Shown: one piece after another, positions 1-64,000 of the stretch
Layout of the letters: every line of letters begins with the position of its first letter
Position numbering within the stretch: position 1 is the first letter of the stretch
Origin: Nannochloris sp. 'desiccata'
Taxonomy: Eukaryota > Chlorophyta > Trebouxiophyceae > Chlorellales > Chlorellaceae
Reading direction: 5' to 3'
Assembly: GCA_019044685.2 (NCBI GenBank)
Contig: JAGTXX020000010.1
Span: forward strand, 62,001-126,000
Length of the DNA: 64,000 bases
Translations under genes and position numbers: made by a program
The notes under the pieces: model-generated
Databases searched by the model: none
Told to the model about the DNA's origin: nothing
The model's input: only the letters and a program-made list of their open reading frames with translations

Positions 1-72
1 GATAGCCAGCGTTGATCAGCAACGATTTCTAGGGTAAGTTTTATTTCTTGGTCTGCTGTTTTTTCTCGCTCT

Positions 73-80
73 CAGTTTTT
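73..80. repeat. Left 8-bp target site duplication of the hAT element
   Basis: CAGTTTTT directly before the left terminal inverted repeat; identical to 965-972. Confidence 0.85.
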
Positions 81-964
81 TAGGGTTGGGACATTAAATT
101 AAATTTACTTTAAATTTAGTGTTAAATTAAATTTAATCGCTAAATTAAATTGTTGTTCAAAGAATTTAGTAAATTCTTCAGCCTTAAGACTGGGCCACAT
201 GTAAGATCCTCAAATAAGATGACTGATGTTAATGACATTGCACAGAATGAGCTGCATCCTTCGGAAGGAGCAACAAATAAGCTCGCCCCTGAAGGCAACG
301 CACTAAACTCTGATCTGGCAAAGCTTGAGAAGAAAAAATCCGATGCCTTGCTGAATGCTGCTGATCCAGCTGCTTGCTATTGGTATTACTTCACTCCCAA
401 GATGATCAGTGGCAAACCTGGCTTAGCCTGTAACTGCTGCGAGGTATATTCAACTACGTCGTTGCAGAACGTTACACAAATGATGAAAACCCATCTTGGC
501 AACGAACCGCCGCTTGATGAGAAATTTAAGTAGCGACGATGACCGGGAAGAGGATGCCATGGACGTGCTTTTGGAAGTGGATGTTTCTGAAGATAAAGAT
601 GAAGATCATGAAGAGATCATTATTGAATAATTTGTTGCAAATGAAATAATAAGTTTGAGAATTCTGCCGTTGAGCTGGTTGGCGGTGGTGAGCCTAAGCC
701 ACTTTTTTTCTTTTTTTTTTGTAAGAATTAAAGTTTAGATTATCATATACTGTTATACTAGAACGATAACACCAACTTTCAAAGGTAAATGCGACAATTT
801 TGCTTGTTGCGAGCATAGATCTGTGGATGTTGAATCACATTCGGTGATTCAATTTAACATCTACACTGGAGATAAAAAATTTAGCGCAAATTTAGTGCTA
901 AACTCGCTAAATTAAATTTAATTTAGCGCTAAAGAGCAAAAAAAACTCTTTAGTCCCATCCCTA
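81..964. mobile_element. Short non-autonomous hAT-type DNA transposon
   Basis: The left end reads TAGGGTTGGGAC (81-92) and the right end (953-964) is its inverted repeat with one mismatch. Both ends are flanked by the identical 8-bp direct repeat CAGTTTTT (73-80 and 965-972). An 8-bp target duplication with short terminal inverted repeats is the hallmark of hAT transposons. The subterminal DNA is rich in repeated AATTTAGCGC / TTAAATTTAA words on both sides, as expected for transposase binding sites. At 884 bp it is far too short for a full hAT transposase (usually 600 or more residues) and carries only a zinc-finger-like N-terminal fragment and an acidic tail, so it is an internally deleted, non-autonomous copy. 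The perfect target duplication suggests fairly recent insertion. Confidence 0.85.
219..630 (+). pseudogene. hAT transposase remnant: BED-finger-like N-terminus plus acidic tail
   Basis: From the ATG at 219 an open frame runs to the TAG at 531-533. It holds a W-Y-Y-F-T-P stretch followed by C-N-C-C and a later T-H-L-G, which resembles a BED-type zinc finger of hAT transposases (aromatic residues, C-x2-C, then H), although the last metal ligand is not obvious. A second open stretch in another frame (532-630) encodes a very acidic peptide ending at TAA 628-630, like the acidic C-terminal tails of hAT proteins. The RNase-H-like catalytic core is missing. It could still be expressed as a small DNA-binding peptide, but it cannot be an active transposase. 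Confidence 0.55.
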
Positions 965-972
965 CAGTTTTT
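965..972. repeat. Right 8-bp target site duplication of the hAT element
   Basis: CAGTTTTT directly after the right terminal inverted repeat; identical to 73-80. Confidence 0.85.
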
Positions 973-1199
973 ACTTGCACTTGTGTATTTTCCCCTCTAT
1001 CTGGTCTCTGTCTGACTTTGGACTTTGGTGGCTTTAAGCGCAGTAATTTGCAAACTTCAGCAAAGCTCATTCTTGATCTCAACTTCCGATTAACAAGTAT
1101 ATATATGTATCATTTTGTAGCATAGCGAGGACTCTGAGTTATTTCTAAGCTTGATCATATTTATTTAATGTTGAGTTGACGTCAATCCAAGGGCACAAC

Positions 1200-2639
1200 A
1201 TGCAGCCAGTGAACTATCGCAAGCGTAAAAGGCAAGTATTTATGAGTGCATATTGACAGCTGAGGTGTTATCTGCAATTCACCGAAAATTAATTTGCTGT
1301 TTTTTTACAACTTTGTTTTTTCAATCCCGCCAGGCGCCAGGCTGCTGGCCTTCTACTATTAGTGATACTATTGCTGGGAATCTGGCGCTTTGGGAATACT
1401 AGAGCGGTATATAGCTATACAATTTCACAAGACACTAGGTAAGCGCGTTTTATTTATTTTCATTGTTCCCTGGGTGAGCCCAAGGTTGACGGCAATGGCC
1501 ACAACAGCAGAAAATATGTCATTATTTATCGACCAATTATTGATCCTCATCCTGTCCAACCCCTCTTATCTTTTCATCCAACTTTCTGCTGCAGCAGCGG
1601 TATACATGGAGCAGGAGATCTACTAGAACGTGATATTACCACAACGACCACTCTAACAGACCTTCGCTTTCCTCCAGAAACCCCCTTCCTTAAAGCTTTA
1701 TCCTCCTGCGATACCTTAGAATGCCTCAGAGACGCACACCAACTCCGTCATCGAGGCCGTGCTAAATATAATTTTCCACATTTTTTGATCATCGGTTTTC
1801 AAAAAACAGCCACCACGTCTCTTTACGGTCACCTCGCAGAGCACCCACAAGTCCTTAAACCATCTGGAAAAGAGCCTGAATTCCTCTCATTTGGATGTAG
1901 ATACAGACCACCTGCAGACTGTCCATTACACGCTTCACAAAGGTACATAAATACAACTCTTCGTCTCCAAGAATTTATCGAAGCTGAAGGCCGTCTCAGT
2001 ACCTTTGAAGCAAGCACCCATATAGTCCGTGCTGGAGACTACCTAGCTCCAGCCATGTATGAAATATTACCATGGTTGAAGTTGGTTATTTCTTTACGTG
2101 AACCCATATCACGCGCAGCATCCATGCTCATCCATTTAAAAGATTTAAATAAACAAGGGTGTTTGATGATGAAAAATCTGGGCGAGTGTTTGCTCACTGA
2201 ATCTCAAATACACGGCGCTCCTTCTGGTGCACGAACGACGAATTATTCATTTCCAATGACGACGTGGCTTGATGCATACCCTGCTGAGCAGATACATGTG
2301 ATTCAATATGAAGAGTTAACCGAGGAAGATAGACAAGCACCTGAACTTGATAGGTTGAAAACATTTTTGGGATTGAAGACCGGGGTGCCTCAAAGTCCTC
2401 TAGGGGTTCATAACTCAAGAAAATATAAAATTAGACCACAAGGATGGAAAATGCCAAAGCAGCAGTATCTAGATTTGATAGAGATGGTTAGACCGGACGT
2501 AGATGCACTGTTGGCCGTGCTGCATAAGTACGGGAAGATTAAGAGTAAAGATACATGGTTGGATAGATGGAAACAAGTGTGGGATGATAATTTAAAGTCG
2601 TGTAATGAAGATGATGTGTGTAGCATTCTTCTGTCTTAA
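1200..2639 (+). CDS. Type II membrane (Golgi-type) sulfotransferase, paralog 1
   Basis: Predicted PAPS-dependent sulfotransferase that would move sulfate onto a glycan in the Golgi lumen. Exons 1200-1231, 1334-1438 and 1595-2639 join in frame to 393 residues. The first intron has a GC donor (GCAAGT). A short basic cytoplasmic tail is followed by one hydrophobic segment (Leu/Ile-rich, about residues 14-30) as signal anchor, a stem, and the catalytic domain. Motifs seen: IIGFQKTATTSLYGHL (5'-phosphosulfate loop) and LREPISRAASM (3'-phosphate binding). It ends in a conserved WLDRWKQVWDDNLKSCN block shared with the paralogs at 2.9 and 18.4 kb. The start was chosen because paralog 3 begins with the same short M-x5-RKR exon. 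The acceptor glycan cannot be told from sequence. Confidence 0.85.
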
Positions 2640-2892
2640 TTAATTTTCCACATCTACAAGCATTAGCCGTGTAATTTATACATAGCACAAGCATACAGTA
2701 GGAGGCGCTGGGACTGTCGGATTTTTTGAGGAATTTGAAGGCAGTACCTGAACGTGTATATTAATTCTTAATTTAGTATACATAGATCAAATAATGGAGT
2801 TTATGTGAAGGTCTAGGAGAAGGAAAGGAGACCCGGCGAGTAAATAAAGTAAAGTTTTGGTTTAGAGAAAAATTGCAGCAGCATTCACATTC

Positions 2893-4889
2893 ATGGGGCT
2901 CCCACGAACCCCGGCTGCTAGGAAAACGGCAAGGTAATACTTTAGAGAATGGTTGATTTAGCGCGTTGATCAAATTTGTTTCCTTGAATGTGAAGCCTAC
3001 GCACCTGCATTATTATTTTCTATTGAGCGATTGCTGATTCACACTTCCCCTTTTCTAACTGCAGAGCTCTCCGTATCGCGATCCTAGTCCCCCTTCTTTG
3101 CCTTGTCGTCTTGGTGTTTCTCAATAGGTGTGTTTGCAGCCTTCTATTAATTGAGTGGCAAAAATACTTGACAATCTGCTGGCTTGCTGTCGTTCAATTT
3201 TTTCTTATGTCGACAATTATCCTTTATATGCTGCAGAGATAGCCCATACCTACAAAAAAGTGGAATAGGGTTCTTCAAACAGGGCTCGAGGTAAGCACTA
3301 GGACCCTTGTTGCTTAAATTATTCGTTGCTCTACTCTCCCGAGCTACTTCTCACAATTTTCATTCCTCTCACCTCCCTGCTTTCGTATACACCCTACAGA
3401 GATAGCGGCAGAGTCCTTCGTAGCTCATCGCCCACACAAAGGGCATTAGTTGGGTAAGTTAAACTAGGGATACTATTTTTCCGCCCTTCAAATACATTTT
3501 AGAATTATTTCACTGCACTAACTTGTTTTCCTCTAATTATTACCTTTCATCATTCTTGCCCACCTCTTCTAAACTACGTTTCATTTCTTCGTACCACTTT
3601 TCCAACTAATTTACTGCAGTGATGACGGTATTAGCCCTGAAAATCAGCTCATAATTGTCAAGGGTGCTTCTAGCGACACGGACACTGGCGGTGAGAATGA
3701 ACCTTCGTCCGATCGCCAAGACTCCATGGTGGCCAAAGCCCTTAACCATGTCCAAAAAGTAGCAGATAGAGATGCATCATTACGCTGGGAGAATGACGAT
3801 CCAGAAACAGATGCAGCACGCAGTGAAGCTCTTCAACATATGATGGGCTTAATTTCCGATGGTGAAGGACAAAATGAAATCGATTCAGACGTATCAACTG
3901 AACGCGCTCGTCGATCTAAAGATATGATTGAAGCTGTGCGTGGATGTCGTACTCTTGAATGCATTAAAATGGCACATACAAGACCTCCAGGCTTAGCGAA
4001 ATTTAATTTCCCGCATTTTTTTATGATCGGGTGGCAAAAGACTGCAACGACTTCGTTGTTTGCGCATTTAAATCAGCACCCACAGATTTCTAGGCCGTGG
4101 GATAAAGAACCAGAATTCTTTTCTGAAGCGTGCAATTATGATGTTCCCAATGGCTGTAGTACAAATGCTACCTTGGACTATATAACTCGGGTTTTACGCG
4201 CACCAAGGTATTCTGGTTTTGATGGCGCTGTAGCCCAATATGAAGCTTCTACTCATTATTCTCGCAATGGACATCGTCTTGCTGCTGGAATATTTGAAAT
4301 ATTCCCTTGGGTGAAGATCATAGCGTCACTACGTGAACCTATCTCTCGTGCTTCCTCTATGCTTGTGCATTTGGTTGATAAAAACGTCAGTGGTGGTGGG
4401 TGTTTAGCTTTGAATAACATGGACTTAGGCTTTTGTTTATTGAATGATAGCCATATTAGTGGTGCTGATTATGGCGGACCTACTGAGTATTACGTGCCAC
4501 TAAAAGCTTGGGTAGATGCCTTCCCCAAACATCAAATTTTCCTCGTTCAGTATGAAAATTTGACACATTTAGAAACAGAGACAGGCGAATTAGTACGTAT
4601 GAAGAACTTTTTAGGTATCGATCCAAAGCTTCCTGAAGGGAAATTCGCTACATTAGGCATGAATAATGCACGAAAAGGCCGTATCAATCCAGATGGATGG
4701 CCTATGAAACGGAAAGTGTATGAAAAAATCATTTCTGTTGTGCGACCAGACTGTGAAGCTGTTGCGAGAATGGTGACCAAGAAAGGGTTTGGAGATGGAA
4801 ACGCGTGGTTGAGGAACTGGGAAAAGGTGTGGGAAGATAATTTGAATTCGTGCAATGCAGATGGAGACTGTATTATTCAATTATCCTAG
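2893..4889 (+). CDS. Type II membrane sulfotransferase, paralog 2
   Basis: Same family and layout as the gene just upstream. Five exons (2893-2933, 3065-3127, 3237-3290, 3400-3453, 3620-4889) give 493 residues. Exon 1 is a short basic tail. Exon 2 encodes the hydrophobic signal anchor (LRIAILVPLLCLVVLVFLN). Exons 3 and 4 are both 54 nt and both start AGATAGC, so one is probably a duplicate of the other in the stem. Exon 5 holds an acidic stem and the catalytic domain with MIGWQKTATTSLFAHL (5'-phosphosulfate loop; W replaces F) and LREPISRASSMLVH (3'-phosphate site). All internal exon phases are identical (2), so stem exons can be added or lost without frame change. It lies 253 bp downstream of paralog 1 on the same strand, which suggests local duplication. 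Confidence 0.85.
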
Positions 4890-5256
4890 ATAGAAGTAAG
4901 TATTAATGAGATAGTTGGAGTAGGTATAACGGTTTTTGTTCTCCCGTCGCCTCGCCTCTTCTTCTTCAGAAAATTATTTTCAATCATATTTGTCGGCAGT
5001 TGTGTGTGGGTGGTACCTGCTACATACTTATCTGTCAATTTAATGTACAAGTTATTAGTTGAATCTTGTCTGCTGTTCGCTTTTATTACCCCATTTTATC
5101 TCCTAAAGTAACTGATGGTCCTAAAAGTTCATGTTGAGTGACGATCATCTTTCTTTTTAAAGAATCAAAATATAATATATGGAGTAAATACAAAAGTAAA
5201 GGATCTAAAACTAATATTTTACTAAAATTAGGGGGTCGAATAACGTTATGTGGCTC
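4890..5256. other. Convergent intergenic region
   Basis: AT-rich spacer between the 3' ends of sulfotransferase 2 and the glycosyltransferase. I see no gene in it. Confidence 0.6.
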
Positions 5257-6989
5257 CTAATGTGCCTCTACTTCCAGTGCTGTAGCTCCACCATCATTTC
5301 CAGTTACTGCTCCCGGCGGCGGCTGTGTTTGCTTCGCTATTCCACTTGTTGCTGCCGCGCTGAGCTTCACTGAAGTATCAATACTACCACCACCATCCAT
5401 CGTACCATTTCTACCACTAATCGTACTACCACCACCACCACCATTGTCTTTGTTAGCAAGTGTGTCTTTGTTAGCAAGTGCCTGTCGTAATCCTCTAATC
5501 ATTAATTGCGGTTCATACAATCTCGAAAACAACCCTTTTTTAACCAGCTTCACTTTAATTTCATTATCTTCCCACACTAATCTCTCTTTAAAGAAGTCCA
5601 TCAACTTATCATCAGGCTTTAACGAAGCTTCTAAAAAGGCAATTCTATCAAAAGGTAAAATAAAACATCGCTCCGCATCTTCTTCAGTTGGTTTGCAATC
5701 ACACCGATCTCTTCTGGACTTCAAATCAGAAAAGCGGTTATATGTATAATGTAACACAGCAGCTTGCTCTGAAGACCATTCTTTCGGCGTTCTATTGTAA
5801 TTATGCCATCGATGAGCTCCGTTTGGTCTCAAACCATCAACGACTCGTGCCGCACTTTTGCCATTACCATAAGTAGTAAAATAATTTGGATTGCCGCGCG
5901 AGACAGTGCCGTATTCAGCGAAATACGCATCACTTTCTACATGAGAATAACTGCGCTTAAATAACGTTACTTCTGTAAAAGGGTCCTCGACATCAGTCTT
6001 TTCCGCTAAAGACTCATAATTTGGAAAGACTAATAAATCCACATCGCCAGGAACTGAACTGAGTAATTCTATAAGAGAATAATCACGAGTGCCTGATGGA
6101 TAGAGTAATTCATCAGTATCTATGTGCAACAACCAATCTGCTTTATCCTTTTGCGCTAAACTAATCCCCATTTCCATATTTAGAGATTGCCGTACAAACA
6201 GCTCATGGTTGCATGGTTTATTAAAAAATGCAGAAAGCCAATTTTCATTCCAAATACGACTGTTCGCATGTCTAGACTGCAGATCTTCATCACCAGCGAT
6301 AACAGTGACACCAGGCTCAGCGCGCAAAGCAGTGATTGCTTCAGGAGTGCTTGCTTGGCCTTCTACAAAGAGGTAATATGTAGAGACGCCGAGGGCGCGG
6401 TGATAGGCCATCCAGAGCTTTATTTGAGATACACTCTCTGCTGTAGTGACTATAAAAGCGATTTTAGGTCCTGTCGTTGCTAAAGAAGAAGAGTCTTTTT
6501 GTGGCCAGATCCAGTCTTCGCCTAGGCCTTCTGGAAGAGGTCGTTTTGGATAATTGTTGAGTGTAGCATCAATGCCGGCGCCTGCTCCTATCTTACGGCC
6601 ACCACCGTTGCCATTGGCGATGTTGCTCTTACGAAGCTGGCTTTCTAGACGCGGGAGTTTATTAGAGCTTCGGATGAATTCTTGCTCGCTGGATGGAAGA
6701 TTTAGGGAAGGTTAGGGAGTAATTAAATGAACATAAAGAAGAAATAGGGGCGAGGAAGTAGTTGGGCTGGCAGCAACAGAAAGACACCATTTTTCAAGGG
6801 CAATAAGGACTACAGTGGGCTCTAAAATCAAGCTTACTTGAAGAGGTCAAAGATATCTGTCTGTACAGGGTCTCGGTGGCTAGAGAACTGAAGAACTAAG
6901 GCAAAGATTGCTAAAGCTAATGGGAGTAAAAGTAAAATGCGAGGCACGGTAAATGTATGGGATGGTCCAGAACGAAACAATGGGCGCAT
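5257..6989 (-). CDS. Golgi-type glycosyltransferase (GT2/GT92-like, DxD motif)
   Basis: Two exons (6838-6989 and 5257-6688, minus strand) give 527 residues. Exon 1 encodes a short N-terminus and one hydrophobic segment (ILLLLPLALAIFALVLQF), a type II signal anchor. The luminal domain begins with KIAFIVTTAESVSQIKLW, followed by a Y-H-x2-L-G-V element and the metal-binding HIDTDELLYP (DxD), the layout of Glyco_tranf_2_4 / GT92-like enzymes. The C-terminus has a long Gly/Ser/Thr-rich tail of low complexity. The ATG at 6987-6989 is used because the upstream in-frame TTG is not a likely eukaryotic start. It is convergent with sulfotransferase 2, so it may work on the same surface glycan; that link is inference. 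Sugar donor unknown. Confidence 0.75.
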
Positions 6990-9213
6990 TATAACTTGAA
7001 TTGAGAGTAATTTCAATCAATGCAGAATAAAGTTTGTCAGAAAGAGTGAAAATGGAGTTGGTTCAACTCATTGCCGTTGAATAAATCATGAGTTGGGCTG
7101 CTTGTTTGAAGGCTAATGCTAGGCATTTGGTGCAGGATCTTATTATTTGGGCTAGTTTCTTTTATAAATTGAAAATGCACTGCATTGCCCAGGGCGTGAA
7201 ATAAGCTTTTTGGCTTGGCTTATTTCTTAGAAAATTTCTTCCTGAGACGATTTTTACGGCTTACTTGCCATAAGCGAAGTAGGCCTCATAATGGGCTTGC
7301 GGGATAATCTGAGCTTTACATAGGGTAATAATGTTTTGGGGGTACCAAGGCAAGAAAAATTGAAGAGTTTAGGGCCCATTTCAACACTTCCGTCGGTAAC
7401 GGCGGGGGAAAATGCTTGAAATTTTCGGCTTGTTTTGCGGCTCCGTGGCCTCCTCTGGCTTATTTTTCTCCGGCTTACTTGAGCTCTAGATTTTTTCTTG
7501 GCTTGCTTTTTCGGCTTACCCCGGCTATACGCCGACTATTTCACACAATGAATGCCATCGCCAGTTGGCAAAGAAAGCCAATGGTATTGTTGGCTTCAAA
7601 CTTTCTAGCTTGATTTAGGAGAGCAAGTGGGCTTGGGAGTCGGAAAGGCGGTGATGGGCATGCCATTTTATTTTCTTCGTTTCTCCTTCTATTATTTATT
7701 TTCTATCAAAAGGCTCTATAGTATCAGACCCCCCCCCCCCCCCCAAAAAAAAAATTACGGTGTTTCTTTCAGCTTCTTCCGTCTCCGTTGTTTAGTTACT
7801 TTGATATGTACTTGCACCTTTGTACTCGATGATATAGTACAGTATTGTTATTTGTACTAGTATGTCAATTTTGCACCATCTTCTCTCTATTCTTTTAATA
7901 TCCAATTATCAGTATGTCGACATTATGACGTCATAATAAACAATAATAATGTAGACGAGCAAAATTTGTTGTCGTTAGCGAAAGAAAGCATACGCATTGC
8001 AGTGACGGCTGGAGGTCTACACCTAGGTCAGCGATGGAGGTGATGAGAACAGGCAGCAATCTCGTGTGACAATATTGTACGTTTGGCAGCTACCGAACAG
8101 TCACTAAAACATAGCACACACATCACGCCTTGAAGCGCCCATAATACTTGATTTCTTGACATAGCAACTATCTTTTAATTATTAATTGATCCCAAACTAT
8201 TAGAACACCTGTAAAACTACTAGAAACTACCTAGCAGCTGGCTAATACCTTCATATTAGTTAGTAAGATACCGCTCTGTCAAGATCGAATATCACACCGC
8301 CTCCGGCGTTCGCTCCGGCATTCCTCTTAATAGTGCATCCAGAATCATCTTGTGAGCAAATTTACTTCCACAGCTACTGCAGATCCTGTACTCATTAGCA
8401 ACTGGAGGAAAGAAGCGTGCAAGTTTCAGCTACTCACGCTACCAAGATCACCGCCATGGTGACGAGGAACATACAATGATCCGTTGAAATTTTTCGAAAA
8501 GAATTTGAGCGGAACGCCAACAATGCCAACTGAAGGTATCAAATGCTTCTCAATAATCAGCAGTGATGGGTTAATTCTCCTCCTAGTGTACGTTTTTCAC
8601 GAGCTCAACAAGGGAACAATTTTGAAAGTTCTTTAAAGTATCGAAGGGAGCATGGAAGAGGCTGTGCTTACAACAGACGCACAGACAATATTAGCAGTGC
8701 GATATCTTCGGTTTTACCATAGGAAATCTTGCAATTGCGGGACTCCTAACTTTGATCGCCATTGTGTCATTGGGTGATCACCAGTCCAAGACCCGATGTC
8801 TCAGCCGAGGCAATTTAAAAGCGAATTCCAGTGCCAGCTATATATGGGTTAGTTACATAGAATCAAATAAATTATCAGCGAAAATTAGCATACTGTAGTT
8901 TTTCGGCCGGAGCCCTGGGAGGCTCTGCTAAATTTTTGCGACGGAAGGTTAGTAACCTACTATGTAAATAAGGTCATCATTCAAGATGGGATGAACATCG
9001 GAAAAGATCGTAAAAGCCAGGGTTAAAATTAGACCAGCCAGGGTCAAAAATGCAGCTGCAGCGCCAATTTGGTTTAAAAATTAATTAAAAACGCCTCAGT
9101 CGGACTCAGGCCTGCGAGTCCCGTACGTGGGGAGTCCCGTACGGAAAAATGCGGCCCAAAATCCTTTAAGGATACAATGACCACACCTCAGCATCGATAT
9201 TCTAATAATCACG
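6990..9213. other. Long non-coding stretch
   Basis: No convincing gene. Open frames here are short, use TTG-like starts, or are broken. Around 7,200-7,620 the words GGCTTAC/GGCTTATT recur many times, suggesting a decayed repeat. A C16-A10 homopolymer pair lies at 7,729-7,754. The last few hundred bases should contain the promoter of the secreted protein gene at 9,214, but I cannot point to a defined element. Confidence 0.5.
7729..7754. repeat. C16-A10 homopolymer tract
   Basis: Sixteen C followed by ten A. Such tracts are prone to slippage and sequencing error, so the exact length is uncertain. Confidence 0.9.
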
Positions 9214-11632
9214 ATGAAGGTTGCTTGCATCTTGTTGCTTGCCTGTGTGGCAGGGCTCGCCTCTGCGGCCCCCCGCCAGGTGACTTTCTCTCCTCCTGCC
9301 ATCGTCCCTTCCATCCCTTCCCCCCCTCCCCCCACTGCCCCTGGTACCCCTGCTCCTGCAACCTTTAGCTCCCCCGGTGTAAGAATATACCTCTTTAGTT
9401 TGCCTCTATTTCGCCTTGCAATCGAATCTGCAACAAAATTTCACACCATTTGTGTGTACAAATTCTCAATAATATACATATATGCTCCTCCATTTGCAGC
9501 TTGACTTCAGCATTATCATCCCCGGATTCACCACAGCCTCCTTCGGCACTGCCCAACAGACTGCTCTTTGCGGAGCCATCACCAACGGCTGGTCTTCCGC
9601 CACCAGTGCTACTACTTGCACTGTAGGTAGCGTCTCTTCCTTCAATGGCACTTCCGTGATGGCATCTGGATATGCTTACTTCACTTACGGCGCTGTCCCC
9701 ACTGTCACTCAGCTCCAGACTGCTGCTGCCCTCCGTGATGCCCGCATTGTTGCCCTTACCACAAACTTCACCTCTGTCCTCGGCAGCGTGTTCCCCAGCG
9801 CCGTGCCCAACTGCGCTTGCAATGATCTTACTGCTGTCATTGCTCCTAGCACCACTGCTTTCGTTTACAACACAAACATCACTGGTGTACCCGGCCCCAT
9901 GCAATGCGGTGCCAAGTTGACCTACGACGGATCTGTCAATTCACTCGTCAACCAGGTCGGTATCGATAATGGTTCCGTTACCTTTGGCAACCTTGGCAAG
10001 TACTGCTCTACCCCCGCTGTCGCTGGTGGAGTTTTAGGTGTGCCTGGCTCTGGTACTTGCGAACAGTACGGTGTCCAGGCGTCTGCCGAGGGTACATCCC
10101 AAGCCACTGCCGAAATAAATGAGGAGTATTTAGACTATTATGGTTTTATTTTGGAAGGAACTGTCGTTGTCAAAGATGGAGGATCTGGTTACACTACTGC
10201 CCCCACTGTGACCATCTCTGCCCCCAGACCTCTTGCTGCCCAGGTCACTTACACCTTAACTGGCTTCCAGCCTGGCGCTCCCACTATTTCCAGCCCCAAC
10301 GGACCCTACTCCGCCGCGCCTGTGGTGACCTCCTTGACCAATGTTTGCGTTGACACCGCAAACACTGGATCTTTCTATGGCAATAAAGCGTATTGCCAGG
10401 GTGCCCAGGTAACCTACCAGGTCAATGGAGAGCCCAAAACAGGTGCCCTTTGCGTGGCTAGTGATATTGTCCCTCCTGATATGGGCAAAGGCGGTCCTGC
10501 TATCCTTGGAGGCCTCACTTTCCCCCAAGCAGAGGTGCAGACAAGAAATATCAAGGCTACAACCATTTACTGCACCCAAACCCCCGTCATTACCCTCTCT
10601 ACCAACACCCTCCAGCCCGCTGTGACTGCGCTGGCCACCGCCACTATTTCTGGCGGTAAGGTCACTGCTATTAACGTTGTGTCTCCTGGTTCCGGTTACC
10701 TTAGCAGCCCTGCTCCTACTGTTACCATCTCTGCTCCCATTGCCAACTACGTTGGCAAGTTGTGCAGTCCCTCCCCCATTGCTGCTCTTCCCTCCTCCAT
10801 TGCTTACGGCTTTGCCCAAACCATCACTACTACCGGTGCTTGCCAGCCTCTCGGTCGCGACACCTACCGTAACCAAGTTTGCTCCGTCCCTGCTGCCCCT
10901 AATGGAGGTCTCTGGGAGCCTATCAATGTTGGTACTTGCAACGTTGTCAGCTCATTCATTAACCAGCCCGGTTCAACTGTGACCAATACTTGCGGTGTCG
11001 TTGCCCAGACCTTCACCGTCACTGTCGCCGATGCCCCCACTCCCACTCCCGCTCCCACTCCCGCTCCCGCTCCCGCTCCCGCTCCCGCTCCCGCTCCCGC
11101 TCCCGCTCCCACCCCTTCTCCCACCCCCGCTCCCGCTACTACCACTTGCACCTACTCTGGCACCTACACCATCGGGTCCGTTGCTTGTGCTGGCAAGTTT
11201 ATTGCTTACAACAACGACCCCAAGAGCAACGATGCTTGCAAGAACTCTACCCTCATGCTCCGTACTGATAAACAGTCCCAGGGACCTCGCAAGATCTGGA
11301 CTCTCAATGCCAGCGCTGTCTCCGGCACTGTGCCCACTGCCTCTGCCCAGATTGCTAGCGGCCGTACCGGCAAGTGCGTCAATGACAAGTACACAAACTT
11401 GGCGGCTGCCAACAGTGCCCCCACCCCTCGCCTTGCTGGCTCTGGCTGGAAGAACAGGATCATCCCTGTTGACGCTGCCAAGGGCTGCGACACTGTCTGG
11501 ATCCAGGCTGTTGGTAACAACCCCTTCCAGGGCAAGTACCTCGGCTATGGCTCTTGCTCTAGCCAGACTGCCTTCAAGTGGGAGGCTGCTAGCTCCAGCT
11601 CTGCCATCCAGTGGAAGCTTGCTAAGTCTTAA
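9214..11632 (+). CDS. Secreted Pro-rich cell-surface/wall protein
   Basis: Two exons (9214-9378 and 9500-11632; donor GTAAGA, phase 0) give 765 residues. MKVACILLLACVAGLASA is a clear signal peptide, followed by a short Pro-rich stretch. The ectodomain is rich in Ser, Thr and Cys and has two copies of a G-S-G-Y...P-T-V-T-I-S-A-P motif (about residues 275 and 440), a beta-strand module seen in large adhesive proteins. A hinge of about 40 residues of Ala-Pro/Thr-Pro (about 563-600) leads to a Cys-containing C-terminal domain ending QWKLAKS, possibly lectin-like. Pro hinges between globular domains are typical of green-algal hydroxyproline-rich glycoproteins (pherophorin and wall proteins). Codon use is more C-rich than in neighbouring genes, fitting high expression. 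No specific family recognised. Confidence 0.7.
11035..11137 (+). repeat. In-frame CCCGCT hexanucleotide repeat (Ala-Pro hinge)
   Basis: Near-perfect CCCGCT units with some CCCACT, encoding alternating Pro-Ala/Pro-Thr. The length is a multiple of three, so unit gain or loss changes hinge length without breaking the frame. Confidence 0.9.
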
Positions 11633-12464
11633 ATGATTTGGGAATCCTAAAAAAATAATCGTGCCCTATGACCCCAAAATTAATTCTTAATTGTTGCACA
11701 ACGCCAGCAATATCTTCCCCCTTCCCTTTGACTCATCTATATTCTTCTATTCTCTTTCCCTTTTATCCCAATTATATGGATCCCTCTCTGCTAAAATTGT
11801 TAGACAAGCGGTTAAACATTATTTAGATCAATAGGGGTTAGAGACAGCAACTCAATAATATGATATGTTGATATCAATTGACATCTTTCCCAACGTTGGC
11901 GTTATCGTTAAATGTAGAACGAGGCCTAACTACAAGTAAGGCTAAGTTCTGCTGAACAAGATGTTCGATCGAATGCGCACAGTTGAGCCATAAATGCACT
12001 ATCTGGGAGGTCTGTAGTGTATCTCTCTAGAGGTAATAGGTGTACCTGGTTACACGAATCAAGAAATACTAATAATTCAGAATGCTTCATATGACCGGTG
12101 GAGAGTCTTTTAGTGATAAGACAAGGTGCAAGCAAAAGACGCTAGCAAAGGGCGTACGCCGAGCATAAGCCTGGATCTAGAGTGTACAAGATTCTCTTAA
12201 GAATCCTAGAAAGCTCTCGAGGTAAGAAAAGAAAGAAAGGACCAAAATGGATCCATTTTTCTCCGGAGAATATAGGAAAAGGGAAAATAAAGCCAAAGTG
12301 CTACATTAAGAAACAAGCCATGTACACGCTGGCTTAAAGGTAAAGAGAAAGTATATACGACAACCAATCAATCGGGGATAAGACAGAAATCAAAAGAATT
12401 GAACATTCTTTTAAGTAAAGACAATCGACAAAATAAACCAGGAAAAAAATGAATAAACACACAA
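11633..12464. other. Intergenic stretch, possibly retroelement-derived
   Basis: 3' flank of the secreted protein gene, then AT-rich DNA leading into gypsy-type remains. I see no terminal repeats and no supported gene. Confidence 0.45.
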
Positions 12465-12790
12465 TTACTTCTTCTTCTTAGTAACAGTTTCTTTAGTACG
12501 CTTCTTCTTAGTATATGTAGTAGTATCTTCGACAGGACACGGTGGCAGCTTAGGTTGACCACGTTTGCGTGGATGAGCAGCATCATATTCATCGACAAGG
12601 TCACGGATACCTCGCAACTGGCGGCGGGGTTCCCAAGTAGCTTGATCCAAAGAATAGCCGAGCCAGGCAATGTGGTAAAGCCATTTAGGGCGAGATTTAC
12701 CTTCAACAGTGGCCCATTTACGACCAAAGACATAATCTACAAGGTAAATTCCATCACCACGAGCATAACCAATTAGGGGCAGTTTGAGCG
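12465..12790 (-). pseudogene. Integrase C-terminal chromodomain remnant
   Basis: The stretch containing YLVDYVFGRKWATVEG, then PKWLYHIAWLGYSLDQATWE and P, matches the chromodomain pattern (Y/W cage residues, W-x-G-Y, T-W-E-P). It is followed by a Lys-rich tail ending at 12,465. It probably once targeted the element to methylated histone H3; here it is cut off from the catalytic core. Confidence 0.75.
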
Positions 12791-13242
12791 ATGCAACGCC
12801 AGTAATAATGCCTAGAAACCAAACCCACAGTTCTATCCATACCAACGTGACTAGCAGTCACGTGATCATGATTGGCAGCCATGACTTGAGCTTGTAATTG
12901 CTTAAAGGGAACAAATAATTTCTTTCGTCCATGCACTAAGGCATAGTTCAGACCATCTTATATTCAAAATTCAGTTTAGGAAGAGCAACGCTACGACGGC
13001 GGCGAGTGGTGGCTCTCAAAGCGGGAGACACTAAACGTGTGTATAACGGATCGTTAGCGAAAGCTTTCTTCAACTCTAACAACCGGCCTTGGTTGGGCTC
13101 AAAATACACACAACGTCATTCACTCGAATAGTACTCACGCGAATGCTTTGAACCCGAAGTACTTTAGGCAGCAGGCTGGGCGTCACAGGAGGTAACTCAA
13201 AGTCGGCGCGTCGACTAAGAGCATCGGCTACGACGGTTACAT
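12465..13242 (-). mobile_element. Degenerate Ty3/gypsy chromovirus-type retrotransposon fragment
   Basis: On the minus strand the order is: VVADALSRR (about 13,240-13,204), the hallmark peptide at the end of gypsy RNase H; then an integrase zinc-binding part containing NHDHVTASHVGMDRT and HYYW (12,936-12,754); then a chromodomain (below). The DDE integrase core between zinc-binding part and chromodomain is missing, frames change between pieces, and no LTRs are visible, so this is a deleted relic. A chromodomain at the integrase C-terminus defines chromoviruses, which are common in plants, green algae and fungi. Confidence 0.8.
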
Positions 13243-13525
13243 ATAGTCACAATCATAATTAATCAACTAGTGCTTTCAGAGTGGGTTTGGCCCTTCTCAC
13301 CCACTTTCAAAGCTTTTAGTTAACACTTGAAGTCAACACCAAGCCAAGCAACAAACAAACCCTTTCACATGCTGCTCATGACCAAAGATGCTAGTTTGTT
13401 ATTACATTTGTTTTCAATAACATAGTTTACTATCATTAGAAGGCCAGCTTAAGCTGCATTTCGACTAGACTGCTCAACTTTCGTTCAATTCAGCAATCAA
13501 TTTTAAAAACCTCTGAAAGATCAGA

Positions 13526-15353
13526 ATGTTTTCTGCTCAACAGCTCCAAAAGTTTGCCGGGAAGAAGAGGATCACTCAAGGGACATTTGATGAAGCTGTA
13601 GAAGAAAATATCGAGGAGTTTGAGATGGCGGTACGTGCACAACTTGGGATCTTTGTCATAATTTGAACTGTTTTATGATTTAGCCACTCTAAACTTTAAA
13701 CCAATGCTCAAAATAAGATCCGTATTCTCTTCTAATTACCAGACTGAGGAAGCAGTAGCAAGTGCAGTAGCTGAGTTCCAGTCCCAAGGCGTTGACTTGA
13801 GCAACATCATCACCACAGCCTCACGCTGCGACCTCAGCGAGCACCCTCTCACCAAGACACTCAAAAAATTAGAAGCTGCAGTAGATTCTGCAGATCATAG
13901 TACTTCTCAAAAGACGCTAGATTGTCTCCGTCTAGCAGCTATAGATGCTTCATCTACCCCTTCTTTTTCTTCTTCTTCTTCTTCAGACAAGTGCCGTCAA
14001 TTTGGCGCCATGGCCAATTCCTTTGATGCAGTCACTCATATTATTAACGCGTTAAAGCAAGGAACTTCTGACCATAATATTGACACCCAAATAGCTGCAG
14101 CAGGCGCTCTCCGTGCTCTGCTCCCTCTCTCTTCAGATATGAAAACACGTTTTTTAAGAGCCGAAGGAGTGAAAGCATTAGCTGCAGCTGTCACGACCTT
14201 GATTCCCACAACAGCACCCAATGGAGTAGAAGATACTAAAACTAAAATTACTAGTAAAAGCGATGCACAATCTAGTGAACGAAAACATCAGCTACTAGCT
14301 GCTGCGTTATTACAAGCTGTAGCAGCTTCTACAATCAAAGCGGAGTATAACAAGTGTGCCGCCATGGAAGCTGATCTTGGCTCACTTACCCTCCGAATAC
14401 TTCGGCAATCTTCTTCCAGTTCTTCTAATGATGATTCGAGCACTAATGCAGTTGTTATTGCAATCTGTGCTGTGCTCGGTAGTCTCACCTCTGCAGATGA
14501 TGAGTCACTGCCTAGTTCACGAGCTTTTCTCAATGCTCGACAATTGGCAATGGAAGGTGCCGCAGAGGCACTTGTCTCATCTTTACGTATCTATACAACC
14601 GTAAAGACCTCTAGTAATAGTGATTATATCAATACTATAGATATATCTGGTAATATATCTAGTACTAATACGAATAGAGATGTAATTATTGCCTTGTGCA
14701 GTACTTTACGACAAGTCGCCGCCAACGATGACATCTGCCAAGAAGCTGCTGGTTCAGGTGCTGTACCTTTAGCTCTTCAACTTGCAGACAGAGGTTTAGA
14801 TACACAGGATATGGAGCTATTACGTGCTGCATTGAATGTATTGAAACAGCTGGCATCGAGTGATGGTATTAAAGCTGAAGTTTTTGAAGCCGGTGGGTTG
14901 GAGACTCTTAAAGAATCTTTGAAATTGACTACAGACCAACTAGACGACGAGAACAGTGCTGGTGATAATGCTAATATTAATACACGTAGTGTGGCTGTTG
15001 TAGAGCAAGCGCTGGGTTTATTGACCAATATAACGTTGCGTAACCCTGAAATCTCAACTGCTGCTGTGTCGAGCGGCTGTGTTGGTGAAGTATTGCGTGC
15101 TATGCATGCTCTGCTTGATACTGCGCACTCGAGCAGTAATAATTTGATTGGTAAAAAGGCAGAGTCTAGTTTACGGCAAGGGTGTATGGCTATTAGGAAT
15201 ATAGCAGCAAGGTGTCCAGAAGAACGGCAAGTGCTGTTGGCTGAAGGGGCAGAAAAATTGTTGAGAGGTATTAAAAAAGTGTTTTCTAGTTCTTGTGAAG
15301 ATGTAGGGTCGGCTGCATTGCGTGATTTAGGGTTGGATAATTATAATAACTGA
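13526..15353 (+). CDS. ARMC6: ARMC6-like armadillo-repeat protein
   Basis: Two exons (13526-13630 and 13743-15353, phase 0) give 571 residues. The N-terminus carries KRITQGTFDEAVEENIEEFE and EFQSQGVDLSNI, the signature of ARMC6 (armadillo repeat-containing protein 6), which is conserved from animals to plants. The rest is alpha-helical and rich in Ala/Leu with repeated armadillo-type helices (for example IAAAGALRALLPL, CMAIRNIAARCPEE), interrupted by Ser-rich loops. The domain is an adaptor without catalytic residues; its cellular role is not well defined. The start ATG is 35 codons before the intron and is needed to complete the conserved N-terminus. Confidence 0.85.
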
Positions 15354-15618
15354 TACGTATAGGATTGATGTAATAGTAAGAGCCGGTCAAAGTCCTTGCC
15401 AAGTTGTGAGCACTCGTGGAACTTGAAGTCCAGTCAGCAAGCTTCTCAGCCCCTTAAAGCTTTTAAGGCGACACGTTATATCAATTTGTTTATAGCTTGA
15501 ATTAGTAGTGTTAAGTAGCTCTCGAAAAGCGGTTCCTTCTCAGGATTTCTGTCGCTGTCATTGAAGCGATCTTAGATTGATCTGGTGATAAATTAATTTG
15601 GTGCCAACTTTCATCAAA

Positions 15619-16629
15619 ATGCCCTGCATTGCCGCACAGAGTCAATCTTTTGCTATCTATACTGCTATTCAACAGAAAGCGCCAAAAAAATCAAGAACAA
15701 GGATGCCTGCCTGCAAAGCACAACTCCAACCTTGCCCTACGTCTGCAGTCGCATCCTTAGCTGAGCAAAGTAAGACCTATGCAGCCCTTTTAGCCTGCCA
15801 AAATACAGTTCTTGGCATCATAACCGAGCCGTTAAACTTGATCCCTTCCAAGATACATCCTCCTCTCAGCATTCATGGAGCTAAGAAAGAAGTTAATGAA
15901 GAAGAACTCGATTGCACAGTTGGTGCCACCATCGCCACCTGGCAACATGCCAACTCTCAAGAAGAAAGCTCTACTGTCCGGTGGGTCTCTGCTTCTGCTT
16001 TAGCGAATGCTCCTCTAGGCTTTGGCACTACCCGTTTAATGGCTTGGGCTGGCGCTCACATTGTATGCCCTCATTTTGCTATAGAACTTGGAGTAATGGG
16101 CACTGCTCGCGGCGAGGGGGAGAGAGCTCAAGGAACCATATCTTTTGCTCAAAGAAGTGATCTAGTACTCGATTTGGACTATTTAAACAAATATTACAAC
16201 ACCAAAGGCACTGGGATATCTAGTTTATCGTTTAATGATGTTTATAATCGCTGTTTAGGGTTTCAAAGTACCCTAAATTGGCATCATTATCAAGTCCCGC
16301 AATCAGATATGAAGCCGATTATTGCAAATTCTATTAGTTATACTTTCCCAGCTGAGAAGGAAAGCATCCAAGCGTTTACAGACGCCGCTGCAGATGTAGC
16401 GCAACTGTGGACTGAGCTTGTCATAGCCTCGGAAGCAGAAAAGTTTGAAGAAGAAGAAGCAAAAGATCCAAGGTGGTCGCAGGAGCATCGTGTGGCGTTG
16501 GTGCAGAAATATGATGTAAGACATGAGCAGGTGGTGAGATTTGATCCTGGTAATATGATTGCAGAGAAATTGTTTGGAAAGCTAGCAACAAAACAGTTGC
16601 TTGATATGACTGTTGGTCGTTTTAATTAG
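15619..16629 (+). CDS. Red chlorophyll catabolite reductase-like plastid protein
   Basis: Single-exon gene of 336 residues from the ATG at 15619. The N-terminus is rich in Ala, Ser, Gln and Lys with few acids, a plausible plastid transit peptide. The core RSDLVLDLDYLNKYY matches the RDLVL-x-PDYLKEYY element of plant RCC reductase. The regions before it (an acidic or short-chain W-x-hydrophobic strand, FAIELG) and the C-terminal helical part also follow the RCCR order. RCCR belongs to the ferredoxin-dependent bilin reductase superfamily and reduces red chlorophyll catabolite during chlorophyll breakdown in the plastid. Length is close to plant RCCR. Another member of the bilin reductase superfamily is the main alternative. 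Confidence 0.6.
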   Translation: MPCIAAQSQSFAIYTAIQQKAPKKSRTRMPACKAQLQPCPTSAVASLAEQSKTYAALLACQNTVLGIITEPLNLIPSKIHPPLSIHGAKKEVNEEELDCTVGATIATWQHANSQEESSTVRWVSASALANAPLGFGTTRLMAWAGAHIVCPHFAIELGVMGTARGEGERAQGTISFAQRSDLVLDLDYLNKYYNTKGTGISSLSFNDVYNRCLGFQSTLNWHHYQVPQSDMKPIIANSISYTFPAEKESIQAFTDAAADVAQLWTELVIASEAEKFEEEEAKDPRWSQEHRVALVQKYDVRHEQVVRFDPGNMIAEKLFGKLATKQLLDMTVGRFN

Positions 16630-16822
16630 TTAGATTTAATATACTTTTGTAAGGTTCATTTTGAGCGGCGGTGAGGTGGGCAAGTGTCCTATAATCCTAA
16701 AGAAGAAAAGAAAAGAAAAGAATGTCTGGCTCGGTGAGAAGTCAAGAGAAACGAGCATCAAGGCAATATAACAATCTTGATCTACAGTCATAATCTATTT
16801 CAACTATACATATGTAGTCACT

Positions 16823-18037
16823 ATGCCGCATCCTGGTCCAAGTCAATCCCAAGTTCGAACTGCGATTGGCAACTGCGATCACGTTGAAACAATGGCAAAG
16901 CGAGTACAGATTGGAGAAGACTTATTAACATCATGTTTTGAGCAAGAAGATAGAGGCGAAACACCAGATTGGGAGCTAGTGCGAGGCCTACCAGGTAGGC
17001 GTAGATCCTATTTGAATATTTTGATTCCCACCAAAATGTCAATTCAAATTTCACCTCAATCAGTGATCTCCTCGAGTGTGTGAATTTCAGCTTTGAAATT
17101 CAAGGAACACTCGCTTTGGCTGTCTCTAACACTCTCACTAGAACATTAAATAACCCTTTAGGTATCCGACTAGAGCCAATGTGTTGGGATGAAGCCTCCG
17201 CTCTAATTGCTGACGGCACTTTGACCTCTCTAGCAAAACTTGGCAGATTGCCCTCAGACACTAGAAAATATAGAAAATTTAGATCTGAGCATATCTTGGC
17301 AACATATGCTTCAGTAACAGACTACCTGTATGCCTCAGTGTTTAATCTGGAATGCAAAACAAAGGGTAGGAACTGTTTGAATATTTATAAAGTGGCCACT
17401 GTAGCGGTGAAGAACATATAGGTATTATAATATTAGTATTAAGTTTTTTCTTTTCTTTAAATGATTTTTGCAGACGAGAAGCTAATTGCTGTAGTTCCAG
17501 ATGATTTTAGAACAAAAGAACGCATTGTTTGGAGACAAAATGGAAGTCGTAAACAAAAAAGAGCTCCCTCGATTGATTCACTCTTTTTTACTTTTCCTCC
17601 TTCTCCTTTTATTCTCAATTGCAGGATTTTCCTTACGCTTTTAAACATGGTATAGAGCATCACGTTCTCTGGTCTTCACTCCCATTAGACCATGATAAAA
17701 TAATAATCGAAGCAACTGCTCGACGGGATTCTCAACAGGGGTGGGAGTTGATTTATTTTATAAATCCTCCTGTACTGAAATCTGTACCTGCAGTAAGTTA
17801 GATAGATAATAATAATACTATGGAAGTAATGGGATATCTACTTGTTATCTTTGATGAATAAAAATTGCGTATTTAATTCTCGAGAAGGAGGAGGGCTTTT
17901 GTATTTGGAAAATCTATATATATTTCACAAAGTCTCATGTAAGAGCGGGGCTGGGGCTGACAGAAATCTTTCATTTTTTCTTTCTACAGATTTGGCATGC
18001 GCATATTATTTCAAGGAAAATTGTCGTAGATGTATGA
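16823..18037 (+). CDS. DUF3605-family protein, with one non-canonical intron donor
   Basis: Five exons (16823-16994, 17162-17365, 17474-17541, 17625-17792, 17990-18037) give 219 residues. Conserved parts: CWDEASALIADGTLTSLAKL, then YASVTDYLY, DFPYAFKHGIEHHVLWS, ELIYFINPP and a final WHAHIISR. The order and the F-P-Y-x(4)-G-I-E-H-x2-L-W-S core match DUF3605 (fungal members are called N-acetylglucosamine-induced protein 1). Biochemical function is unknown. The third intron begins GGAAGT where GTAAGT is expected; every other junction is canonical and only this junction restores the conserved R-Q-N/D-F-P-Y sequence. It may be a mutated donor, a sequencing error or a rare non-canonical intron. Confidence 0.7.
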
Positions 18038-18364
18038 TAGAACTGTAAGAATGTAATGGACTTCCCAAATATAGCGGAAGAATGCTTTGTTTGGTTGCAA
18101 ACAGCAGCAGTTTTTTTTTTGGTGGGGGGTGGGGGACTCCCCGGGAGGGAGCTGACCTTCTCAGAAGGCTTCTGCTTTGCGCTCTGTTTTAATTGGCAAT
18201 GCATGGTTAAATTAGTATGCTTAGAGCACAATTCCATTCGTAATACATATGCATGTATGTTTGAATAATCAGGATGGCTATTACGCAGGAAGTATAAAGC
18301 TAATCGGCAATCCAGTTATTTTTGGTTAGAAATCTTGGTTGCTGCAAACAGATAATTAGTTAAA
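18038..18364. other. Short intergenic region
   Basis: 3' flank of the DUF3605 gene and 5' flank of sulfotransferase 3. It contains a T11 run and a G-rich tract near 18,110-18,145. No gene seen. Confidence 0.6.
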
Positions 18365-20140
18365 ATGTTGGCCCCAAATAACCGCAAGCGTCGTAGGTAC
18401 GTTCTTATACTATTTCTGTTCGCAATATCATTGATATGTAGCGCCGAATTTCTTAAATGATAGCCTCACATAACGTCCCATCCCGTCTGAATGCAGTCCT
18501 CGGAGCTTATTAAGCGCTGGAGCAGTTATAGCAGCTTTAGTGGCCGCATTTTTCTTGGTTTCCCCTGGGCTAAATAATTCAAAGTAAGATCGCTAGATTT
18601 CGAGACCTCAATTGTGCTGTACAGCTTTTTCCTTGGTAGCCTTGCCTCCACCACTAATGTTTGATGCAACCACCCACTAATGTTTCTATAAATTACGTTT
18701 ATCCCTTGCAGACAAGCAGCATCTTACACAATAGCTACGCCTGGTTCCTCTGCAAGTAGTCACAATACCAATAAGAGCAAAATATCAACGGTCGCCAAGG
18801 ATGTTGCCAGTGCCGCCTCAGTAGAAGAATCACAAGCAAAAGCTGCTCACAGCAGCAAAGTAACTACTGAGGATAACGATGATGATGATCATAGTGCTGA
18901 TTATGATTATAAAGATGGTGAAAACTCCAAACTTACAATAAAAAGCGACGGCGAAAATGCTTCTTTGCACAAAAAAAGCAGCAACAAGAACGACGACAAA
19001 GATTACGACGACAGCAAAGATTACAAAGATTACAAGGAAGAGGAAGAAGATGACTACAAAGACTACAACGACGCTTCTTATGATGTAAATAACCATGCAC
19101 ACAGTGTTACTACTGTCAAGTCAGGCATTGGACCCACCATCTCCTCTGCGTTTGAGCGTTCCCCATCCGCCACCACTGCTGATGACGACGCCTTTTTAAA
19201 GAAAGTCGCCGAATGTTCTACTCATGAATGCATTACAGAAGCTCATAAAATGCCTCGATCGACTAACATCTTCAATTTCCCTCATTTCATGATAATTGGG
19301 TTTCAAAAATCGGCCACAACGTCTCTTTTCAAACACCTTCAAGAACACCCAGATTTGTTGCCTTCTATCCCCAAAGAGCCCAATTATTTTAGTTACCGGT
19401 GCAATTACAACCCTCCCGAGGAGTGTGATGCTGATTTATTTCCTAAATATTTAGATAGAATCTTAGTAAGAAAGAGATATCAAATGGCAAACGGTACTGT
19501 CGGTGTCTTTGAGGGAAGTACCCATTACCTTCGTGGTGGAGTCAACTTGGTCAGAGGTCTACGAGAAATGATGCCTTGGTTGAAACTAATTATTAATATT
19601 CGTGAACCCATCTCCAGAGCAGCTTCTATGCTTATCCACAACAGAGACTCGCAGAAAGTAGGCTGTTTAATGAGAGGGGAATTAGGCGAATGCTTATTAC
19701 GGAGGTCTCAGATTAATGGAACTCTGGAAGGGCCTGATAACTATTACGACGCTGTCCGACCCTGGTTTGAAGAATGGCCTGCTGAGCAGATTCACGTAAT
19801 CCAATACGAAGAGTTGACTGAAGACGAAAGTGAAGAGAATGAACTGATTCGAGTGAAGCGATATTTGGGAATTGATGAAAAGGAACCGAAAGGGGTTGGT
19901 CTTGGATTGTTCAACGTTCGTAGATTCAAAATTCGACCAGAGGGCTGGAAAATGCCTCGTCTCGAGTATGAAACAATGTTGAAATTAGTCAAACCGGACA
20001 CAGAGGCGTTGATCAACCTACTGGACAAATATGGGAAGATTAAGAGTAAAGATACATGGTTGGATAGATGGAAACAAGTGTGGGATGATAATTTAAAGTC
20101 GTGTAACGATGCCGGGGTATGCAATATTTTACTTTCTTAA
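18365..20140 (+). CDS. Type II membrane sulfotransferase, paralog 3
   Basis: Three exons (18365-18396, 18497-18583, 18712-20140) give 515 residues. Exon 1 (MLAPNNRKRRR) is the basic cytoplasmic tail. Exon 2 encodes the signal anchor (SAGAVIAALVAAFFLVSPGL). Exon 3 begins with a long stem with a highly charged low-complexity stretch of repeated Asp-Tyr-Lys-Asp units (about residues 120-165), then the catalytic domain with MIIGFQKSATTSLFKHL (5'-phosphosulfate loop) and IREPISRAASMLIHNRD (3'-phosphate site). The last 74 nt of conserved coding sequence (20,033-20,106) are identical to paralog 1 (2,532-2,605), suggesting gene conversion. Predicted Golgi enzyme for sulfated glycans; acceptor unknown. 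Confidence 0.85.
20033..20106 (+). repeat. 74-bp block identical to the 3' end of sulfotransferase 1
   Basis: Perfect match to 2,532-2,605, inside coding sequence, while the rest of the two genes differs freely at synonymous and many amino-acid positions. Interpreted as a gene-conversion tract. Confidence 0.85.
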
Positions 20141-20564
20141 TATTCGGGTTATTGAGAAAACTTTACTGCTGGAATGTTCTGAGCTTGATTCTGCTTTATT
20201 GCTACTATTTGTGTATATATCTTTATGCCGATTTTGTCGTTCAGTTTAGTTATAGTACCATCCACTTTAGTCTGTCAACCGACGACGCCTACGGTGGTGG
20301 TGGTGGTGGTGGTGGCAGTAGGGAAATTTTGGAAACGTAAATAGGGCAAGGGGGCTGGGGTTTTACCTTTAATATTTGCCCATCGTTAGATGCATACTGC
20401 TCATCTATGGAGAAAAGGCATCAATCGTCATCTTACATTTCCTTATTGCCTTGAACTTGAGCCTCCCCGCCGCCTACCACAGCCCAAACTGCCATGCCTT
20501 ACTCAGGGGCAGCATCCGAAGCCTGCTGGGCCGCTTGGCCACGTCCAATAAGCAGAAACCCCGT
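20141..20564. other. 3' flank of sulfotransferase 3 with GGT repeat
   Basis: Non-coding. A (GGT)n microsatellite lies at about 20,291-20,314. No gene seen. Confidence 0.6.
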
Positions 20565-20725
20565 TCTTCTCACTTAAGCAGGAGCCCGCGCTGGTGCCTG
20601 TTAAAACCATCGTGAAAATCGCCGGTCTTCTTCTTTTATAATTAGTATTTTTGCGAAAATGCATATGGCTGTCTCGCGCATATAACCAAATTCGATACTC
20701 TGAAAATCCCACCATCAGTGTGGAC
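20565..20725. repeat. Diverged copy of a segment of the 3.4-kb tandem unit
   Basis: Contains AACCATCGTGAAAATCGCCG and further words (GGTCTTCTT, GACTGTCTCGCG-like, ATATAACC) in the same order as 27,437-27,560 and its copies at 30,847-30,970 and 34,300-34,423. It overlaps the 3' end of the rhomboid pseudogene, so the tandem units seem to carry a captured rhomboid tail. Confidence 0.75.
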
Positions 20726-21178
20726 AGCTTTGGCGAAAAGGGGGATAAGAGGATTACCAAAACTCTTTGAGGTCGAGACAAGGAAAAGTGAAGAGGCCAA
20801 AAATTGATCTTTGAGCGCCGCCAGAAGCATGAATCACAAGAGGAATCAATCCAAAAATCACTCCAGAGAAGCCCACTGCACAGTGGGATAGCAAGGTTGG
20901 GAATCCAGCAAGGTAAGCTAGATATGATACTGCAATTTACAAGGCGTCGCCGAAGAAAATTAATAAGCCAATAAGCCAATAAGCCAAAGTAAACTGAAAG
21001 ACCCCAGGGACCGTTCTAGAGAGGTGCCCATGGGGAAGAAAGCCATCATATTAAAAGCTAGATGCAGTTGACCAGGGTGGAATGCTGCAGACGCAATCAA
21101 ACGCCATAGTTGTAAGTGAGAGACCACTGCCTCTCCATTGTTTGCTAATATTACCAGTGGGTCCGTGGGTGCATTCAT
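20640..21178 (-). pseudogene. Broken rhomboid-family intramembrane protease gene
   Basis: Minus-strand translation gives LWRLIASAAFHPGQLHLAFN followed by MMAFFPMGTSLERS, then in another frame CAVGFSGVIFGLIPLV, which contains the rhomboid catalytic Ser motif G-x-S-G, and further on an H-T-D-G-G stretch that could be the second catalytic site (His). The order matches RHBDD1/RBL-type rhomboids. The frame is broken between the first and second parts at three copies of GGCTTATT (about 20,960-20,985): with two copies the frame would run on, but it would still meet a TAA. A further frame change lies before the His part. The N-terminal exon(s) upstream of 21,178 were not found. Likely a dead gene, though sequence errors cannot be excluded. 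Confidence 0.7.
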
Positions 21179-21179
21179 A

Positions 21180-24100
21180 TAACACAGGCAAATCAGGCGG
21201 CGGTCGGCGAATTTTTAATGGCGTGAACACGGCAGCGTCAGAAGGTGCAGGAAACAATGGGTGAGGGGTAAATAGGTAAAGTCGTGAGAGCTGTGGGGGA
21301 CGAGGCTGGGCTTAGGAGAAGCCAAGAGGTTCACGATCGGTTCCTCACATGAGATTGGAGTTTGTTAGCGGGTGAGGGTCAGTTTGTGGTGGCCCAAGTC
21401 TCGCAGTTACCTAAGGGTTTGAGCAATCCTGGGAGGCTACGTAGTGACCCCCTTGAGAACTCTAGTCATGTTGCTGCTGGTGGTATAGATAGACTATACT
21501 ACGGCGGTGGCATGATGGTCCGACCTAAGGTCGCTATCATTCTCAGTGGAAGCGGGTAAAGGCGGGAGCACCTTTACCGCCGAAGCTGGTGGGCTCAGGA
21601 AAGATTAGTTGAGTTTTCTTTCTTGTAGAACCCAGCACAGGAAACGTGTGAGTGCTTAAGCTTTATTTGGCCAGATCTCATTAGAAGGATAGAAGTTCAA
21701 GTTACATGCATTGATTTATTATTTCATTCTCGGCTAAATATTGATTTTTGCTTTACTTCTGCTGAATGATTAACGATGTCACTGGGGGGGGGGGTGACCG
21801 TGTCTCACGTCGGCTGTCGGACCGAGTAAGCGTGCCCATCTATAGCAGACGTTAAAATGTAACTTCCTTCCTTCCACTGTGGTGGCACTGAGACACACAG
21901 CCCCTAAAAAAACCCTAAGCAAAATTCGAAAAATAAAAACTGTGTTGAAAATAGTAAAAAAGGTTATTAATGCAAAATCGTCTACTTGTTTAAAATTCTC
22001 TGTATTTATCGGTTCTTTGTAAAAATCAAGCCAATTTAATAGGTTGAAATACTTGTAATACACTTTCATCACGTAAAGTCTCCACATCGCTTCGTGTAAA
22101 AGTACGAATTTCGTTCACAAAGTTTTGGAATATTTTTCTTAAAAATTTAAAGTATTTTGACTACTAAAACATGTAAAATTTAGATCCTTGATTCATGGTG
22201 TGAAATAGAACCTAGGCTGTTGAATACACTACCTGCATGCGGCGTGTGGCACCTCCTTCAAGGTTTGAAGCTGATGCAGTACCGATGCAAGGGGCAAGAT
22301 AAAGAATATCTTGCATATAAATATGATATAAAGACAACCATAGCTAATAGTAGTATGTTTTTGTGTGACATAAAGAAGAGTTCAATTACATATGAAGAGT
22401 TAGGGTTGATAGATGCATGTAGATGCACTGCATGTTGAAATTTAAGAGCTTGGCGGTGGCTGGCGGAGAAAAATGCCCTTTTATAAAACGAGGATAGAAA
22501 GCCAGTGTAGCTACGTGCTAGCAGAGGGATTTGCTACGTACGGGTGTTACATCAATAGATGAAAGAGCAGCGCTGGTTTCTTTAGGTTCCTGCATCCGCT
22601 GCTGCTATTAGACAAGTTGGCAGCCGCTGATGGAGAGGGCGGCGGGAGCGGCGGTGAGAAACAGGCTGGATTTCTCAAGGCAGCAGCGAGTCAGCCAAAA
22701 GAACAACGACCGCAGCTGGATACGCAACCAGCTGATGATGATGCGTTCATATTGTGGGTGCTGCCAACCGGATCAGGAATCGCCTAAGCGACCAACATCA
22801 ACATTGTGATCAGCGCAGCATTGGTGGCGAGCAGGCTGCTGCAGCCTCTCACAGAAAACTTGGTCTTATCTCCAATTTGCAACAGAATTGCTGAAAATGG
22901 CGTTAAAATGCCATTTCCCAGCTTTTGTAAGCCTCGCGATCGCTTTCTTGGTTACCGAAATCTTATAAGATGATGATCCTTTCTTACACAGTAGGTTAAA
23001 AACAAATCCTAGCATTTAAAACCGAGCCCTTCAGATCCAGGTATCCTAGGCGCTCTTTAATTTAAGAGAATGTGCACTATATTTACGTATATATCTTGTG
23101 AATAACTATAAAAAGGCCACAGAAGCAGCTAGGAGACCAACATACTATCGCCCAGTGGGGCATATGCCAGCCAAAGCACTCTGCCGCATGAATAAATTAT
23201 TTAAGTAAGGTTCAGCAAAAGGGAGGTCTTATTAATTAAAACCCTCTGTACATAGCGCAATGCACTATCATCAGGAAGTATTGGAAGGTGTGTATGTATT
23301 GAAAACAGGTTTCTTCCAGGCATAACATAGGGCCCTGAAGCAGGAGTTCTCAAAGGGATATGTAGTTAGGTTCTATAACCAGCATTATAACAGTGCTTGC
23401 ATTTGAATCAAAAATGACTATTGAGAAGCAAGGGGCACAAGACGCACTTTCGCCCAGTGGGGCATGCATACAAGCTTTCTCGCCCGGCTGTCAGGATTTC
23501 ATTGCAGCTAGCTCAGGAAGTTCAATAAAGGCTCGAGGTAGATAATATTGATATTGTAGATTGGCGAAGGTGTCATCTGCAGTGGACAACGACATGTATC
23601 TAATAGCTGAGAAGGAAGATGATTCCCTTCTTCTGCTGACGTTGGCGGTGTGGTGACGGGTAGGCGTCTTGAAGATTGTCTTAGAGTAGGGACCCACCCA
23701 GGACTGGGCGCTCTATCAATGGATATAAATAAATTAGGTAGATGGGTATAAGATGGTTCAAGATGGTTCAAGTTGGTTCACGTGGGGTCTCGAGGGGCAC
23801 TTGGTGATATTCACCGATGTCTTGATTACCAAGATAGGTGCTGCCAGACAGCCGTGTGCTGCTCAGCGGGGGTGATTATTATTAGGTATTATTATTATGG
23901 AATGAGAATCGCAGAGGGGTGGGTGTATGCGTCGCCTGGGTGTTCATCCCTACCCGATAATTATGATGAACTGATGAAACTGATGACATAACCTGCCCTA
24001 CCGCGACTCTCCTTGGCCTTAATCGCCAGCCGTGCGGCTGATTTAAGCCTTTTACTCCCAACTACAATAATAATAATAATAAGAGCGAGAAACGCAAAAA

Positions 24101-25256
24101 AGAAAGTATCATAAATAGTAAAATTTCATTATTTCCGCCACAGAACGTCAATTGTTCGTTTTAAAAAAATACCGTCGACATTGAACGCTACTCTCGCTGC
24201 GACTGGGCCAAAAAAATCGTGTTGAACTTTAAATTCAAATCAAAATTGGATCACAAATTCAACTAAATTCCCTGCGTTCCTCAAAGATTCCTAATCCCAT
24301 ACGTACTTTTGTGCGGGCAGATCTCTGCTACCGAAAACATCAGCCGAGGCCGCGAAATTCTGCTCCTGTTGGGACTACTTAGGTTTGGCGTGAATGAACG
24401 ATGTCGGTATGTGGGTCACCCTGCGACCAAAACCGCCGCATAGCTATACCTCCAAGATCAAACTCATATTTCTCGGTACTAATGCACATGAAATGTTGGA
24501 GGACATGATAAACGATCATGAAACCGTGCGCAAGGTCACCTAGGAAGCCACCGCCACCGCCGACAAGGACGACAGGTACCAAGAAAGATGGAGCAAACGT
24601 CCCAAGCCGAGCGTTGCTACCCAAAAAATGTGAATATATTTATCTTACACCGTCAGCACTTCGACCCATTGTGTCTATATATTTTAAGACATCGTGCCTG
24701 GAGAAGACGTGCAAACAGCTATGAGGTGGGATGCAGATTTGCAACGCAGCGAGGCAATTAAAAAAGTGGTGCAATAAAAGGTCCCTGGCGCCGTCCAAGG
24801 TTCTCCCGCTTACCACAGAAGCAAACTTGCTGATCTTCTACCTCGCGTAAAGCTGCACAGACTCCCTAATTTCTTCCTCATTCTCACCGCCAACGAGGTA
24901 TCAGAAACTTGATGGCCTAAATTTAAAATGCTACAGGACGATTTCCTCTCAAGCTTGCCTATGGTGATAAAATAGAGATAATTCATAAGGCGACACCGCC
25001 TCCTGCATGCCTCAGCTTTTTGTTCCATGTCTGCTGTCTCCTGTGTAAAAGTAATAAAACGTTGCCGCCAACATCACCACGGCGGCGAGAAACGCCGTAA
25101 TGCTCCATACTGCCTCCGCACTTAATTTATACCAATGCACATGAATATAAAATGTGCTTAAAAGAAAAAACACAGTTAATTGCTTCCGCACACCCAGTAA
25201 CATTGTGATATAAGATTTCGGGCCATTCTTGTTCAACAGAAAGGCAGGCGGCCTTT
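21180..25256. other. Gene-poor region upstream of the ATPase array
   Basis: No supported gene in about 4 kb; open frames are short, mostly start with TTG, and show no motif I recognise. It contains a G11 run near 21,784, a solo copy of the array spacer (22,605-22,950), two copies of the 15-mer CGCCCAGTGGGGCAT (near 23,152 and 23,452), and a piece AGGGACCCACCCAGGACTGG near 23,690 that also occurs inside the tandem units (27,628 and 31,038). It looks like a graveyard of local duplication products. Confidence 0.5.
22605..22950 (+). repeat. Solo copy of the ATPase-array spacer
   Basis: 346 bp that align without gaps to 28,311-28,656 (and to the same spacer before copy 3), with about one mismatch noticed by eye. 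Homology stops sharply at CGCTTTCTTG. It lies about 2.3 kb before the array and is not attached to an ATPase gene. Confidence 0.9.
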
Positions 25257-25422
25257 CTCCCAAATCCACAATCAAAAAAAAGTTAATCCCTAACGAATAA
25301 ACATTAATTTATCATGCTGTCGTTGTCAAATATTAAAACCATAAGGCACCTTCGTAGAGATTCCCCCTGCTGATCCCCCGCCGACTGTTTGGCCAAATAT
25401 TAGATGCAAACAATCGCTGGAG

Positions 25423-27080
25423 ATGCTGGCTGGAAAAGGTTTTACTCTCTGTAGGCCTAGGGCTGTTCCAAGCCGAACTTCACCTCCTCAGCTTGGGCAG
25501 AACGTCCGCTTGGCTGGCAGTCTGCGACCTCGTCTTCATCTCGCGGCCTCGGCTGCAGGATCATCATCGGCTGTAAAAGACCAGATTTTTAATAGAAAGG
25601 AAGAGCTTGCCGCTCTCAACCTAAGGTTTGATAAGAATCCGAAAGATATGCTTATTCTGCTAGGGCCCGCGAATTGCGGCAAAACAGTAAGTTTTTAGGA
25701 AACCTGTTGATCTTTTGTTGCGGAACGAATCTTGTGCTTGCTTATTTCAACCTCTCTCCACACTTTGCGTCTATTTTTTTTTACCCGTATCCATGCAGAA
25801 ACTGCTTCAAGAAGTAAAGAAAGATAGGGAGTTTGCTCAAGCTGTAATAGGTGAAGGCCCTCCTCCTATTCTCTACCTGGACTGTCGTGGAAAAGATATC
25901 AGCTCTCCGCAGCAGTTTGCGAACGTTATTAGGGAGCTGGTCGCTGAAGATGCAGCTCTTAAGAATTGGCTGCAGGCTATCAAGCTTAAATTTCCTGGTA
26001 TCGAGCTAGACTTCGAGAACATGTTCAAGCCGGCAGCGGATAAGGCGCCGATGGCTTCCATCATCGCCTCTTTGACCAAATTCCTAGAAGCCGTACGCCC
26101 TTTGCCTTACAAACCCGTCATTATTATTGATGAAGCCAATGTGCTGTTGGATTGGCACGACGATCCTGGCCACATAGAGCTTAAAAACCTTCTTGATTTC
26201 TTTGTACGGACGACGAAACAGGAGCATCTGGGACACTTTGTGCTGGCATCTTCTGAATCGTTTGTGATTGATTTTCTTGAGAAAGGTAAGCTGAGTAAGT
26301 ATGTGCTAGCAATGGTGCAATGCTAGAATCTATCTACCAGCTTATTTATTTGACTTTTTTCTTACCCACCATATCTCCTTCACCTCATGCTTTCTTTTTC
26401 TTTTCTTTAAAATTTCTATTTGCCTTGCAGAGGGTCTCCACACCAAGCAATACGTCACTCAAGAAATTGGAGACTTGGCTACCATCGACGAAGCGAAGCA
26501 ATTTGTCGAGAGCCTCATGCTTTGTAAGACAGCACCGTCGTCTTTCTTTGATACGACAGAAAATGGAGAGCAGATTGACATGTGGCCTCGGGTGTATGAA
26601 ATATGTGGTGGGAATATTGGGTTGCTGGAACGTTGCGGAGAGTACGCGAATGATATCGGGAGCTGGGAAGCGGGTTTGGAAGAGGTGAGCACAGATCTTG
26701 AAGATTCGGTGCAGAGGGGTCTCGGGCCTGAAGATTTCCCAACAAGTGGCAGCCGTTCCTTGGCATCATGGACTGAAGAGGATTACAAAACTGTGCTGAG
26801 GGAAATTGTTCTTGCAAAGATACACGCAGTCTCATTTAAAAAATTGCGCAAGATGGTGGGCAGAAAGGCGGTGAGGTCGATGGTAGAATGGAACCTCGTG
26901 ACGATGCGAAGAAAATCTAAATGGGCTAAGGATTTGCCTGAAACGCTCTTTATCGAACTAAACGATACGAAACTGGTGACGATGCCTTCACCTGCAGAAT
27001 TGTATTTCATACTGAAAATGTATGATGATGGTGAGCTAGATGCAGCGCCTCAGAAATCAAATGATGGTAGTCTAAAATGA
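25423..27080 (+). CDS. ATPase_2/STAND-like P-loop ATPase, array copy 1
   Basis: Exons 25423-25686, 25799-26285 and 26431-27080 (phases 0 and 1, canonical GT-AG) give 466 residues. The N-terminus (MLAGKGFTLCRPRAVPSR, continuing Arg/Ser/Ala-rich without acids) looks like a mitochondrial or plastid targeting peptide. Next come the recognition motif DQIFNRKEELAAL, Walker A GPANCGKT (residues 81-88, split from the rest by intron 1), Walker B VIIIDEAN (about 195-202), a sensor-like FVLASSES and a C-terminal winged-helix-like region. This order fits the ATPase_2 (archaeal-type) clade of STAND NTPases. Function unknown. Copies 2 and 3 have an upstream in-frame ATG; here one extra A (CAAACAATCG) takes it out of frame, so translation should start at 25423. 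Confidence 0.8.
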
Positions 27081-27551
27081 AAAAGCTTTTAGATTATTTT
27101 TTGGCATCGTAGATACCCCCGAATGGAATATGTTTTTCCACCGAGGTTTTTCCGGCTTAGCCGCCGGCATCTGCTGTAGAAAAGCAACTTTTTGAATTTT
27201 ATTTTTCTTCATTTTCCCTCTACTTTGCTTTGTACCCCTTTCTCTTTCTTGTATGATCTGTAAAGCGTTTTGTAACGCCTTGAATAGAGTTTGTGTCTCT
27301 AGCCTTCCATCTAGCGTTGCTAGCAGCGGTGGTGGCTAGAGGGTGGCGTTGAGAAACAGGCTGGATTTTCTCATTAGGCAGCAGCAACTCAGCCAAAACC
27401 CAAAACTAAAACCGTGCTGGCGGCCGCGCTGTTCCCGTGAAAACCATCGTGAAAATCGCCGGTCTTCTTGGCTTGAAATTATTACTTTTGTGAAAATGCG
27501 TATGACTGTCTCGCGTATATAACCCAATCTAATACTCTGCACACCATATCA

Positions 27552-28196
27552 TCAGGGTGGAGACATGCCGTGAAACCGAGCCCTGAACATCCAAATGCCT
27601 GAAAATCGCGGCAAACTCAGTGAGGGGAGGAGGGACCCACCCAGGACTGGGGGCACCACTACAAATTTCTCGGATTTTATGGTAACCCTCTTCGTCAGTA
27701 GGGGGATTCCTGGTTGGAAGGCGGCAGGGGGGATTTCTATTTTCATAAGGATCCTGGCAGCATGCAGGGGGTCTATAAGATGGGTCTGAGGTGTAGGTGC
27801 ACTAGGGGTAAATGCAACAGCAGCAGCAAGGACAAGTGCAGCAGCAGCAGCAGCAGCAGCAGCAGGGACATGTGTGGCAGCAGTGGCAGGGAGGGGTGCA
27901 GCAGCAACAGCAGTAGCAGGGACAGCAGTAGCTAGGACAGCAGCAGGGACAGGTGCAGCAGCAGGTACAAATTCAGCAACAGGGGCAGTCGGGGGTGGCA
28001 TGAATGGTGGGGTTTGGCTGGCAGCTTCTGGAAGGTCCAAGTTGGGATCACCTAGAAGCATGCCCATATTTATGACCTCAAGTATGGTGGTAGCTATATC
28101 CATCCTGTGTGAGGTCTCGGGAGCTTGAGGGGCGGCGAGGACAATGGTTGGGAAGTCACCCATTATTCTAGAGTAGCCCTGAGGGGGCCGGGTCAT
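27552..28196 (-). CDS. Uncharacterised Ala/Pro-rich open frame in array unit 1
   Basis: Open from the ATG at 28,196 (MTRPPQGYSRIMGDFPTIVL) to 27,552, about 214 residues. The middle is low-complexity Ala/Val/Pro encoded by the complement of a CAG/GCA repeat; the ends are not repetitive. The same frame is open in unit 2 with nine more residues, all from the repeat. I recognise no family. Either a real small gene duplicated with the array, a fragment of a larger dead gene, or an open frame kept by the triplet repeat. No promoter evidence. Confidence 0.25.
   Translation of the reverse strand: MTRPPQGYSRIMGDFPTIVLAAPQAPETSHRMDIATTILEVINMGMLLGDPNLDLPEAASQTPPFMPPPTAPVAEFVPAAAPVPAAVLATAVPATAVAAAPLPATAATHVPAAAAAAAAALVLAAAVAFTPSAPTPQTHLIDPLHAARILMKIEIPPAAFQPGIPLLTKRVTIKSEKFVVVPPVLGGSLLPSLSLPRFSGIWMFRARFHGMSPP
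27814..27866 (+). repeat. CAG/GCA triplet repeat, unit 1
   Basis: Nearly pure GCA/CAG tract, different in length and interruptions from the matching tract at 31,224-31,304 in unit 2. A length-variable microsatellite. Confidence 0.9.
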
Positions 28197-28822
28197 AAGC
28201 GCAGACAACAGATTCTGGCGGTTGAATTCGAGGATTTTCCCCGAGGGTCAGTGGAAGACATCAATCACAGTGGGACCCATTCTTACTATTAGAACCGGAG
28301 CATAGGAATGCTATTAGACAGGTTGGCAGCCGCTGATGGAGAGGGCGGCGGGAGCGGCGGTGAGAAACAGGCTGGATTTCTCAAGGCAGCAGCGAGTCAG
28401 CCAAAAGAACAACGACCGCAGCTGGATACGCAACCAGCTGATGATGATGCGTTCATATTGTGGGTGCTGCCAACCGGATCAGGAATCGCCTAAGCGACCA
28501 ACATCAACATTGTGATCAGCGCAGCATTGGTGGCGAGCAGGCTGCTGCAGCCTCTCACAGAAAACTTGGTCTTATCTCCAATTTGCAACAGAATTGCTGA
28601 AAATGGCGTTAAAATGCCATTTCCCAGCTTTTGTAAGCCTCGCGATCGCTTTCTTGCCAAGAAATCAGTGATTTCTCCCAAATCCACAATCAAAAAAAAG
28701 TTAATCCCTAACGAATAAACATCAATTTATCATGCTGTCGTTGTCAAATATTAAAACCATAAGGCACCTTCGTAGAGATTCCCCCTGCTGATCCCCCGCC
28801 GACTGTTTGGCCAAATATTGCG

Positions 28823-30490
28823 ATGCAAACATCGCTGGAGATGCTGGCTGGAAAAGGTTTTACTCTCTGTAGGCCTAGGGCTGTTCCAAGCCGAACTTCA
28901 CCTCCCCAGCTTGGGCAGAAGGTCCGCTTGGCTGGCAGTCTGCGACCTCGTCTTCATCTCGCGGCCTCGGCTGCAGGATCATCATCGGCTGTAAAAGACC
29001 AGATTTTTAATAGAAAGGAAGAGCTTGCCGCTCTCAACCTAAGGTTTGATAAGAATCCGAAAGATATGCTTATTCTGCTAGGGCCCGCGAATTGCGGCAA
29101 AACAGTAAGTTTTTAGGAAACCTGTTGATCTTTTGTTGCGGAACGAATCTTGTGCTTGCTTATTTCAACCTCTCTCCACACTTTGCGTCTATTCTTTTTT
29201 ACCCGTATCCATGCAGAAACTGCTTCAAGAAGTAAAGAAAGATAGGGAGTTTGCTCAAGCTGTAATAGGTGAAGGCCCTCCTCCTATTCTCTACCTGGAC
29301 TGTCGTGGAAAAGACATCAGCTCTCCCAAGAAATTTGCGAACGCCATTAGGCAGTTGGTCATTGGAGATGCAGGTCTTAAGAATTGGTGGGCGGGTGTCA
29401 AGATTAAACTACCTGGGTTGGAGCTAGACTTGGAGAAAATATTCGAGCAAGCAGCTGGCAAACCGCCAATGGAGTCCATCATCGACTCTTTAACCACATT
29501 CTTAGAAGCAACGCGTCCATTGCCTTATAAACCCGTCATTATCATTGATGAGGCCAACAAGTTAATGAGATGGAGCGATGATCCTGGCCACATAGAGCTT
29601 AAAAACCTTCTTGATTTCTTTGTACGGACGACGAAACAGGAGCATCTGGGACACTTTGTGCTGGCATCTTCTGAATCGTTTGTGATTGATTTTCTTGAGA
29701 AAGGTAAGCTGAGTAAGTGTGGACTAGCAATGTGTATTGTTGGAACCTACCTACTTATTTATTTGACTTTCCCTGTCGATACCCCACCTCATGCTTGGTT
29801 TTTCTTCTTCTTTTTAAATTCTTCCTAGCAGAGGGTCTCCACACCAAGCAATACGTCACTCAAGAAATTGGAGACTTGGCTACCATCGATGAAGCTAAGC
29901 AATTTGTCGAAAGCCTCATGCTTTGTAAGAAGGCACCGTCGTCTTTCTTTGATACGACAGAAAATGGAGAGCAGATTGACATGTGGCCTCGGGTGTATGA
30001 AATATGTGGTGGAAATATTGGGTTGCTGGAACGTTGCGGAGAGTACGCGAACGATATCGGGAGCTGGGAAGCGGGTTTGAAATGGGTAAGCACAGATCTT
30101 GAAGATGCAGTGAAGAGAGGTCTCTCGCCTGGAGGGTTTTCAAAAACTGGTGGTAGTCGGTCCCCGACAGCTTGGACAAAAGAGAATTACAAAACTGTGT
30201 TGACGGAAATCGCTCTTGCAAAGGAGCACAAGCATGCTGTCTCTTTTGACAAACTGGAAGATGCGGTGGGCGAAGACGCGCTCTTGTCAATGGTGGAATG
30301 GAACCTTGTGGCGCTGCGAAGAAAATCTAGATGGGCGAAGGATTTGCCTGAAACAGTCTTTACTGACCTAGATGATACGAAACTGGTGACGATGCCTTCA
30401 CCTGTAGAATTGTATTTCGTATTGAAAATGTATGAAGCTGGGAAGCTTGATGCAGCACCTCAGAAACCAAATGATGGTAGTTTAAAATGA
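28823..30490 (+). CDS. ATPase_2/STAND-like P-loop ATPase, array copy 2
   Basis: Exons 28823-29104, 29217-29703 and 29832-30490 give 475 residues. It starts six codons upstream of copy 1 (MQTSLEMLAGKGF). Exon 1 is almost identical to copy 1, as are the start of exon 2 up to DCRGKDISSP and the block from DDPGHIELKN to FLEKGK. Between these, about 85 residues lying between Walker A and Walker B differ strongly (for example NWWAGVKIKLPGLELDLEKI against NWLQAIKLKFPGIELDFENM). A second divergent block lies in exon 3 (GLSPGGFSKTGGSRSPTAW and after). All NTPase motifs are intact. Intron 2 is also different from copy 1. An intact, probably functional paralog. Confidence 0.8.
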
Positions 30491-30961
30491 AAAAGCTTTT
30501 AGATTATTTTTTGGCATCGTAGATACCCCCGAATGGAATATGTTTTTCCACCAAGGTTTTTCCGGCTTAGCCGCCGGCATCTGCTGTAGAAAAGCAACTT
30601 TTTGAATTTTATTTTTCTTCATTTTCCCTCTACTTTGCTTTGTACCCCTTTCTCTTTCTTGTATGATCTGTAAAGCGTTTTGTAACGCCTTGAATAGAGT
30701 TTGTGTCTCTAGCCTTCCATCTAGCGTTGCTAGCAGCGGTGGTGGCTAGAGGGTGGCGTTGAGAAACAGGCTGGATTTTCTCATTAGGCAGCAGCAACTC
30801 AGCCAAAACCCAAAACTAAAACCGTGCTGGCGGCCGCGCTGTTCCCGTGAAAACCATCGTGAAAATCGCCGGTCTTCTTGGCTTGAAATTATTACTTTTG
30901 TGAAAATGCGTATGACTGTCTCGCGTATATAACCCAATCTAATACTCTGCACACCATATCA

Positions 30962-31633
30962 TCAGGGTGGAGACATGCCGTGAAACCGAGCCCTGAACAT
31001 CCAAATGCCTGAAAATCGCGGCAAACTCAGTGAGGGGAGGAGGGACCCACCCAGGACTGGGGGCACCACTACAAATTTCTCGGATTTTATGGTAACCCTC
31101 TTCGTCAGTAGGGGGATTCCTGGTTGGAAGGCGGCAGGGGGGATTTCTATTTTCATAAGGATCCTGGCAGCATGCAGGGGGTCTATAAGATGGGTCTGAG
31201 GTGTAGGTGCACTAGGGGTAAATGCAACAGCAGCAACAGGGACAGGTGCAGCAGCAGCAGCAGCAGCAGCAAGGACAAGTGCAGCAGCAGTAGCAGCAGC
31301 AGGGACATGTGTGGCAGCAGTGGCAGGGAGGGGTGCAGCAGCAACAGCAGTAGCAGGGACAGCAGTAGCTAGGACAGCAGCAGGGACAGGTGCAGCAGCA
31401 GGTACAAATTCAGCAACAGGGGCAGTCGGGGGTGGCATGAATGGTGGGGTTTGGCTGGCAGCTTCTGGAAGGTCCAAGTTGGGATCACCTAGAAGCATGC
31501 CCATATTTATGACCTCAAGTATGGTGGTAGCTATATCCATCCTGTGTGAGGTCTCGGGAGCTTGAGGGGCGGCGAGGACAATGGTTGGGAAGTCACCCAT
31601 TATTCTAGAGTAGCCCTGAGGGGGCCGGGTCAT
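30962..31633 (-). CDS. Uncharacterised Ala/Pro-rich open frame in array unit 2
   Basis: Second copy of the frame at 27,552-28,196, starting at the ATG at 31,633. Identical by eye outside the triplet repeat; repeat length differs by 27 bp in frame. Same caveats. Confidence 0.25.
   Translation of the reverse strand: MTRPPQGYSRIMGDFPTIVLAAPQAPETSHRMDIATTILEVINMGMLLGDPNLDLPEAASQTPPFMPPPTAPVAEFVPAAAPVPAAVLATAVPATAVAAAPLPATAATHVPAAATAAALVLAAAAAAAAPVPVAAVAFTPSAPTPQTHLIDPLHAARILMKIEIPPAAFQPGIPLLTKRVTIKSEKFVVVPPVLGGSLLPSLSLPRFSGIWMFRARFHGMSPP
31224..31304 (+). repeat. CAG/GCA triplet repeat, unit 2
   Basis: Longer, more interrupted version of the unit 1 tract. Confidence 0.9.
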
Positions 31634-32259
31634 AAGCGCAGACAACAGATTCTGGCGGTTGAATTCGAGGATTTTCCCCGAGGGTCAGTGGAAGACATCA
31701 ATCACAGTGGGACCCATTCTTACTATTAGAACCGGAGCATAGGAATGCTATTAGACAGGTTGGCAGCCGCTGATGGAGAGGGCGGCGGGAGCGGCGGTGA
31801 GAAACAGGCTGGATTTCTCAAGGCAGCAGCGAGTCAGCCAAAAGAACAACGACCGCAGCTGGATACGCAACCAGCTGATGATGCTGCGTTCATATTGTGG
31901 GTGCTGCCAACCGGATCAGGAATCGCCTAAGCGACCAACATCAACATTGTGATCAGCGCAGCATTGGTGGCGAGCAGGCTGCTGCAGCCTCTCACAGAAA
32001 ACTTGGTCTTATCTCCAATTTGCAACAGAATTGCTGAAAATGGCGTTAAAATGCCATTTCCCAGCTTTTGTAAGCCTCGCGATCGCTTTCTTGCCAAGAA
32101 ATCAGTGATTTCTCCCAAATCCACAATCAAAAAAAAGTTAATCCCTAACGAATAAACATCAATTTATCATGCTGTCGTTGTCAAATATTAAAACCATAAG
32201 GCACCTTCGTAGAGATTCCCCCTGCTGATCCCCCGCCGACTGTTTGGCCAAATATTGCG

Positions 32260-33943
32260 ATGCAAACATCGCTGGAGATGCTGGCTGGAAAAGGTTTTAC
32301 TCTCTGTAGGCCTAGGGCTGTTCCAAGCCGAACTTCACCTCCCCAGCTTGGGCAGAAGGTCCGCTTGGCTGGCAGTCTGCGACCTCGTCTTCATCTCGCG
32401 GCCTCGGCTGCAGGATCATCATCGGCTGTAAAAGACCAGATTTTTAATAGAAAGGAAGAGCTTGCCGCTCTCAACCTAAGGTTTGATAAGAATCCGAAAG
32501 ATATGCTTATTCTGCTAGGGCCCGCGAATTGCGGCAAAACAGTAAGTTTTTAGGAAACCTGTTGATCTTTTGTTGCGGAACGAATCTTGTGCTTGCTTAT
32601 TTCAACCTCTCTCCACACTTTGCGTCTATTCTTTTTTACCCGTATCCATGCAGAAACTGCTTCAAGAAGTAAAGAAAGATAGGGAGTTTGCTCAAGCTGT
32701 AATAGGTGAAGGCCCTCCTCCTATTCTCTACCTGGACTGTCGTGGAAAAGATATCAGCTCTCCCAAGAAATTCGCGAACGTGTAATAGGTGAAGGCCCTC
32801 CTCCTATTCTCTACCTGGACTGTCGTGGAAAAGATATCAGCTCTCCCAAGAAATTTGCGAACGCCATTAGGCAGTTGGTCATTGGAGATGCAGGTCTTAA
32901 GAATTGGTGGGCGGGTGTCAAGATTAAACTACCTGGGTTGGAGCTAGACTTGGAGAAAATATTCGAGCAAGCAGCTGGCAAACCGCCAATGGAGTCCATC
33001 ATCGACTCTTTAACCACATTCTTAGAAGCAACGCGTCCATTGCCTTATAAACCCGTCATTATCATTGATGAGGCCAACAAGTTAATGAGATGGAGCGATG
33101 ATCCTGGCCACATAGAGCTTAAAAACCTTCTTGATTTCTTTGTACGGACGACGAAACAGGAGCATCTGGGACACTTTGTGCTGGCATCTTCTGAATCGTT
33201 TGTGATTGATTTTCTTGAGAAAGGTAAGCTGAGTAAGTATGTGCTAGCAATGCTTTCTTTTTCTTTTCTTTAAAATTTCTATTTGCCTTGCAGAGGGTCT
33301 CCACACCAAGCAATACGTCACTCAAGAAATTGGAGACTTGGCTACCATCGATGAAGCTAAGCAATTTGTCGAAAGCCTCATGCTTTGTAAGACAGCACCG
33401 TCGTCTTTCTTTGATACGACAGAAAATGGAGAGCAGATTGACATGTGGCCTCGGGTGTATGAAATATGTGGTGGAAATATTGGGTTGCTGGAACGTTGCG
33501 GAGAGTACGCGAACGATATCGGGAGCTGGGAAGCGGGTTTGAAATGGGTGAGCACAGATCTTGAAGATTCGGTGCAGAGGGGTCTCGGGCCTGAAGATTT
33601 CCCAACAAGTGGCAGCCGTTCCTTGGCATCATGGACTGAAGAGGATTACAAAACTGTGCTGAGGGAAATTGTTCTTGCAAAGATACACGCAGTCTCATTT
33701 AAAAAATTGCGCAAGATGGTGGGCAGAAAGGCGGTGAGGTCGATGGTAGAATGAAACCTCGTGACGATGCGAAGAAAATCTAAATGGGCTAAGGATTTGC
33801 CTGAAACGCTCTTTATCGAACTAAACGATACGAAACTGGTGACGATGCCTTCACCTGCAGAATTGTATTTCATACTGAAAATGTATGATGATGGTGAGCT
33901 AGATGCAGCGCCTCAGAAATCAAATGATGGTAGTCTAAAATGA
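32260..33943 (+). pseudogene. ATPase array copy 3, inactivated and mosaic
   Basis: Same exon layout (32260-32541, 32654-33223, 33294-33943), but exon 2 carries an 83-bp tandem duplication (32,698-32,780 repeated at 32,781-32,863). This brings in a stop at 32,783-32,785 and shifts the frame by two. A second lesion turns a conserved TGG into TGA at 33,752-33,754 in exon 3. Exon 1 and exon 2 follow copy 2. In exon 3 the match switches back and forth and is copy-1-like from about 33,566 on, so the gene is a mosaic made by conversion or unequal crossover. Intron 2 is copy-1-like with a deletion. It cannot make a full ATPase. Confidence 0.9.
32698..32863 (+). repeat. 83-bp tandem duplication inactivating ATPase copy 3
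   Basis: The segment starting TGTAATAGGTGAAGG at 32,698 recurs at 32,781. The two differ by one base noticed (TTCGCG against TTTGCG). 83 is not a multiple of three. Confidence 0.92.
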
Positions 33944-34496
33944 AAAAGCTTTTAGATTATTTTTTGGCATCGTAGATACCCCCGAATCGAATATGTTTTT
34001 CCACCGAGGTTTTTCCGGCTTAGCCGCCGGCATCTGCTGTAGAAAAGCAACTTTTTGAATTTTATTTTTCTTCATTTTCCCTCTACTTTGCTTTATAAAA
34101 CTTTCTCTTTCTTGTATGCCCTGTAAAGTGTTTTGTAACGCCTTGAATAGAGTTTGTGTCTCTAGCCTTCCATCTAGCGTTGCTAGCAGCGGTGGTGGCT
34201 AGAGGGTGGCGTTGAGAAACAGGCTGGATTTTCTCATTAGGCAGCAGCAACTCAGCCAAAACCCAAAACTAAAACCGTGCTGGCGGCCGCGCTGTTCCCG
34301 TGAAAACCATCGTGAAAATCGCCGGTCTTCTTGGCTTGAAATTATTACTTTTGTGAAAATGCGTATGACTGTCTCGCGTATATAACCCAATCTAATACTC
34401 TGCACACCATATCATCAGGGTGGAGACATGCCGTGAAACCGAGCCCTGAACATCCAAATGCCTGAAAATCGCGGCAAACCCAGTGAGGGGAGGAGG

Positions 34497-35067
34497 CAAC
34501 CACTGATGCTAATTTAAACTATGGCTGCTTTACACAACTCTTGCCGACGGTGGGGCGGCTGCAACTGAGCGGTTCCGGTAGCAGCTTCCCAGCCAACAGG
34601 ACAGAGAGCGCAGCTCGGTACTAGAACTGACGGTGTTCATGATTTCACATACAGCAAGCTGTCAAAGTCAGTTGCTTAGCCACACTAATCAAGGATTCGC
34701 CGGCAATGATAAAAAATCTGGGGACCACCAAAGCGTAGGTGTTTGGGCAGTCCAGCCCACCGTATTTAACATTATTCATCATATTATATCCAAAACATGC
34801 TCAGATGACCTGGGATAAGGCGTGTAGAAGAGCTCCCAGCCTTTCAAACAAGTTGTTTGTCGCGGGTTGGCGCGATTTTTTCTTTAAACAGGCGGCAACT
34901 TCACAGGACATAACATTGTATTCCATCTACTGTACATTGTTCAAGGAAATTTAAATTATTATGCAGATTCAATACCAGAACAACGCACGTCTTCAACAGA
35001 TTACATTAAAATTTTAAGATCACTTCTACGATCATTCCTTCATAGAAGACAAAGCAAGCCTTCTAAA
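34497..35067. other. Intergenic region after the array
   Basis: Array homology stops at about 34,496 and unrelated AT-rich DNA follows up to the OMA1-like gene. No gene seen; probably contains that gene's promoter. Confidence 0.55.
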
Positions 35068-36261
35068 ATGAGGCGCAGGTTCCTCCAAACAGCAATACGT
35101 GGAATCAAATCGGTCCTAACCAATCCTCCTACAACGGAAGCATCTGCACGAAGCATCCTTTCACCAACTTCAATTTCCACTGCCACCCCTCGGGCGTTCA
35201 CTGCAGTCAACAGGACAAATTCATCACAGCAGCAACTACAACAACGATATAGAGCATCATGGGGTCGTCCACCTCGCAACAACGATGACGGTCGTGTTAT
35301 TATCTTCACTAACAAACCAGGCCGTGATGGCTACACCCGTTTTGGCTCCCAAGGAGGAAGAGGAGGAACTAACCACAGACAGCGTACAACTCGCCGTCAA
35401 CTAGCAACCCTCGCTTTCCTAGGTACAGGCGGCACTGTTGTCTACATTTCTAGCCGACAACAGATCCCTTACACAGGTAGAATACATGCAATTTTAGTAG
35501 ATCCAGAGACTGAGCTGTCACTAGGCAAACACACCTTCTCTGAAGTTATTAATCAAGCAAAAATGAAGGGGCGTCTCCTCCCTCCACAACACCCTGCAAC
35601 GCAAGCAGTCCGGCCGTGTCGGCATCCGTATCGCTTCAATAGCAAGCGACGGCGCTGGAGGTGGATATCACTCGCATATGCAAGGTCTTGACTGGGAGTT
35701 TGCAGTCATACATAGCCCTGAGGTGAATGCATTTGTCGTTCCTGGAGGGAAGGTCGTTGTTTATACTGGCTTATTAAGATTATTAACAACGGAAGATGAG
35801 CTTGCTGCTGTCATAGCCCATGAAGCAGGGCATGTAGTCGCTCGGCATGTAGCTGAAAGGTTGACCAGGGTTCTGTAGTGGAATTACTCCGTTGTATTGC
35901 CTATTATGCATTTGGGATCCCAATTCCAAGTGGGCCTTTAACAGCAGTATTCTTTCTACCTAATTCCAGGAAAGCAGAAACTGAAGCAGATGTGATTGGA
36001 TTACAATTAGCTGCACGGGCGTGTTACGACCCTGCTGCTGCTGCTGTGGTATTTAAAAAATTAGGGGAAGAAGAAGAAAAACACGGAGCGAGCGCGATAC
36101 CAAAAATGTTGAGAACACATCCTGTGACTCGTGATAGAATTAAAAAAATAAATGAAATGTTGCCGAAAGCGCAGTTATTAAAAGAAGCTGCAGGGTGTAA
36201 TGTGGGTATGTTGGATGCGTTCGAAAGACAGGTGGGTAGTACCATAGGGGGTGGGTGGTAG
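35068..36261 (+). pseudogene. OMA1: OMA1-type M48 metalloprotease with two frameshifts
   Basis: Three overlapping frames together spell an OMA1-like protease of about 395 residues: a basic N-terminus (mitochondrial-type presequence), a hydrophobic segment QLATLAFLGTGGTVVYI, then LLPPQHPATQAVR, NAFVVPGGKVVVYTGLL, the zinc site HEAGH (35,818-35,832), and ETEADVIGLQLAARACYDP with the third ligand Glu. OMA1 is the stress-activated inner-membrane protease that cleaves OPA1 in animals. The frame breaks twice: near 35,612 (GGCCG where GGCG is expected, one extra base) and near 35,870 (CCAGGG, one base short). No introns explain the breaks. Either a recent pseudogene or two small assembly errors; all catalytic residues remain. 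Confidence 0.75.
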
Positions 36262-36650
36262 AGGCATGCATGCATTCAATGGTGACCGGTCGGTCTCTCT
36301 CTCTCTCTTTACAGCCTTTAATATATAAATATATTCTGCTGCCAGAAAACTGATTCAGATAATAATAGAGAAAATATATTTGTAAAACAGTTCTTTTAAG
36401 ACAGAAATATGGAAAAACCGGTGATCGGTCGGTCCCTGGCATTGTAGAACCAAGTCTAGCAACACTCTTTGCTTCTATTCTCTTATATATTTAGTAAACG
36501 AATCAATATCCTTGAACAATAATTCAAAGTTACATAGCTAGTATAAAATGTGTATTTGTATATACTTATAGTATATACCAATGGTGGTTTTAAATGTCAA
36601 AAAGATAAAAAAAACATATCGATATCGTACTATTTAATCTTTTTCTTTTT
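36262..36650. other. Convergent intergenic region with CT microsatellite
   Basis: 3' flanks of the OMA1-like gene and the plastid DnaJ gene. A CT repeat lies at about 36,293-36,309. No gene seen. Confidence 0.6.
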
Positions 36651-37883
36651 TCAACCAAACCATTTTTTGCCGCCGCTAGAACTACTGGTCTTCCCAGCAT
36701 TCGCAACAGACAATTCCTTCAACTCTTCAATCAATTTCTTTTCTTCGCTACTCACCCCTTTTGGAATCTTCACTTTAACATGAACTAAATGATCACCTCG
36801 AGCGGAATTAGAAGCACCCAATTTTGGAACACCTCGTTTACTCATTACTAGAGTAGTCCCAGGCTGTGTTCCAGCAGGTATTTTCAAATCTACAGGTCCA
36901 TCTACAGTTGTTACTTGCACCGTGGTACCCAATATAGCATCAATGTAGGTAATTTCAACATCCGAGTGGATTGTCGTGCCATCCCGCTTTAATTCTGAAT
37001 GAGGTCGGACTGCTAAAAAGACATAGAGGTCACCTGGACCACCTCCTTTCTTTCCAGAATCACCTTCTCCACGAACACGCAATCTACTACCTTCATCTAC
37101 ACCAGGAGGCACTCTCAAAGAGATCCTTTTAGAGCCACGAATTCTGCCGTCACCCTTACATGTCCCACAAGGTGTGGAAGTTTCCCCTGTTCCACCGCAT
37201 GCAGGACAGGTAGATACTTGCTGGAAAATGCCTAAAGGTGTTCGTACAGCTTGTACTACTTGCCCTTGTCCATTACATGTACTACACGTACTTGGAGACG
37301 TACCAGCTTTCACTCCACTACCAGAACATGTACTGCATGATTCTAATCGGCTCACTTCAACTTCCTTCTGGCATCCAAACACCGCTTCTAAGAAATCAAT
37401 GGACATGTCGTAGCGTTGATCATCACCTTGAATAGGTCTATTACGCATACGTTGCCCTTGACCACCACCCATGCCCCCCATGCCGCCGCCACCTCCAAAC
37501 CCGCCGCCCCCCATTCCGCCAAAGAACGATTCAAAAATATCCATAGGATTAGTAAAATCTTGACCATATCCACCACCGCCGAATCCACCTGCGCCCATAC
37601 CGCCACCTTTAAGACCCTCTTCACCGAATCTATCGTAGATAGATTTCTTTTCGTCATCTGATAAGACTTCATATGCTGCGGAGATGTCTTTGAATTTAGC
37701 TTCGGCATTTGCTTCTTTATTTACGTCTGGATGGAATTTGCGTGCGAGTTGGCGGTAAGATGATTTGATCGTCTTCTTGTCTGCGTTGCGATCGACGCCT
37801 AAGATTTGGTAGAAATCACGTGCTGCTTGAGTAATAATTGAAGTACGATTGCGACGAGATTGGCGAGGAGATAAGGCGACCAT
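36651..37883 (-). CDS. Plastid DnaJ (type I HSP40, DJA5/DJA6-like)
   Basis: Single-exon chaperone of 410 residues from an ATG in strong context (ACCATGG, 37,883). A short basic Ser/Arg presequence leads to the J domain ([23 protein letters not shown] at residues 51-53), a long Gly/Phe region, four CxxCxGxG zinc motifs ([32 protein letters not shown]), and the substrate-binding C-terminal domain ([20 protein letters not shown]). The sequence [19 protein letters not shown] is very close to plant plastid DJA5/DJA6, which help load iron onto Fe-S assembly proteins and act with stromal Hsp70. The frame stays open upstream to 38,036 without an ATG, so a longer presequence from an upstream exon is possible. 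Confidence 0.88.
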
Positions 37884-38036
37884 GGTGGAAGAGAGAGGGG
37901 TGCTACTGATGCAACGAGTGCTAGATGGAATGCTTGCAGAAACGGTGCTGCGAGTTAAGGGACAAGAAGAAGGATTGTGTTTAGTATATGAAAATAAACA
38001 ATAGATAGGGACGAAAAACAAAACTGACTGAGACAC

Positions 38037-38904
38037 GGCCTCCGGGACGTCTCCGGAAGAAATAATAAACTACTTATTAGACTCTAAAATAATGGCACAT
38101 TGTGACAGCAACCCACGCTTGAACTTGAGTAGCATGTACCACGCCCTTTAAAGTTAAAATTATTGCCTACCTGCTGCTCCTGGCTTTAAAGTGACCACAA
38201 TTTCTGGAAGCACATGTCAATCGACTATTACAAATGGGCAATTCTGTGCTACAAACAGCCCCAAAAGTTGTTTTATAGCTCATAATGATATAAAGATAAG
38301 ATTTATATGAACAAACTAGGTTGGAATTGGCCCAAAGTCTAGTGTTTTCTTTGGCTATTAATGGTCAAAACCAAACTGTGGATGCTGCAACGACAGACGA
38401 GACTTTTGCGTAACGGTGAAGGTTCCACGTTAACACGTGTATCGGATCTAGGAGATTTTAGATGAAATTGACTTCATTTAAGCTCAATGCTATATAAAAA
38501 TGAAGCCTGAATTAAAAAAACGTATTGAAACTGATTGACCCCGGCACTGGCGTCGAGCTGCAAATTTCGCCTATTTTTTGCACAGCCTAGCAACTGAGAG
38601 GCCCTCTTCATATCTGGACCGTTCTTTATTACCAGTATCCAGGTGCGCAAGGGCTCAAGAAAAGGGAACAGAGGGGTGGCCGCCAACCCATCACTATGTT
38701 GGGGTCGTGAGGAAATTGATGTTGCTTTGATAGACTTAATGCCAGCCTGAAGATCTATAAAACATCCAGCAGCGTAGATATTTGAAATAATCAGATCTGA
38801 AACAGCTTAAATTCAGCAGAAGGGCCGTGTCCGCCATCTTCATTTGAACATTATAAAATAACCCATCTTCTTTTCTTTTCTGTTATTGCAGAAGAGCTGC
38901 AAAT
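38037..38904. promoter_or_regulatory. Divergent promoter region between DnaJ and RPS5, with a probable 5'UTR intron of RPS5
   Basis: The region separates two divergent housekeeping genes. TTTTCTGTTATTGCAG ends at 38,891, 14 bp before the RPS5 ATG, and looks like a strong acceptor, so RPS5 probably has a leader intron. The matching donor was not identified. Confidence 0.45.
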
Positions 38905-39598
38905 ATGGCGGCCGTAGATGTTAAACTCTTTGGCAAATGGAGCTTCGATGACGTAGAGGTTAACGATATCTCTCTTGAGGATTACTTGGCCGTTAAGCCC
39001 AAGTATGCTCGTTTCACTGCACACACTGCTGGACGTTATCAAAAAAGACGTTTCCGCAAGGCTCAGTGCCCTATTGTTGAGCGTTTGACCAACAGTCTTA
39101 TGATGCACGGCCGCAACAACGGAAAGAAGTTGATGGCTGCTCGCATTGTCTCACACGCATTTGACATTATCCACTTGCTCACCGACCAGAACCCTATTCA
39201 GGTTCTTGTTGATGCTATCATTAACGGCGGACCTCGTGAAGATGCCACCCGTATTGGATCTGCTGGTGTTGTCCGTCGCCAGGCTGTTGATGTGTCCCCC
39301 CTTCGTCGTGTCAACCAGGCTATTTGGCTCATCACTACTGGCGCTCGTGAATCATCTTTCAGAAACATCAAGACTATTCCTGAGTGCCTCGCTGATGAGC
39401 TTATTAACGCGGCGAAAGGATCTTCTAACTCTTATGCTATTAAGAAGAAGGACGAGATTGAGAGAGTGGCCAAGGCCAATAGATGTGAGTTTATAATACT
39501 TATAAATACTAATTATAATCTTGGCATCCCTCCAGTGCTTCGTTTAGTACTATTATATTTACTCACCATCTAATTAAACCTTCCTTTATTTTGCAGAA
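38905..39598 (+). CDS. RPS5: Cytosolic 40S ribosomal protein uS7 (RPS5)
   Basis: Encodes 193 residues, the normal length. Typical parts: [126 protein letters not shown] and the C-terminal [17 protein letters not shown]. uS7 sits in the head of the small subunit at the mRNA exit. The coding exon 38,905-39,484 ends with the first T of the stop codon; GTGAGT follows, and the acceptor TTTTGCAG at 39,596 supplies AA, so the TAA stop is split by a 112-bp intron. Without splicing the protein would gain about 29 unrelated residues. Confidence 0.95.
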
Positions 39599-40082
39599 AC
39601 GAGATTTTGTTTGTTGGGAACTCTGGTGCTTGGTTTTATCGGCTGATTGATTTAAAGATCAGCAGCCCTTGGCAACTGGGTGCCAGAGGAAAAAAAAGTA
39701 AACGTGTTCAATTGTGAATGCAACAAGAAACAACAAGCGGTTTGATTAATGTAGTATTTTCAGCCGCATGTTATAGATTAGAATACCCATGTAAAACAGA
39801 TTAGCTTGCAATTAGTTGTGTTCAGTCGTCAAAGTAGAAGAAAGTGAGAATTTATTTTTAAGGCCAGTAGTAGAGGCCGGTGTTTGGGAGCCAGCGCTGG
39901 CAGAAGGAATGTGTATATAGCTCTCCACCCGTGGTATAAAGCATCCACATCAAATTACACTATATAAAATTTCAACCAGAATCCAACTGATTGGTTAATT
40001 TCCCACCAGAAGCTCAACTGTGCCCTATATACATCTATGAATTCACCATTTTATTCATTTTACTAAGATTCTTAAGAGCTAA
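39599..40082. other. RPS5 3'UTR and intergenic region
   Basis: Non-coding; contains several TGTAA-like words that may serve as green-algal polyadenylation signals, but I cannot fix the cleavage site. Confidence 0.45.
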
Positions 40083-41108
40083 ATGAGTGCTTTTGCTATC
40101 CTTAAGTCATCTCGGACGCAATTGTCACGTCTTTTAATGCGACCTGCATTGCTAGATAGCGTTGCACCCAGCCAAAGTGGCCTAGTCTATACTTCATCGA
40201 ATAGTCATTCTCTTGCTGCGGAAACCCTACGCTCACAGACCTCCAACAGCCTAGTATCACTCTTTTCTTTGAGATCTTTAAATACTTCAGCCGTTAAGGA
40301 AGCCAGTGTTCAGGTTTCTGTGCCTGCACTCGGAGAGAGTATTACCGACGGCGCCATTGCAACAATCTTAAAACAAAAGGGAGAACAAGTTAAAGAAGAT
40401 GAGGTGTTGATGCAAATTGAAACTGATAAAGTAACAATTGATGTTAGAGCACCTACATCAGGAACTGTAGAAGCTATTTTGGTATGTGGGGATATATTTT
40501 TACTTATCTAAGCTTTATCTTCACGTAGCCGTTGCCGCACCCTTCCGCCTCTGTCTTCATTTTTTCATTATTTCTTCAACTTTCTGCAGGTGAAAGAGGA
40601 TGAAAACGTCATTGTAGGTCATATTATAGCTGTCATAGACGACTTGGGTGAAGCTTCTTCTTCAGCTTCTTCTTCCCCTCCCGCTGCAAAAGCTCAAAAA
40701 CAAGAAGCACCGCCCACAATTTCTGAAGAAAAAAAGTTGCCACCGCCACGAGCTGCTGCTAGTGCTCCTCAAATGACAGCTTCATCTGACGATTCACATG
40801 GACGAGGACGTATTCCTTCTATTCAATTCCCACCTCGTCGCACCTCTACAGGAGATATCATCAGTATGATGCCTGCCGCCGAAGCTGCTGCTGCGGCTGC
40901 TGCCGCTACGGCGAGTGCTGCCGCTAGCAGTTCTTCTTCATCTTCAGAAGTTTCAAAGCCTGTTCGAATGACCGAGTCGCCTCATAAATCTCAATTGTTT
41001 ATCAGAGTTCCCCCTAGATCCTCTGGCCCTGACCCTCCACCGAGAAAAGAACTGAGCGAGTGGGAAATTGAAAATATTATGCTGGGCGGTGCCGAAATGG
41101 AAATTTGA
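40083..41108 (+). CDS. Lipoyl domain (E2o-type) fused to a KGD4/MRPS36-like E3-adaptor; no E2 catalytic domain
   Basis: Exons 40083-40481 and 40590-41108 (phase 0) give 305 residues. A Ser/Arg/Leu-rich mitochondrial presequence (about 1-70) leads to a lipoyl domain (about 76-152: VSVPALGESITDGAI, QIETDKVTIDVRAP with lipoyl Lys 116, EAIL/VKEDENV), typical of the 2-oxoglutarate dehydrogenase E2. After an Ala/Pro/Ser linker comes RIPSIQFPPRR (about 207-217), a poly-Ala/Ser stretch and a terminal ELSEWEIENIMLGG. These resemble the two conserved ends of KGD4/MRPS36 (human: PLIRFPDRR and EEIEFIQRGG), the subunit that recruits E3 to the complex. The catalytic acyltransferase domain (HxxxDG) is absent and only 225 bp separate the stop from the next gene. 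So it is probably a lipoylated adaptor, not E2. The lipoyl part is certain; the KGD4 part is by eye. Confidence 0.8.
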
Positions 41109-41333
41109 AACGTGAAATAGTATTCCTTTTGTCTCGAATTTTTTGTAATTATGTGTAGTACAATGTTACAATCATCATCAACAACAACAACAGCACAAAA
41201 GAAGGACTAACACTGAAACAAAAAACCACACTCATATCTAGCTGTTTAAAACTGCTATATATCGATATGGGAATAAAACTAAACAATAAAACGACCTCAA
41301 ACCCTCAACAGCAACAATTTCTCTGTTTATACT

Positions 41334-42920
41334 CTATGCAGCATGATTTTCCATTGCTATGGCCCTAACAGCATCCATCGTCAGTGACTTTGGTCTCTCA
41401 ATGGGTAATCCCAATGCTCTAGACCATATGCCCTGTGATAAGACCCCCAAAGATCTTGATACGCCAAACAACACGGTATAAAATTTATCTTCAGTGATGC
41501 CATAATATTGTAACAAGACCCCAGAGTGGGCATCGACGTTTGGCCAAGGGTTTTTAACTTTACCAGTTTGTGTAAGCACATCAGGTACTACTTCGTACAG
41601 CTGACTAACCAGACGGAATAAAGGATAGTCTGGCATATGTTTTTGTGCAAATTCTCGTTGAGAGGTGTAGCGAGGGTCAGTTTTACGCAGCACAGCATGA
41701 CCGAATCCTGGAACCACTTTCCCACTTTTCAGTGTTGCCCATACAAAATCAGTTAATTGCTCCTTTGTAGGGTTATCTCCAAGTTGTTCACGGACATTAG
41801 TCAACCAACGAAGTACTTCTTGATTTGCGAGGCCGTGTAAAGGACCAGCTAAGCCAGTCATTCCAGCTACAAATGACAAATAAGGATCTGAAAGAGCAGA
41901 GCCAACGAGATGCGTGGCATGAGCACTGACGTTACCACCTTCATGATCAGCGTGGATTGTTTGATACAATCTCATCATTTCCAGTGCACCTTCATCTGAT
42001 CCATATCCCATCATATGTGCCAAGTTAGCTGACCAGTCAAGAGTTGGGTGGGGATCGATGTTTTTGCCATTCTGGTAGCACCTGCGGTAAATGAGTGCAG
42101 CAACAGCAGGGAGTTTGGCGATTAAATCCATGCTATCTTCATAAATAGGTTCCCAGTACTTTGTTTTATGGATACCAGATTCATAAGCAGAGGCGAATTG
42201 CGAGTGTGACTGTAACGCCAATATAGCGGTAGCAAATTGGGTCATGGGGTGAGTAGTGGGGGGCATAGCTTCAAGAACAGCAGAGATATGAGCTGGTAAG
42301 GTACTTCGTTTTCTTAGCATTTCAGTAACAGCAGCTGCTTGATCTTTTGAGGGTAAATCTCCAGTTAATAGAAGCCATAGAAGACCCTCAGGTAGTGGCT
42401 GACCACCAGATTTTGCAGCAGGGAGATGTTTTTGAAGATCAGGGATAGAGTGGCCTCTAAAACGGATACCTTCTTCAGCGTCGAGAAGAGAAGTTTCCCA
42501 GAGCATTCCGGGGATACCACGCATGCCACCGATCGCTTGTTCGACAGTGACAGTGCCAAGGGCGGCAGCACCGCATTCTTTCTTCAGCGCTTTCAATCGT
42601 TCCTAGAGCAGAACAAATATATCAATGATTAGGTAAAGATTAGTTAATAAGTACTAGATGGTGCCTAGGAATGAGTTTGGTGTTGATTTATAAAGGCAGA
42701 GCTTAGGGCAAAGAGGGGGCTTCAAGCAATTGTCACAAGAGACGAGAAAAAAGAACAAAAAAAAAGAACCAACCTGTTCAGCAGGAATCTTTTCGGCAAG
42801 GACAGCCTTGAGATCAGTGCTTGTCGAGAGACTACGAAGAGCTCCAATCTCAAGATCAGCGAGGGTTTTCTGAGCAAGAGCACCCCTAGCTAGCAATAAA
42901 GATTTACATGCCCTCTGCAT
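41334..42920 (-). CDS. CS: Mitochondrial citrate synthase
   Basis: Exons 42774-42920 and 41334-42602 (phase 0) give 471 residues. The enzyme condenses acetyl-CoA and oxaloacetate at the entry of the TCA cycle. The basic N-terminus ([17 protein letters not shown]) is a mitochondrial presequence, and [17 protein letters not shown] is the usual mature start. Catalytic residues are present: His in [19 protein letters not shown], His in [12 protein letters not shown], and Asp in [10 protein letters not shown]. The sequence is of the eukaryotic mitochondrial type, not the glyoxysomal type. The ATG at 42,920 is chosen over an in-frame upstream TTG. It is convergent with the lipoyl/KGD4 gene, 225 bp apart. 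Confidence 0.96.
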
Positions 42921-43215
42921 TTTTGTTGACCGATGGGGCTCAATCAATAATTAAAAGGCAAATACGCCCAATACCAAGCTCAAATAAGGGGTAATATAAT
43001 GAACCCAGATTTAATACTGATCTTCGAGGCTATAAAACTTGACCCTTTCAAGGGCTTTACCTGCCGCGATCGAGGTTTCTCTTCTTCGTTTCTTTTTTTT
43101 TTCAAAGCTCTGTTCTAATCTTTTTAATCTACTTACAAAATGTTATACATCTCATGTTCAAGAACATGGGCGCTAGGATACTATTGCCTATACGAGTGTA
43201 TTAACTCTCCTATCT
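42921..43215. promoter_or_regulatory. Spacer between citrate synthase start and PSMA6 end
   Basis: 295 bp holding the citrate synthase promoter and the PSMA6 3'UTR. Pyrimidine-rich on the plus strand near 43,080. No defined element seen. Confidence 0.4.
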
Positions 43216-44103
43216 CTAATCCCTCTCGCTGATGGCTACCAAGTGCTCTTCCACTTCAGCATCACTCAACACTTTAAACGCTCCCTTATCAGCCATAGAA
43301 ACAACACCTACTTCTATATCTGTAGCCTTTAAATCTTCAGCAAGAACATGCTGTAATGCAGAAATAGCAGATTCAACTGCATCTGTATATGTTAATGCAC
43401 TTAAACCACCATCAGTGCCCTTGTGTCGCTTTTCCAACCAATTGATCGCTTCTTGATCTTTGGCACCTGAAGCAGTAGCCTTGTAGCCAACATAATACCC
43501 AGCAGGGTCTACTTTAAAAAGCTGAGGACCCTTTTCTTCATCAATACCCACGATAATGGGGACTACACCTAAAGGACGCATGTATGCATGTTGTGTATAG
43601 ACCTGTGCTTGATCTGCAAGGATGCGTGCAAGAAAATCAGGAGGGATTTCGTAACCATACTTGAATCTGAATTCTGCAGCTTCAGCGCGAGCTTTTTGAA
43701 CCAATGAGCGAGAATCCCCTTGCATTCCAGTGACCAGCATACCGATACTGCGGGTAATTTTGTGGATAGAGGTGACTGATGTAGGGTCAACGAGTTTGTC
43801 GGGGATTTTGCGTTGAGTGACAAAACAGACGCAATCTGCTCCGCGGACAGCGACTGCACTTAAACCAGATGTCTTGACTGCCTTGAAAGCATACTCTGCA
43901 AGGTTCGAGAGAAGGGACAGGGAAATAAAGTTGGAAACTGAGAGGGAAGTGCAGGTTCTTCCGAAAGAATGAAATAGTAATTATTATTTAAGGCTGATCA
44001 GGGGCTTTGAGAACAGATTTTAAGTCTTACCGACTTGGTATAACCGTCCTTCCGGGCTAAAAATTGTGATGTGCCTATCATAACCTCCACTGCCGCGCGA
44101 CAT
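43216..44103 (-). CDS. PSMA6: 20S proteasome subunit alpha-6 (PSMA6/PAA)
   Basis: Exons 44031-44103 and 43216-43895 (phase 1) give 250 residues. [20 protein letters not shown] then LYQVEYAFKAV is the alpha-subunit signature with the gate-forming N-terminus. [61 protein letters not shown] and the end [13 protein letters not shown] match alpha-6 (human PSMA6, plant PAA). Alpha subunits form the outer rings of the 20S core and are not proteolytic. The short first exon covers the conserved N-terminus, which fixes the start. Confidence 0.96.
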
Positions 44104-44604
44104 GTTGCTGATCCTGTGTCTTCTAGTTCCTGATCTTTATGTTTATGGGAAAAGGAAACCTGGGTGCCAGAGAAAAGCAAATAATCTGTAAGAGTTCTAG
44201 TTCCAAGTTCAACGGGTCTAGGCACAGAAAGGTGATTTAGGCCTCGGAAAGCAAGGGCACCACCTAAGCTGGAGTGATCAAAGTTGAAATGATGCACTCT
44301 CAAGAGGTATTAGGAGCTTTCTGGCAATGAAGAGCAGCCTGAATATTTATTATCTTCGTTAATAATCCATAATAACCCAGAAATGTAGCACTATAATGGA
44401 CTCCAAAAAACTCAATGCGAAATGTGTGAAAAAGCTTCGATCCTGGCATTCGGAGTAGTGAGGCACTTTTTCTCCAAGCAAAAGGCTCATCCATCTCACA
44501 TTCACATATACAGCCCAATTTATACCAAAATCTATCTCACGGACACAGCGCCGCCGCAGCACAGAGTTTTTTAACTTTACATTTATAGTAGCAAAACAAA
44601 CAGC
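44104..44604. promoter_or_regulatory. Bidirectional promoter region, PSMA6 / plastid L24
   Basis: 501 bp between two divergent start codons. No other gene seen; must contain both promoters. Confidence 0.5.
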
Positions 44605-45350
44605 ATGGCATTCTTGGGCTCCCAGCAGCTCACTATGCAGCGCAGCGGATTCTTCGGCGGTAACAGCAGCTTAACAGGAGCATCTAGGGCACAGAGGGTG
44701 AGAATGCGCCTCAATTTGGCACCTTTTATGGCGAACTAGCAGTCCCCACAAGTCCATTTTAAGAGTTAAATTATTATATTTTGCAGGCAGCGGCACCTAG
44801 CAGCTTTACTGTTTACGCAGGAAGAATCGTAAGTGGCGAATAACAATGCCGATGTTCTTAATGAATGCAAATTTTGGCTGACCTGTCTTGTTTAATATTC
44901 TTACATGCAACTTTTTCTCAGATATCCTATTTGTTTACATCAATCTTCATTCCTTTCTCCCAATAACAGGGTCCTGGAAAAAAATGGGAACATTACGACC
45001 TCACTCCCAACGGCAAGCCTGTCCGTGTCAGGATGCATGTTAAATCTGGAGACATTGTTCAAGTCATCTCAGGACATGATAAAGGCAAGGTTGGTAAAAT
45101 CACCATGGTGAACACCAAGACTGGTGAAGTTGCTATCGAGGGCGTGAATATCAAGACCAAGCACGTCAAACCTACCGCTGGTGAGGAAGAAGGTGGTCAG
45201 ATTGTGAAAAAGGAGTTCCCCGTCCACCATTCCAACGTCCAGCATTACTCTGAATCAGCTCAAACTACCTCTCGTATCGGCCGTAAAGTAGAGAATGGAA
45301 AGAAGGTCAGGTTCCTGAAAAAGACTGGAGAAGTTATTGATAAGGAGTAA
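44605..45350 (+). CDS. RPL24: Plastid 50S ribosomal protein uL24c
   Basis: Exons 44605-44697, 44787-44828 and 44970-45350 (all phase 0) give 171 residues. The first about 42 residues ([20 protein letters not shown], Ser/Arg/Ala-rich, ending near VYAG) form a plastid transit peptide without a signal peptide, which argues for a primary plastid. The mature part has the KOW-type core [37 protein letters not shown] and [17 protein letters not shown] of bacterial-type L24, then [13 protein letters not shown]. uL24 starts assembly of the large subunit by binding 23S rRNA. Confidence 0.94.
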
Positions 45351-45589
45351 ATATATGCATCATCAATATTAGTTAATCAATTATTTTTACTCATTTTAAT
45401 TTTTCTGCTTTAGAATTGGGACTCAGAGGCACGAGCAAAATGCTGCTGGTCTTTTCAAATAGATAAGTTTTCTAGATTAGGGATTCATATCTTTTTACAA
45501 TTGAAATATAATAAGAATGTAGTACAATGCAATGATAAAATGATGCGATATAATGTAATCAATTTTCCCCGCAAGCAGTTCTAAGTTTT
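45351..45589. other. Convergent 3' region, L24c / dynein
   Basis: 239 bp of AT-rich 3'UTR sequence; no gene. Confidence 0.6.
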
Positions 45590-48500
45590 CTAAGCAATGT
45601 CAAGCAACAGAGCAACGCCTGCCTGTGCCCATTTTCTGGCCGGTTGTTTCCCTCCTTTCAGCTGTACAGTAAACACTTCCTGCCTAAATCGCGCTTCTGT
45701 AGTATACACAGGACAGGCGTACGCATCAGCAGGGGCAGCAGCTTTTTCAGCAGACACCCCTTTGACATGCAGCACTGGTAGAGCACATGCCATCTCCTTC
45801 GGTCTACTTTCTTCTAAACAACCAGTCCTTTCTTCCCAACGAGCACCTTCTAGGTATAAACCGTGTATATATGCCCCTTCACGAGGTGGTGCGTCTACTT
45901 GAGTTTGTACTTTCCTAGTTACTTCAGTTACCAGAACAGTCGCATCCAAAGCATAGCCTCCTTTCCTAGCTGCAACTTGCTGGACAGCAGTTAAAAAAGA
46001 AGCTGGATTAAACAAACCAGGTAGCCAAACTGTATTTGGTAAAGTTCTTGGTGAAGAAGACCATTCTGAGAGCTGTATATGCCTGGATATCAGATTTTTA
46101 ATCCAAGAGGATAGTGGGCGCAAGGACGGGTACGCAACTGCTGCCCAGGAAAGAGGCACTCGGTCAGCTGCTAAGGCAGTTGCTAAGGCATCCATTGATT
46201 CACTCATGACGAGATCTCCTTTTAATCCTAGAGCTACTTCAGCAAGGGAGGTGCGAATTGTGGCTAACACAATATTCATTCTTTCGCATTCTTGCAAGAC
46301 CACCATGGCAAATGGTCCTGGTGCTGGTGAATTTTCTAGTTGCCCCTGATCACCAGTAGCAGAAGGTGCAATGGCAGCCGCACGAACTTCTTCGATGCTT
46401 ATAGTACTAGGAAGTGATTCTAAAATAGCCTCCATTGCAGATTTGCATCGCTCTTCAACAGTGGCACTACCGCCTGTTGCAGCAGCAGTGGCACCGCCGC
46501 CAGATTGTAAAGCTGCTAATGCAGCGCAAATTTCCCCTGCTGCGCGTAATGAGACACCTCTCTCTGCGTTAGAATGTAATCCTAATGGTCCTCCACCATC
46601 TTTAGGTGCTTTTTCTAGAATATATTGAGTTGTTTGTGCGTGATTTAAGCCTGAAGGTGGCAGTGACAATTCGGGACAGACTTTGCCAGTTTCGAGCAAT
46701 GCAGGACTGAGTAAACTTTCTAAATAGGCGCTTACTAACCGTCTATCCCATAGTTCGACTACGTGTCCTCCATACATGATCTCTCCAGCAAGATATCGCA
46801 AATCATCCCAAGGTATTTTTGCGCCAGTGTCTAAATAATTTGCTGCAAGCTGCCCACAGCACCGCAAATCGCCTGCGCTGAAGGGATATGCCATATTCCA
46901 CCCAATACCACTACGAGTCCCAGGTGAATTTCCGACTCCGAATTTCTTGCGTTCTTGCAGCACAGCGTGGAAGAAACACAGGGCAAAAACAATGGCTCTA
47001 TATTCTGTTGGGCGTACACACGAATCCAGTATATCATCATCAAACATCGCCCAAGCACGTGCTAAATTAGCACAAATGCCCTGAGGAGGTTCATTCGTCA
47101 GTTTAACACACGATTGGAGGAGAGAAGGAGGAAGTGGGCGTTCAAGAGAAGGCGGAGGTTCAGCAGAAAGGAAAAGTTGGAAATCAGGATGAGTTGTTCC
47201 TGTTGTTGCAGAAAGGCTATCTATCGCTCTATCGAGCTCAGCCCAGGTCCATTCCATAGTTAAATGAATGTTTTGAAGTAACACCCAGCCACCGTGGGAT
47301 GCGGCGTGGCGCAATTTAGCCATCGCAGGTGCTTCTTGACCTTGACCTAACGACACCGAGGCATAGTTACCAGCAGCGATTAATCCCTTCTTTTTAGCTG
47401 CTTCTTCCACCGAAGTAGCAGTATCTACACCAGGAGATACAAAAATCAGCACAGGTGTAGCAGGACCTGCATCTTGTAACGCAAGTTCCAAGTCGAAATT
47501 TTTCGAAGCAGTATGGGTAAAGGCCGGCCCGAGGGTTGCAGCAACAAAGGAAGAAAGGGCAGGACCGAGTCTATCTGGCCTCATTGCACGTACTAATAGT
47601 AATTTATGCAATGCTGTAAGTTTTCTCCAGTCTCTAGGGAGATTTTCTTCTTCAGGGCGATCCAAATGATACCACTCACCCCAACGTTTTGCACTGCTTT
47701 CAAGATCTTCAACTAGACCACGGAAGCCGTCAACCTCTTCTAAGGCTAAAACAGTAGCTTTAATAGAAGAAGGAAGCCATTCAACCGCTACTTTACTTTT
47801 TCCAGACGCTTGCGGAGCGCAAAGAAGGAAATCCAAGGCAGCTGGCGTCAACTCTGAGCGAGCTTTTAAAGTTTCCAAAGCAAGTTGTGCTGCTGCAACT
47901 GGTTTATGTCGCTCGAATAATCCCTGTGTGACGTATGTAAATACACTTTCAGTCACTGAAGATATCAACGCACCAACACGGGCATCCAAATCAACCGGAG
48001 CTTGACTTCCTCTTCTTTCTTCTTCACCGGTCGTCGTGGTTTTTGACGGCACCAAGGGTGTGGCTGCATCCATACCACGTTTCATTACTCTTGAGAAATT
48101 AGCCATAGAGTACCAATATACTCTATCTAAAGCAGCTAAAGAATCAATAAAGAAGTACAACATCGCACCACGAGCAGCAACAGGTCTGTACACTTCACAT
48201 GCAACATTCAGTTTAATTTCTGCAGTTTTGGCTTTGGCTACATTATCCGCAACTTCCAAGGCAGTTGCCTTTGTAGCTTCTAGATTTTCTACTAAAGGTT
48301 TATCTTCAAGAATATCGCCTTGGGATGCAGCTAATCGAGCTAACAATCCATCTTCTAGCTCTTCAAGGGTGACTGTGTACTCGGCGAGTTGAGCTGAAAG
48401 GGCAGCTGCTTGTGCTTGGAGGTCTGCTGCTTCGTGGCCAACGACAGCAGCGAGAAGCTGTTCTTCTAACCCTTCTGGAGTAACAGCGAAATTAACGATT

Positions 48501-51500
48501 GTAGTCTGAGCTGCTACTTCAGGACCATAGTGAGGATTAGGTAGCTGCATAGAGAAGAGGGAAAAAAAGGCATCAGCAGGGTTTTTTTTCTTCCTTTTTT
48601 TTTGTACTAAATTTAAGATTCTTGAGATTGATAAACCAGATTGAGCATATAAAATTGTAATATATATTTTTTACCTTCGTATGAAGATATAATTTGAACT
48701 CTGGATGTAAGGCAACTTCCCTGCCACCCAACGTCAACATCACCGACCGCCCTCTTTTCACAGTCCTTTTCGCCACCAATGGCTCCAACGCAGGATCTAA
48801 TGATTCAGGCAGGTTTTCAATCATTAGAGGAGTACCATTCTCAATACATCGTATAACTGCATCTACTAATTTCGGTGCTCCCTGTTGTAAGATGACTAAT
48901 CCTTTCGACCCTTCTCTGCCTCGCACCCAACGAGCACCATGAAGCTGAGGATCAATGAGAAGAGGCCAACGTCGTGTTGCACCTACAATGCCAGCATTTT
49001 CTGCACTTAAGCGGTCTCCAAGGAGTCCTTCTTTTGCCCAGCTTGCCTGTGTGGTGCTAGTACAGAGAATATTCATAGGTGAGGGATTCTCTGAAAGTGG
49101 AATTCCTCTTCTTTGTGCTTCTGGAATCCACGAAACTTCAACCAAGTGAGCTCTCATCTGAGCATTAAACGCACCAGCATAAGAAACAAATGCTGCTGCA
49201 AGCAGAGCGTCACCAATGATGGTTTCGTCCTTTCTTTTGATGGTTTGAATGGCAGCATTCCAGCGCTGGAACTCGCTTCCTAGTCCCCCAATTACACGAT
49301 CAGCTAGTGCAGCTTTGGTAGCAGTACGTTCAGCTTGAGCTTCTGCTGCTACTTTTTCAGCAGTAGCAGCAACGAGGGATGCCTCAAGAGCACCTACGCG
49401 GGCACGCAACTCAGTAATATGTGCACGAATGCCAGAGAGTTTGCGATTTGCATCGGCAAGTTTCTTATTTGCTTCTACAAGCGCAGCGCGTTTTGGAGCT
49501 ACAACTTGGTAAATCCTGAAATATTTCGCAATATTAGTAACCCACGCACACAACCCAGCTGCAGCCATAGATTTCACTTTAATAGCCTCAGCTTTAAAAG
49601 TCGGCTGAGAAAGATAATCCTTTTCAACACGTTCCACACAACTTGCTGGCACGTTGTCTTTATTGAAGTTGGTTAAACTTTTCAAGAATGTGTCTAAACT
49701 TTGCGCACCCATCCATTTCTTCCCTCCAGTCCAAGAAAGGTCTTTTGGTATAACTCCACCGGGGGCTGTTAAAATCATGCAAGCAGCGACGACTGCTACC
49801 ACTTCAGGTGCAGGGTTACTGAACGACTTGAGTTCACCCAAAGAAGCTTTATCTAAAGAATTTAAAGCTGCTTCTGCGGCAGCAATAACAGGTTCTGCTG
49901 CCGCAAGGTCTGTAGTACATTCAGTCTGCACTTGTAAAACTTGGGCAGTTAATGTAGCGGCGGCTTCTTCATCTCCTTTACTTGCGGCTACTGCTTCATC
50001 AGCAATGGACTTTTCACGTCCAATAGATTCAATAAGAGCTGCAGCAGCAGCTTTCTTTTCTGCAACGACTAATTTCTCTGCAGCCAAGGCAGTCCGTAGA
50101 CCTTCAACTGCAGCGGCCGCCGTTGAAATTTTATCAACGCCCTGTTCCAATCTTTCCCTGGATGCTAGTAAGCCAGCTGAAGTCTTTTGAAGAGTCTCTT
50201 TATAGACTCCAATAAGCTCTAAGAAAGACTTTGGAGTAGTATAGTTATACCTTCTGAACTGCTCCAGATATTGCTTGCACGCAGCTTCAACAGCCGCATG
50301 GGTAGAAGCCATATGAGCAGCTACAGCAGCTCTCAAACCTGCGTTATTCTCACCAGATAAAGCAGGTTCCGTAATTAAAAAGCGTTCTGCTACTGATTCT
50401 AAAGCGTCACGTGGCCAAGGGCGCAACCAATTATAGGTAACACACGCAACCAACGCAGGAAACCGCCTTGCCAAACCACGCAATCTCTCCCCAGCAGGGC
50501 TTAGACACAAGACAACATGCAAATTACGTCTCAATTTCTTCAATATATGTGCCCAACACGCTTCAGGAGTATCTAAACCGCCGGATGCTTTGACCTCTGC
50601 ACGCACAGCGGCGCCGAGTGCTTCTCTCTCTTCAGCAGGTATCAAGTCAGCTACTTGGCCTGTAGCGAGCAACTCATTGATGTATACTAAAAACCTTTCA
50701 TCAACTATATGTGCATCAGTTATAATGAATGCAATATTTACTGATTTAGCACCGCATTTTTGATACAAAGTCGCTAAATCTGCTTTTAATTCATTGACAC
50801 CATACCCGGTAGTCACTTGAACTTGAAATACCTCACAGCCTGCCACGTGTGCAGCAAGCCTAGCGAGACTCTGTTTACCACTACCACCAACTCCAATCAT
50901 TGCAACATGGCCGCCAGGAACGGCCAGAACGCGAGCGACGCGTACTACATGCTCTGCTGCTTGAGGGAAGAGGACCAGATCCATTGCCGCAGCCGGGTTG
51001 CTTTCATTGTGTTCAACCAAACGAAATTCTAGGACTCGACGAAGTTGATCTTGAGAGACGATCTCATCATATAATGAGTTAGCATCATCATCAGCAATAG
51101 AAAAATGTGGACTCCTAGCTCCAGTAGCTGCATGGCTGTCACTACCAGCGCCGCCACTATCGGCTCCGTTGACGCCTCCATTTTGAGAAGAGCAGAAGGT
51201 AGAGAACAATAAAGGTCTAGCATCAATTGCTGCAGCTGTAATTCCAAGAGGTACAAAATGTCTCCTGATGACTGACGCCTTCAGCTGTTCCAAGGTATCT
51301 AAATCTCCATCACTGGTCAGCCTGTCTGCATACACACGCTCACACTCGTGACTCCACAAACGCGCTGCCTTGAGCAATTGAGCAGCTGTAGCTGTTAATC
51401 TACTATTTCGACCACCTCTACTGCGACCATCAGGGCTGCTATCACTGATGCAGAATGCAGCAGGAGTCATTCTCAAGAGCCCTCCCACCACAGCTGCTAC

Positions 51501-54500
51501 CTCTCGCAAAGTAAAAACGTAATGGAACCGCACAGCACTAGGAATAAACGTATTCACAATAGCTGTATGCAGCTCAACAGTAGCTTCAGCAAGCACCGAA
51601 GCTAATCGTTTCATTTCTTCGCTCCAATTCCCACCAATGGTTGATGCAAAGTGGCCTTGTAACAGCTGCATACACATAGAAACCGCAGTCTCTGGTGCAG
51701 GCGCAGGCACCAAAAATGTTGCAAAATGGCGTTGTAATCGACCAGACAAGGTAAACGAACCGGAAGTAGGGTTCATAGAAGCAACAAATTGGACTCCAGA
51801 GACCTCTTTTGAAGTCGCCTTTGCCTTGTCATACCATCCTTTGGAATCTATCGCCTGCCGAAGTAATTCTAAAGCAGATTGCGTATCATATTTGTCTTTG
51901 CTTGGCATATTAGCATCGTCAATAAAGTAAATTAATTTCTTTGTTCCTGGAGGGCCATACCGAGTGCCAATTTTCCGTTCAAGGGGAGCTTCAAGTGCAT
52001 TTTGTAAAGTGGGACCATCGTGGAAGGAGTTAAGAGGTAGAATGTGCGTGACGTAGCTTTCTGAGTCGAGAGATTTGAGTAAGTCTTTGATTGTTGAAGT
52101 TTTTCCAGTGCCAGCACCACCAACAAGCATTGCGCTGTGTCCATTTTTCAGTAAAAGCTTCAATAAATACTGTATCCGAATAGTTTCGGTTGTAGGTACA
52201 AACAATGCAGCAGGGTCAAGAGGAGCTCCAGAGGAGCTATTCGCATCGCCTCCAGCACCCCCACAAGATGCTGCCGTGACAGCTGCTGCGAAGTCAAAGG
52301 TAGGCATCAAAGATTTCCAATGACTCCATGCATTTGTTTTGGGATCAATAAAGTAGTCAAATACAGTGCAATCTGTATCAACAGGGAACGGGATTGTTTT
52401 GTGCTCAGAAATCCACCAAGTAGAAAATACTGCTCTGTGATCGGCAACCTTGTCTACAGTTAGACAGCCACCAAGAGCCCAAATGGAAGCGAATACAAAG
52501 CGAGCTTCAACAGCTTTACGATCCATATTAATACTATTAGCAGAGGCGGTGGTGCTAGGTGTAGAAGTTGAGTGAGCTTCTTCTTGTAGAAGGCCTTCAA
52601 CTAGTTTGCAGAGCGTCTCGACTTGGTTGACAAAAGGTAAAGGAACGATAGTAGCGCATTTTCTACGTACAAATTCCAGCGTTGGTTCAACATACCTGTC
52701 AAATAATGGAGTCAAGATGGCACGAAGCTCAGGAGAAGAGTGTCCAGAGAGCCAAGAATCGGCAGTTGCCCTCCACCCCACATCCTCGGCTGCAGGAAAA
52801 AAATAAAAAAAACAGAAAAAATAAAGATCACCAACTAAACGAAGCGTTTTCTGTAAATGACAAATTCTTAAGATGAATAAAATAAAACGTACCGTTCATA
52901 TATATAACACCTCCTCGAGAGACCGTGGCAGGACTGGCATGGTTCATATGACTAATCTCTAAAAGCAGCCTCATCGATGGAGCTAAAGCAATACGCTCGT
53001 TAGAAGCTAATGTCAACATTTTATTATCATCCATCACGGTATTCATACTTTCAATCCATTCAGGATCGATATCACCATCCAATACAATCCATTGATGGTG
53101 CCCAGTAGAAGCTGAGGTACCACTAGCAGCACCGCTGCTGTGTGCCGCGGCCATGCTGCGGTAGGTAGCACTCAACAAACCCTCCTTCCATTCACGTGTT
53201 TGTGGGTGAAGACATCCATACAACTCATCACGTGTAACTGATTTAGGATTAATGACCTTCGCAACAGCTATATGGCCAGAGAGTTGCAGTGCTCGTTGCA
53301 GCGTTTTCCAAACTGCCGTCTTCCCACAGCCAGGAGGACCAAGTAAGAAGACAGACCAACGAACCTCGAAAATTTCCCTAAGTTGGGATACTTTGAGTAA
53401 AAATACAGGCTCAGGTTGGTACCCCAGCTCCAAAGCAGCCTCTCGCACTCGCGTCTCAAAAGTTATATCAATAGCACGAGGCACGAGAGAAGACGTTTTA
53501 GGGAACAAATCTTCTAATAATCCAGAAAACACAGCTGCATCATCTGCAGTCAATTTCCCTAAATTAAAATCGCGAAGTGCACGCAATAGAACTTTCTCTT
53601 CAGAAAGCTCTGGTGCAGCACGTTTCATGCCACCTGCAACATAGAGAGTAGTTTTGATTGCTCGCAATTTCCAGTCATAGTGCCTTGCTTTGCTTAATAA
53701 ATCTTCACAGAGACGATAAAGCGCAATGAATTTTCTGGACAAAGCACGTGCTGCTTGGAAGCCTTCAGCCATGAGCATTATTTCGCAGATAAGTGATAAA
53801 TCTGGGGCTGCCATGGAGACTGGCCGGAAGAGCGCTTTGAGAGATTCTGGGAGTTCGGCTCTGCCAATGTAGCCAGGATTCATTGTAATGTGAGCCATAG
53901 CTGCGGAGGAAATTAAAAAGATAAATTATACTAATTAGTGCGCGAAGCTCAGAAGGAAATAATGTGGGGGGAAAGGTGGTTGGCCGCAACAGAAGCAGCG
54001 GTAGCACCGCAAAAATATTGAAGCAATAATTGGGAATCTGTTTTATTATCTTACCACTATTTTTTAATTTAATTTCATTTCCTTCAAATAATAAATGATT
54101 CTGTCTAGATCTCAATGCGTCCAGTACTGCCTTGTACTGGGTAGAACACACAGAAAGTACCGGTACCGGAATTCTATTAAACTCATCAAAACAGCCCCAA
54201 GCGCCAGTTTGAGCTAACCCCTTGTAGATTTGACCCATGGCTTTATAATCCATTTGATCAGAGCAATTGAAAACGTAGCATTGGACTCCTAGAGCACGAG
54301 CAAGATCTTTTGTTGTTTCAGTTTTCCCCGTCCCTGCAGGCCCAGCAGGGGCACCACCTGAAAAAGTATTGGAAAAAGGGAAGTTGAACATGTAAAAAAA
54401 TAAGGAGTATATTGAATTAAAAACATTGATACTACTACTCATACTACTCATACTTAAAAAGCTGGAAAAAATAATATATAATATAAAAGAATCCTCTCTT

Positions 54501-57500
54501 CACCTACCGAGGATCAAGCGTTGTGCTTGGGTTAAAGTAATATAGCACCGATCAGTCAATGGTGTAATACACAAACATCCACAGTTTCCAATATATTCAA
54601 ATTGGTAAGGAATATCAGCATCACAAATTTGCACCAATGGATCACCAGTCTTAGGGTCTTGAGTGTACCGTAACTGAGATTGCCAAGCAAAGACGTCCGC
54701 AGCTTCGCACCTATCTTCAATTAATCTTTGAACAACGTCTCGGGCATGGACATCAATAGTACACAGCGTAATAAGCTTTTTACGGTCATTTTTACTTAAT
54801 GGGCTGTTAATCAATTCTATAATTTCACTTAGTTGTGCTTTTTGGCGTTCTAAAAGAGTTTTTAAAGCGTCCTCGTTGCCACCTTCCAGCTCAGCAAAGG
54901 CATCGTTCACTTGTTGTGTGAAATATGTCCTGCTGACGAGGACAGTAGTTTGAGCAGAATAGTCAAATACCCATTTAGAACGCGGCTTCTCTTCATAAGC
55001 AGGCATTGCTGCTCTGTATTCTGCTCTCAGCGCAGCACGCATAGCGTCAACCACAGCCGCAAGCCACACCTCAACTGCCCCAGTACAGCGGCATTCTCCA
55101 TCAAATATAACGTATTCACCTTCTCCACTATACATACCGATAGCAACATTGGTCCGCTGACCAGTAGCCTCATCTTTCTTCCACTCCAATCGATGCAAAT
55201 TATCAAACAATTTGGGCAAGTGGTGCTCCACTGAATGAGGATCGCCACCTTTTGCCAGAATATCTAGCAAATCCGCAGTAGAGACAAAGTAAAAACGAGG
55301 AAAAGCTTGTCTTTTTGTCTCCAAATAATCTTGCAAAGCACGTTCTCGCAGCTCTAAAGAGCGTAACAGCATTTCCAGCCTTTCTCTTCGTCCAGGTACA
55401 GCGCAGGCATCCAACACAGCAGGCGTAGCAGGTGCTGCCATCATTAATTCTTTAAAGTCGGAATTTACTTGATCAAACATAGTTGCTTCTTCAGGTAACT
55501 GCGCTCGAATATCAGCAGATGTACAGAAAATTGCTTCCAAAGCTGTCCACTTACGTTGAGTATCACTCCAAATTGATAACACAACATCCACGTTCGACAA
55601 TTTCTTTTGCCAAGTAGCAACTTTAGATCTAAATGTAGGGTTTTCAGAGACAGCTTTACTAGCATTAAGATTTTGTAAAGTGACGCCATCAGACTCTAAA
55701 GCTTCAGTCACCGTTTCATCAACCACCAAACACGGAGGCGTTGTAGTAGGTGCATTTGTAATAGTAAACCCCAGGGTCAACACTTTCCACCCAGATTCAA
55801 TCTTAGTCAAAGCTTTTTCAACAACAGCTTCTTTTTTTGCAGTGTCTACAACCTCTGCACATGCATCAGCACACCGGTCAAGACGTAAAGCAAGAAGAGC
55901 TCCCAACGTCAAAGATGAAGGGTCTGAAGGTAAGCTTGCATTGAGAGCTCGGCCCAGTGCAGCCCAGTGACGGTCCTTCATAGCTGGATGAGCTAAATCT
56001 TTTATCAGAGGCAATATCGTACTTATCCCTTTAACCCTGGATTCTAATATTTTATACGAATTGTATTCTCGGACAGATCGAGGTAAAGATTTCAAATCTT
56101 TATTTTTACGTTTACACTCTTCACCCAGTGCTTCTGCGTCTACTTGAGGCCATGGAAGGGCATCCCAAGAGGAGAATATATTCAGGGTAGTAGATATTTC
56201 ATCCCACAATAAACGTAGCGCATGAGCTTCTTCTTGGCACCGTTGTAAGCTAGAGGAGGAAGAAACTGTCCTGTCGGCAGAGGAGGTGGCGCCGCTGCAA
56301 CTGCTGGGCTGAGAAGAAGATAAGATGTCCAACAGCTGAAGACGTTCTCGCAAAGAATCAGATCTAGAACTCAAATCATGTAAATTAATAGAAACATTAC
56401 TACCACTGTTGGTTCTAAGCTGCAGCGTGTCCAGGGCGGCAACCGCTTGTTCTACCTCTGCAGCCGTAAGCTCTTTTCCACCAGGCGGCCCAAACGGAGC
56501 TATTTTCTGGAAATACACACGAAATTCTTCACTTTCATGGTTTAATTGTGAATATAATTTCTTCACATCTGCTACTTCGGCGGTAATAACAGGGGAAAGT
56601 GCTTCTTTTGCAGCAGATGCTTTGCGGGTCAGGCTTCTCCATGCTTGTGGGCATTGGCGTAAAGTAGATTCAGTCTCTTCAGAAAGAGGGGCCTCACACC
56701 GTTGTAGCATTGCTGAGGCAGCAAGAAGTGGACCTAACTCGGCATCAGAGTTGGATACACGTTGAGTAATTTCTTTGAAACAACGAAGTAAAGAATAGAG
56801 CTGCTGAGAATCAACTGCCATGGACGCAGCAGCGAGGGATGCTGTTGAAGAACGACGACTGCCAGTGCTACCAGCACCACTGAGCACTGAAGCTCTAGAA
56901 GATAATTTACTAGAGGAGCTAAAAATAGAGGCTCTGCCCATAAGGCTCGATCTCTGACCAGCAGTAGGAGCCACCTTTGTAGTCGCTCTACGAGACGCTG
57001 CTGAAGAAGAACCAAGGACAGTTGGTCCTCTTTCTTTTATTTGAACCATAGTCGACGCAGATTGGATAGTATCTATAGCTTTGCTAATAAATTCCATTGT
57101 AGAATCAAGTTTTCTTTCAACGCTGTGTCTAATTTTTCCGGTTAAAAGAGCAACGTGTTTGCCAGCAGCAGTAGCCAGAGCTTGTTTTGCTGGCTCAAAG
57201 TCCATTGATATCCAGCCAACTGGGGTTTGTACAGAAGGTATTTGGTGAATAGAGTCTTGAAGAGTGCGTAGCCGATGAATTTCTGTTTCAATTTCTTCTA
57301 AAACCTGCTTTTCTAGAGCTCCATCTTCTCCACTAGTATTATTTGAGAGAGTCGCAGCAGCAGCAGTACAGGTGGAAGCTACCTCGTGTTGGAAAATAAA
57401 AATCTGTGACGCTACAGATTCACACCGTGCAACACTCGTAGCAAATGCGCTTCTCACTGCTGCAAGGCCATCTCTAACAGCAAAGGTTTCTTCCAACTCA

Positions 57501-60500
57501 ATTTGGTGCCTAAAGGACAAACAAAGGCGCGACAGGGCAAAAGCATACTTTTCAAACATCTCTGCTATTGTATTCGGTAATCCCTTTTCTGGAACTAAAT
57601 TCTCTATATTTTTCCAAGATCCAAGCTGTGGAGACCACTGCAAGCCTTCTTTACCACTCGCCAAGTGCAATGCTACTATCAACAACGGGGGCATCGGAAA
57701 CCCCTTTTCACCTTGCTCAACGATTAATAAACGTGTCAACGCTTCCAAGGAAACAATTACAGCATCAATACATCCCTTTTGTGCTATAGTAGAAACATAA
57801 CGGGAATACTCGACCCAGGAAGGTGAAGTAGGGACCAGACCAAGTTGTTCAGCTGCACTTTCAAGACGAGAATGTAATCTCTGTGAACCTTCATCAACTG
57901 CACATTTTCTGTGTGTAGCAGCAGCTTCTAACCATGTATTTAAGTCTACAAAAGATTGCAAAGACTTAGAAATAGTATAAGAAGCACCGCTGACCGCAGA
58001 GCGTTTCAAGCTTGCAAAGGAGTTGATATTATTTGCACTATCGTTGGCAGAAAAAGAAAGAGGAAAGTCCTTCTGCCACTGTTGAGTATCAACTTCAGTG
58101 GCAACTACGACCTCTCGCAGTAGTTTCACTTGTTTGGCGAGCTCTATACCACATTGAGATGCAGTACTGCAAAATGAATCAAGCTCTTTACTCGCCCAAG
58201 TAACTTCTCGTTGCCCCTTTGCAGCGATATTTTCAGCTGCAGCGAGTGCTGAAGCAACCAGAGGTACTTCTACTGCTGACAAACTAGATCGAACAGCATT
58301 TAGCTCTGCTGCAAGTTGCTGTAAAGCAGAGATATGCTGTAATAAAACAGCTTCTTGCTGGAAAAATGCTAGGGCAGCAGCAGGAATTGGTCTTGATAAC
58401 CTAGACATGGCAGTCAGAGCTCGCACTTCTTTCAGCAACTGCGACAAAGCAGGATTAAAATTGACTTGAACAGTAGACGTCTGCGTTAAATGCAGCGTAT
58501 CACTAGTATTAGGTGGAGAAACGAGCGTTTGTAATACGCTCAATACTGGTTGCTTCATTGTCGCGTCAGAAATTCCAGCAGAGGTCTCACACCAAGCTGC
58601 CATCACCCCATCTTCATGAGACCTCAGCATGCGCAGAGCGCTATCGTAGACCCTGATCATCTCACGACCAGTCTCACTTTGTAATATAGATTGGCTTAGA
58701 TTACGTAGTCGGGCCATAGGTACAGTTAATCGTTCTTGTAAACCTCGAACCCAAGCGACTGCACCAGCACAGGGAGGAGTGCCAAGTGCAACTGGTGGTG
58801 CTGCCTTTTCACTATCAAATACTTCCTCCACTGCACGCACTTCATGAGTAAATGTCTTTACTGCTTTCATTTGAACTGTCTCAATGCAGCGTCGCGCTAT
58901 TGGACGATCACAGAGAGCTTCCAAACTTTCAATTATTTTGCAGCACCCATCAAAAGTCGGAGCAGTCTCCAAAACTCGAGTAATAAATACAGATAACCGA
59001 GCATCCAGTTGCTGAACACCATATTTCCAACCCAACATTGCAGTGGGAAAGGTAGAATTTGTCAAATCAAATGGGTCTACAGTGCCAGAACCTTGAGAAA
59101 TCACTTTTTCCTGAATAATAACAAATTCTGAATAGAGATGTCGAGCAGTCGCAGTGAAAGCGCCACCTTCTGGACCACCAAAATCAATTTTCTCAAGCTT
59201 TGAGTATTGATTTGATGTCGTACAGACTGTGTGAATGTCTTGACAACGTGCCATTAAAGCATCAATAGCTCTGAATGTCCCATGCGCTGTGGGAAAGCTT
59301 GTACTTTCTTCTCCGCGAGTTGCTAAATTACTTGCTTTGTCTCGGGCATCAGCATAGCAGCTCTTCATATGGCCCAAGATGCGCAACATACCACGCGAAA
59401 CACCAGACGCTTCATTTAAATCACCTTGAAGCAGTTCTCTACCATAAACACACCTCTGTGCTACGTTGACAACATCATTCGCCATTGCCTGCACCATTAA
59501 AGAGAGAGCGATGCTGCTAGAGCGAAGGGCGTCGCAGTACTGCCACGTTAAAAATATTCCATGCATACACAATGTAACCGCATCTGAAGCATTAATTAAA
59601 TTTTCAGAAGTATATAACCGCTGAAAAAGAGGGAGTAATGGTGCAAGAGCGATGGCAATTGAACGGGCCTCTTCAGCCGCAGCACCGACGTTGTAACAAG
59701 ATTGAAGGAAAGATGGGGCCACAGAGCTGCCTGTCTTAAGCAAAGCTTGGGTTATCACCGTAATAGAACGGTGTTGTAATTCTTTATTCAAAGTTTCCAA
59801 AGCAACTGCACGTGTTTTCCACGACAGGGCTGCAGCAATCGCCTTTGACGAGAGGTTAAATTCCCCACCCTGCTTGGCTGAGCGCGCTGTTTCCTTCTCA
59901 GCGTCATTGATACGCCGGGAGAGAGAGACGTCTACAATGGATACCCAGGATGAAACTGCACTTTCTAAATGTACCAGCGTTGAACTATCTAAAGTAATGC
60001 CTCCTTCTTCGCCTTCTTCTATTTTCGTTTCGAGACATGAAAAGTCAACAGCAGTAGGCAGGGGGAGAATGGTGGGCGCATCATCAAAAGTACCAGTGGT
60101 CTCGTTTTTATCCAGTATTGATGACATACATGGCAAGTTCTCTCCAGTAAATTCTCCACTAGCAACAATGCAGTCAAAGTTCTCCGGGGATAACGACTCT
60201 GGAGTAGGCTTTAAAAAAAAGACGCAGCGGCCGGGCGGACGAGCACCCGGTCTAACACTTGCACAGAGTTGGGTGCCCTGGAGGTAGAATAGGAGGGAAC
60301 ATGCCGCAGTACTATTCAAAAACTCGTTTAAGGCAGCTCTACAAAGCCAAAGAAGAAATATTTAGAGTGAGGGAAAGAACAGGCAATCTCATCAACTTGA
60401 CAAACTGGCATCAAAATTCTCATTAAGTGAGCTTACCTGTAGTCCGAATCCAGGAATGATTTCCACTGCGTTTCATCTTCGAGTTCAAACCCTAATTTTA

Positions 60501-60561
60501 ACTTCTTAAGCACTCTTTGTTGCAACAATGTTGCTGAAGATATTGGATCGCTTACTGTCAT
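45590..60561 (-). CDS. Axonemal outer-arm dynein heavy chain, gamma/DNAH5-8-like
   Basis: Six exons on the minus strand (60437-60561, 54508-60338, 54055-54357, 52893-53900, 48675-52789, 45590-48544) sum to 14,337 nt, 4,778 residues, all phases consistent. Long coiled-coil tail (about 1-1,900); AAA1 [17 protein letters not shown] and [15 protein letters not shown] (about 1,990); AAA2 GPPGCGKT (about 2,280); AAA3 GGAGTGKTS (about 2,640); AAA4 [17 protein letters not shown]; the coiled-coil stalk region; AAA5-6 and the long C-terminal domain. [33 protein letters not shown] and [17 protein letters not shown] are closest to outer-arm gamma/DNAH5 types. It is the ATP-driven motor that slides axonemal doublets. 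The start exon ([20 protein letters not shown]) is predicted. At 4,778 residues it is longer than usual (4,500-4,600), mostly in the Ser/Ala-rich tail. Confidence 0.93.
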
Positions 60562-60804
60562 TTTAAAAAGTCAAACTTTATAAAAATGTCAAAGTAGGCA
60601 CCTCCATTAGATTTATAATGTAAAGCCTATACTTTAATACTGGTATTAAAAGCACAGTTGGTGCTTTATAGACCGGCCTGGATCGGTCAACATCGTCAGT
60701 GCTGTCAGTGCTGTCAAACACAAATGCTGCGTCCACAAAATTCTTGAATTATTTCAGCGATTCCGAACAAATTGCTCTATTTAGTATTAGATCCCAAATT
60801 CAAA
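60562..60804. promoter_or_regulatory. Bidirectional promoter region, dynein heavy chain / PSB33-like
   Basis: Only 243 bp separate the two divergent start codons, so a flagellar and a plastid gene must share or overlap promoters. It includes a tandem repeat of GTCAGTGCT (about 60,695-60,714). A Tyr/Pro-type TATA box is not evident. Confidence 0.5.
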
Positions 60805-61583
60805 ATGCAAAGCATGCAGCAGATCTCCTCAGGCGTTCTTTCTGGTGGACAAAGTAAGTGATTTTTTATTGATTCGGTCGCACCAATTAAACCACACCTT
60901 CTTATCTTTAAGCCTTCTCACATAGCACATTCTACTCATTTATCCCCATTACAGATGTTCCTAGACCCGCAGTCGCACCTCGCAACTCTCCCAGTCCGTT
61001 CAAGTTTTTATCTAGCACCAGCACCAGCACGCTTCCCCACCGCTCCCTTGTTCAAATCTGCAACGCTGGTTTCTCTTCTGGCTCCTCTGGCTCATCACCG
61101 TCATCTGATAAAAAATCCAATAAGAAGAAAGCCCGTATCACCCGTTATTTAGATGTTGAAGATGGCTCTCCTCAGCAATCTGCAGAGGAATTCAGTGGAT
61201 GGATTGAGATGCCTGATATCGATGCTATTCAATCCTTTGTTTCAAAACCTATTAAGCCAATCATCCTGGCTACTGGCAAAGCTATTTGTTTGTATAAAGT
61301 AGGAGAACAGATCTTCTGCAGTGATGCAAACTCCACTGCATATCAATACCCGCTCGCCGATGCCAACATCCTTGGGTTAAAAACTGGGCCAGCTGTTGAG
61401 TCCAAGTTAGATGGAACTGTCTACGATCTTGCTACAGGGAGGGTGATGTCGTGGTGCCCAAAGAATACGCCTGTCCGCGGCTTCTTAGGCGCACTCAAGA
61501 ATAAGAGTGAACCTATAGATCTTCCTATATATCCTACGAAAGTGGAAGGCAGAAAAGTATTTGTAAAACTTGCTAAAAACTAA
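60805..61583 (+). CDS. PSB33: PSB33/LIL8-like plastid protein with a degenerate Rieske fold
   Basis: Exons 60805-60853 and 60955-61583 (phase 1) give 225 residues. A Ser/Pro/Thr-rich transit peptide (about 1-65) is followed by a Lys-rich linker and the domain AICLYKVGEQIFCSDANSTA, YQYPLADANI, GPAVESKLDGTVYDLATG and WCPKNTPVRGFLGAL. This is the Rieske fold of plant PSB33, but the C-x-H and C-x2-H ligands of the 2Fe-2S cluster are missing, as in PSB33 itself. PSB33 is a green-lineage protein that stabilises photosystem II-LHCII organisation in thylakoids. Plant PSB33 is longer with a C-terminal membrane part, which I do not see here; the protein ends at VFVKLAKN. Confidence 0.75.
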
Positions 61584-61751
61584 ACCAGCAAATTTTGTTC
61601 TACTGAGATTTTGTTTATACATTCATGTTTACATCAATCAACTATGTAATTTCTAAGCACTAAATCAATTACTATTCTAGAGGATCGTGGTACATTAGGA
61701 ATTAAAGATATAATACGCAAGAGAGTTTGTAATGTTTGATCATTTTTCCGC

Positions 61752-62344
61752 TTAGGGAATAAAGGCTTCTGGTGGCGGTGGCAGCAGCTCTCCTCCTCTC
61801 ATATCCATAAATTGAACCAAAGCAAGGTATGCAACACCGAAAATAATAGAAATAGCACCAGTAAGGATGGCTGTGGTTTGTCCACGGGCTATAGAGGGAT
61901 CAGGTACAGCATTTACACGAGGAGGGTTGGAGACAGGATCTGTGCTGTCAACTGCAGAGAAAGGGGATGGGGAAATATTGGGTAAATGATTGCAGATAGA
62001 AGCGAAATTGATTAACAAGGTAGCATAGGTGCTATAAAAGCGTAGGGAATGCTCTTGAAGTAGAAAATCTACTGTTTCTCCTCACCTTTTGGCTTCTGTT
62101 CTTGTTGGTTGTTGGGCTCTTGGTCGGCAGCGGCACAGACATGGAGAGGCCGTCTCAGAGCAACATTTGAGATCCTGTAGCAAAGAAATAACCATTAACT
62201 GCTGACCATTCAAATATAGAGAACAATTTGGGAGGATAATGTATTACTAACTTGCCTCATCTTGCGGGTGTGGGTGACGAAGGCTGCATTTCGTGGCATG
62301 GCCCTTGCCTGAACGTGAGACGTTGTGGCTGCAGCTTGCATCAT
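61752..62344 (-). CDS. Small single-span plastid membrane protein, unknown function
   Basis: Exons 62256-62344, 62086-62174 and 61752-61951 give 125 residues. The first intron has a GC donor (GCAAGT); only this reading keeps the phase of both junctions. The N-terminus (MMQAAATTSHVQARAMPRNA, then RRPLHVCAAADQEP) is a plastid transit peptide. The mature part has a Pro/Asn-rich segment, one transmembrane helix (ILTGAISIIFGVAYLALVQF) and a short tail MRGGELLPPPPEAF. The helix-tail part looks like a conserved plastid protein I have seen in plants and algae but cannot name. It is convergent with the PSB33-like gene, 168 bp away. Confidence 0.65.
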
Positions 62345-62616
62345 GGTTTCCAATAGAATCTGTTAAACTATTCAAATGCCTGGACCGCTGTGCTCTGTGG
62401 CGTTGTAACGAACGATCTGGAGAGCCTAAAAATCTAATTATTTTTCAAACCAGCCGCTGTGCTCATTAAGAAGCTTCAATTCAAATCAATTATTGATTTA
62501 TTTTCTTTTGATCTACATCCAAATTGTGTTTTTGACTCAAATCTACGCTCAGAGAGGGGGATTACAAGTTCATCTTTGTCAAATCTAATTAAAATCCTAA
62601 ATATCGCTCACAAAAG
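62345..62616. promoter_or_regulatory. Bidirectional promoter region
   Basis: 272 bp between the divergent starts of the small plastid protein and the ALYREF-motif protein. No defined elements seen. Confidence 0.45.
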
Positions 62617-63710
62617 ATGGGTGACGAACCTACAGGTCTCAACCTGTCCCTTGATGATATCATCAAGAAACAACAAGAACAGACCTCCAAAGGTGGAGAT
62701 GATAGAAGAAATCGCCAGAGAGGACAGCGCCAAGGAAATTTTAATAATGGCTCTCGATCCGGGGGCGGCGGTCGTGACTTTGACATGGTTGGTGGGGGCG
62801 GTGGGGGCCCTGTGAGACGGCATAATGATGCAGGAAGGGATAGAGCACATCATAATGTAAGTGAATCAATAGAATCCATCACTATTACGTCTTAAATACT
62901 CGATTGATATCTAAACTTTTTCCTTATTCCGTATTATTTTTTCTGGAATCAGAGACCGTATGGCGGCAGCAGAGGAGGAACTGATCGTCTTGCAGGCCGT
63001 CTTCGTGACAACTCTGGCCACGACCCTCGCAGTGTTGGTCATGGAGGTGATCGTGGCATTAGTGCTAGAAATTCTCGTGGTAGTCATATCAATTACCGTG
63101 AACTCCAGAGGTGTTATGTTGAACATGAAACTGGGGTGGTGGTGTTCAAATACCGAGGCGGACATCTAGTGAGAATTACGCCAGAGGGTGAGATCACTTT
63201 GGATACGCATGGATACCATAATGTGAGCTATTTAGTTATTAGTAGAGCAAATTGCAGCATTATTCTTAGATTTTACTGTTTGCTTAGCGAGCGTTTTTTT
63301 TCTTCTTTTTTCTCTGCGTTCCACGCCTTTTTCTACAGGAGACCAATATTGCATCGTTAAATGACGCTTTAAATTGTATAGGTATCCGTATTACTGCCCC
63401 AAGTGGCGACCCCAGTAACGGAGAATGGACTATATCTGATGGAAATTCTTTAACTAGATATACAGATGGGGTCGTAATTCCGGCAAAGGGGGCGTCATGG
63501 AGAGGACAACAAGTCCTTGATGCATTTAAGAACCCGAATAGAGGAGCAGCGACCGCAGCAACTGCAGCGTCAAATGCAATGGCATCGAATATGGGGGTTT
63601 TACCTGGGTTCATGCCTATGCCAGGCATGCATCCAGCGCTGGCAATGGGGTACAGTGGTGGGGGCGGGAGAGGCGGTGGCCGTGGCGGACAGCGATTCAC
63701 ACCTTACTAG
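62617..63710 (+). CDS. Gly/Arg-rich protein with ALYREF-type UAP56-binding motif and an unrecognised C-terminal domain
   Basis: Exons 62617-62856, 62953-63222 and 63339-63710 (all phase 0) give 293 residues. LNLSLDDIIKK at residues 8-18 matches the UAP56-binding motif of mRNA export adaptors such as ALYREF (LDMSLDDIIK). It is followed by RGG-type Gly/Arg/Asn-rich sequence. Instead of an RRM there is a compact domain: YVEHETGVVVFKYRGGHLVR, ITPEGEITLDTHGYHNETNI, GIRITAPSG and GEWTISDGNSLTRYTDGVVI. A Met/Gly-rich tail ends GGRGGGRGGQRFTPY. I infer an mRNA-binding or export role in the nucleus; the central domain looks conserved but I do not recognise it. Confidence 0.65.
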
Positions 63711-64000
63711 TTGCTTGGATTCTTTATGATGTGACATTGTGTTTATCTGTATAATTGTGTAAAGTGCAGTGTAACGGCCCTTCCTAGAAGCACTGAAAAT
63801 ACGACTCAGGCTTAGCCTTTCAAAATACGCGGGGTTTTATTCAATGAGTGATTGCCAGCCTGGGTACTAAGGCGTGCAGACGATGAAGGAAGGGCTTTAA
63901 TCTCGGAGACGTGCACAGTTGAGCTCAAAACCTTCTACCGTAATATGAATGAATGTATGTGGCATATTGGGAGGATAAATCGCTTTTTTATTTTTAATAT
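63711..64000. other. 3' flank
   Basis: 3'UTR and spacer. TGTAA words at about 63,757 and 63,770 could be green-algal-type polyadenylation signals. No further gene visible before the window ends. Confidence 0.5.

Follow-up and report, generated by a model that had tools for sequence, protein, structure and literature searches.

A two-exon gene in the window (the whole 64,000-nucleotide stretch of Nannochloris DNA analysed here) encodes a protein in which a lipoyl domain of the eukaryotic E2o kind is joined to a tail resembling the small adaptor KGD4, also called MRPS36 or Ymr31 (Table 1). The same genome encodes a separate full-length E2o that has no E3-binding domain. We propose that the product is probably a non-catalytic KGD4-type adaptor that would hold E3 on the E2o core and bring its own lipoyl arm. 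It gives a known kind of adaptor a new architecture, one that is conserved among green algae; the first paper on this adaptor is reportedly that of Heublein in 2014.

Table 1 Features of the lipoyl-KGD4 gene, in positions of the window.
Feature	Position	Strand	Basis
Gene, two exons	40083-41108	+	Open frame after removing a GT..AG intron; product of 305 residues
Presequence, residues 1-70, taken as mitochondrial; RSLNTSA near the likely cleavage point	40083..40292	+	Composition and low identity, read by eye
Lipoyl domain, exon 1 part, residues 77-133	40311..40481	+	PF00364 match; closest NCBIfam model SucB/E2o
AAA codon for K116, predicted lipoyl lysine of QIETDKVTID	40428..40430	+	Sequence; K kept in 37/37 homologues
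Intron GTATGT...CTGCAG, 108 bp	40482..40589	+	In-frame stop if retained; inferred from sequence
Lipoyl domain, exon 2 part, residues 134-149	40590..40637	+	PF00364 match
Ala/Pro/Ser-rich linker, residues 150-206	40638..40808	+	Mean pairwise identity 24% (26 sequences)
First KGD4-like island, residues 207-232, RIPSIQFPPRRTSTGDIISMMPAAEA	40809..40886	+	55% identity, no gaps; presumed E3-binding end via KGD4 crosslinks
Second variable linker, residues 233-284	40887..41042	+	Mean pairwise identity 22%
Terminal KGD4-like island, residues 285-305, RKELSEWEIENIMLGGAEMEI	41043..41105	+	hhalign to KGD4; presumed E2o-core-binding end via KGD4 crosslinks
Stop codon	41106-41108	+	Sequence

A preliminary description of this DNA had proposed the joining of an E2o-type lipoyl domain to a KGD4-like tail, and Pfam, the SucB models and profile-profile comparison against shuffled controls bore it out. 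A Pfam scan of the 305-residue protein placed PF00364 at residues 77-149 (65.1 bits, E 5.2e-18; cut-off 22.1), with ETDKVTID at residues 113-120, and returned neither a 2-oxoacid_dh (PF00198) nor an E3_binding (PF02817) domain, in line with the earlier statement that E2 catalysis is absent. Among NCBIfam models, those for SucB/E2o came top at 93 and 89 bits and the best pyruvate dehydrogenase E2 model reached 71. The glycine cleavage H protein (17.2, below the cut-off of 22.2) and biotin carriers (below cut-off) were rejected as identities; ETDK is not the biotin attachment motif, which is AMKM.

In a lipoyl-domain tree (58 rows, 81 columns; one row, P0025_2, is a second, shifted copy of a domain already in the set), the fusion domains fell inside the E2o group of eukaryotes (99/90) and clear of both bacterial E2o and the genome's own pyruvate-type E2 domains. 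They did not form one group there: the labels change 6 times over the tree, with supported branches forcing at least 2 of the changes. This scattering may reflect the low resolution of 81 columns or more than one origin. The Nannochloris domain is identical to that of its own E2o at 38 of 81 positions, so it is no recent copy, and it keeps the form found in plant E2o, QIETDKVTIDV-x-x-P. An AlphaFold2 model of a relative (P0003) had pLDDT values of 88-97 over residues 71-150 (blocks of ten). Among the best 50 of 720 Foldseek matches to this model, the nearest single solved lipoyl domain was 1ghj, from Azotobacter oxoglutarate dehydrogenase; the top two rows, alignments of 219 and 212 columns, were disregarded at 23 and 30 A. 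From its sequence context, K116 is predicted to be lipoylated in vivo.

The tail carries two islands with the consensus RxPxIxFPPRR (first) and LSxxEMExIMLGGA (terminal). Both motifs picked out in the preliminary description are there: RIPSIQFPPRR at residues 207-217, where the first island reads RIPSIQFPPRRTSTGDIIS, and KELSEWEIENIMLGGA at residues 286-301, with key residues kept in 26 of 26 sequences. By Pfam, no tail scanned reached the PF10937 cut-off of 22 bits (best 19.9), sub-threshold matches came from 4 of 22 tails and 4 of 37 proteins, and neither the Nannochloris protein nor its tail matched. The PF10937 matches of the P0023 and P0030 tails and of P0172 all ended at the last profile position (116/116), and P0030 matched as a tail (12.5 bits) and not as a whole protein.

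Profile-profile comparison (hhalign), however, aligned the 22-tail profile with ten yeast or yeast-like KGD4 sequences over the terminal ~21-22 columns, at a probability of 82.4 and a score of 35.0. As good a score arose in none of 300 column shuffles (maximum 17.4), nor with the reversed profile (16.9), nor in 300 shuffles confined to the last 22 columns (maximum 18.4). Taken literally, the PF10937 scan gave an outcome that the preliminary description had listed as refuting its proposal, a C-terminus below the HMM threshold; since the profile-profile match far exceeds its shuffled controls, we ascribe the low score to the Pfam model, for which the tail is too divergent. By this sequence comparison, the terminal island is homologous to KGD4. 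The first island aligned, as the second-best match, to Y-x-P-M-I-K-F at the start of fungal KGD4 (score 15.0) and, taken alone, was weakly above chance against KGD4 (7 of 400 shuffles as high); it is probably homologous to the N-terminal motif of that family.

With one trypanosomatid KGD4 (Strigomonas) added, the hhalign probability was 94.5 (E 8e-8), with a score of 44.5 after gap columns were dropped, and again 0 of 300 shuffles did as well (shuffle maxima 16.8 and 21.3). This protein scores above the Pfam cut-off (28.3 bits) and near its end has a motif of the algal type, SEQEMETIMLGGA, with a short extension after it. Since the query that found it, at E 1.2, contained algal rows, part of its resemblance to the algal form comes from selection, and the fungal-only comparison is the independent one. 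A protein search with the tail profile gave 53 matches. None carried the PF10937 label, and the alanine-rich middle may have been the cause by filling the list of candidates. A mixed query of yeast Kgd4 and algal rows, with the middle omitted, gave 60, of which 11 were labelled PF10937. Judged by name or sequence, 10 of these are yeast or yeast-like proteins, which a query containing yeast Kgd4 would be expected to find; the other is that of Strigomonas. The tail profile matched no solved structure (best E 3.1). In the P0003 model, which came without an error matrix, parts of the tail had pLDDT values of 83-94, with helices at 217-227 and 264-271.

The architecture of lipoyl domain and tail occurs in at least Chlorella variabilis, C. 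vulgaris, C. sorokiniana, C. ohadii, Micractinium, Parachlorella kessleri, Prototheca wickerhamii, 'Picsp' (presumably Picochlorum), Raphidocelis subcapitata, Gonium pectorale and Bryopsis. The fusion is present in several green algal genera and is not a one-off. Database taxonomy places Raphidocelis in the Chlorophyceae and Prototheca in the Trebouxiophyceae, and we take Bryopsis to be an ulvophyte. All named nearest relatives among the best 120 of 173 matches are green algae, and the names given to the relatives are hypothetical protein, dihydrolipoamide acetyltransferase or 2-oxoglutarate dehydrogenase E2.

Three alignments underlie the conservation figures: 26 whole proteins including that of Nannochloris, 22 tails, and 37 hand-chosen proteins with the Nannochloris protein left out. 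The 37 were chosen from the 173 matches (best 120), the 53 tail-profile matches and the 60 mixed-query matches. Not included are E2 proteins of the ordinary kind, fragments lacking the lipoyl domain, sequences with retained introns or shifted frames (for example P0024, P0031, P0032 and P0039), P0033, P0115, the ribosomal fusions P0019 and P0027, and some further lipoyl-bearing relatives. Across the 26 sequences, mean pairwise identity reaches 63% for the lipoyl domain, with 55% and 64% for the first and the terminal (285-301) island, against 22-24% for the presequence and linkers; the gap fraction is 0.00 in both islands. I211, F213, P214, R216, G221 and S225 of the first island and E292, I296, L298, G299, G300 and A301 of the terminal one are identical in 26/26 (own plus 25 homologues). 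In all 37 hand-chosen relatives the lipoyl lysine, the first-island F, P, R, G and S and the terminal LGGA are invariant.

Some relatives depart from this form. Gonium pectorale P0140 has EAGKAA at the lipoyl site and not ETDKVT, which may mean that lipoylation was lost in that line or may be a sequence error. P0178 (127 residues) is tail-only, with a presequence-like start directly before the first island and no lipoyl domain, and suggests that a stand-alone form of the algal tail exists somewhere. P0168 (Chrzof1, 99 residues) is likewise tail-only and may be a truncated gene model.

Residues 1-72 of the Nannochloris protein hold 7 K/R against 2 D/E, and the presequence has a mean pairwise identity of 22% (26 sequences). 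Downstream lies an opposite-strand open frame, 41334 to 42602, read by eye as citrate synthase, so no acyltransferase exon directly follows the stop codon. The upstream neighbour, also read by eye, is a ribosomal protein S5 gene (38905-39598). Its coding sequence ends ...AKANR, and its TAA is apparently split, with T at 39484, an intron at 39485-39596 and AA at 39597-39598. In P0027 (Prototheca) and P0019, gene models join the lipoyl-KGD4 protein to a ribosomal protein resembling the upstream S5. The split stop codon may explain why these models run from one gene into the other, and the two models suggest that the order of S5 followed by the lipoyl-KGD4 gene is old.

The other components of the complex were sought in the 21.5-Mb assembly (18 contigs). 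E2 catalytic domains (PF00198) were found at seven places, six of them with PF02817, and the 305-residue gene was absent from both sets of matches (for PF02817 at E up to 10). The seventh core, on contig 11, is by sequence a full-length E2o with an Ala/Pro/Lys-rich linker in place of an E3-binding domain; this is the separate E2o that the preliminary description had proposed looking for. The E1o gene lies on contig 10, and a single E3 match above cut-off on contig 2. The separate KGD4 also named there did not turn up: with yeast Kgd4, the Nannochloris tail and a further algal tail as queries, nothing else scored better than E 0.1 and no second KGD4-like gene was found, although a short, divergent, multi-exon KGD4 could escape them. 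Of the weak matches (L022, L024, L025, L026 and L028; E 0.1 to 1.03), four have no motif like E-x-E-x-I-x-x-GGA and L024 has it within a long low-complexity frame. One other match to the motif pattern, C5:682492, was set aside as well, its frame continuing for 499 residues with the motif non-terminal. PF10937 itself matched nothing in this genome, which is uninformative because it also matched nothing in the control genomes.

Two observations were made on these E2 genes. The lipoyl domain of the Nannochloris E2o (L010:724-2196) reads QLDTDKVTLDIKYTEKVPG and that of the E2o of Sanguina (P0113), which we take to be a green alga, reads QIETDKVTIDVKYTGKAPG; in both, additional residues follow the lipoyl hairpin and the branches are long, and they group together (98/88). 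With the green algal relatives of the fusion protein, this grouping points to a chlorophyte, probably trebouxiophyte, genome. A 516-residue E2 gene with an E3-binding domain is present in three copies (C9:1264815-1268486, C17:181012-184683 and C17:475755-479426; L012-L014), 99.7-100% identical over ~3,670 bases and with the contig 17 pair in opposite orientation, reflecting either a recent duplication or an assembly effect.

What the adaptor might do can be read from published work on KGD4. The available text of PMC9974300 describes eukaryotic E2o as lacking an E3-binding domain, and reports crosslinks in bovine and mouse mitochondria from N-terminal residues of MRPS36/KGD4 to E3 and from C-terminal residues to E2o, a polarity with which, it states, earlier yeast work agrees. 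These crosslinks reverse the assignment in the preliminary description, which had taken the first motif as the E1/E2 end and the terminal one as the E3 end (PMC9974300). With the published polarity, the algal order would be lipoyl domain, linker, E3 binder, linker, core anchor. Bacterial E2 and protein X follow the order lipoyl domain, E3 binder, core anchor, and the layout likeness to E3BP/protein X that had been noted earlier is upheld.

On this model, the terminal island would anchor the adaptor onto the E2o cube, the first island would hold E3, and a flexible linker would let the lipoyl domain swing as an extra arm between E1o, E2o and the bound E3. The protein would thus be the oxoglutarate-complex equivalent of protein X/E3BP, with the same domain order and with an E3 binder and core anchor from a different family. 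Its location, its binding to E3 and E2o, its membership of the complex and any transfer of acyl groups or electrons by it are conditional on the same reasoning. In a fungus (Chaetomium), KGD4 has been named E3BPo and estimated at ~4 copies per 24 E2o, according to the available portion of PMC10203282. Caution comes from human cells: in one study, as reported in the accessible part of PMC8146983, co-expression of MRPS36 brought no rise in the activity of the complex in cell lysates.

The same parts could be put to a different use. It is unlikely, though worth weighing, that the lipoyl domain of this KGD4 adaptor is a docking handle that binds E1o or E3 and strengthens the assembly, its lipoate, if any, carrying no flux. 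'Unloaded' lipoyl domains have been proposed as possible anchors of outer subunits in the portion of PMC10203282 available, and the EAGKAA site of Gonium P0140 fits such a use; a handle would hardly need the near-unchanged lipoyl motif of the 37 hand-chosen proteins, in which E and K are invariant and Q, T, D and V are kept in at least 90%. The lipoyl carrier and E3 clip might instead serve another mitochondrial system, such as the branched-chain complex, glycine decarboxylase or a lipoate-dependent peroxidase system. E3 is common to several lipoate-dependent systems, and the link of the algal protein to E2o rests on sequence. We hold this to be quite improbable, given the E2o-type lipoyl domain (SucB at 93 and 89 bits, the H protein model below its cut-off, grouping with eukaryotic E2o), the E3-binding domains that the six other E2 cores of the genome carry themselves, and the description of KGD4/MRPS36 as a part of the oxoglutarate complex in the accessible parts of PMC9974300, PMC10203282 and PMC8146983.

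An intron separates most of the lipoyl domain from the tail, and two related models (P0019 and P0027) are fused to the upstream ribosomal protein gene, so one may ask whether gene modelling or assembly joined two parts that come from separate transcripts or that are in fact spliced to an acyltransferase. Such an artefact is very unlikely: P0003 (277 residues) and P0030 (215 residues) carry lipoyl domain and tail in a single frame on contigs of 994 and 938 bases, several algal gene models (P0007-P0009, P0017, P0022 and P0034) hold both parts, and an opposite-strand gene lies directly downstream. An E2o-like start without a catalytic domain could also be what is left of a degenerating partial copy of the E2o gene that picked up a tail by chance. 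That account is barely credible and is contradicted by conservation, with the tail islands kept in the 26 aligned sequences and invariant residues in 37, by a terminal island matching KGD4 far above shuffles, and by a lipoyl domain sharing no more than 38 of 81 positions with that of the genome's own E2o.

The reading as an E3-holding adaptor with its own lipoyl arm would have consequences for how such complexes are built. The attachment of E3 to the eukaryotic oxoglutarate complex was solved only recently, for animals and fungi; among the matches listed, no paper dealt with it for green algae. In agreement with the earlier statement that the architecture has no known description, titles and abstract openings among the matches listed (few from subscription journals) held no lipoyl domain joined to KGD4/MRPS36 and no KGD4 in green algae; the available text of PMC9974300 contains neither 'alga' nor 'plant', and 'fusion' solely as an instrument name. 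With a lipoyl-armed adaptor one could test cleanly whether the arm needs to be on the catalytic subunit. Such an adaptor would amount to the protein X layout rebuilt independently, and it would explain an algal gene family now named hypothetical, acetyltransferase or E2 subunit. More tentatively, and with somewhat less than even confidence, we suggest that green algae evolved a counterpart of protein X for the oxoglutarate complex from unrelated E3-binding and core-anchoring parts, so that each E3 would be delivered with its own lipoyl arm, and that labour was divided between an adaptor arm that keeps the canonical E2o sequence and an E2o arm that diverged and gained residues after the hairpin. 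The division of labour is speculative, as the two chlorophyte E2o sequences behind it (Nannochloris and Sanguina) are too few for a pattern.

Compared with KGD4/MRPS36/Ymr31 (PF10937), the algal tail has the same E-x-E-x-I-x-x-GGA at its end and, near its start, a segment that probably corresponds to P-x-I-x-F, in the same order and around a variable middle, and would have the same role of holding E3 on the E2o core. The KGD4 proteins met in this analysis and in the published accounts, however, are small and have no lipoyl domain, whereas the algal protein carries one, has a longer first island (FPPRRTxxGxxIS) and has tails below the Pfam cut-off (19.9 versus 22). With E2o/DLST it shares a presequence and a lipoyl domain of the eukaryotic E2o group but not the PF00198 catalytic domain, and a separate full-length E2o is present in the genome. 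Forms of E2o with two lipoyl domains (P0012, P0013, P0015, P0018 and P0029; read by eye) also add a second lipoyl domain to the complex, though on E2o itself and not on an adaptor. Protein X/E3BP of the mitochondrial pyruvate dehydrogenase complex is likewise non-catalytic and runs from lipoyl domain through E3-binding to core-binding part, an order that for the last two parts of the algal protein would follow from the KGD4 crosslinks. Unlike protein X, the algal protein has neither PF02817 nor an acyltransferase-like core (PF00198); its lipoyl domain is of the E2o type, and the complex is a different one.
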